DNA from: Marinobacter sp.
GTDB lineage: Bacteria; Pseudomonadota; Gammaproteobacteria; Pseudomonadales; Oleiphilaceae
DNA length: 38,077 bases
Direction of reading: 5' to 3'
NCBI GenBank assembly: GCA_018623515.1
Contig: JAAZVL010000011.1
Coordinates: 1 to 38,077, forward strand
Shown here: piece after piece, positions 1 through 38,077 of the stretch
Layout: the number at the start of each line of letters is the position of its first letter
How positions within the stretch are numbered: the stretch's first letter is position 1
Notes under the pieces: model-generated
Databases searched by the model: none
Told to the model about the DNA's origin: nothing
What the model saw: the letters and a program-made list of their open reading frames with translations, nothing else
Made by a program: the position numbers and the translations under genes

Positions 1-1
1 G

Positions 2-631
2 GCCTCCGGAGCGCGGGTGGACGCCCCCTACCTGGAACGCCACCTGACCAACATCCTCGCCGGGCTCTATTCGCTGGCGGGCACCCCGGACGTCGCCATC
101 GTCGAAAACCTGGTCCAGTCGGACCCGGACCTGGCCCGTTACTCCCATCAGGGGGTGCCTGATATCCGCATTGTTGTATTCCAGGGTTATCCGGTCATGG
201 CGATGTTACGGCTTGCCACAACCGCCTCTGACGGCAAGGCCAACCTGCACCAGGGTGCCGTAGGTGTGGGTCTCGATATAGGCACCGGGCGCAGTCTCAA
301 TGCGGTCCAGTTCAACCGGCCGATCACCCTGCACCCGGACACCGGCCTGGCCCTTGAGAACATCGAAATCGCTGCCTGGGACGAGATGCTGGAAATGGCT
401 GCCCGCTGCTATGAGGCCACCGGACTGGGCTATATGGGAGTGGATCTGGTGGTGGATGCCAACGAAGGCCCGCTGCTGCTCGAACTCAACGCCCGCCCGG
501 GTCTGGCGATCCAGATGGCGAACGGTTGTGGGCTGTTGCCCCGCCTGAGAAATATCGAGGGGCTCAAGCGCCCCCATTTCAGCCCGGGAGAACGGGCCAA
601 CTACGCCATGGAAACATTCGGGAAGCTTTAA
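2..631 (+). CDS. ATP-grasp alpha-L-glutamate ligase-like protein, C-terminal part
   Basis: The frame is open to the left window edge, so only the last 209 residues are seen and the start is missing. The visible part is the C-terminal half of an ATP-grasp fold. The stretch YMGVDLVVDANEGPLLLELNARP carries the acidic and asparagine metal-binding residues (E and N of LLLELNARPG) that end the ATP-grasp active site. It fits the RimK-related family (TIGR02291, sugar-transfer-associated ATP-grasp), which would join an amino acid such as glutamate to an acceptor through an acyl phosphate; the acceptor is unknown. In relatives the gene usually follows an inactive-transglutaminase membrane protein, which would lie outside the window. 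Transcription ends at the terminator at 649-680. Confidence 0.8.
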   Translation, partial: ASGARVDAPYLERHLTNILAGLYSLAGTPDVAIVENLVQSDPDLARYSHQGVPDIRIVVFQGYPVMAMLRLATTASDGKANLHQGAVGVGLDIGTGRSLNAVQFNRPITLHPDTGLALENIEIAAWDEMLEMAARCYEATGLGYMGVDLVVDANEGPLLLELNARPGLAIQMANGCGLLPRLRNIEGLKRPHFSPGERANYAMETFGKL

Positions 632-648
632 CGCTCTAATCCGACCAT

Positions 649-680
649 AAAAAAACCGGGGCCTCGACCCCGGTTTTTTT
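649..680. terminator. bidirectional intrinsic terminator
   Basis: Thirteen-base arms (A7 CCGGGG at 649-661 and CCCCGG T7 at 668-680) flank a six-base loop. The A and T runs make it work on both strands. It separates the ligase gene (ending at 631) from the converging BCCT transporter gene (ending at 695). Confidence 0.93.
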
Positions 681-694
681 CTATCCGCTGATTG

Positions 695-2284
695 TCAGAG
701 TTCGCCCCTGGCTACCAGCAGTTTGCGTTCATGGCTGAGCCCCTTGAGCAGGCCCCAGGTCATGATCAACAGAATGGCCGTGAACGGCAGACCCGCACTG
801 ATGGCTGTTGCCTGAATGGCTCCCAGTGCATCGGCGCCGCCGCCGAAGATCAGCGCTGCGGCAATCGCACCCTCCATGACAGCCCAGAATACGCGCTGGG
901 CAGTCGGAGCGTCGGTCTTGCCGCCAGCGGTGATGCTATCAATCACCAGCGAGCCGGAATCCGAGGACGTCACAAAGAACACCAGTACGAGGATGATTGC
1001 CACGAAAGAAATGATGCCGGTCAGCGGCAGGTTGGCAAACATCTGGAACAGGGCCAGTGAGACGTCGGTCAGACCTTCCTCGGCCAGTGTACCGACACCA
1101 TTCTGGATTTGCTCGAGTGCAGCGCCACCGAAGCTGCTCATCCAGACTACGGTGATAACCGTCGGGATCAACAGAACCGCGATAATGAATTCGCGAACGG
1201 TACGGCCCTTGGACACCCGGGCAATAAACATCCCGACGAACGGTGACCAGGAAATCCACCAGGCCCAGTAGAACACGGTCCAGCCCTGGAACCAGGCCTC
1301 ATCTTCACGGCCGAACGGGTTACTGAGCGGCACCATGTTCGCCACATAGCTCGAGGAGGTGACCCAAATGGTCTCCAGAATGGACATGGTCGGGCCAGCG
1401 AAAATGACAAAGGCCAGAAGCAGCGCCGCAAGCCCCATGTTGATATTACTGAGGACTTTTACACCGCCTTCCAGGCCACGGAGAACGGAAATCAACGCAA
1501 CCGCGGTGACCCCCACGATGATAGCCATCTGAACGTTGATTCCGTTGCCGGTACCGAACAGGTAATCAAGACCGGAGGCGGCCTGTTGCGCGCCAAAGCC
1601 CAGAGACGTTGCGAGGCCAAAGATGGTCGCAACCACAGCCAGCACATCAATGATGTGGCCGGGCCAGCCCCAGACTTTGTCCTTGAGCAGCGGGAAGAAT
1701 GCCGAACGGATGGTCAGCGGCATGTTCTTGTTGAATGCGAAGAACGCCAGTGACAGCGCCACCACCGCGTAGATCGCCCAGGGATGCAGACCCCAGTGGT
1801 ACATGGTCGCGCCCATGGCCAGGTTTGCTGCCTCCGGCGAATTCGCTTCAACATTGAAGGGCGTCTCGTACCAACCGGTGTAATAGGCCGTCGGTTCCGC
1901 GACTGCCCAGAACATCAGGCCAATACCCATACCGGCGGCGAACAGCATGGCAAACCACGACGGCCTGGAGAACTCAGGCTTGGCGTCCTGGCCGCCGATC
2001 CGGATTTTACCCACCGGCATGAAGATCAGCGCAATACAGACCACCACAAAGATGTTGGCGCTGATCAGGAAAAACCAGTCAAAGCTGGCAATGATGTCCC
2101 ACTTTGCTCCATCCAGCATTTCTTTTGCCGGCGTCGGGAACATCAGTGTCCCGATGACAAAAGCCACGACGATGAGAGCGGAAACCGGGAACACCCAGTT
2201 ATGGAGATCGAGGCCCAGAACGTTGATGTTGTCCTGGCCCGCGACGTAATCCGTCTGATATTCGTCTTTCACTACCTCGCCCAC
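695..2284 (-). CDS. BCCT family betaine/choline/carnitine transporter
   Basis: This is an inner-membrane secondary transporter of the BCCT family, which takes up quaternary-ammonium osmolytes such as glycine betaine by Na+ or H+ symport. Hydrophobic segments are compatible with twelve helices. Family landmarks are GMGIGLMFWAVAEP, the tryptophan-rich substrate-box helix FYWAWWISWSPFVG followed by RVSKGRTVREF, and VTSSDSGSLVIDSIT. The frame can be opened from a TTG at 2332, but that codon has no ribosome site. A GTG at 2282-2284 sits 8 nt behind a perfect AGGAGG (2293-2298), so I start there (529 aa). The long cytosolic C-terminal osmosensing tail of BetT/BetP types is absent, so the substrate cannot be told from sequence alone. 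A perfect palindrome at 2355-2374 lies about 70 nt upstream and may be an operator. Confidence 0.92.
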   Translation of the reverse strand: MGEVVKDEYQTDYVAGQDNINVLGLDLHNWVFPVSALIVVAFVIGTLMFPTPAKEMLDGAKWDIIASFDWFFLISANIFVVVCIALIFMPVGKIRIGGQDAKPEFSRPSWFAMLFAAGMGIGLMFWAVAEPTAYYTGWYETPFNVEANSPEAANLAMGATMYHWGLHPWAIYAVVALSLAFFAFNKNMPLTIRSAFFPLLKDKVWGWPGHIIDVLAVVATIFGLATSLGFGAQQAASGLDYLFGTGNGINVQMAIIVGVTAVALISVLRGLEGGVKVLSNINMGLAALLLAFVIFAGPTMSILETIWVTSSSYVANMVPLSNPFGREDEAWFQGWTVFYWAWWISWSPFVGMFIARVSKGRTVREFIIAVLLIPTVITVVWMSSFGGAALEQIQNGVGTLAEEGLTDVSLALFQMFANLPLTGIISFVAIILVLVFFVTSSDSGSLVIDSITAGGKTDAPTAQRVFWAVMEGAIAAALIFGGGADALGAIQATAISAGLPFTAILLIMTWGLLKGLSHERKLLVARGEL

Positions 2285-2354
2285 GTTTGGCGCCTCCTGG
2301 GTCAGAAATTCAATGTCAGAATCGGAGTTCAAATATTACAGGCGCGAAAGTCTA

Positions 2355-2374
2355 ATGTTTTGAGGTCAAAACAT
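2355..2374. promoter_or_regulatory. perfect 20-bp palindrome upstream of the BCCT gene, candidate operator
   Basis: Arms ATGTTTTGA and TCAAAACAT are exact inverted repeats around a GG centre. The site lies in the 249-bp gap between the BCCT transporter start and the divergent glutamate-synthase-like gene, closer to the transporter. The size and symmetry suit a TetR-, MarR- or GntR-type dimer. No regulator gene is adjacent, so the protein that would bind is unknown. Confidence 0.45.
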
Positions 2375-2533
2375 CAAAGCCCGTATATCGTAGTTTTTTC
2401 GTACGCACCTATATCAGAATAGTTCATTTCCAGAATTATCAAGTGTCCAAACGGGCAATCCACTGCCCAACGGCCAGGGTATCTATATACTCAGTGCATC
2501 AGGACCTATGCCAAGAACCGATCCGAGGTATTC

Positions 2534-4180
2534 ATGGAGAAAAGCACGACCTTCCCACTGCGTTACAGCGCCTATGCCCTGAGCATCGCAGGGCTCATCG
2601 TTTCATTGCCGGTTACACTGTGGCTCGGGTACGGCTATATCGCCCCGGCCATCTTCGCGGTCCTGACCGCTGTGGGTACCTACGACCTGATCCAGACCAG
2701 GCACACGGTCAGCCGGAACTATCCGATCATGGCCAACTTCCGGTATCTCTTTGAATCCATTGGTCCGGAGATTCGCCAGTATTTCATCCAGTCGGACACG
2801 GAGGAGCGCCCTTTCTCCCGGGAGCAGCGCACCATCGTTTACCAGCGCGCCAAGGGTGTGCTGGACAAGCGCCCATTCGGCTCTCAGCTGCACATGTACG
2901 AGGAAGGGTTCGAATGGATGAACCATTCAATGACTCCGACGCGGATCACCGATTCGGATTTCCGTATCGTGATCGGCAAGAATCGGGCAAAACCTTACAG
3001 CGCCAGCGTTTTCAACATCTCGGCCATGAGCTTTGGCTCGCTGTCGGCGAACGCGATCCTGAGTCTGAACACCGGGGCAAAAATGGGCGGCTTTTACCAT
3101 GATACCGGGGAAGGATCGATTTCCCGCTACCATCGCCAGCCCGGTGGCGACCTGGTCTGGGAGATTGGTTCAGGCTATTTTGGCTGCCGTAACAAGGACG
3201 GCAGTTTCAACGAGAATATGTTCAGAGAGAACGCCGCATTCGATCAGGTCAAAATGATAGAGCTCAAACTATCTCAGGGCGCAAAACCTGGTCACGGCGG
3301 CATTCTTCCGGGCGCCAAGGTAACGCCGGAAATTGCGGAAGCGAGGGGCGTATCCGTCGGGGAGGACTGCGTCTCACCTGCCAGCCACTCCGCATTTTCC
3401 AATCCGATTGAGCTGCTTGAGTTCATTGACTACCTCCGGGAGCTCTCCGGGGGCAAGCCGGTCGGCTTCAAGCTGGCCATCGGCCATCCCTGGGAATGGT
3501 TTGGTATCGTCAAGGCGATCCTGGAAACCGGGATCAAGCCGGATTTTATCGTCGTCGATGGAGGTGAAGGCGGCACCGGGGCCGCACCGCTGGAATTCAT
3601 CAACCGGCTGGGCATGCCCATGACCGAAGCCCTGTTGATCGTCCACAACACCCTGGTGGCCACCAACCTCCGCGAGGACATCGCCATTGGCGCCGCCGGC
3701 AAGATCACCTCCGCCTTCAACATCGCCCGCACACTCGCCCTGGGAGCGGACTGGTGCAATGCGGCACGAGGCTATATGTTTGCCCTCGGCTGCATCCAGG
3801 CACTCAACTGCCACACCGGCCGCTGCCCCAGCGGTATCGCCACCCAGGATCCTAGACGGGGTAACAAGCTCGATGTGCGCCACAAGAGCCAGCGCGTCTA
3901 CAATTTCCACAAGAACACCCTGGACGCACTCCAGAACCTGCTGGAAGCCGCCGGCCTGCGCCATCCCTCGGAGCTGGGCCCCGAACATGTCATCCGCCGG
4001 ACCTCCAAGACCGAGGTGCATTCCTATCTGGATCTCTATCCTTTCCTGGAACCCGGTGCCCTGCTGACCGGAGAGAAAACCGGCGTCACGGTCTTCGACA
4101 AATACTGGCCGGAGGCCCGTGCCAATACGTTTGAGCCACCCCAGTTCATCATGAAACTTCGGGAAACCAAGTTGAGGTGA
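2534..4180 (+). CDS. FMN-binding glutamate synthase family protein (GltB central/FMN domains, membrane anchored)
   Basis: The 548-residue protein has only the FMN-binding TIM-barrel part of glutamate synthase; the glutaminase and C-terminal beta-helix domains of full GltB are missing. It begins with two hydrophobic segments (about residues 10-55), so it is probably tethered to the inner membrane. Motifs include PGHGGILPGAKVTPEIAEARG, GFKLAIGHPWEW, VVDGGEGGTGAAP and the cysteine cluster CIQALNCHTGRC (C-x5-C-x4-C), which matches the 3Fe-4S ligands of GltB. An FMN/iron-sulfur oxidoreductase is therefore well supported; whether it makes glutamate is not. A GAGGT ribosome site (2525-2529) precedes ATG. 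An imperfect hairpin followed by a T-rich stretch (about 4183-4218) may end the transcript before tRNA-Pro. Confidence 0.88.
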   Translation: MEKSTTFPLRYSAYALSIAGLIVSLPVTLWLGYGYIAPAIFAVLTAVGTYDLIQTRHTVSRNYPIMANFRYLFESIGPEIRQYFIQSDTEERPFSREQRTIVYQRAKGVLDKRPFGSQLHMYEEGFEWMNHSMTPTRITDSDFRIVIGKNRAKPYSASVFNISAMSFGSLSANAILSLNTGAKMGGFYHDTGEGSISRYHRQPGGDLVWEIGSGYFGCRNKDGSFNENMFRENAAFDQVKMIELKLSQGAKPGHGGILPGAKVTPEIAEARGVSVGEDCVSPASHSAFSNPIELLEFIDYLRELSGGKPVGFKLAIGHPWEWFGIVKAILETGIKPDFIVVDGGEGGTGAAPLEFINRLGMPMTEALLIVHNTLVATNLREDIAIGAAGKITSAFNIARTLALGADWCNAARGYMFALGCIQALNCHTGRCPSGIATQDPRRGNKLDVRHKSQRVYNFHKNTLDALQNLLEAAGLRHPSELGPEHVIRRTSKTEVHSYLDLYPFLEPGALLTGEKTGVTVFDKYWPEARANTFEPPQFIMKLRETKLR

Positions 4181-4291
4181 ATTTTCGGGGGCGAATTGCC
4201 GAAAGCCTGTTTATTTTTCTGATGGGCTGGTGTAGACTTCGCTCCCGCTAAGCCACTGAGATAAACCTCTTTTCTCGCGGCTAGCTGTTAA

Positions 4292-4368
4292 CGGGGCGTA
4301 GCGCAGCTTGGTAGCGCATCTGCATGGGGTGCAGAGGGTCGCAGGTTCAAATCCTGCCGTCCCGACCA
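4292..4368 (+). tRNA. tRNA-Pro (anticodon GGG)
   Basis: Seventy-seven bases fold as a complete cloverleaf with encoded CCA. The acceptor arm is CGGGGCG with CGTCCCG (one G-T pair), the D arm is GCGCAGCTTGGTAGCGC, and the T arm carries GGTTCAAATCC. The anticodon stem TCTGC/GCAGA encloses loop ATGGGGT, giving anticodon GGG at 4326-4328. A possible extended -10 (TGGTGTAGACT, ending at 4238) lies about 55 nt upstream. In Pseudomonas a tRNA-Pro follows ihfA-merR directly; here a three-gene block separates them. Confidence 0.97.
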
Positions 4369-4380
4369 AAATTCCCCGAC

Positions 4381-4408
4381 AAAGCCCGGGCCGAAAGGTC
4401 CGGGCTTT
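4381..4408 (+). terminator. hairpin terminator after tRNA-Pro
   Basis: Arms AAAGCCCGGGCC and GGTCCGGGCTTT pair over twelve positions (one G-T) around a GAAA tetraloop, 12 nt after the tRNA. The outer A/T pairs and the following TAT make a short U-tract. It could also serve the converging MFS gene, which ends at 4455. Confidence 0.75.
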
Positions 4409-4454
4409 ATCGTTTCTGGCCTCAGGAAACCGGCCTTCCACGGACAACGCTTGC

Positions 4455-5723
4455 TCAGGTCACGACAGCGACCTTGCCCCGCTGAGACCACGGATACTCC
4501 TTGACCGGTAGGTGAATCAGCGCCGACAGAGCGCCGACCCCAACACCAATCCACCAGACCAGCATATAGTCGTTGTAGACATCATACAGCGCACCCCCGA
4601 GCCACACGCCGAGGAAACCACCCAACTGATGGGAAAAGAACACCAGCCCATAGAGTGTGCCCATGTATCTCAAGCCATAGATATGAGCCACAAGCCCGGA
4701 AGTGAGCGGGACCGTGGCTAACCAGAGAGACCCCATGGCGACGGAAAAGAGTACGACTGTTTCCGGTGTGATCGGGGTCATGATGAACGCGGCGGACACC
4801 AGGGTCCGCAACAAATAGATGATGGCCAGCAGGTACTTCCGTGAGTACCTGTTACCCAGCCAGCCAGCTAACAGCGTCCCGCCAATATTGAAGAAACCGA
4901 TAAGCGCAATGGAAATGGCGCCCAGCCCCGAAGCCGAGGTCACGCCCAGGACATAAAGCAGACTGTCCGGAGTGATAGGCCCGCACATTTCGGTGATGAA
5001 GGCCGGAAAGTGGGCGGTGATAAAGGCGAGCTGATACCCGCAGGAGAAAAAGCCGATAAAGATGAACAGGAAGGAGGGATCCCTGACCGCGCGCTTGATC
5101 ACAATGCCCATCGGGTCCTCGCTACCGGTCGGTTTCTCCGGCCTGGGCGCCCGCATCAGCGTCAGCGCCAACATGGACAGCAGCACAAAGCCCGCCAGGA
5201 CAATAAACACCGACTGCCAGGGCATCTGGGCCAGGAGCGCATTGGCCACCGGAGGACCGACTATCTGGCCTGCGGAACCCGCCGCCGTGGCGATGCCCAA
5301 CGCCATCGATCGGTGCCTGTCAGAGGCCGCGCGGCCAACCACCGCCAGAATAACCCCGAAACCGGTGCCTGCAATCCCGAAGCCCACCAGCATCTCCAGC
5401 AACTGGTGCTGACCGGGGGTAACAGCATAGGCCGATAACACCAGCCCGATCACATAAAACGCACCGCCGCCCAGGATCGCCTTCCGATCCCCATAGCGCT
5501 CGGCAAAAGCACCAAAAATCGGCTGCCCTATTCCCCAGAACAGGTTCTGGATGGCAATTGCCAGAGAGAACGATTCCCTGGGCCACGCAAACTCAAGGGC
5601 AATGGGCAGCTGAAACAGTCCGAAGGATGCGCGAATGGCAAAGCTGACCAGGATAATGATGCAGCCCGCAATCAATACGGGATTGATAAGCTGGTCGTAA
5701 GTCGAGGAAGAGGCCTTGTTCAC
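4455..5723 (-). CDS. MFS family transporter
   Basis: A 422-residue inner-membrane protein with a twelve-helix pattern in two six-helix halves. The loop after helix 2 reads GAFAERYGDRKAILGGG, the major-facilitator signature G-x3-[ED]-R-x-G-x-[RK]. The overall look is of the monocarboxylate/oxalate-formate and CynX-like MFS branches, but the substrate cannot be assigned. The start is GTG, 10 nt after the stop of the Crp/Fnr-type regulator gene, so the two are co-transcribed and probably translationally coupled. The context suggests the transporter belongs to the stress or signal response sensed by that regulator. Confidence 0.85.
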   Translation of the reverse strand: MNKASSSTYDQLINPVLIAGCIIILVSFAIRASFGLFQLPIALEFAWPRESFSLAIAIQNLFWGIGQPIFGAFAERYGDRKAILGGGAFYVIGLVLSAYAVTPGQHQLLEMLVGFGIAGTGFGVILAVVGRAASDRHRSMALGIATAAGSAGQIVGPPVANALLAQMPWQSVFIVLAGFVLLSMLALTLMRAPRPEKPTGSEDPMGIVIKRAVRDPSFLFIFIGFFSCGYQLAFITAHFPAFITEMCGPITPDSLLYVLGVTSASGLGAISIALIGFFNIGGTLLAGWLGNRYSRKYLLAIIYLLRTLVSAAFIMTPITPETVVLFSVAMGSLWLATVPLTSGLVAHIYGLRYMGTLYGLVFFSHQLGGFLGVWLGGALYDVYNDYMLVWWIGVGVGALSALIHLPVKEYPWSQRGKVAVVT

Positions 5724-5733
5724 AACGGGTATC

Positions 5734-6369
5734 TCAGGCAGGCGTGGCGGAACCGACCAATCCGGTCAGCTCGATCTTGCCACGGGACAGTCTGACCATC
5801 TCCTGGCGCTCAAGCTCTTTGAGCAGTCGGCTAACCACTTCCCGCGCGGTTCCGAGCTCAACCGCCAGCTCCTGATGCGTGATAGCAATCACCCCCCTGC
5901 TGGCACGCGCCAGTAACCACTCTTCGAGCCGCTCGTCCATGCGGTGGAAGGCAACCTCCTCGACCAGCAGCATGAGATCATCAAGGCGCCGCCCGTAGGA
6001 TTCCATGATCCCGAGACGGAATTCCGGCGACTGGTCCATCAGCCGGTCAAAAACGCCCCGAGGAATCATCGCCGCCTCACCCTCTTCCTCGACGACCGCT
6101 TCCGCCCGGTAGCCCCGGCCCGTCATCAGACAGCCAATGGATAGTGTGCAGATGTCATCCTTACCCATGCGATACAACACAATGCTGTGGCCTGAGGCAC
6201 CAGTCATCTGCACCTTCACGCTGCCCTGCAGCACCAGCGGCAGTCCCTGGCACCGTTCTCCAGCGCTGAACAGTACCTGGCCTGCCGGGAAACGCACGAT
6301 CCGGATTTTCTCCATGGCTTCTTTTCTAAGCTGCGCTGGCAGAATGTCGAGGATGCTGTGCTGGGGCAT
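5734..6369 (-). CDS. Crp/Fnr family transcriptional regulator
   Basis: A 211-residue regulator. The cyclic-nucleotide-binding-like beta-roll (about residues 25-115) precedes a dimer helix (125-145) and a winged helix with ITHQELAVELGTAREVVSRLLKEL (163-187). It lacks the N-terminal cysteines that hold the 4Fe-4S cluster of FNR and lacks the cAMP contacts of CRP. Instead C40, C74 and C80 lie inside the sensor barrel (GERCQGLPL and ICTLSIGC). Crp/Fnr members with this cysteine pattern are often found beside DUF2892 genes, as here, so thiol-based sensing is a reasonable inference. The frame opens from GTG at 6420, but ATG at 6369 has AGGA 9 nt upstream and is preferred. Confidence 0.88.
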   Translation of the reverse strand: MPQHSILDILPAQLRKEAMEKIRIVRFPAGQVLFSAGERCQGLPLVLQGSVKVQMTGASGHSIVLYRMGKDDICTLSIGCLMTGRGYRAEAVVEEEGEAAMIPRGVFDRLMDQSPEFRLGIMESYGRRLDDLMLLVEEVAFHRMDERLEEWLLARASRGVIAITHQELAVELGTAREVVSRLLKELERQEMVRLSRGKIELTGLVGSATPA

Positions 6370-6436
6370 GGAATGAGGTCCTGGTTCCTTACGTTGGCTG
6401 ATCGTGTGTGACTTTATCACTGAACTACCGGGAAGT

Positions 6437-6456
6437 ATGACCTAAAGTTAAATCAT
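6437..6456. promoter_or_regulatory. imperfect palindrome in the divergent crp/fnr-DUF2892 intergenic region
   Basis: ATGA and TCAT at the ends and TAA/TTA inside pair in 7 of 10 positions across 20 bp. It lies between the divergent regulator and DUF2892 starts, where a Crp/Fnr autoregulatory site is expected. The half-site spacing does not match the CRP or FNR consensus, so this is a weak call. Confidence 0.25.
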
Positions 6457-6482
6457 AAACTCATATCAGCAAAGGAGACTGA

Positions 6483-6674
6483 ATGATGACTGTGAACATG
6501 GGTTCAGCTGACCGCATCATCCGCGCCGTCGTCGGCGTGGTATTGATTGCCCTGGTGTTCGTTGGCCCCCAGACACCCTGGGGATGGATTGGCATCGTGC
6601 CGCTGGCGACAGCCCTGATGGGAAATTGCCCGGCCTACAGCCTGCTGGGCATCAAGACCTGCAAGAAAAAGTAA
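6483..6674 (+). CDS. DUF2892 (YgaP-like) small inner-membrane protein
   Basis: A 63-residue protein. It opens with the family signature NMGSADRIIRAVVG, then has two hydrophobic helices separated by a tight PWGW turn, and ends in GNCPAYSLLGIKTCKKK with two conserved cysteines. This is the stand-alone form of the membrane hairpin that in E. coli YgaP follows a rhodanese domain; a role in sulfane-sulfur or thiol chemistry at the membrane is an inference from that link. AAAGGAGA lies just before tandem ATG codons. It is divergent from the Crp/Fnr regulator and likely one of its targets. Confidence 0.85.
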   Translation: MMTVNMGSADRIIRAVVGVVLIALVFVGPQTPWGWIGIVPLATALMGNCPAYSLLGIKTCKKK

Positions 6675-6680
6675 CGGCAC

Positions 6681-6717
6681 AAAAAAGCCGGGGTGGTCCT
6701 GAGGGCCGCCCCGGCTT
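6681..6717 (-). terminator. terminator of the thrS-to-merR operon
   Basis: A 15-bp stem (outer arms AAGCCGGGG and CCCCGGCTT, inner part with two G-T pairs) has a three-base loop. Read on the minus strand it is followed by TTTTTT. It lies 19 nt beyond the merR-family stop and may also block the converging DUF2892 transcript. Confidence 0.85.
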
Positions 6718-6735
6718 GCGGTTCTGACACCCGGT

Positions 6736-7101
6736 TTATTTGACCGGCGTGTTGAGTACCTCAAGCACTTCTTCGAGCTCAACGATCATCTGGCGGATGA
6801 GCTGCTTGTACTGGGAGGTGTCTTCCTTGATCTCGTGACTGCTCAGTTTCTGTTTGGCGCCACCGATGGTGTAACCCTGATCGTAGAGCAGACTGCGAAT
6901 CTGGCGAATAGTAATGACATCGGCCCGCTGGTAATAGCGACGGTTGCCCCGGCGCTTGACCGGTGACAGCTGTGGAAACTCCTGTTCCCAGTACCGCAAG
7001 ACGTGGGCTTTGACGTCACAAAGATCCGCCACCTCACCGATGGTGAAGTAACGTTTCCCGGGGATTGCCGGGAGTTCGTTGTTATGACTGGGTTCCAGCA
7101 T
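6736..7101 (-). CDS. MerR family transcriptional regulator (ihfA-linked type)
   Basis: The 121-residue protein has a MerR winged helix-turn-helix at residues 17-85: [25 protein letters not shown], then [14 protein letters not shown] short helical tail [18 protein letters not shown] would form the dimer coiled coil. It lacks the metal-binding cysteines of MerR, CueR or ZntR and has no effector domain, so it is the small regulator that follows ihfA in Pseudomonas and relatives, with unknown targets. Its ATG lies inside the end of ihfA, overlapping by 20 nt, with GGAAG as ribosome site, which implies coupled translation. It is the last gene of the operon. Confidence 0.92.
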
Positions 7102-7384
7102 ACGCTTCCACTTTCTGTTTTAGTTTTTGTCCGGGTCGAAACGTAACAACACGCCGTGCACTGATCGGGATCTCTTCACCGGTCTTCGGATTCCGTCCCG
7201 GCCGCTGCTTCTTGTCCCGAAGGTCGAAGTTGCCGAAACCGGACAACTTAACCTGTTCATTATGGCTGAGTGCGCCTCTGATCTCGTCGAAGAAAGCTTC
7301 CACCATTTCCTTGGCTTCCCGCTTGTTCAGGCCCAATTCCTCGTACAAGCGTTCCGCCATTTCCGCTTTCGTCAAAGCCGCCAT
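7082..7384 (-). CDS. ihfA: integration host factor subunit alpha
   Basis: One hundred residues, the usual length for IHF-alpha. It starts [25 protein letters not shown] and contains the DNA-bending arm [12 protein letters not shown], whose proline intercalates into DNA, followed by [17 protein letters not shown]. With IhfB it forms the heterodimer that sharply bends DNA in recombination, replication and transcription. A perfect GAGGAG, lying in the last codons of pheT, precedes the ATG, and only 3 nt separate the genes, so it is co-expressed with pheT as in E. coli and Pseudomonas. Confidence 0.98.
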
Positions 7385-7387
7385 CTG

Positions 7388-9760
7388 TCAACTCCTCAGT
7401 GTTGCCCCCAACTCTTCTTTCAAGGCATCAATGACACCATTGAAGAGCGAATGCACTTCGTCCTCATTCAAGGTGCGTTCGGGATGCTGCCAGAACAGGC
7501 TCAGGGCCAGGCTCCGGTTCCCCTCACCCAGGCTCTCGCCTTCATAAACATCGAACGCACGCAGCGCTGTCAGACGCTCACCGGCATGCTTCCTGGCTAC
7601 ACGCTCCACATCGGCGAACGCTACATCGCTCCCGATAATGATAGCCAAATCCCTGCGAACTTCCGGGAATTTTGAAATTTCTTTGAAATTAGGCACATAT
7701 CCGGTGACGATCGAATTCAAGAATAGCTCAAACATCAGGATCGTGCCATTAAGTTCCAGATTTTTCTGAACTTGTGGATGCAACGTGCCCAACCAGCCTA
7801 CATGTTCACCCTCGCGCATCAGCTCGGCGGTCTGGCCCGGATGCAGCGCCGGGTGCTGACTGGCCACGAACTGGACCTCGATGCCCAGCAGCCGGAACAG
7901 GCCTTCCAATTCCCCTTTTACATCAAAGAAATCGGCGGTTCTGCGACCGTTTGCCCAGTTTTCCGGATACTGACCACCGACAACCACACCGGCCAGCATG
8001 GGCTGCTGATCGATGCGCTCACCGTCCTGCTCGAAGCGCAGGCCGGTCTCGAATAGCCGGATACGCGGCTGCTGACGGTTCTGGTTATAGGCAACGGTCT
8101 TGAGCAACCCACTCCAGAGCGTGGTGCGCATGACCGACAGGTCCGCCGAGATTGGGTTCGCCAGGGCAATACCGTCGCGCTCCGGATCCACCAGTTTCTG
8201 AACCTTGGGATCCACGAAGCTGTAGGTGACGGCTTCCTGGTAGCCCTGGGCCACAAAATAGTTGCGGATGGCGGACACCGGGCGCTTCGCCTCTTGCCGG
8301 GCAACCAGGCCGAGAGAACCGGTCGGCTCGGTCACCGGCAGGTTGTTGTAACCATAGATCCGGCCCACTTCCTCGATCAGGTCTTCCTCGATGGTAATGT
8401 CCGGGCGGAAGCTCGGTACGCTGATGCGCCAGCCATCCTTGAGCAGCTTGTCGATGTGCAGCCCGAGGCGGGTGAGAATTTCCTCGACGGTGGTGCGATC
8501 GATCGCCATTCCAAGCACATCGGCCAGCCGCTGCTCCCGAAGGTCAATGGTTCGGTCAGCCGGCAGATGCTCGTCGCTGGCCACTTCCACGATTTCACCG
8601 GGCTCGCCACCAACGATATTCATGAGCAGCTCGGTGGCACGCTCCATGGCATCCCGGGCCAGCTTATAGTCGACTCCGCGCTCGAAACGGTGGGAGGCGT
8701 CGGTGTGCAGGCCGTAATGGCGAGCCTTGCCCGCCAGGGTGATGGGGTCAAAGTAAGCAGACTCCAGCACCAGGTCCCGGGTCTTTTCACTGACACCGGA
8801 ATGCTCGCCACCCATGACACCGGCAATGGCGATCGGCTTTTCGTGGTCGGCGATCACCAGGGTGTCTTCGGTGAGCTCCACTTCCTGGCCGTCAAGCAGC
8901 ACCAGTTTCTCGGCCGGTTTGGCCATACGCACGATAATGCCACCGCTGATCTCGTCACGGTCGAAGGCGTGCATGGGCTGGCCGAGTTCCAGCATCACGT
9001 AATTGGTTACATCCACTGCCGCATCGATGGAACGGATACCGGAGCGACGCAGCTTTTCCTGCATCCACAACGGTGTTTCCGCTTTCAGGTTCACATTGCG
9101 CAGGACTCGACCAAGGTACCGGGGGCAACCTGCCGGGGCTTCAACGCGGATATCAGGCACCTCCGAATGCACCGCCTCCACCGGCTCGATCGTGGGCTCG
9201 GTTACTACCAGGCTGTTCAGCACACCCACTTCCCGGGCGATGCCCTTGATGGAGAGGCAATCGCTGCGGTTTGGCGTCAGGTCCACATCGATCGTGATGT
9301 CATTGAGCTTGAGGTAATCGGCCATGTCCTGACCAACCGGCGCATCCCCGGGCAGTTCCATCAGGCCTTCGTGATTATCAGACAGTGCCAGTTCGGACTC
9401 GGAACACAGCATCCCCTCGGAGGGCTGGCCACGCAGCTTGGCCTTCTTGATCTTGAAATTGCCCGGCAGCACCGCACCAACCACGGCAAAGGGAACCTTC
9501 AGTCCGGGGCGCACATTGGGCGCACCGCAGACTACCTGAACGGTCTGTTCGCCATCGCTCACCTGGCAAACACGGAGCTTGTCCGCGTCCGGATGCGGCT
9601 CCACAGATTGAACTTCACCAACCACCACGCCGCTGAATTCACCGGCGACCGGCTCGAAGCCGTCTACTTCCAGCCCGGCCATGGTGATCTGGTCCATCAA
9701 TTCCTGGGAGCCAATGTTCGGATTAACCCACTCGCGCAGCCACTGTTCACTGAATTTCAT
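7388..9760 (-). CDS. pheT: phenylalanyl-tRNA synthetase beta subunit
   Basis: The 790-residue beta chain of the heterotetrameric cytoplasmic PheRS. Recognisable parts are the N-terminal EMAP/tRNA-binding domain (about residues 40-150, VVVGEVQSVEPHPDADKLRVCQV), the B3/B4 editing region (210-400), the B5 domain (400-480), the catalytic-like domain and the C-terminal ferredoxin-like anticodon-binding domain (FPEVRRDLAIIIGSDVAFADVE). Length matches the family. The gene follows pheS by 74 nt with no terminator between them and is followed by ihfA after 3 nt. Confidence 0.98.
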   Translation of the reverse strand: MKFSEQWLREWVNPNIGSQELMDQITMAGLEVDGFEPVAGEFSGVVVGEVQSVEPHPDADKLRVCQVSDGEQTVQVVCGAPNVRPGLKVPFAVVGAVLPGNFKIKKAKLRGQPSEGMLCSESELALSDNHEGLMELPGDAPVGQDMADYLKLNDITIDVDLTPNRSDCLSIKGIAREVGVLNSLVVTEPTIEPVEAVHSEVPDIRVEAPAGCPRYLGRVLRNVNLKAETPLWMQEKLRRSGIRSIDAAVDVTNYVMLELGQPMHAFDRDEISGGIIVRMAKPAEKLVLLDGQEVELTEDTLVIADHEKPIAIAGVMGGEHSGVSEKTRDLVLESAYFDPITLAGKARHYGLHTDASHRFERGVDYKLARDAMERATELLMNIVGGEPGEIVEVASDEHLPADRTIDLREQRLADVLGMAIDRTTVEEILTRLGLHIDKLLKDGWRISVPSFRPDITIEEDLIEEVGRIYGYNNLPVTEPTGSLGLVARQEAKRPVSAIRNYFVAQGYQEAVTYSFVDPKVQKLVDPERDGIALANPISADLSVMRTTLWSGLLKTVAYNQNRQQPRIRLFETGLRFEQDGERIDQQPMLAGVVVGGQYPENWANGRRTADFFDVKGELEGLFRLLGIEVQFVASQHPALHPGQTAELMREGEHVGWLGTLHPQVQKNLELNGTILMFELFLNSIVTGYVPNFKEISKFPEVRRDLAIIIGSDVAFADVERVARKHAGERLTALRAFDVYEGESLGEGNRSLALSLFWQHPERTLNEDEVHSLFNGVIDALKEELGATLRS

Positions 9761-9834
9761 GGTTCTTGCCTTGTCCTGATGCGGTTTTGCCTGTTGGTTT
9801 GATTGCCGTTTATGCCTGCAGACTGGCCGGACTA

Positions 9835-10904
<1,070 letters not shown>

Positions 10905-10971
10905 CAGAAGGCGCCTTCATGATGCCATGAGACGCCGGATCGATCAGCAATCGATGAGAGATCTTAAGCGA

Positions 10972-11325
10972 TCACAGGGACGCTTTGGCTTTCTCAACAA
11001 CAGCGGCAAACGCCTGCTGCTCGTTCATGGCCAGGTCGGCCAGAACCTTACGATCGATTTCAACATTCGCCTTCTTCAGGCCAGCGATCAGACGGCTGTA
11101 GGACAGACCGTTTGCGCGGGCGCCGGCATTGATACGGGAGATCCACAGAGCGCGGAATGCGCGCTTGCGGTTGCGACGGTCGCGGTAGGCATACTGCTGG
11201 GCCTTGATAACCGCCTGCTTGGCAACCCGGAAAACACGGCTACGGGCACCGTAGTAACCCTTAGCCTGCTTCATGATCTTCTTGTGACGACGACGTGCTA
11301 CCACGCCACGCTTTACACGAGCCAT
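10972..11325 (-). CDS. rplT: 50S ribosomal protein L20
   Basis: The 117-residue primary-binding protein L20 of the large subunit. It begins [30 protein letters not shown], a very basic N-terminal tail that threads into 23S rRNA, and continues with the globular RNA-binding part [29 protein letters not shown]. The length matches the family. AAGGA precedes ATG by 7 nt. In E. coli L20 also represses translation of rpmI-rplT by binding the mRNA; the same gene order here makes that possible. Confidence 0.98.
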
Positions 11326-11375
11326 ACTTTAATCCTTCTACCTTTACTTTCTCAGGAATGATTCGCGCGGCTGGA

Positions 11376-11567
11376 TCAGCACGCGGTCATGCGCTTGATA
11401 GCTGCTACATCTGACTTGGCGATGAGCTTGGTACCGCGCAGCTGACGCTTACGCTTCGGGCTCTTCTTGGTCAGGATGTGGCTGGTGAAGGACTGCTTGT
11501 GCTTGAAGCCGGTCGCGGTTTTCTTGAACCGCTTGGTAGCTCCGCTTTTGGTTTTCATCTTCGGCAT
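11376..11567 (-). CDS. rpmI: 50S ribosomal protein L35
   Basis: The 63-residue L35 is typical in length and sequence: [35 protein letters not shown]. It is strongly basic and binds 23S rRNA. GGAG lies 9 nt before ATG. It sits between infC (93 nt upstream) and rplT (50 nt downstream), the standard bacterial order. Confidence 0.97.
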
Positions 11568-11623
11568 TTTTTAAAACTCCGCATTCTATTTTGGATAAAC
11601 AAATGTGTCCCTGAACGACAAAT

Positions 11624-11641
11624 CCCCCGCCGATGCGGGGG
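11624..11641 (-). other. GC-rich hairpin in the infC-rpmI spacer
   Basis: CCCCCGC and GCGGGGG form a perfect 7-bp stem with a four-base loop, 19 nt after the infC stop. On the minus strand it is followed by ATTTG, too short for a clear U-tract, so partial termination or an RNA structure in the rpmI leader is more likely than full termination. In E. coli the corresponding spacer carries the L20 translational operator. Confidence 0.5.
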
Positions 11642-11660
11642 ACCCGTCATTGGATCAGGT

Positions 11661-12203
11661 TCACTTCTTCTTGCGGGGCGCCACGACCATGGTCATCTGG
11701 CGGCCTTCCATTTTCGGCTGCTGTTCTACCTGGGCCAGCTCGTCAATATCAGCTTCGATGCGGTTCATGAGTTTCATACCAATCTCCTGGTGTGCCATCT
11801 CACGGCCACGGAAGCGGATAGTGATTTTGCCGCGGTCCCCGTTTTCAAGGAAACGTACCAGGTTGCGTAGTTTGACCTGATAATCCCCTTCTTCAGTTCC
11901 TGGACGGAACTTGACTTCCTTGACCTGTGTCTGCTTCTGCTTTTTCTTGGCAGCCGCCTTGGCCTTTTTCTCTTCGAAGATCTTCTTGCCGTAGTCCATT
12001 ATCTTACAGACGATCGGATCGGAATCCGTAACCTGAACCAGGTCAAGAGACGCTTCTTCTGCCTGCTTGAGTGCATCCTCAATGGGAACAATACCAACCT
12101 GATTGCCTTCGGCATCAATCAGGCGGACTTCAGTTGCGTCAATATTTTCATTGATAGGCGCTTTTGGAGTACGCCCACCCCGATTCGCTCGCTGTTTAAT
12201 AAT
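11661..12203 (-). CDS. infC: translation initiation factor IF-3, ATT start
   Basis: IF-3 binds the 30S subunit and enforces start-codon and initiator-tRNA choice. The conventional ATG at 11999 would remove the whole N-terminal domain. Upstream the frame stays open and encodes the expected N domain ([49 protein letters not shown]), beginning at tandem ATT codons (12203-12198) that follow GGAG by 5 nt. infC of enteric bacteria also starts with the rare ATT, which lets IF-3 repress its own synthesis. The first ATT shares its A with the thrS stop codon (TGATT), so translation is coupled. From 12203 the product is 180 aa. The C domain follows [20 protein letters not shown] and ends [14 protein letters not shown]. 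Confidence 0.95.
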
Positions 12204-14128
12204 CAGATCTCCGTTTTGGTTCTACCTTTGCGTTCGACGTCTTTGGCCAGTAGCGCTTCGAATTCGTCGACCGACATGGTTCCCAGATCTTCGCCCTTGC
12301 GGGTTCTCACCGCAACCGCGTTGTTCTCGATTTCTTTATCGCCGACAACAACCAGATAGGGAACCTTGTTAAGAGTATGCTCGCGGATTTTAAAGCCGAT
12401 CTTCTCGTTTCTCAAGTCAGCATTAACCCTAAAGCCCAAAGAATCCCACTTTTTGGCCAGATTCTGACAATAATCACGCTGGTTATCGGTAATATTCAGC
12501 ACCGCCACCTGGGTCGGAGCCAGCCAGACCGGGAACGCACCTTCGTACTCCTCGATCAGGATACCGATGAAACGCTCGAAGGAACCGAGTACCGCACGGT
12601 GCAACATGACCGGGGTCCGGCGCTCGGAGTTGTCGGCCACATACTGGGCACCAAGACGACCCGGCATGGAGAAATCCACCTGGATGGTACCGCACTGCCA
12701 GACCCGGCCGATGCAATCCTTCAGGGAGAATTCGATCTTCGGTCCGTAGAATGCGCCTTCACCCGGCAACAATTCCCAATCCACGCCTTCACGGTTCAGG
12801 GCTTCTTCCAGTGCCGCCTCGGACTTGTCCCAGACTTCGTCGGAACCCACCCGTTTTTCCGGACGGGTAGAGAGCTTGTACAGGATCTCGGTGAAGCCGA
12901 AGTCCTCATAGACTTCGTGCAACAGCTTGATGAACGCGGACACTTCTTCCTGGATCGCGTCCTCTTCGCAGAAGATGTGCGCATCATCCTGGGTAAAGCC
13001 GCGCACCCGCATCAGCCCGTGCAGCGCGCCGGAAGCCTCGTTGCGGTGGCACGAGCCGAACTCGGCCAGACGCAGCGGCAGGTCCTTGTAACTCTTCAAA
13101 CCCTGGTTGAACACCTGCACGTGGCAGGGGCAGTTCATGGGCTTGATGGCATAGTCATGCTTCTCGGACTCGGTGGTGAACATGTCGTCCTTGAACTTGT
13201 CCCAGTGCCCGGACTTCTCCCACAGGGTACGGGACACCACCTGGGGTGTCTTGATCTCCTGGTAGCCGTGCCTGTGCAGCTTGGCACGCATATACTGCTC
13301 GATCTCCTGGTACAGGGACCAGCCATCCGGGTGCCAGAACACCATGCCCGGCGCTTCTTCCTGCATGTGGAACAGGTTCAGCTTCTTGCCGATCTTGCGG
13401 TGATCCCGCTTTTCGGCCTCTTCCAGGCGATTCAGGTAGGCCTTGAGGTCTTTCTTGTTACCCCAGGCAGTACCGTAGACGCGCTGCAATTGCTCGTTGT
13501 TGGTATCACCACGCCAGTAGGCGCCGGCCACCTTGGTGAGCTTGAACGCCTTGAGCTTGCCGGTGCTGGGCACGTGGGGGCCGCGGCACAAGTCGATGAA
13601 GTCGCCCTGGCGGTAGAACGACAGGTCCTCATCACCGGGAATGTCCTGAATGATGCGAACCTTGTACTCCTCGCCCATCTCCTCGAACAGCTTGATCGCC
13701 TCGTCGCGGGACATGATGGAACGGGAGACCGGGAGATCCTGTTTCGCGAGTTCTTCCATCCGCTTCTCGATCCGCGCCAGATCCTCGTTGGTAAACGGGC
13801 GGTCGTACTTGAAGTCGTAATAGAAGCCGTTGTCGATGACCGGGCCAATGGTCACCTGGGCGCCGGGGAACAGCTCCTGAACGGCCATGGCCATCAGGTG
13901 GGCGGTGGAATGACGAATAATATCGACGCCTTCCTCGTCACGATCGGTGACGATGGCCAGTTCCGCATCACGGTCGATCACGTAACTGGTGTCCACCAGC
14001 TTGCCATCGACTTTACCGGCCAGTGCGGCCTTGGCCAGGCCGGCACCAATGTCGGCGGCGACGTCGTGTACGGTTACGGGTTCAGCGAAACTGCGATGGC
14101 TGCCATCCGGCAGGGTAATGACGGGCAT
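12203..14128 (-). CDS. thrS: threonyl-tRNA synthetase
   Basis: The 641-residue class II synthetase. It has an N-terminal TGS domain (1-62), the editing domain with HSTAH (H73 and H77) that removes serine from tRNA-Thr, the zinc-dependent catalytic core ([50 protein letters not shown], motif 3 near [21 protein letters not shown]) and a C-terminal anticodon-binding domain. The frame extends to 14200, but ATG at 14128 has AGGAG 6 nt upstream and gives the canonical [10 protein letters not shown] start. The leader holds two anticodon-like hairpins (14155-14175 and 14190-14207), pointing to autogenous translational control as in E. coli. It heads the translation operon and its stop overlaps the infC start. 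Confidence 0.98.
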
Positions 14129-14154
14129 GGAATACTCCTGTTGTTTACTCAGCG

Positions 14155-14175
14155 GTGATCTATACCAAAGATCAC
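14155..14175 (-). promoter_or_regulatory. tRNA-Thr anticodon-arm mimic in the thrS leader (proximal hairpin)
   Basis: On the minus strand arms GTGATCT and AGATCAC pair perfectly (7 bp) around the seven-base loop TTGGTAT. Loop positions 3-5 are GGT, preceded by T and followed by A, the geometry of a tRNA-Thr(GGU) anticodon loop (U33, GGU 34-36, A37). The hairpin ends 26 nt before the thrS ATG and 15 nt before its AGGAG. E. coli ThrRS represses its own mRNA by binding two anticodon-like hairpins in this position; binding here is inferred. Confidence 0.7.
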
Positions 14176-14189
14176 ATGGTGCCGGCATA

Positions 14190-14207
14190 CCGCGACACAA
14201 ACCGCGG
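14190..14207 (-). promoter_or_regulatory. second anticodon-like hairpin in the thrS leader (distal)
   Basis: On the minus strand CCGCG and CGCGG form a 5-bp stem around the eight-base loop GTTTGTGT. The loop contains TGT, the anticodon of tRNA-Thr(UGU), after two T residues. It lies 14 nt upstream of the first hairpin, so each could contact one subunit of a ThrRS dimer, as described for E. coli. This one is less exact than the proximal hairpin. Confidence 0.5.
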
Positions 14208-14222
14208 CCCGGATCTGCGAGG

Positions 14223-14252
14223 AGTCTACCAGAAAAAAACCCGGCGGGTTAA
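14223..14252 (-). promoter_or_regulatory. likely sigma-70 promoter of thrS
   Basis: On the minus strand an extended -10, TGG before TAGACT (14228-14223), lies 18 nt downstream of TTAACC (14252-14247). The expected start near 14216 places both anticodon-like hairpins inside the transcript. The -35 overlaps the terminator of the preceding TRAP operon. Confidence 0.4.
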
Positions 14253-14262
14253 CGCCGGGTTT
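14233..14262 (-). terminator. terminator of the TAXI-TRAP operon
   Basis: AAACCCGGCG and CGCCGGGTTT form a 10-bp stem with a six-base loop. On the minus strand it is followed by an unbroken run of T residues (14239-14233). It lies 31 nt beyond the permease stop. Confidence 0.9.
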
Positions 14263-14293
14263 CTACGGACTCAACACACTTTCTTTTGACAGG

Positions 14294-16894
14294 TCAGGCC
14301 GGCGCGCTCGCCGCTTCCTCTCTGGCCTTCCTTCGGAGTTGACCAAAGGCCAGAACCGCCAGCAGCAGAAGTGCCGGAATAAACATCAGTTCCTTGGGCG
14401 GTCGTGCCTTCTCGATCTGAACCTTGTCGATAGTCCAACCGAAGCTGATGCCAGCCTGCTCGGCAATACTTCCGAAGTTCACGAAGTCCACCACCATCTG
14501 CTCGCCCTGGGGAGAGACCTCCAGCCCGGCCTGGGCCAATCGCTGCTGCGGGGTCTCCGCCTCCGGCAGCGGCAGGCGAAGGTATTTCGAGACCTCGGTG
14601 CCATCAATGGACATGCCGGATGCCTGGATAATGATGGGCTTATCCGCCGGAACATCGTCGACGTACTGGAAGATCTCCGAACCGGGCCGGTCTTCCGTGG
14701 GCGGATAAACCATATCCCACCAGAATCCGGGCCGGAACAGCGTGAATGTGATCAACAGCAGGCAAACCGTCTCCCACCAGCGTGTTTTGGTGAACCAGTA
14801 TCCCTGGGTTGCCGCCGAAAACACCAGCATGGCCGTCACGGCACTGAAGATGGTGACAAGCAGGTCTACCCAGCCGGTCAGTCCGATCAACAACAGCTGC
14901 GTGTTGAAAATGAACATGAATGGCAGGATCGCGGTACGGATGTCATACGTGAAGCCCTGAACACCCGTGCGGATCGGATCAGCACCGGAGATGGCTGCGG
15001 CCGCGTAGGCGGCAAGACCCACCGGCGGCGTATCATCCGCGAGGATACCGAAGTAGAACACGAACAGGTGCACCGCAATCAGCGGCACCAGCAGGCCATT
15101 CTCGGCACCAAGCGTCACAATAACCGGCGCCATCAGGGTTGAGACCACGATGTAGTTGGCCGTGGTCGGCAAGCCCATGCCCAGAATGAGGCTGATGATC
15201 GCCGTGAAAATCAGCATCAACAGCAGGTTGCCGCCGGAGATGAACTCCACGAACTGGGTCATCACCAGGCCGATCCCGGTCAAAGTGACGGTGCCGACGA
15301 CGATGCCGGCCGTGGCCGTCGCCACACCGATACCGACCATATTACGGGCGCCGGTCACGAGGGAATGTGCCAGGTCGACACTACCCTGTTTAAGCCCCGC
15401 CAGGTAGTTGCCACGCTTGTGGAAGAACGCTTTCAGGGGCCGCTGGGTGATCACGATAAAGATCATGAACACCGTCGCCCAGAATGCAGACAGCTGTGGG
15501 GAGAACCGCTCAACCGTCAGGCACCAGACCAGCACTACCACCGGCAGAAGGAAGTACAGACCGGTTTTGACCGTGGCGCCAACCGGAGGCAGTTCATCCA
15601 TGGACTTCTCGGGATCGTCCTCCTCGAGATCCGGGAATTTGCTGGCGTAACCCACTAACCCGATATAGACCGCCAAAAGCAGCGGAGTCAGGACCCAGAT
15701 GGCGGCTTCACCCAGGACGGTCTTCATCCAGCCAATGCCGTAATAGACCACAAAGGTCAGCACACAAAGGCCGAGCAGGATCACCACCCAGTTCAGCATG
15801 CGCTGGGCCAGGGTCGGACGGTCGAGCCGCTGGATGCCCTGCATGTTCAGCTTACAGGCCTCGAGGTGGACGATATAGATCAGGGCAACGTAAGAGATCA
15901 TGGCCGGCAGGATCGCGTGCTTAATGACCTCCAGGTAGGAAATACCCACGTACTCCACCATGAGAAACGCGGCAGCACCCATGATAGGGGGGGTCAGCTG
16001 ACCGTTGGTGGAAGCCGCCACCTCAACCGCACCTGCCTTGGTGGCAGGAAAGCCCACCCGCTTCATCAACGGAATGGTGAAAGTACCGGTGGTGACCACG
16101 TTGGCAATGGACGAGCCGGAAATGACACCGCTCAGACCACTGGAGACGACAGCCGCCTTTGCCGGCCCACCGCGCATGTGGCCCAAAAGGGCGTAGGCGA
16201 CCTTGATGAAGTAGTTTCCGGCCCCGGCCCGTTCAAGCAGGGCGCCGAACAGGACGAACAGGAACACAAAACTGGTCGAAACACCGAGGGCTACCCCGAA
16301 CACACCTTCGGTACCAAGCCACTGGTGCGAAGCCAGCTTGCTGAGACTCGCCCCCTTGTGGGAAATCACATCCGGCATGTAGGGGCCGGCCAGGGAATAA
16401 ATGATGAAAACACCGGCGACAATGGTCAGCGGCAGGCCCAGTGCTCGCCGGGTCGCTTCCAGCAACAATACGAGCCCGCCCAGCGCCACCACCATATCCT
16501 GGGTGTTCGGCGCGCCCGGACGCGTGGCCAGCTGGTCATAAAAAACGTAAAGATAGGAGGCCGCAAAAGCAGCCGCCAGCGCCAGTATCCAGTCAAAGAC
16601 CGGAACATGATTCTGGTGCTTGCCCCGGATCATCGGGAAAGCGGCAAATGCCAGGAACGAGGCAAACGCCAGGTGAATCGAACGTGCTTCCGTGGAATTG
16701 AACACGCCGATCTCGAAAATATAGGGAAGCGGTGACGCTATCCAAAGCTGGAAAAGGGACCAGAGCAGAGGAACGATAAAGAGAATGACAGCGGCAGGCC
16801 CGGTCGCGGCCCTTCCGCCCGACTCGGTCTGGAGGAATTCCTCAACTTTCTGCTTATCGATGGCATCCCCGGCTCTCGGGTCGCTATTTGTCAT
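14294..16894 (-). CDS. TRAP transporter permease, DctQ-DctM (4TM/12TM) fusion with C-terminal DUF3394 domain
   Basis: An 866-residue inner-membrane protein that fuses the small and large TRAP permease subunits, the form that partners TAXI binding proteins. About four N-terminal helices (residues 30-190) precede the large DctM-like subunit (200-700), with GAGNYFIKVAYALLGHMRGGPAKAAVVSSGLSGVISGSSIANVV, a typical scoop-loop region, and GLPTTANYIV. The last 160 residues form a soluble PDZ-like DUF3394 domain (FVNFGSIAEQAGISFGWTIDKVQIEKARP) ended by one more helix. The system would import organic acids or related compounds using a Na+ gradient. It lies 88 nt after the binding-protein gene, across a strong hairpin. 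Confidence 0.94.
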   Translation of the reverse strand: MTNSDPRAGDAIDKQKVEEFLQTESGGRAATGPAAVILFIVPLLWSLFQLWIASPLPYIFEIGVFNSTEARSIHLAFASFLAFAAFPMIRGKHQNHVPVFDWILALAAAFAASYLYVFYDQLATRPGAPNTQDMVVALGGLVLLLEATRRALGLPLTIVAGVFIIYSLAGPYMPDVISHKGASLSKLASHQWLGTEGVFGVALGVSTSFVFLFVLFGALLERAGAGNYFIKVAYALLGHMRGGPAKAAVVSSGLSGVISGSSIANVVTTGTFTIPLMKRVGFPATKAGAVEVAASTNGQLTPPIMGAAAFLMVEYVGISYLEVIKHAILPAMISYVALIYIVHLEACKLNMQGIQRLDRPTLAQRMLNWVVILLGLCVLTFVVYYGIGWMKTVLGEAAIWVLTPLLLAVYIGLVGYASKFPDLEEDDPEKSMDELPPVGATVKTGLYFLLPVVVLVWCLTVERFSPQLSAFWATVFMIFIVITQRPLKAFFHKRGNYLAGLKQGSVDLAHSLVTGARNMVGIGVATATAGIVVGTVTLTGIGLVMTQFVEFISGGNLLLMLIFTAIISLILGMGLPTTANYIVVSTLMAPVIVTLGAENGLLVPLIAVHLFVFYFGILADDTPPVGLAAYAAAAISGADPIRTGVQGFTYDIRTAILPFMFIFNTQLLLIGLTGWVDLLVTIFSAVTAMLVFSAATQGYWFTKTRWWETVCLLLITFTLFRPGFWWDMVYPPTEDRPGSEIFQYVDDVPADKPIIIQASGMSIDGTEVSKYLRLPLPEAETPQQRLAQAGLEVSPQGEQMVVDFVNFGSIAEQAGISFGWTIDKVQIEKARPPKELMFIPALLLLAVLAFGQLRRKAREEAASAPA

Positions 16895-16935
16895 AGCCGG
16901 ATCCTGTCAGAGGGAAAATCGGGACGATCAGTAAA

Positions 16936-16961
16936 GGCCGCGGGCGGGGCTGCCCGCGGCC
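16936..16961 (-). other. intercistronic hairpin between the TAXI and permease genes
   Basis: GGCCGCGGGC and GCCCGCGGCC form a perfect 10-bp stem with a six-base loop, 21 nt after the binding-protein stop. Only three T residues follow on the minus strand. It probably protects the upstream mRNA end or terminates partially, which would give more binding protein than permease. Confidence 0.7.
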
Positions 16962-16982
16962 GATTTTCAGGAAAGCGCCGGA

Positions 16983-17966
16983 TCAGTCGATCAGGCCGGC
17001 TTCCTTGTAGTACTTGGCAGCACCCGGGTGCAGCGGAGCACTCAGGGCATCCTTCACCATCTCTTCCTTCTGCAGGTTGGCAAAGGCCGGGTGCAGACGC
17101 TTGAAGCTGTCAAAGTTCTCGAAGACCGCCTTCACGACTTCGTAAACCACGTCCTCAGGTACATCGGTGGAAGAAACAAAGGTCGCGGCAACACCGAAGG
17201 TGGTGACGTCCTCATCGCTACCCCGGTACATACCGCCCGGAATAGTCGCCTTACGGTAGTACGGATGATCCGCGATCAGCTTCTCCGTTGAAGCGTTGTC
17301 CACGTTGACGATTACGCTGTCACAGGAAGTGGTCGCTTCCTTGATGGAACCGGACGGGTGACCAACGGTGTAGAAGAAGGCATCGATGTTGCCGTCACAC
17401 AATGCCTGGGACTGCTCGGCAGCTTTCAGCTCGGCAGCCAGGGAGAACTTGTCCATGCCCCAGCCCATTTCGTCCATCAGCACCTCGGCGGTGGCGCGCT
17501 GGCCAGAACCCGGGTTACCAACGGACACCCGCTTGCCTTCGAGATCTTCAAAGTTCTTGATGCCGGAGGCTTTGCTGGCGACCACGGTGAACGGCTCCGG
17601 GTGCAGGGAGAAAACCGCGCGCAGTTCCTTATTGGCGCCGTCATCCTCAAACTGGCTGGTGCCGTTATAGGCATGATACTGCCAGTCAGACTGGGCTACA
17701 GCCAGATCCAGCTCACCCTGACGGATCGCGTTCAGGTTGTAGACAGAACCACCGGTACTCTCGACAGAGCAGCGGATGCCGTGCTCTTTCCGGTCCATGT
17801 TGACCAGGCGACAGATGGCGCCACCCGCGGGATAGTAAACACCGGTCACACCGCCGGTACCGATGGTCACGAAACGCTGCTCCTGCGCAGAGACCGAAGT
17901 CGAGGCAGCACCAAGGCTGACCGCGGCGGCTACAGCTAGAGCGGAAGCTTTCAGTTTCAGTGTCAT
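16983..17966 (-). CDS. TAXI family TRAP transporter solute-binding protein
   Basis: A 327-residue periplasmic protein. The signal peptide [22 protein letters not shown] ends with the cleavage site SVSA-QEQ. The mature part starts with the family signature [25 protein letters not shown] and continues as a NMT1/TAXI periplasmic binding fold ([40 protein letters not shown]). It captures the substrate for the fused permease encoded next; the ligand is not known, though several TAXI proteins bind glutamate or dicarboxylates. The frame runs to 18032, but ATG at 17966 is preceded by AAGGA and begins exactly at the signal peptide. Two inverted repeats upstream may regulate it. Confidence 0.94.
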
Positions 17967-18017
17967 GTGAGTTGTTCCTTTTCTGCTCGTTGTAATTAAA
18001 GAATGCCCGTCATTCAT

Positions 18018-18038
18018 ACGGACATATTTCACGTCCGT
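18018..18038. promoter_or_regulatory. inverted repeat upstream of the TAXI gene
   Basis: ACGGAC and GTCCGT are exact inverted repeats around 9 nt, about 52 nt before the TAXI ATG. It may be an operator or a hairpin in the leader. Confidence 0.35.
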
Positions 18039-18053
18039 CTTAGAACATAGACC

Positions 18054-18074
18054 ACTTTATGGCATAAATAAAGT
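18054..18074. promoter_or_regulatory. second inverted repeat upstream of the TAXI gene
   Basis: ACTTTAT and ATAAAGT are exact inverted repeats separated by 7 nt (21 bp in all) in an AT-rich part of the TAXI promoter region. Size and symmetry suit a GntR- or TetR-type dimer, but no regulator gene is adjacent. Confidence 0.4.
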
Positions 18075-18108
18075 CAGAGTTAGCTCTCTAAGCAGTTGAG
18101 CCAACAAC

Positions 18109-18135
18109 AAAAAAGCCCGCGTCGCGGGCTTTTTT
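18109..18135 (-). terminator. terminator of the DUF1329-YCF48-RND operon
   Basis: A6GCCCG and CGGGCT6 form an 11-bp stem with a five-base loop. It lies 17 nt beyond the RND stop and, being symmetrical, could stop transcripts from either side. Confidence 0.93.
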
Positions 18136-18152
18136 GCTGGTCGGTGGCAAGC

Positions 18153-20537
18153 TTATTTCGCTGCTCGCGCCTTTTCAAGCATACGCTCCGGACGAAGCAG
18201 GAAGCGGGCCAGTGCCGGCAGCAACCAGATGGCGCCGATCATGTTCCAGATGAACATGAAGAACAGCAAGAAGCCCATATCGGCCTGGAACTTGATGGGC
18301 GAGAAGATCCAGGTTACAACGCCGATACCGAGGGTCACACCGGTGAAGACCACAGCCTTGCCGGTGGAGCGCAGGGTTTCGAAGTAGGCATCCTGCAGGG
18401 TCTTGCCTTCGAGCAGGTACTTTTCCAGCTTGCTGTAGATGTAGATGCCGTAGTCCACACCGATGCCCACACCCAATGCAATCACCGGCAGGGTCGCCAC
18501 CTTGATACCGATTCCCGAGACCGCCATGATCGCCTCACACAGGACCGAGGTCAGGCCCAGCGGGATCACGATACACAGCACCGCGCGGATGGAACGGAAA
18601 GTCAGCAAACACAGCAGACTCACCACGCCATAGACAAAGATCAGCATCATGTCCTTGGCTTTGGAGATCACCTCATTGGTCGCCGCTTCTACGCCCGCAT
18701 TACCGGCCGCCAGCAGGAAGGTATGCTCCTCGTTGCTGTTGGTCTGGGCAAACTCCTCGACGACATCAACCACCGTACGCAGGGTCTCGGCCTTGTGGTC
18801 CTCCAGGAACACCAGCAATGGTGTGAGGCTGCAGTCGGTATTGATCAGCCCCGAAGGCGCGTTACGAATGGAGGCGTTAATAATGGTCTGGTTGCGGGAA
18901 ATGGCATACCAGTTCCAGTTGCCCTCGTTCAGGGCCTTGGTGACAACCTTGGAGACATCCGCCAGCGACGCTGTGGACTGAACCCCCGGCGTGTTAGCCA
19001 GCTCCCATTGCAGCGAATCCATAGCGCGCAGGACACTGTACTGGGTGCACTGCTCTACCGGCGTTTTCACCATCACCACCATAACGTCCGCGCTGGTGGA
19101 GTAGTTGTCGATGATGTAGGCATTGTCCTTGTTGTAGCGGGAGTCCTTGCGCAGTTCCGGTGCGCCCTGGTCCAGGTCACCCACTTTCAGGTCCTGCTTG
19201 TAGTACAGGCCAAGACCGAGGCCGATCACCGCAATCAGCAGGGAGATCGGCGCCACACCGGGGTGGGAGAAGTTGGACAGCAGACGCCATTTGCGATCCT
19301 GCTTCTCGCTGTGGTTTTGAACGTGACGCACACCGCCCCTGGAGATGCCGATGTAGGACATGATCAGCACATGCAGCACCAGGTTGGTGATGATCACAAA
19401 AGCAACACCAATACCGGCGGCAACCGCCAGATCCCGGATAACATCGATCTCGATGAAGAACAGCGTCAGGAAGCCGAAGGCATCGGAGATCAGCGCCAGC
19501 ATGCCCGGAATATAAAGCGCGCGGAACGCAAGTCGGGCAGCGGTGATGGCGTCAAAGCCCTTGGCCGCTTCCACTGCCATGGCGTTGACGATCTGAACGC
19601 CATGACTGATACCGATAGCGAAAACCAGGAACGGCACCAGCACGGAGTATGGATCCAGGCCATACCCCAGCAAACGCAGGGTACCCAGCTGCCAGAACAC
19701 CGCAATGATGGAGGTGAACACCGGCACCAGGGTTCCGGAGACGCTGCGGGAATACCAGAACAGCAGCAGCGTAGTGAGCGCAATGGTGATACCGGCAAAC
19801 CAGGCGATGGAGCCGATACCCTCGATCAGGTCCCCTACTTTCTTGGCGAAACCGACAATGTGGATATCGATATTCGGATTCTGGGCCTCGTATTTCTCCC
19901 GGATCTTTTCTTCCAGCTGGCGGGAGAAGGTGCCGTAATCCAGCGGCTCACCGGTCTCCGGATCGTTCTCGTACAGTGGCGCGTAGACAATGGTCGATTT
20001 GAAGTTGTCCGAGATCAGGCGACCGACCTCATTGGAACGCAGCACGTTCTGGCGCAGCTGCTCCAGGCTTTGCGGGGAGCCGTCGTAGTCATCCGGAATG
20101 ACGGTACCGCCCTGGAAACCCTGCTCGGTCACTTCCACCCAGCGCACGTTGGAGGTCCACAGCGATTTCAGGCCGGAGCGATCGACACCATTGAGGTAGA
20201 ACACCTCGTCGGTGATCTGCTTCAGAGTCTCCATATACTCCGGGGAGAAGATATCGCCGTCTTTGGATTCGACGGCGATCCGCACAAAGTTACCCAGGTT
20301 TTCCAGGTCGTCCCTGTGCTCGAGCATATTCACGATGTAAGGATGCTCCAGCGGAATCATCCGCTCGAAACTCGCATCCGGCTGAATCTTGACCGCGTTG
20401 TAGCCGAGGAACAGGGTCAAAATGGTCAGCAGAACCAGAATGATGGCCCGATTGTTGAAAATCAGACGCTCCAGGAACGGTTCAGCCTTGGGCGTGGTCA
20501 GATAATGTTCGCCCTTGTCATGCTTCGGGTTGGACAT
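18153..20537 (-). CDS. RND superfamily (MMPL type) transporter
   Basis: A 794-residue inner-membrane protein of the RND superfamily. One helix near residues 33-52 is followed by a periplasmic domain, a helix cluster (about 225-430), a second periplasmic domain and a second helix cluster (about 610-780). VLVPFLVFAIGISHGVQIVNA and VIALGVGIGVDYGIYIYSKLE are the paired RND motif regions. It belongs to the MMPL/HpnN-like branch that moves lipids and other hydrophobic molecules rather than to tripartite drug pumps: no membrane-fusion or TolC partner is present. Instead it follows DUF1329 and YCF48-like genes, a grouping seen in many gammaproteobacteria and thought to serve transport of hydrophobic compounds across the envelope. 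An AGGGG site precedes ATG. Confidence 0.9.
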   Translation of the reverse strand: MSNPKHDKGEHYLTTPKAEPFLERLIFNNRAIILVLLTILTLFLGYNAVKIQPDASFERMIPLEHPYIVNMLEHRDDLENLGNFVRIAVESKDGDIFSPEYMETLKQITDEVFYLNGVDRSGLKSLWTSNVRWVEVTEQGFQGGTVIPDDYDGSPQSLEQLRQNVLRSNEVGRLISDNFKSTIVYAPLYENDPETGEPLDYGTFSRQLEEKIREKYEAQNPNIDIHIVGFAKKVGDLIEGIGSIAWFAGITIALTTLLLFWYSRSVSGTLVPVFTSIIAVFWQLGTLRLLGYGLDPYSVLVPFLVFAIGISHGVQIVNAMAVEAAKGFDAITAARLAFRALYIPGMLALISDAFGFLTLFFIEIDVIRDLAVAAGIGVAFVIITNLVLHVLIMSYIGISRGGVRHVQNHSEKQDRKWRLLSNFSHPGVAPISLLIAVIGLGLGLYYKQDLKVGDLDQGAPELRKDSRYNKDNAYIIDNYSTSADVMVVMVKTPVEQCTQYSVLRAMDSLQWELANTPGVQSTASLADVSKVVTKALNEGNWNWYAISRNQTIINASIRNAPSGLINTDCSLTPLLVFLEDHKAETLRTVVDVVEEFAQTNSNEEHTFLLAAGNAGVEAATNEVISKAKDMMLIFVYGVVSLLCLLTFRSIRAVLCIVIPLGLTSVLCEAIMAVSGIGIKVATLPVIALGVGIGVDYGIYIYSKLEKYLLEGKTLQDAYFETLRSTGKAVVFTGVTLGIGVVTWIFSPIKFQADMGFLLFFMFIWNMIGAIWLLPALARFLLRPERMLEKARAAK

Positions 20538-20583
20538 TCAAAAGCCCCTCTATTATCGGTTCTGTTGTTGCCACATCAGGGCG

Positions 20584-21729
20584 TTATTGAAGGTTTTTGC
20601 CTTGCGGATCGGCGTGCTTGACGCCGCCCTCGCCTACCAGGAGCAAATTGGTGTCCGAAACCGGCACCACACCCATGACTCCTTCACGGTCATCACGGAG
20701 GTATTCCCGGAAGGTGTCCCCTCCGTTGCCACTCGTGAGCACAGCACCACCATTACCGACCAGGATGATCCGGTCACCCTCGGCTGCACCATCATTGAGT
20801 GTTGCCGTGGAACCGGTATTGACCACTGACCAGGACTTACCAAGATCCTCTGAAAACATCAGCGTGCCGCGCAGGCCGAAGGCGAGGGCCTCGTTGACGC
20901 GACCGGTGCCAACTACACCGAACAGTGACCCCGGGTAGGGGCTTTCACGACGCTCCCAGGTTTCACCGCCGTCAATGGAGACATGGATCTGCCCCGCCTC
21001 GCCCACGATGACCAGGGCTCCGCCGGCAATCCGGGAAATGGCATTCAGGTGAAACCCCTGGGGGTTATCCAGCTTCGGTGACCAGTCCTGCCAGCTTTCT
21101 CCGCCATCTGTAGTGCGGTAGATCATGCCGTAGGCTCCGACCACAAAGCCGTGGCTGTCATTCTCGAACCATACATCCAGGAACGGATTGACCGGACCGA
21201 TGTCCAGGTCCGCCTGCATGTTTTCCAGGCGGAAAAGCAGATCATCCAGCGCCCATTCAAGGTCTTCCTTTTCTTCTTCAGGCGCCTGCTCAACACGCTC
21301 TTCCATTTCCGCAATGGCTTCTTCCTGACTGGCAATGGCCAGCTCCGCTGCCCGGATGCCATCCAGCTGAAGCTCCCAGGTTGCACCGGAATCGCTCGAA
21401 TGCAGTACCGCTCCGCTGTGGCCCACCGCCCAGCCATGATTCTCGGTGCCAAAATCAACACCGGTAAGAGTTACAGATACCGGTACTTCGGCCTGAGTCC
21501 AGCTCTGGCCCTCGTCGTCGGAGTATATGATGTGTCCACGCTCTCCGGCCGCTACGATACGGTCGCCGGCAACGGCAACATCATTCAGCAGGCTTTGTGG
21601 GGCGAGTTCCGTCGGACGGGCCGGTGTTTCAAGCAAATCCCCCACTGCCCATACAGCCGGAGATGCACAGGCCATGGAAAGCCCAAGGCAGGTTGCACCC
21701 AGGGTTTTACGCATCAAGCTTGTAGCCAT
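20584..21729 (-). CDS. YCF48-related exported beta-propeller protein
   Basis: A 381-residue protein with an N-terminal signal peptide (GLSMACASPAVWA-VGD). It then has repeated BNR/YCF48 blades: IYSDDEGQSWTQAEVP, LHSSDSGATWELQ, YRTTDGGESWQDW, HVSIDGGETWERRES, MFSEDLGKSWSVVN and LTSGNGGDTFREY. Each carries the S/T-x-D-x-G-x-T/S-W Asp-box. The propeller is interrupted by a helical, very acidic insertion of about 60 residues (AELAIASQEEAIAEMEER onwards, about 125-185) after the second blade. YCF48 is a photosystem II assembly factor in phototrophs; in this RND-linked context it is probably a periplasmic partner of the transporter. It is 46 nt upstream of the RND gene in the same operon. Confidence 0.87.
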   Translation of the reverse strand: MATSLMRKTLGATCLGLSMACASPAVWAVGDLLETPARPTELAPQSLLNDVAVAGDRIVAAGERGHIIYSDDEGQSWTQAEVPVSVTLTGVDFGTENHGWAVGHSGAVLHSSDSGATWELQLDGIRAAELAIASQEEAIAEMEERVEQAPEEEKEDLEWALDDLLFRLENMQADLDIGPVNPFLDVWFENDSHGFVVGAYGMIYRTTDGGESWQDWSPKLDNPQGFHLNAISRIAGGALVIVGEAGQIHVSIDGGETWERRESPYPGSLFGVVGTGRVNEALAFGLRGTLMFSEDLGKSWSVVNTGSTATLNDGAAEGDRIILVGNGGAVLTSGNGGDTFREYLRDDREGVMGVVPVSDTNLLLVGEGGVKHADPQGKNLQ

Positions 21730-21792
21730 TCGGTTTGCCTATCGGTTGTTTTTACTGTGTGTCTCTGTCCGGCAACGCCGGTTCTAACGGTA

Positions 21793-21826
21793 AACATACC
21801 GGCAGCCTCCCGGCTGCCGGTATGTT
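21793..21826 (-). other. strong hairpin in the DUF1329-YCF48 spacer
   Basis: A perfect 15-bp stem (arms beginning AACATACCGGCAGCC) closes on a TCCC loop, about 40 nt after the DUF1329 stop. On the minus strand only TTT follows, so it is at most a partial terminator. It may set the ratio between DUF1329 and the downstream genes. Confidence 0.7.
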
Positions 21827-21866
21827 GATTGCCAATCCTTCTGGGCGGGGTTGCGATCCTCGCGCC

Positions 21867-23255
21867 TCAGCGAACACTCCTGCGGCGCAGAGAGGCCGGC
21901 GAGAAGTAACGCTTGTTGGGAACCTTGTCGGTAAATACCCGGGTGTTCGGCTCTTCGGTATCCAGTCCGAGAACGTGATAGCGGCGGGCCTGAAGATCAT
22001 GATAGACGTCCAGCACCGTCCAGACACCGGGTAATTCATAATAATTCTTGGGCAGGCCCATGGTAACGCGCCACAACTCGCCGCGGCCGTCGTACTGGTC
22101 CAGCAGCACGGTGTTCCAGCTGTCCTCGTCGACATAGAAACGGCGCTTGGCGTAGATATGGCGCTCACCTTCCTTCAGGGTCGCTTCGACCACATGCACC
22201 CGATGCAGCTCCCAGCGGGTCAGGTCCGGATTGATATGGGAAATGCCGAGAATCTCATCGTAGGAGAGTCCTTTCTGGCCAATCCGGTAGTTGTTGTAGG
22301 GAATGTAAATCTCGCGCTTGCCCAGATACGTCCAGTTATAGCGATCCAGGGCGCCGTTGAAAATGTCGGTATCGTCCGCAGTACGGAGGTTGTCCGAAGC
22401 GGCGATCGGAGAATCGTATCCCAGGTTCGGCGCCCGACGCACACGGCGCTGACCGGCGTTATACCCCCAACCGTTACGGGGGTTGATGATCTGGTTCATG
22501 GTTTCATGAATCAGGATCGCGCCACCGGCCAGACGGGGCGGAGACTGGGTGAAGGACAGGTAGTAGAAGATGACGTTATCCAGCGTGCTTTCGTCGCCTT
22601 CCGGGTTGTAATAGTTGAAGAAGGCTTCCTGCTGGGATGTCACCAGCGAGTAATCACCGTTCTGCTGGACCGCCACCTCACTGGAACGGCGGGTAACGGA
22701 GACGCCACGCCAACGGGTCAGGTGATTCCAGATAACCTGCCAGGCCTTCTCTTCATCGTTGCCATGGAGGATCGGAAAAGGATAGCCACCATAAGCTCCT
22801 TCGATACCAGCGCCCTCGCCCACAATATTGGCGCTTGTGGCATTATCCCGGGTGTTCTGGGCCACCCAGTCCGGCACCGCATGGGTACGGCGGCTCTGGT
22901 ATACCGGAATCTGGAACGTCGTGGGATAGGTCTCGAACATGGCCTCGACGCCGTCGGTCAGGTACTCGCTGTACTGATCCATGTTCTGGGCGGTGATGGT
23001 AAACAGCACCTCGTCATCCGGGAAGGGATTGATATGGTGCTGTCCACTTCCCTCGTAACCGGCCGGCGGTTCGGTCAATCCGCCGTCCCACGCGGGGATG
23101 GTTCCGGCGGCGTTGCCGGCCTTGGGAGAGCCAAAGGGGGTCAGTTCGTTGCCAAGACGGGCAGCCTCGCTCTGGGAAACAGCGGCGTAGGCCGGTACAG
23201 CCGAGACAGACAGGGCCAACAGGCCACTCAACAGCGCGTTCTTGTTATACATCAT
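21867..23255 (-). CDS. DUF1329 domain-containing exported protein
   Basis: A 462-residue periplasmic protein with signal peptide ALLSGLLALSVSAVPAYA-AVSQ. The mature N-terminus reads SQSEAARLGNELTPFGSPKAGNAAGTIPAWDGGLTEPPAGY, diagnostic of DUF1329. The C-terminal half (SRWELHRVHVVEATLKEGERHIYAKRRFYVDEDSWNTVLLDQYDGRGELWRV region) resembles the LolA/LolB-like fold used to carry lipids. In other genomes it pairs with a DUF1302 outer-membrane barrel and this RND type; here the DUF1302 gene is not adjacent. It heads the three-gene operon. Tandem ATG codons follow AGGTTAG. Confidence 0.9.
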   Translation of the reverse strand: MMYNKNALLSGLLALSVSAVPAYAAVSQSEAARLGNELTPFGSPKAGNAAGTIPAWDGGLTEPPAGYEGSGQHHINPFPDDEVLFTITAQNMDQYSEYLTDGVEAMFETYPTTFQIPVYQSRRTHAVPDWVAQNTRDNATSANIVGEGAGIEGAYGGYPFPILHGNDEEKAWQVIWNHLTRWRGVSVTRRSSEVAVQQNGDYSLVTSQQEAFFNYYNPEGDESTLDNVIFYYLSFTQSPPRLAGGAILIHETMNQIINPRNGWGYNAGQRRVRRAPNLGYDSPIAASDNLRTADDTDIFNGALDRYNWTYLGKREIYIPYNNYRIGQKGLSYDEILGISHINPDLTRWELHRVHVVEATLKEGERHIYAKRRFYVDEDSWNTVLLDQYDGRGELWRVTMGLPKNYYELPGVWTVLDVYHDLQARRYHVLGLDTEEPNTRVFTDKVPNKRYFSPASLRRRSVR

Positions 23256-23278
23256 GGTCTAACCTTCAATCCGTCTGG

Positions 23279-23301
23279 AAGCCTCTTGAGGGGCTTTTTT
23301 T
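23279..23301 (+). terminator. terminator-like hairpin facing the plus strand, no gene in front
   Basis: AAGCCTC and GGGGCTT pair over 7 bp (one G-T) with a TTGA loop and are followed by T7 on the plus strand. It lies 23 nt upstream of the DUF1329 start, in the minus-strand leader, and no plus-strand gene ends here. It may stop antisense transcription or act as a leader hairpin. Confidence 0.55.
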
Positions 23302-23334
23302 GTTGTAGCCTCATGGAGATTGAGACTTTCGACC

Positions 23335-23362
23335 AGATTAACGGATCGGGCAATATTGTCTA
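23335..23362 (-). promoter_or_regulatory. possible promoter of the DUF1329 operon
   Basis: On the minus strand TAGACA (23362-23357) lies 16 nt upstream of TAATCT (23340-23335). The -35 matches five of six consensus bases; the -10 is weak. Confidence 0.3.
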
Positions 23363-23385
23363 TCGACCGAAAGTGCGATTTTGTA

Positions 23386-23421
23386 TCCGGCTGTGACAAC
23401 GTTTCCGAAATCACAGCCGGA
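23386..23421 (-). other. hairpin after pepN
   Basis: TCCGGCTGTGA and TCACAGCCGGA form an 11-bp stem with a 14-nt loop, beginning 10 nt beyond the pepN stop. There is no U-tract on the minus strand, so it may protect the mRNA end or assist Rho-dependent termination. Confidence 0.55.
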
Positions 23422-23431
23422 CACCGGCGGA

Positions 23432-26074
23432 TCAGCCAGCCAGGCTCTTGTGAACCACCTCATAGACATCCGGCGAGAGACCGGCCTTGTCACGAATGCG
23501 TTCCAGCGCCGCTTTCATCTGTTCACGATATTCCGGCGCAAACTTCCGCCACCGGGTCAGGGGCGTGACCAGACGCGCGGCAATCTGGGGGTTGCTGTCA
23601 TCCAGTCGGCACACCTGGTCGGCCAGGAAGTCATATCCCGAGCCATCCGGGTTATGGAAAGCCGCCAGATTCTGGCCCGCAAACGCACCCACCACCGAAC
23701 GCACCTTGTTGGGATTCTTCCAGTCAAATGCCGGATGCTCCAGCAAAGCGTGAATCCGGGGCAAATCACCGGCACGGTCGCTGGAGGCCTGAACCGAGAA
23801 CCACTGCTCGACTACCTGCGGATCTTCCCGGAACTGCTGGTAAAACTCTTCCAGCATCAGGTTTCGATCTTCGCCATAATCGGAGTTCACCAGCGCCCGG
23901 AGTGCACCCATGCGGTCCGTCATGTTATCCGCGCCACGGAACTGGCGCATGGCAAGCTCACGCCCTTCCTCGTCATTGATCGTCAGGAGCCAGGCCAGGG
24001 TCGTGTTACGCAGGCTCCGGCGGGCAATCGCCTCGGGCGTGACCTCGTAGTCTCCGGACTCCAGATTGCGACGGTAACAGGCGACCAGTTCATCCCGCAG
24101 GGAAATGGCCAGGTGTTTCAGCACACGTTCCCGGGCACGGTGGATGGCAGGGACATCGGCATTGTCCGCCAGCTCGATCAGGTACGCCTCGGAGGGCAGC
24201 TGCAGCATCTTCGCCACCAATGCCTGGTCGAGGGAGGAATCGCTGATCAAATGGCGATAAGACGTGACCAGTCGCGGCTCAACGGCAACGTCCTTGGCTG
24301 CACCCACCAGGGACTGGATCACGTCGACCGCCAGCCTCTGGCCAGCATCCCAGCGGTTGAAGCCGTCGGGGTCGTGGCTCATCAGGAACAGCAACTGCTC
24401 CCGGGACCACGGATAATTCACCCGCACCGGCGCGGAGAAATGACGCAGCAAGGAGGGCACGGGGCGCTCGGTGATGCCATGGAATTCGAAGGTGTGAGTC
24501 GCTTCGGTAAGCTCCAGGACCCGCTCGGCCGGCGCGCTTTCTTCGCCCGCCTCAAGCTTGAGCGGCAGCGCCTCACCCCGGCTGCCCAACAAGCCCAGGG
24601 CAAATGGAATATGTTGTGGTTTCTTGTTGCTCTGGCCCGGGGTATCCGGAATGTCCTGTTCGATGGTCAGGCGGTAGAGACCCTGCTCTTCATCAAACTC
24701 ATCGGAGACATTGAGTACGGGCGTACCCGCCTGCTCGTACCACAGACGGAACTGGGTCAGATCACGGCCTGAGGCATCCTCCATGGCGCGGACAAAATCG
24801 TCGGTGGTGACCGCCTGGCCGTCATGACGCTCGAAGTAAAGATCGGAGCCCTTGCGGAACATCTCAGGCCCGAGCAGGTTGTGGATCATGCGCACCACTT
24901 CGGCACCCTTCTCATAGATGGTCAGGGTGTAGAAATTGGAAATTTCCATGTAGGAAGCCGGGCGCACCGGGTGGGCCATGGGGCCCGCATCCTCGGCAAA
25001 CTGGGCCGTGCGCAGCAGGGTCACGTCCTCGATGCGCTTCACCGTCGGCGACCCCATATCGGCGGAGAACTGGGAATCGCGGAACACGGTGAAACCTTCC
25101 TTCAGGCTCAGCTGGAACCAGTCACGGCAGGTGACCCGGTTGCCGGACCAGTTGTGGAAGTACTCGTGGGCAACAATCGCCTCAATGCGCTGGAAGGCGG
25201 CATCCGTGGCAGTATCCTGGCTCGCCAGGACGCAGGACGAGTTGAAGATGTTCAGGCCTTTGTTCTCCATGGCCCCCATGTTGAAATCGTCGACGGCCAC
25301 GATCATGAAGATATCCAGGTCGTATTCCCGGCCATAGACCTCCTCATCCCACCGCATGGACCGTTTCAGGGAGTCCATGGCGTGGTCGCACTTCCGGGCA
25401 TTACGTGGCTCCACGTACATGCGCAGGTCGATGTCGCGGCCGGAACAGGTCCGGAAGGTATCCCGCTTCTCCAGCAGGTCGCCGGCGACGAGGGCAAAGA
25501 GGTAACAAGGCTTCGGGAACGGGTCTTCCCAGGTGACAAAATGCCGGCCCCCCTCAAGCTCGCCCCGGTCAACATCATTACCGTTGGACAGCAGCACCGG
25601 ATACGAAGCTTTGTCCGCCTCGATACGGGTCCGGAACCGGGCCATGACATCCGGACGGTCCGGGAAGAAGGTAATGCAGCGGAAACCCTCGGCCTCGCAC
25701 TGGGTACAGAACATGCCGGAAGATTTGTACAGGCCTTCGAGGCGGGTGTTGTTCTGCGGCTCGATCCAGGTTACCACCGAGAGCTCGAACTGCTCCGGCA
25801 CCGAGGTAATGACCAGCTGATCACCCCTATCCTCGTAATCTCCAGATGCCAACTCTACGCCATCCAGGGCGACGGATTCCAGCTTGAGACTGTCGCCATC
25901 CAGCTCCAGCGGCGCATTGGCCTCGCTGGAATCGGGGTTCCGCCGCACCAACAGCGTGCTATGGACCCGGGCTCCGTCCTCGAAAAGCTCAAACCTGAGA
26001 TCCACATGATCAACCAGATACGCCGGTACTTTGTATTCGCTCAGGTAAATGGTTTGTGGCTGGTTGCTACGCAT
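23432..26074 (-). CDS. pepN: aminopeptidase N
   Basis: An 880-residue M1-family zinc aminopeptidase that removes N-terminal residues from peptides in the cytosol. The exopeptidase motif GAMEN is at 267-271 and the zinc site HEYFH at 303-307, with the third ligand glutamate 18 residues later (E326). An N-terminal beta saddle, the thermolysin-like domain, a small beta domain and a long C-terminal helical domain account for the length (870-890 is usual for PepN). The frame extends to 26128, but ATG at 26074 follows GGAG by 6 nt and gives the expected MRSNQPQTIYLSEY start. It is last in a yeaC-DUF2797-pepN group, 22 nt after DUF2797. Confidence 0.97.
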   Translation of the reverse strand: MRSNQPQTIYLSEYKVPAYLVDHVDLRFELFEDGARVHSTLLVRRNPDSSEANAPLELDGDSLKLESVALDGVELASGDYEDRGDQLVITSVPEQFELSVVTWIEPQNNTRLEGLYKSSGMFCTQCEAEGFRCITFFPDRPDVMARFRTRIEADKASYPVLLSNGNDVDRGELEGGRHFVTWEDPFPKPCYLFALVAGDLLEKRDTFRTCSGRDIDLRMYVEPRNARKCDHAMDSLKRSMRWDEEVYGREYDLDIFMIVAVDDFNMGAMENKGLNIFNSSCVLASQDTATDAAFQRIEAIVAHEYFHNWSGNRVTCRDWFQLSLKEGFTVFRDSQFSADMGSPTVKRIEDVTLLRTAQFAEDAGPMAHPVRPASYMEISNFYTLTIYEKGAEVVRMIHNLLGPEMFRKGSDLYFERHDGQAVTTDDFVRAMEDASGRDLTQFRLWYEQAGTPVLNVSDEFDEEQGLYRLTIEQDIPDTPGQSNKKPQHIPFALGLLGSRGEALPLKLEAGEESAPAERVLELTEATHTFEFHGITERPVPSLLRHFSAPVRVNYPWSREQLLFLMSHDPDGFNRWDAGQRLAVDVIQSLVGAAKDVAVEPRLVTSYRHLISDSSLDQALVAKMLQLPSEAYLIELADNADVPAIHRARERVLKHLAISLRDELVACYRRNLESGDYEVTPEAIARRSLRNTTLAWLLTINDEEGRELAMRQFRGADNMTDRMGALRALVNSDYGEDRNLMLEEFYQQFREDPQVVEQWFSVQASSDRAGDLPRIHALLEHPAFDWKNPNKVRSVVGAFAGQNLAAFHNPDGSGYDFLADQVCRLDDSNPQIAARLVTPLTRWRKFAPEYREQMKAALERIRDKAGLSPDVYEVVHKSLAG

Positions 26075-26096
26075 TACATTCTCCACGGAATTCTGT

Positions 26097-26936
26097 TCAG
26101 CTGGCATCCGCCCGGAAGCGGACCTCATACCCGGTAAATTTGCGGATATTGATCACGCCGGTATCGAGAATCAGGTACTGGCCCTTGATGCCTTCCAGCA
26201 CCCCTTCCACTTCCGGTGTCTTATCCAGATTATGGGTTTTGATCTTTGACGGCCAGATTTCGACCGGATAACGGAGCTCAAGCCCGGACTCGTCCACTTC
26301 CCGAATGGCGTCTTCCCCATGGACCTCACGCAAATCAGCAATATCGGTGGCAATGGCCGCAAGCATTTTCTGTCGCTCTGCCACGAGATCCAGTTCGGGC
26401 ACATCCCCCTTGAGCATGGCGCGCCAGTTGGTGCGGTCGGTGACATGGCACTTGCACGCTACCTCCACCAGACCGGCGATGTAGCGGGTTCTGACCCGGA
26501 CCATGGGAATGGCCTCTACCGCCCCCTGGTCAATCCAGCGAGTCGGCACCTGGGAGGCACGGGTGATGCCAACCTTGAGCCCGGACGAGTTGGCCAGGTA
26601 CACCACATGCTCGACCATGCAGTGGGTCTCGCCCCACTCGGGTTCCCGGCAGGTACCCAGGTGGTAGTGGCACTTTTCCGGACTCATGATGCAGCTGTCG
26701 CACGCCGCCAGCTTGCGGAAACAGGGATAACAGTAGCCCTGATTGAAACTCTTCCTGGTCTTGCGGTCGCAATGGATGCAACGGATAACGCCGTCAAAAT
26801 CGATCCTGATGGCGTGACCAATCAGGTCGTTCATTGGTACCCGGGCGTCGCCCACGGCAATGGTGTACGAAACAGGCTGCCCCACTTCGACCGGCATCTT
26901 GCGCAACCGGCCGGTTACATCGATGGCATCGCTCAA
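26097..26936 (-). CDS. DUF2797 protein with cysteine-rich zinc-binding and GIY-YIG-like regions
   Basis: A 279-residue cytoplasmic protein of unknown function (DUF2797). Residues about 50-105 hold a cluster of C-x2-C and related pairs (CIHC, CYPC, CDSC, CHYH, C in GTCRE, HC in ETHCMVEH), which look like zinc sites. Next comes VVYLANSSGLKVGITR...PTRWIDQGA, which resembles the start of a GIY-YIG nuclease fold; that similarity is by eye only. The start is TTG at 26936, overlapping the yeaC stop (TTGA) and preceded by GAGGT within yeaC, so translation is coupled. An in-frame ATG at 26897 is an alternative. The same neighbour order with pepN is, from memory, found in Pseudomonas. Confidence 0.85.
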   Translation of the reverse strand: MSDAIDVTGRLRKMPVEVGQPVSYTIAVGDARVPMNDLIGHAIRIDFDGVIRCIHCDRKTRKSFNQGYCYPCFRKLAACDSCIMSPEKCHYHLGTCREPEWGETHCMVEHVVYLANSSGLKVGITRASQVPTRWIDQGAVEAIPMVRVRTRYIAGLVEVACKCHVTDRTNWRAMLKGDVPELDLVAERQKMLAAIATDIADLREVHGEDAIREVDESGLELRYPVEIWPSKIKTHNLDKTPEVEGVLEGIKGQYLILDTGVINIRKFTGYEVRFRADAS

Positions 26937-27226
26937 GACTTGACCTCTACGAACTGGTCCGGATCGATATCCTGGTTGTTGCTGGCAGCGGGCTGGACGG
27001 AGGGATCACAGGCCGTTCCGGCCTTGCTGCCTCGGTCCAGGTAACCCACCCGCTCTTCTTCGGGTACGTTGTGTTTGTTCTCGTAGTAGATCACCGCTTC
27101 CAGGCTGATAGCGCGCTGCTCGGCTGTCATCTTGCGGCCATCCGGCCACTTGCCCAGCTCAATGGACTGTCGAAGGTTCCGGTACACTGCCGGATCCAGC
27201 CGTTCGATCAGCTCTTCGTAAGTCAT
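26933..27226 (-). CDS. yeaC: YeaC family protein (DUF1315)
   Basis: A 97-residue protein with the DUF1315 core MTYEELIERLDPAVYRNLRQSIELGKWPDGRKMTAEQRAISLEAVIYYENKHNVPEEERVGYL. The last 30 residues are low-complexity and acidic. Function is unknown. The frame can start at GTG 27250, but ATG at 27226 has AGGAG 6 nt upstream. It overlaps the DUF2797 start by 4 nt. A Fur box (27285-27303) lies about 60 nt upstream and could also affect this gene on the minus strand. Confidence 0.88.
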   Translation of the reverse strand: MTYEELIERLDPAVYRNLRQSIELGKWPDGRKMTAEQRAISLEAVIYYENKHNVPEEERVGYLDRGSKAGTACDPSVQPAASNNQDIDPDQFVEVKS

Positions 27227-27269
27227 TCCGCTCTCCTGAAAAACCTTCACAAAAAATTGCCAAAACCGT

Positions 27270-27299
27270 TTGACAGACGCAAACGATAATAATTATCAT
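27270..27299 (+). promoter_or_regulatory. sigma-70 promoter of a candidate Fur-regulated small RNA
   Basis: A perfect -35 TTGACA (27270-27275) lies 18 nt before TATCAT (27294-27299, five of six -10 bases). The -10 is inside the Fur box. Transcription would start near 27306. Confidence 0.65.
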
Positions 27300-27303
27300 T
27301 ACC
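27285..27303. promoter_or_regulatory. Fur box
   Basis: The 19-bp site GATAATAATTATCATTACC matches 16 of 19 bases of the classical Fur consensus (GATAATGATAATCATTATC). It covers the -10 of the plus-strand promoter, the expected position for repression by iron-loaded Fur, and lies about 60 nt upstream of yeaC on the other strand. Confidence 0.75.
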
Positions 27304-27305
27304 AT

Positions 27306-27393
27306 ACCAAATGACAACGGTCGTATCATTTGGTCTCTCTCATCAGGAGCTAAAAGCTCTTTTTACGCCCCGCCCTTTGGCGGGGCTTTTTTT
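27306..27393 (+). ncRNA. candidate iron-responsive small RNA (RyhB/PrrF-like logic)
   Basis: Between the promoter/Fur box and a strong terminator lies about 88 nt with no gene. The RNA would begin with a 9-bp hairpin (ACCAAATGA with TCATTTGGT, 27306-27334). A single-stranded C/U-rich stretch CUCUCUCAUC (27335-27344), complementary to purine-rich ribosome sites, follows. Next is a small GAGC/GCTC hairpin with a UUUUUA tract (27347-27365), a plausible Hfq site, and then the terminator. The only ATG (27311) opens a frame that runs through the terminator, so a peptide is unlikely. Length and architecture match Fur-repressed sRNAs that shut off iron-using proteins under starvation, but I see no sequence match to RyhB or PrrF. 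Confidence 0.6.
27367..27393 (+). terminator. intrinsic terminator of the candidate sRNA
   Basis: GCCCCGCC and GGCGGGGC form an 8-bp stem with a CTTT loop followed by T7. The U-tract is on the plus strand only, so it does not serve the rhomboid gene that ends at 27400 on the minus strand. Confidence 0.9.
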
Positions 27394-27399
27394 ATCCAC

Positions 27400-28254
27400 T
27401 CAGTTTTTTCTTACGGGCAAAACCAGCGCACAGAGCAATCCCGCAATAAAACCGCCCAGGTGAGCCTCATTGGCCATCCTGCCCAGACCCAGCATTTCCG
27501 GCAATGGGGTAAAACCGAGAACCATCCAGATCACCGCAAAGGTCACCAGCGCAGGCGGGAACTGGAACCTGGGCGCTCGATGCTGGCTCAGCCAGCAATA
27601 GCCAAGAACGCCGTACACGACGCCGGACAGCCCGCCAAACAGCGGCCCGGACACCAGGTACTGTAACCCATTGGACAACAGGCTCGTCACCAGGAACAGG
27701 ACAACCAGCCGACCCTTGCCGTCAAACCACTCGACCTGGCTGCCAAGGAACCAGAGCATCACCGAATTGAAAATGATGTGGGTCCAGCTGAAATGCAGGA
27801 AATCCGGTGTAATCAGACGCCAGACCTGCCCACTGGCCAGCGTCGCCGACAGCGCATCGATGCGACCGCCGAAGGTGGTCCAGTCAAAGCTCCTGGGGTC
27901 TACCACCATCAGCGCGGCAGAGAGCTGATTGGAGCCCATCCCCGTCAGCCAGACCATCACCACGGCAAAAACGATCATGCCCAGCACCAGGGGCGCGTGA
28001 CGAGGAGCCGGTTGCCAGCGACCGCCAACGAAGGCCGGCGAACGATTCCGGGTTGCCACCGCCTCCCTGAGCCCGGGTTCGGCAAGATAGCGCTCGAGCG
28101 CGGCCAGAACCGGCTCGATGTGCTCGTCATGCTCCAGCCAGAGCACCTGCTGACCGCCTTCTTCCGTTATCCGGTGTCCCACGCCCTGATCCCTCAGCCA
28201 TTGGCTGAATTCGGCAAGGTTCACCGAGGTATCCAACTGCTTTACCCGATACAA
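27400..28254 (-). CDS. rhomboid intramembrane serine protease, GlpG type
   Basis: A 284-residue protein with a cytosolic N-terminal domain (residues 1-85, similar to the GlpG NRho domain) and six predicted membrane helices. The catalytic serine is S210 in GGLSGVVYG and the catalytic histidine H265 in ANEAHLGGFIAG. H159 and N163 (SWTHIIFN) supply the oxyanion-site residues, and WRLITPDFLH marks loop 1. It should cleave transmembrane segments of other membrane proteins; substrates are unknown. The start is TTG at 28254 with a good GAGGT 5 nt upstream. It lies 46 nt after the phosphatase gene. Confidence 0.93.
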   Translation of the reverse strand: MYRVKQLDTSVNLAEFSQWLRDQGVGHRITEEGGQQVLWLEHDEHIEPVLAALERYLAEPGLREAVATRNRSPAFVGGRWQPAPRHAPLVLGMIVFAVVMVWLTGMGSNQLSAALMVVDPRSFDWTTFGGRIDALSATLASGQVWRLITPDFLHFSWTHIIFNSVMLWFLGSQVEWFDGKGRLVVLFLVTSLLSNGLQYLVSGPLFGGLSGVVYGVLGYCWLSQHRAPRFQFPPALVTFAVIWMVLGFTPLPEMLGLGRMANEAHLGGFIAGLLCALVLPVRKN

Positions 28255-28300
28255 TTCTCACCTCACGATCAGGGGTATTGGCCCACCCTCGAACAAACCA

Positions 28301-29314
28301 CTAGCGAGCAACACTGTCTTCGCTGGTGGGATACTCCGGAGCTTCCGGCCGCTCCACATCTACCCAGACAAACTTGTCCCGGGAAAGTGCCCGCTCGCCG
28401 TCAAACCGGTAGGCCACCAACTTGCCGTACTTGACCGCACTGAAGTCAATGCAGGCCACATTGGGTTTCAGCGGTGCCGGCCGGCCTTCCATCCAGTAAT
28501 GCCCGACGAAGACCGGAGGTGCATCCAGGGGATAACTGATGAGCTGCTTACGCTCGTCCTCGGTCAGAACGTGCCTGGCCACTTCCGGCGGCAGGGGGTC
28601 GGGCTGGAACACCACATCGGCATAGGTGTGGGGCTGATCGGCCCAGAATTTGGTCCGGAAGAACTCCCGCACATACCCGTCCCTGCCGGTGATGGACGTG
28701 CCTTCCGGCAGACGCAGATCGGTACCCCGCAAAAGCGTATCCATCACCTGTCCGGCGAAAGATTCGATGGCCGCCGAGGCGTGGAGGAAATCCTCATCGA
28801 TGCAGGCGCCACCCTGTATCTGTTTGAATTTCTCGATCAGGTCACCGTCCCAGCAGGCGTGCACTACCCGGAAGTCCTCTTCCTCGATGAACAGGGGGAT
28901 GGTGTAGAACCACTCAAGAAACTCGTTCCATTCGTAGGGATGGGCATCGAACTGCTCAAGGGTTTCCTTGATCAGCCGATCGTGGCGCGGGTTGTGCTCC
29001 CGCAACCAGGTCTTGCCGCTGCCCGGACGGGCACGGGTACAGTAGCCCAGGGCGTTGTACTCGTGATTGCCCATGACAATTCGCGCCGAGCCGTGCTCCA
29101 CCATATCCCGCACCAGATGCAGGGCCTCCCGGATGCGCGGGCCCCGGTCGATGATGTCGCCAATGAAAATGGCCTGTCGACGGGGATGCTCATAGACCCC
29201 GTTGACCTTGCGGTAGCCCATCCGGTCCAGGAGCTTTTCCAGGGTATGGGCGCAACCGTGGATGTCGCCGATGATGTCGAAACCGCGATTTGCGGAGGAA
29301 TTCTTACCAGCCAT
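28301..29314 (-). CDS. metallophosphoesterase (calcineurin-like, PPP/ApaH-type)
   Basis: A 337-residue cytosolic phosphatase with the metal-site motifs in order: GDIHG (16-20), GDIIDRGP (52-59) and GNHE (82-85), then VVHACWD near 150 and FVGHYW near 270. These are the motifs of the PPP/ApaH/bacterial serine-threonine phosphatase group. The protein is longer than ApaH or PrpA types and carries its own C-terminal region, so the substrate (phosphoprotein, dinucleoside polyphosphate or another) is open. It starts 2 nt after the nadK stop and is followed by the rhomboid gene. Confidence 0.88.
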   Translation of the reverse strand: MAGKNSSANRGFDIIGDIHGCAHTLEKLLDRMGYRKVNGVYEHPRRQAIFIGDIIDRGPRIREALHLVRDMVEHGSARIVMGNHEYNALGYCTRARPGSGKTWLREHNPRHDRLIKETLEQFDAHPYEWNEFLEWFYTIPLFIEEEDFRVVHACWDGDLIEKFKQIQGGACIDEDFLHASAAIESFAGQVMDTLLRGTDLRLPEGTSITGRDGYVREFFRTKFWADQPHTYADVVFQPDPLPPEVARHVLTEDERKQLISYPLDAPPVFVGHYWMEGRPAPLKPNVACIDFSAVKYGKLVAYRFDGERALSRDKFVWVDVERPEAPEYPTSEDSVAR

Positions 29315-29316
29315 GA

Positions 29317-30201
29317 TCAGCTCGCTGCGATTTCACTTGCCCAGCCAAGTTTGTCACGGCAGGTGGCATAGAAGTTATGATCCGTCGGGTGGATCAGACG
29401 AATCTTGAACGGCTTCTTGGTGATCCGGATGATATCCCCGGGCGCACAGGAGATGTTCATCTGACCATCAAAGCTGACCTGCGGATAAGTCTCGTTGGTT
29501 TCCCCGATGACCAGCTTGATCTCGCTCTTGCCGTCCACCACGATCGGGCGACTGCTCAGGGTATGGGGAAACATGGGTACCAGCACGATGGCATCGAGCT
29601 TCGGATGCATGATCGGCCCGCCGGCAGACAGGGAATAAGCGGTGGAACCGGTGGGGGTGGAAACAATCAGACCGTCGGAGCGCTGGCTGTAGACGAAGTG
29701 ACCGTCGATAAACAGGTCAAAGCCGATCATCCGGGTGGATTTGCCCGGATGCAGCACCACGTCGTTCAGGGCACTGCCGAAACCGAGCGGCTGACCGTTA
29801 CGCTCGACATTGCCATCGAGCAGGAAGCGGGTTTCCTCGATGTACTCGCCTTCCAGGACCTTGCCAAGGCGCTCTTCCAGATCCGAAGGAGAGATGTCGG
29901 TGAGAAATCCGAGCCGCCCCCGGTTCACCCCGAGCAGGGGGATTTTCGATTTTGCCAGCTCCCGGGCAGCACCCAGCAGACTGCCGTCACCGCCGACGAC
30001 GATCACCAGGTCACAGATTTCGCCCAACAGCTTCTTGCTGGCCACCTGCAGGCCATGACCGGGAATCATTCCCGCGGTGTCTTCTTCCAGAATGACCTGG
30101 TAGTTCTGGGCAAGCAGGTACTGCTTGAGTTGCCTCAGCGTCTCCACCACCTTGACGCTGCCCATCCGTCCGATTACGCCGATATTCCTGAACTGATCCA
30201 T
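29317..30201 (-). CDS. nadK: NAD kinase
   Basis: The 294-residue ATP-dependent NAD kinase that makes NADP. It has GGDGS at 70-74, NRGRLGFLTDI, NDVVLHPGKS and the NAD-binding DGLIVSTPTGSTAYSLSAGGPI. The length is usual for the bacterial enzyme. AGGA lies 6 nt before ATG. A likely promoter (30269-30297) and a leader hairpin (30228-30255) precede it. It is followed immediately by the phosphatase gene. Confidence 0.97.
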   Translation of the reverse strand: MDQFRNIGVIGRMGSVKVVETLRQLKQYLLAQNYQVILEEDTAGMIPGHGLQVASKKLLGEICDLVIVVGGDGSLLGAARELAKSKIPLLGVNRGRLGFLTDISPSDLEERLGKVLEGEYIEETRFLLDGNVERNGQPLGFGSALNDVVLHPGKSTRMIGFDLFIDGHFVYSQRSDGLIVSTPTGSTAYSLSAGGPIMHPKLDAIVLVPMFPHTLSSRPIVVDGKSEIKLVIGETNETYPQVSFDGQMNISCAPGDIIRITKKPFKIRLIHPTDHNFYATCRDKLGWASEIAAS

Positions 30202-30227
30202 GAAATGTCCTGTGATCCCGGGATGCG

Positions 30228-30255
30228 GCAGGGGGCGGAACCTCCGCTACCCTGC
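30228..30255 (-). other. hairpin in the nadK leader
   Basis: Outer arms GCAGGG and CCCTGC and inner arms GCGGA and TCCGC form an interrupted 11-bp stem. A second small palindrome, ATCCCGGGAT (30214-30223), follows before the ribosome site. Their function is unknown. Confidence 0.5.
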
Positions 30256-30268
30256 AACGATGGCGTAC

Positions 30269-30297
30269 AGTGTAACGAAAGTCAGCGGGATTCTGAA
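30269..30297 (-). promoter_or_regulatory. likely nadK promoter
   Basis: On the minus strand TTCAGA (30297-30292) lies 17 nt upstream of TACACT (30274-30269). The start would fall near 30262, just upstream of the leader hairpin. The adjoining T run (30301-30296) after GATC repeats could be a weak terminator of the upstream gene. Confidence 0.4.
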
Positions 30298-30311
30298 AAA
30301 AGATCCCCGGA

Positions 30312-31562
30312 TCAGGTCTGGTGCTGTTCACAGCGATCATCCACACCCGGGCGGAATTCCGCCGGCTGGCTGACTCGCATGATGGGTTCGGCACACTGGT
30401 TGCCATCCCCGTCCTTGTGACAGCATACCGGGTTCTCGTAATGCTCGAGCCACTCCCGATAAGCCGGCTCGTTCATGCCACATCGCTCGGCCGCATAAGC
30501 CACCGGGTTGGTGAAGTAGGTTTCGATGTCCTCGTAAGGCAGGGTCACGTGCCCCACGCCGGCATGGTAGGCCACAAGAAAGACCGATTGCTTGCTCAGA
30601 TGATCCAGGATGGAGTTCTCTGGCGGCTCCCGATGCCGCAACTCGTGATTCTCCTCCTCGAGAGACACGATTTTCTCGTCGCGCATTTCCAGCTCCCGCT
30701 GTTTGCGCTCAAGCTGCTCCCGAAGCAGAACCAGTTCGGCGCCGGCGTTGGCGTCATCCCGTCTTTTGTCCTCGTCAGCGCTACCGATCTGCTCCTGCAT
30801 GGAGAGATACTGTTCGTTACGCTCGGAGAGCCGTTTCTTCAGCTGCTCACTGGTCAGTCGCTGGCGCTCGTATTTCTGTTCCAGATCCGCCATTTCACTG
30901 CGCAGGGACTGCATCTCATTGCGGTGTTCCCGCTGAAGGTCCGCCAGGGAGTCCCGGTGCACACTCTGCAGGGTCTTGATCCGTAACCGCTGCTCCCGGA
31001 TCAGCTGCGCCAGGCGGGCCCGGTCTGCCTGGGCCTGAGCCTCGTCTTCCTTGTCCCGGGCCGGCTCTTCCCTGGCATTCAGGACAGGGATCTCCTCCTC
31101 GACGGGCTCGACCTTCTGGAATCTCAGGGTGTTGCTTTCCACCGCCTTGCGGATGGCCTGGAAATGGTTATTACCTGGCGTCATATCCGGATCCCAGAGT
31201 TCCTTGGCGAACTTCGGATCCGGGCACTGGCTACGGCACACCAGGCGGATTGGCCCCGCCCCCATATCCGGGCCCTTGGCACCGTCCTTCGCCAGCGCAT
31301 CAATGGGAACGTTCCAGCTGGTGTCGGCACGCCCCTCATCGTCAAACCAGATACGGAAGAACACCAGGGAGCGAACCAGCAGGTCCCCTCCCAGCTCGAT
31401 CAGGACAGCCTTGACGTCCGTTTCCGCCAGGTCAGACAAACCAACATAACCGTCGAGGAAAGCGCCAAACTCGGAAGCGCGCATCTGACGGGCTATACGA
31501 CCCTCCTCCATAAAAAACACGGCTGAGTAGCCATCGGTTGCCTGATCGGCAGAAACCATCAT
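30312..31562 (-). CDS. conserved protein of unknown function with central coiled coil and cysteine-rich C-terminus
   Basis: A 416-residue cytosolic protein I cannot assign to a function. The N-terminal 170 residues form a globular domain (SAVFFMEEGRIARQMRASEFGAFLDG, then RIWFDDEGRADTSWNVP and GAGPIRLVCRSQCPDPKF). A long charged coiled coil occupies roughly residues 185-320 (RLAQLIREQRLRIKTLQ onward). The C-terminal 90 residues include GVGHVTLPYEDIETYF and a possible zinc site made from CCH, QC and DRCEQH. I start at ATG 31562, which has GGAG 5 nt upstream; the frame also opens at 31622 without a ribosome site. Similar proteins sit next to nadK in Pseudomonas, from memory, sometimes labelled chromosome-segregation ATPase because of the coiled coil; there is no Walker motif. 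Confidence 0.8.
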   Translation of the reverse strand: MMVSADQATDGYSAVFFMEEGRIARQMRASEFGAFLDGYVGLSDLAETDVKAVLIELGGDLLVRSLVFFRIWFDDEGRADTSWNVPIDALAKDGAKGPDMGAGPIRLVCRSQCPDPKFAKELWDPDMTPGNNHFQAIRKAVESNTLRFQKVEPVEEEIPVLNAREEPARDKEDEAQAQADRARLAQLIREQRLRIKTLQSVHRDSLADLQREHRNEMQSLRSEMADLEQKYERQRLTSEQLKKRLSERNEQYLSMQEQIGSADEDKRRDDANAGAELVLLREQLERKQRELEMRDEKIVSLEEENHELRHREPPENSILDHLSKQSVFLVAYHAGVGHVTLPYEDIETYFTNPVAYAAERCGMNEPAYREWLEHYENPVCCHKDGDGNQCAEPIMRVSQPAEFRPGVDDRCEQHQT

Positions 31563-31656
31563 TCCATCTCCAGGATTCAGAAATTGGACACTTACACGCT
31601 GCGCTTCCCCGGAGCGTTCCATCGGAAAATTCGTCCAGCGACATGCACCAATACCA

Positions 31657-31684
31657 GAAAGCCTACGGATAACCGTAGGCTTTC
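31657..31684 (-). terminator. terminator after fadH
   Basis: GAAAGCCTACGG and CCGTAGGCTTTC form a perfect 12-bp stem with a four-base loop, 56 nt beyond the fadH stop. The U-tract is short (CTTTC then TGG), so termination may be partial. Confidence 0.65.
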
Positions 31685-31740
31685 CAATAGTCTAGTCAGA
31701 CAAATTTCGATGGACAGATAAAAACTGCAACGTTTTGTGA

Positions 31741-33903
<2,163 letters not shown>

Positions 33904-33906
33904 TTA

Positions 33907-33924
33907 TGTTATCCTCAGATAACA
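33907..33924. promoter_or_regulatory. inverted repeat between fadH and the AraC-type regulator gene
   Basis: TGTTATC and GATAACA are exact inverted repeats around CTCA. It lies 20 nt before the regulator start and about 100 nt upstream of fadH. A TATAAC -10-like element for fadH is at about 33851-33856. A dimeric repressor or activator of either gene could bind here. Confidence 0.45.
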
Positions 33925-33943
33925 CCCGATCAGGTATACCCCC

Positions 33944-35002
33944 GTGACAACACCTCCAAGGCCCGAAAACCGCAACGCCCTCGGCGACATCAGCCTGCTG
34001 TACGTTTCGGTGCTGTTACGTGCCGCCGCCGAGGAAGGGGCAGACGACCGGGAACTGGCGCGGCAATTCAATCTGGATGAGACTGCCCTGACCTCCCCGG
34101 AAGCCCGAATCAGCATTCCCCGCTTCATGCGGATGGGAGAGGCAGCCATCAGGCTGACCGGCAACCGGGCATTGGGACTGCGGATGGGGGCCCTGTCACG
34201 CCCGATCGACGCCGGCCTGGCAGGCCTCGCAGCAGAAACCGCACCGACCATCGGGCAGGCACTGATGACGCTGGTGCGATATTCCCGGCTGACCAGCCAG
34301 AACAGCCGCGGCCATCCAGACATCAACCCTGACAAGCGGGAAGTCAACTTCTATTCGATCCGCCCCTACAACCGGTTCAATTACTTCGTCGTGGACTCGG
34401 TGCTGGCAGCCTGGACCCAGCTGGCTCGCACCCTGACCGGTCGTTATGACGTGCTCGAGAAAGTGCGTATCGAGTATCCATCCATCGGCCTGGACGATCT
34501 GTGTGGAAGCTGGTTCCGTGGCCCGGTGGAGTTTGGCGCCGCAGCCAACAGCCTGACGCTCAAGAACAGCGCCTGGCATCAGCGAAGCAGCCAGGAACAC
34601 CCGGCCATGCACGACCAGCTCTGCACGCTGTGCGAACGTGAACTGGAGAGGATCAAACGGGGATGGAGCATTTCGGACCGGGTGCGGCATTTGATGACAC
34701 CCCTGTTCCGCGGGGAAACACCCGGGCTGGAAACCGTTGCCGCCCGGCTTGGCACCTCGCCCTGGACGCTGCAACGACAACTGGCAACAGAAGGCACGAA
34801 CTTCCGGCTGCTATTGGACCAGACTCGCCAACAGCTGGCACTGGACTACCTGAAGGAAACCAACAGCTCCCTGTCGGAGATTGCCTGGCTTCTGGGGTTT
34901 GCCAACCCGCCGGCTTTTCACAAAGCCTACCAACGCTGGTTCGGGGTCAGCCCCGGCGAACATCGCCGGCAACTGCAGATGAACAGAAAAACAGGGGATT
35001 GA
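33944..35002 (+). CDS. AraC family transcriptional regulator (OruR type)
   Basis: A 352-residue regulator. Residues 15-220 resemble the ligand-binding domain found in OruR/ArgR-like AraC members (PF12625 type: LLRAAAEEGADDRELARQFNLDETAL, ALGLRMGALSRPIDAGLAGLAAETAPTIGQAL, LTGRYDVLEKVRIEYP). The C-terminal DNA-binding domain has two helix-turn-helices: LETVAARLGTSPWTLQRQLATEGTNFRLLLDQTR and SLSEIAWLLGFANPPAFHKAYQRWFGVSPGEHRR. The start is GTG with AGGT about 8 nt upstream. Being divergent from fadH it may respond to a fatty-acid-derived signal, which is only an inference from position. Confidence 0.92.
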   Translation: MTTPPRPENRNALGDISLLYVSVLLRAAAEEGADDRELARQFNLDETALTSPEARISIPRFMRMGEAAIRLTGNRALGLRMGALSRPIDAGLAGLAAETAPTIGQALMTLVRYSRLTSQNSRGHPDINPDKREVNFYSIRPYNRFNYFVVDSVLAAWTQLARTLTGRYDVLEKVRIEYPSIGLDDLCGSWFRGPVEFGAAANSLTLKNSAWHQRSSQEHPAMHDQLCTLCERELERIKRGWSISDRVRHLMTPLFRGETPGLETVAARLGTSPWTLQRQLATEGTNFRLLLDQTRQQLALDYLKETNSSLSEIAWLLGFANPPAFHKAYQRWFGVSPGEHRRQLQMNRKTGD

Positions 35003-35014
35003 GCGGAAACGGGA

Positions 35015-35104
35015 TTAAAGCTCGGTTGCGTCGTCGATGAACTCGCCATCATCCTCGAATTCATCCAACCGGGTTTCCAGCAGCTCTTCTTCATATTCAG
35101 ACAT
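35015..35104 (-). CDS. 29-residue acidic small protein, hypothetical
   Basis: A short frame begins ATG TCT GAA TAT GAA and ends with TAA. It encodes 29 residues with 14 Asp/Glu and one Arg, starting MSEYEEELLETRLDEF and ending DDATEL. A good GAGGG lies 7 nt before the ATG. It stands 103 nt downstream of tRNA-Asp on the same strand and 12 nt beyond the converging AraC-type gene, so it may share the tRNA transcript. I do not recognise a family. The composition suggests an amphipathic or disordered acidic peptide, perhaps a protein-binding or nucleic-acid-mimicking one. Confidence 0.5.
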   Translation of the reverse strand: MSEYEEELLETRLDEFEDDGEFIDDATEL

Positions 35105-35207
35105 GACGTTACCCTCGTGCGAACTTTAATCGCCAAGGTAAACAGTTCATGTGACAGGAGTATTTCAGAATCCGGAATGGATCAGGACAAAACATAGAGG
35201 GGAAAAA

Positions 35208-35284
35208 TGGCGGAGCGGACGGGACTCGAACCCGCGACCCCCGGCGTGACAGGCCGGTATTCTAACCAACTGAACTACCGCTCC
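35208..35284 (-). tRNA. tRNA-Asp (anticodon GTC)
   Basis: Seventy-seven bases form a full cloverleaf ending in encoded CCA. On the minus strand it starts GGAGCGGTAGTTCAGTTGG. The anticodon stem encloses CTGTCAC with GTC at 35250-35248, and the T arm contains GGTTCGAGTCC. A perfect-consensus promoter lies about 70 nt upstream. T5 immediately follows the CCA. Confidence 0.97.
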
Positions 35285-35356
35285 GCGCGGGTTATCACCG
35301 GATACCTCGTAAGGCCTGCAGTCCTCTGTGTGACTGCTCGGTGACAACGAGGGCGC

Positions 35357-35384
35357 ATTATAAAGACGCCCCCGACCATGTCAA
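35357..35384 (-). promoter_or_regulatory. consensus sigma-70 promoter of tRNA-Asp
   Basis: On the minus strand a perfect TTGACA (35384-35379) lies 16 nt upstream of a perfect TATAAT (35362-35357). A GC-rich discriminator, GCGCCC, follows, the pattern of stable-RNA promoters under stringent control. The start would be near 35350, giving a leader of about 65 nt removed by RNase processing. Confidence 0.85.
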
Positions 35385-35417
35385 CGCTTTTCCTGAAAAA
35401 AGTCCTAAAAAGTTTCC

Positions 35418-36449
35418 TTACATGGCATCGACCAGGGCATCTTTGCCCTGGGATGTCTTCCGGTACTCGATCGGAGTCATACCCGACCAGCGCTTGAATG
35501 CCCGGTAGAAGGTGCTGGGCTCGGAGAAACCGGTCAGGTAGACGATCTCGTCGATGGATTCGTCCGTGGTGGCCAGCAACTGACGGGCCAGACGATAGCG
35601 GAAATCCGCCAGCACCTGATTGAAACTGGTTTCGGCTTCCGTCAGCCGGGTCCGGAGGGTCCGGGGCTTGATACCGAGACGCTCGGCCACCGCATCGAGG
35701 GTCACTTCGCCACTGTCCAGCAACTCGGCGACAATCCGCTCCACCTGCCCGACGATATCCTTCTTCTCCAGGCGCGCAACCTGCTCACTGGCAAAACGCT
35801 CATGGAGGTCCAGCAATTCCGGCTCGGCATGGGGGGAGGCGTGGGCCAGCAGCTTCGCCGGAAAGTACAGCCGGTTCTCAGGGGCCCCGAAGACCACATC
35901 ACAGCCCAGAACTTCCCGGGCGTGCTCCTGGCCTTCTTCCCGCTCATGCTCGAACTCAATGCGCGAGGGGTAGAAATTGTCATCGGTGACAGAGCGGAAG
36001 AAAGTAATCAGACCCTGGACAAAGCACTCGTTGAAGTGCTTCAGACGGCGAACCGGGTCGGATGCGGCGTCGAGCACCATGCAGGCGTCATCACCCTCGA
36101 TGAAGAAATCGGTATTGGCCGCATCGCTCAGCAGACGCTGATAGTTCTGGGCGCGGCGCAGGCCCTCACCAAAGGTGGGGCTGCTGAGGAACAGGTACTC
36201 GAGCACCTGCCCCTTGTAGGCCGGCAGCAGCGGCCCGAGATGCAATCCGATATCCGGATCGCCGGACACGTCCTCCACGGCCTGCCAGAAGTACAGCTGT
36301 GCACTGTGTGGCGTCCGCAGCTGATCGGTATATACGTAACTTTCATCTACGCCCAAACGACTGAAGATGGCATCGGTGTCGATACCCTTTTTCTTCATTG
36401 CCTCGTAGATCAGGCGTAACATCACTCCCGCGTCACGAAGTTCCTGCAT
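35418..36449 (-). CDS. AraC family transcriptional regulator (OruR type)
   Basis: A 343-residue regulator of the same architecture as the one at 33944-35002 but clearly different in sequence. The N-terminal effector domain (LGVDESYVYTDQLRTPHSAQLYFWQAVEDVSGDPDIGLHLG) precedes two C-terminal helix-turn-helices (VTLDAVAERLGIKPRTLRTRLTEAETSFNQVLADFR and SIDEIVYLTGFSEPSTFYRAFKRWSGMTPIEYRK). It is divergent from the MaoC-like dehydratase gene. Two near-identical direct repeats in the shared 152-bp gap, one overlapping the -35 of the dehydratase promoter, suggest that it activates that gene. GGGA lies about 5 nt before ATG. Confidence 0.93.
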   Translation of the reverse strand: MQELRDAGVMLRLIYEAMKKKGIDTDAIFSRLGVDESYVYTDQLRTPHSAQLYFWQAVEDVSGDPDIGLHLGPLLPAYKGQVLEYLFLSSPTFGEGLRRAQNYQRLLSDAANTDFFIEGDDACMVLDAASDPVRRLKHFNECFVQGLITFFRSVTDDNFYPSRIEFEHEREEGQEHAREVLGCDVVFGAPENRLYFPAKLLAHASPHAEPELLDLHERFASEQVARLEKKDIVGQVERIVAELLDSGEVTLDAVAERLGIKPRTLRTRLTEAETSFNQVLADFRYRLARQLLATTDESIDEIVYLTGFSEPSTFYRAFKRWSGMTPIEYRKTSQGKDALVDAM

Positions 36450-36500
36450 ATGATCCCGCTTTTATTTTTTATGGGTACTACCTTGACCGGCTGGACAACC

Positions 36501-36544
36501 GGCCGGGCTCGCCAAGTCAATGCCTGTTCTGGCCGGGTTTGCCA
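36501..36544. promoter_or_regulatory. direct repeats, candidate AraC-type activator sites
   Basis: GGCCGGGCTCGCCA (36501-36514) and GGCCGGGTTTGCCA (36531-36544) agree at 12 of 14 positions and are 30 bp apart, about three helical turns. The second covers TTGCCA (36539-36544), the likely -35 of the dehydratase gene, with TATATA at 36564-36569 as -10. AraC proteins bind direct repeats next to or over the -35. Confidence 0.55.
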
Positions 36545-36601
36545 GACTCTACGACCATCGTCTTATATAAGAGCATATCAGGCCACAAGGAGACCTGCAC
36601 C

Positions 36602-37477
36602 ATGCCAAACCCATTGATTTATCATCACACCCCGCCTCCCCTGTTACCCCTGTTCGCCAGGGCTGTATTTCCGAAAAAGACCGGCGCCGAGAGCAGCCCT
36701 GAAATTCCGGCACTTGAGGCGCATCTTCTGGGGGCATCCACGGTGACCCGCCAGCTGCAGGAGTACAAGAAGATCTGCGGATTCAGCCAGCATACCCATA
36801 CCCCCATCACCTGGCCACACATCCTGGCGTTTCCGCTGCACCTGAAACTGCTCACCGAGCCCGACTTCCCCCTGCCCCTGCTGGGCCTGGTGCATCTGCG
36901 CAACACCATCACACAACACCGCCCCATCGGTGAGGGAGAAGCCCTGGACCTGACGGTTCACCTGGGCAACCAGCAGCGCACTGACCGGGGCATAGAATTC
37001 GACCTGATCACCGAGGTCCGCTCGGCCGGTGCACTGGCCTGGGAGGAGACCAGCACCAACCTGTTTCGCCAGGCTCGACCGCACGACAAACCGGCGCGGA
37101 AAACAGAGCCTCCGGCACTGGAGCGATACCCGAACACCCTGAGCATCGAGGCCCCGGAATCCATCGGAAGGCAATACGGCTCGGTTTCCGGGGACCGCAA
37201 CCCCATCCACATGCATGCCCTGAGCGCGAAGGCATTCGGATTTCCTCGCGCCATTGCCCACGGGATGTGGAGCAAAGCCCGGGCACTGGCTCTTCTGGAG
37301 CAGCAGGAAGGATGGAAGAACGGCGCACTGAGGGTCAGCTGCCAGTTCAAGAAGCCCCTGTTCCTGCCGGGCACGGCCCAACTGAACTGGCAAGCGGGGG
37401 AAAAAGGCTGGGATTACCAGTTACTGAACAGTAAGGGGGATGCGCCGCACCTGAGCGGGCGCATCGATTGGCTTTAG
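36602..37477 (+). CDS. MaoC-like (hot-dog fold) acyl dehydratase
   Basis: A 291-residue protein with a double hot-dog layout. The C-terminal half carries the hydratase motif YGSVSGDRNPIHMHALSAKAFGFPRAIAHGMW, with the Asp and His expected at the active site. The N-terminal half (TWPHILAFPLHLKLLTEPDFPLPLLGLVHLRN) is the degenerate partner domain. Such proteins hydrate enoyl-CoA or dehydrate 3-hydroxyacyl-CoA in fatty-acid or polyhydroxyalkanoate metabolism. ATG at 36602 follows AAGGAG by 9 nt; the frame extends upstream to 36398 over the divergent regulator and is rejected there. Its stop overlaps the stop of the converging histidine kinase by 4 nt. Confidence 0.87.
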   Translation: MPNPLIYHHTPPPLLPLFARAVFPKKTGAESSPEIPALEAHLLGASTVTRQLQEYKKICGFSQHTHTPITWPHILAFPLHLKLLTEPDFPLPLLGLVHLRNTITQHRPIGEGEALDLTVHLGNQQRTDRGIEFDLITEVRSAGALAWEETSTNLFRQARPHDKPARKTEPPALERYPNTLSIEAPESIGRQYGSVSGDRNPIHMHALSAKAFGFPRAIAHGMWSKARALALLEQQEGWKNGALRVSCQFKKPLFLPGTAQLNWQAGEKGWDYQLLNSKGDAPHLSGRIDWL

Positions 37478-38076
37478 TGTTCGTGGGCGCTTTTTGACGC
37501 CTTGCAGGGCTCTCCTTCGGCACCGGCCACCGGCAAGGTGAAGAAGAACCGGGCGCCGCCATCGTCGGGGCGCTCGAAACCGATTTCACCACCCTGGGCC
37601 TGGATCAGCGAGCGACAGGTCGCCAGCCCGATTCCCATACCCTCGTCCTTGGTGGTGTAGAACGGATGAAAAAGCTTGTCTTCGGCGTCTTCCGGCAAAC
37701 CGACACCATGGTCCCGGACCTCGACCCGGACACAGCTGTTTCCGGCCAGACGTGCCGTCACTTCCACCGGCACCGAGGAATCCGCCGAACGGGTCGCCTC
37801 GAGGGCGTTACGAATCAGGTTCAGAGCCACCTGCTGGACCTGGATCGGGTCAGCCAGGACTTCTGGCAGGCTTTCGTCAACAGTGACTTCGATGCCACCT
37901 TCATTGTTGCGCATGTCCACTTCTGCAAACTGGCGGGTATCTTCCAGCAACACGGGCACGGACAGCACTTCCTTGCCGGTCGCCGGCTTTTTCATGAACC
38001 GGCGGATCCGGCGGATGATCTCGCTGGCCCGATGGGACTGGGCCTCGATCTTGTCGAGGGTCTCCTGCAGCAGGGA
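37474..38076 (-). CDS. sensor histidine kinase, C-terminal part (truncated at window edge)
   Basis: The frame is open to the right edge, so the sensor domains and most of the dimerisation domain are missing; 200 residues are visible. They begin in the second DHp helix (LDKIEAQSHRASEIIRRIRRFMKK), a form typical of PAS-containing FixL/TodS-like kinases. The ATP-binding domain follows: N box QQVALNLIRNALEA, G1 VRDHGVGLPEDAEDKLF, F box HPFYTTKDEG and G2 MGIGLATCRSLIQAQGG. It would phosphorylate a response regulator outside the window. The input signal cannot be seen. Confidence 0.92.
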   Translation of the reverse strand, partial: SLLQETLDKIEAQSHRASEIIRRIRRFMKKPATGKEVLSVPVLLEDTRQFAEVDMRNNEGGIEVTVDESLPEVLADPIQVQQVALNLIRNALEATRSADSSVPVEVTARLAGNSCVRVEVRDHGVGLPEDAEDKLFHPFYTTKDEGMGIGLATCRSLIQAQGGEIGFERPDDGGARFFFTLPVAGAEGEPCKASKSAHEH

Positions 38077-38077
38077 A

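Follow-up and report, generated by a model that had tools for sequence, protein, structure and literature searches.

The intergenic region separating yeaC from a rhomboid protease gene in Marinobacter sp. very probably encodes a conserved, Fur-repressed small RNA (sRNA). We are confident in reading it as a trans-acting, base-pairing and putatively iron-sparing RNA of the PrrF type, diverged and scoring below the Rfam cut-off. An initial annotation had proposed a Fur-repressed sRNA built on the RyhB/PrrF plan for this region, and that proposal is well supported by conservation, by covariation and by complementarity to the leaders of iron-enzyme genes.

The locus lies in a window of 38,077 nt, by which we mean the whole stretch of DNA that was analysed. 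The DUF1315 gene at 26933-27226, which we take to be yeaC, and the rhomboid protease gene at 27400-28254 are both located on the minus strand. Between them, the plus strand carries a unit of promoter, Fur-type box, predicted RNA and terminator. Elsewhere in the window, genes for tRNA-Pro(ggg) and tRNA-Asp(gtc) occupy positions 4292-4368 and 35208-35284, respectively.

The sigma-70 type promoter (27270-27299, plus strand) comprises a perfect TTGACA (27270-27275), an 18-nt spacer and TATCAT (27294-27299), just as initially described, and matches the consensus at 11 of 12 positions. The motif scan of 26500-28300 returned two promoter-like sites, with 0.6 expected from shuffles. Conservation of the promoter was assessed in a fetched set of 70 Marinobacter-type loci with 71 copies (69 of the loci come from Marinobacter genomes and one from G307, a genome of a different genus); TTGACA is present in 63 and TTGAC in 70 of the 71 copies. 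A Fur-type box, assigned to neither strand, covers the -10 element (27285-27303). Scored against what we take to be the Fur consensus, it reaches the previously reported 16 of 19 positions on the plus strand and 17 of 19 on the minus strand. It is the sole site with three or fewer mismatches in the 38-kb window, and no such site occurred in 100 shuffles. All 71 fetched copies keep a Fur-like box with a best match of at least 15/19. The Fur protein itself is encoded in the window's genome (NF006999, 182 bits, cut-off 146).

With its start inferred from the promoter, the predicted RNA is 88 nt long (27306-27393, plus strand). It folds into a 5' hairpin with a 9-bp stem (27306-27334), an open CUCUCUCAUC, a small middle hairpin AGGAGCU-AAA-AGCUCUU (27345-27361) and an intrinsic terminator (27367-27393), whose stem of eight G-C pairs (27367-27386) is followed by T7. 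This fold is considerably more stable than expected (z -6.45; none of 200 shuffles as stable) and shows both the 9-bp hairpin and the exposed C/U-rich segment that had been predicted. Alignment of the distinct RNAs together with their folds defines an invariant core, UCUCUCAUCAG (27336-27346), as the presumed pairing segment. The terminator was likewise recovered, but the distance of about 88 nt originally given for it is that to the end of the RNA; the stem starts roughly 61 nt in. The terminator scan is weak taken alone (two found, 1.6 expected), so the support for this element comes from its conservation.

A DNA search matched the unit in 120 of 124 Marinobacter genomes, the genus being assigned by named records, and in 108 of the 110 good ones. 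G021, which gave no match, has lost promoter and core and retains yeaC, the terminator and just a few bases (a remnant, L392). G067, also unmatched, has a contig that ends inside the sRNA gene, and G064 and G076 (62% and 76% complete) have neither a unit match nor a rhomboid match. Loss in close relatives, which the initial annotation had named as evidence against an sRNA, was thus found in one examined genome, G021. All 70 fetched loci lie between yeaC and the rhomboid gene. The core UCUCUCAUCAG is kept in 71 of 71 copies, and the 67 distinct RNAs share an identical TCTCTCATCAG amid varying surrounding sequence. On these sequence grounds, the unit between the two genes is a conserved gene. 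Genomes among those listed hold a single full-length copy, with the exception of G120, where locus L079 has two tandem copies (986-1145 and 1219-1378) 233 bp apart, each with its own Fur-like box. This arrangement resembles the PrrF1/PrrF2 layout, and read-through could yield a longer, PrrH-like RNA.

Outside the fetched set, named GTDB contigs were scanned with a pattern, which returned at least 117 stretches. Among the 80 listed, 55 loci were confirmed by R2, a model built from the Marinobacter-type set alone and without the promoter: by record title, 53 are Marinobacter, one is Halomonas sp. (L301) and one an Oleiphilaceae bacterium (L310). Full-length copies scoring 74-113 bits are present in 54 of these 55, and the copy in L321 is truncated at the locus end (46 bits). 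L301 belongs to a MAG labelled Halomonas sp. and carries the Marinobacter-type sRNA; its label is probably wrong. Apart from L316 and L334, the other 25 listed stretches bear titles from other groups and were taken as chance matches.

The predicted structure is conserved as well. RNAalifold gave only the terminator as consensus (six pairs), so the three-hairpin structure was named from the window's fold and tested after that choice, which favours the structure somewhat. On this structure 95.9% of cells pair, and pairing falls to 36-52% when the partner columns are slid by 1-3. Co-varying stems, proposed earlier as a check across the genus, were indeed found: 8 of 21 pairs have changed on both sides among the relatives, five of them within the eight pairs of the terminator stem. 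None of 500 shuffles equalled the covariation score, although relatedness lies outside the shuffle control and the score gives no probability for kin sequences. Folded alone, each of the 67 RNAs forms the terminator, a 5' stem of at least 6 bp and a middle hairpin of at least 4 bp, and in 66 of these folds at least seven of the eight scored core bases are unpaired.

These patterns bear on two readings that involve no separate RNA or a protein. The region might be a cis element, belonging either to yeaC as its 5' leader or promoter region or to the rhomboid gene as its terminator, and a weak promoter-like site on the minus strand (9/12) does overlap the Fur-type box. We consider this very unlikely, because the T-run follows the stem on the plus strand only, opposite to both neighbours, unlike a terminator of yeaC or of the rhomboid gene; in addition, the stems covary around an unchanging core, and the tandem units of G120 each have their own box. 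The chance of a small protein gene seems negligible. An open reading frame of 50 codons starting at ATG 27311 (27311-27463, plus strand) is present, the only one of at least 40 aa on that strand overlapping the RNA, but conservation tracks the stems and the core, and no frame conservation was found for it among the 67 RNAs, where indels leave the core in each of the three possible frames with respect to the RNA start (34, 22 and 11 of 67).

For the sRNA, the C/U-rich segment had been suggested to pair with purine-rich ribosome sites, and complementary, conserved leaders were found for acnB, gltD, sodB and sdhC. Here sodB ([Fe] superoxide dismutase) and gltD (glutamate synthase small subunit, presumably the 4Fe-4S subunit) were identified by NCBIfam, acnB and sdhC by the family searched. 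In acnB, CUGAUGAGGG precedes the start in 29 of 30 loci; CTGATGAGGG lies within 25 nt of the start, again in 29 of 30 loci, and offers eight Watson-Crick pairs plus a G-U and a G-C with the core. The acnB motif block is 92-95% conserved, the flanks 56-62%. In gltD, UGAUGAGAG stands before the start in 24 of 30 loci, and TGATGAGAG is kept in 24 of the 30 intergenic gltD leaders (L394-L423). The gltD motif was also considered as the coding end of gltB and this was rejected: in 24 of 24 motif loci the open frame upstream ends 75-93 nt short of gltD, so the motif is intergenic. A possible new target is gltD. GAGAGA occurs upstream of the ribosome site of sodB in 29 of 30 loci, with the leader anchored 3 nt before its ATG. 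The sdhC leaders have a purine-rich block, GAGAGTGTGAGAGCGC, in 30 of 30 loci, and contiguous pairing of this block with the core region is limited to 6-7 bases. No conserved site was found for bfr in 30 species (a 10-nt match in two), and its leaders are only 53-58% conserved near the start. All these target motifs resemble ribosome sites, are at or near them and would be conserved there anyway.

The background consisted of 342 gene starts, called crudely in a single genome (G007). Among the four chosen candidates (acnB, sdhC, sodB and bfr), duplex energy is unusual only for acnB, whose leaders average about the top 6% of the 342 starts; the ranking does not single out sdhC, sodB or bfr, and overall it is unimpressive except for acnB and gltD. 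At least eight contiguous Watson-Crick pairs with the core region are reached by 8 of the 342 starts, gltD among them, so an 8-mer alone is no proof and the weight lies on conservation across species. It was for its longest match that gltD was picked from these starts, and it was tested in the genus afterwards. The pattern CTGATGAGRG has seven occurrences in the window's genome, namely in the sRNA gene, at acnB -18, gltD -14 and lptG -22, and in three other places; a reversed control pattern occurs twice. At about position 1501 of L429, a perfect CTGATGAGGG core complement lies 22 nt before lptG (named by NCBIfam). In P. aeruginosa, PrrF is reported to affect sdhCDAB, acnA, acnB and sodB (accessible parts of PMC2851614 and PMC13104616) and to pair with antR, helped by Hfq (accessible part of PMC5501646); acnB, sdh and sodB are thus among both the reported PrrF targets and the targets predicted here.

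Evident similarity to RyhB or PrrF had not been seen initially, and a search with covariance models had been suggested. Both models score below their cut-offs. The earlier view holds for RyhB (RF00057; 17.5 bits, cut-off 55, over 27352-27393 only) but not for PrrF (RF00444), which is the best sub-threshold Rfam match at the locus with 41.8 bits against a gathering cut-off of 90. This locus is also the only match of the PrrF model in the window's genome. When the transcribed part alone is searched, PrrF keeps the most bits (30.4, E 5.3e-4), and anti-hemB, a Burkholderia family, obtains 24.9 bits at a slightly lower E of 2.1e-4. HrrF and IsrR are other iron-responsive sRNAs with an analogous role. 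NrrF and ArrF, named in PMC2851614, belong here as well, and RyhB is described there as an iron-repressed RNA that spares iron, the same logic as presumed here. NrrF, ArrF, HrrF and IsrR are absent among the Rfam matches listed at the locus, and some of them may have no Rfam model.

When the order was searched with the PrrF model, 51 of 293 genomes were matched (E<=0.01), 12 of them above the cut-off; none of 14 control genomes was. Eight of 12 listed members of the genus (the window's genome and 7 of 11 others, a single time in each) as well as G307 were matched, each at the yeaC-rhomboid locus. Multiple matches were observed in L051 (G373:C3:1547549-1548839), which belongs to another family and has five in tandem, 277-302 bp apart, and in G223, which has three.

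In the opposite direction, R2 recognises PrrF in two whole genomes that have a PrrF above the Rfam cut-off, at 42.0 and 40.1 bits and thus higher than the inspected noise of about 35. It also matched 30 of 30 PrrF loci at the right place, most of them at noise level, these loci having been chosen by the PrrF model and having the terminator in common. Over the order, R2 gave matches at E<=0.01 in 93 of 341 genomes, a number well beyond what its rough E-values would lead one to expect. Nine matches from outside the genus were inspected: L116, L119 and L123 are PrrF-like with the core visible, and L120, L121, L122, L124, L126 and L129 are coreless, share mainly a GC terminator and were counted as noise. 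Since such coreless matches reach about 35 bits, only matches above about 35 bits or with a visible core were counted. L121 and L124, from two f36 genomes, are alike in having TCTCTCTCGACAGC followed by a hairpin and a terminator, and are perhaps a separate C/U-rich RNA or a 3' end. A further model lacking both promoter and terminator (R3) was run over 500 kb, of which about 100 kb were PrrF loci and 400 kb background; 15 of its 17 best matches are PrrF copies, the best at 18.8 bits, but the top match (20.1 bits) and one other are a coreless chance hairpin in G007 (L262), which makes this homology test suggestive only.

Bridging sequences complement the model scores. L316 and L334, two Oleiphilaceae records flanked by yeaC and the rhomboid gene, carry TCTCTCATCAG followed by AATCACAG or TTCACAG; the core-region sequences of the two are TCTCTCATCAGAAAAATCACAG and TCTCTCATCAGGAACTTCACAG. 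Because the pattern that retrieved both already demanded the core, only their synteny and post-core sequence are independent evidence. Rfam lists neither as PrrF at E<=0.01. Five f38 loci (L051, L059, L060, L119, L123) carry TCTCTCATCAAGCTAATCACGG, f38 genomes have TCTCTCATCA plus AGCTAATCACGG, and PrrF above the Rfam cut-off typically has TCTCCTCATCAGGCTAATCACGG. Of the model-consensus PrrF core, UCUCCUCAUCAGGCUAAUCACGG, the first half is kept here minus one base and the second half is a hairpin. The syntenic Oleiphilaceae RNAs look intermediate between the Marinobacter sRNA and PrrF, and given this series, the strongest argument in the comparison, common descent with Pseudomonas PrrF is likely. 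PrrF likewise has a Fur-type box on a sigma-70 promoter, a 5' stem, an open C/U-rich UCUC-UCAUCAG core and an intrinsic terminator. Compared with it, the Marinobacter sRNA has a shorter 5' part, UCUCUC in place of UCUCCUC and a hairpin replacing GCUAAUCACGG, and it usually occurs as one full-length copy at the yeaC-rhomboid locus (70 of 70 fetched loci). The PrrF genes of P. aeruginosa are in tandem (accessible part of PMC4211561), as are the G120 copies.

An independent origin would mean that a Fur-regulated sRNA converged on the PrrF plan and that the UCAUCAG core reflects similar target leaders rather than descent. A large share of the PrrF score indeed comes from promoter, Fur box and terminator, the similarity of the core alone is short, and in 32 PrrF loci (L031-L060, L119, L123), each covered by about 3 kb of sequence, neither yeaC nor the rhomboid gene was matched. 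Such convergence is nevertheless unlikely in view of the graded series of sequences, from TCTCTCATCAG with AATCACAG or TTCACAG in the syntenic Oleiphilaceae to TCTCTCATCA with AGCTAATCACGG in f38, and of the PrrF and Marinobacter models each matching the other's locus. Set against these mutual matches and bridging sequences are the weak scores obtained when promoter and terminator are left out. As the cut-off is not reached, the core-only scores are weak and the Oleiphilaceae RNAs are unlisted by Rfam, we call the sRNA "PrrF-like" rather than PrrF.

For a diverged PrrF-type sRNA we propose the following scenario. In the presence of iron, Fur bound at 27285-27303 would block the -10 element. 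A drop in iron would allow transcription of the 88-nt RNA up to its own terminator, and Hfq would bind the U-tail of the latter. Through its exposed, invariant UCUCUCAUCAG, the RNA would then pair with the mRNA leaders of iron enzymes, best with acnB and gltD and next with sodB and sdhC, which would reduce their translation and save iron. During its divergence from PrrF, the second half of the core (GCUAAUCACGG) would have turned into the small hairpin.

In the literature searched (titles and beginnings of abstracts), no description of such an RNA in Marinobacter was found. Marinobacter is a common marine genus, and growth in the sea is limited by iron. If our reading is true, this PrrF-like sRNA of Marinobacter and its Oleiphilaceae relatives would be the RNA arm of the Marinobacter Fur response, linking iron to the TCA cycle, to superoxide defence and perhaps to nitrogen assimilation. 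Annotation of PrrF-type RNAs in the order seems to be incomplete, given that 39 of the 51 PrrF-matching genomes have no match above the Rfam cut-off. We tentatively put forward, with some doubt, that they may form an ancient, order-wide family beyond Pseudomonas, in which the Marinobacter branch was remodelled by turning half of the core into a hairpin and recruited GltD, an Fe-S enzyme subunit of nitrogen assimilation, as a core target beside acnB, sodB and sdhC. The sRNA also offers a ready test set for the evolution of the pairing core of an iron-sparing sRNA.
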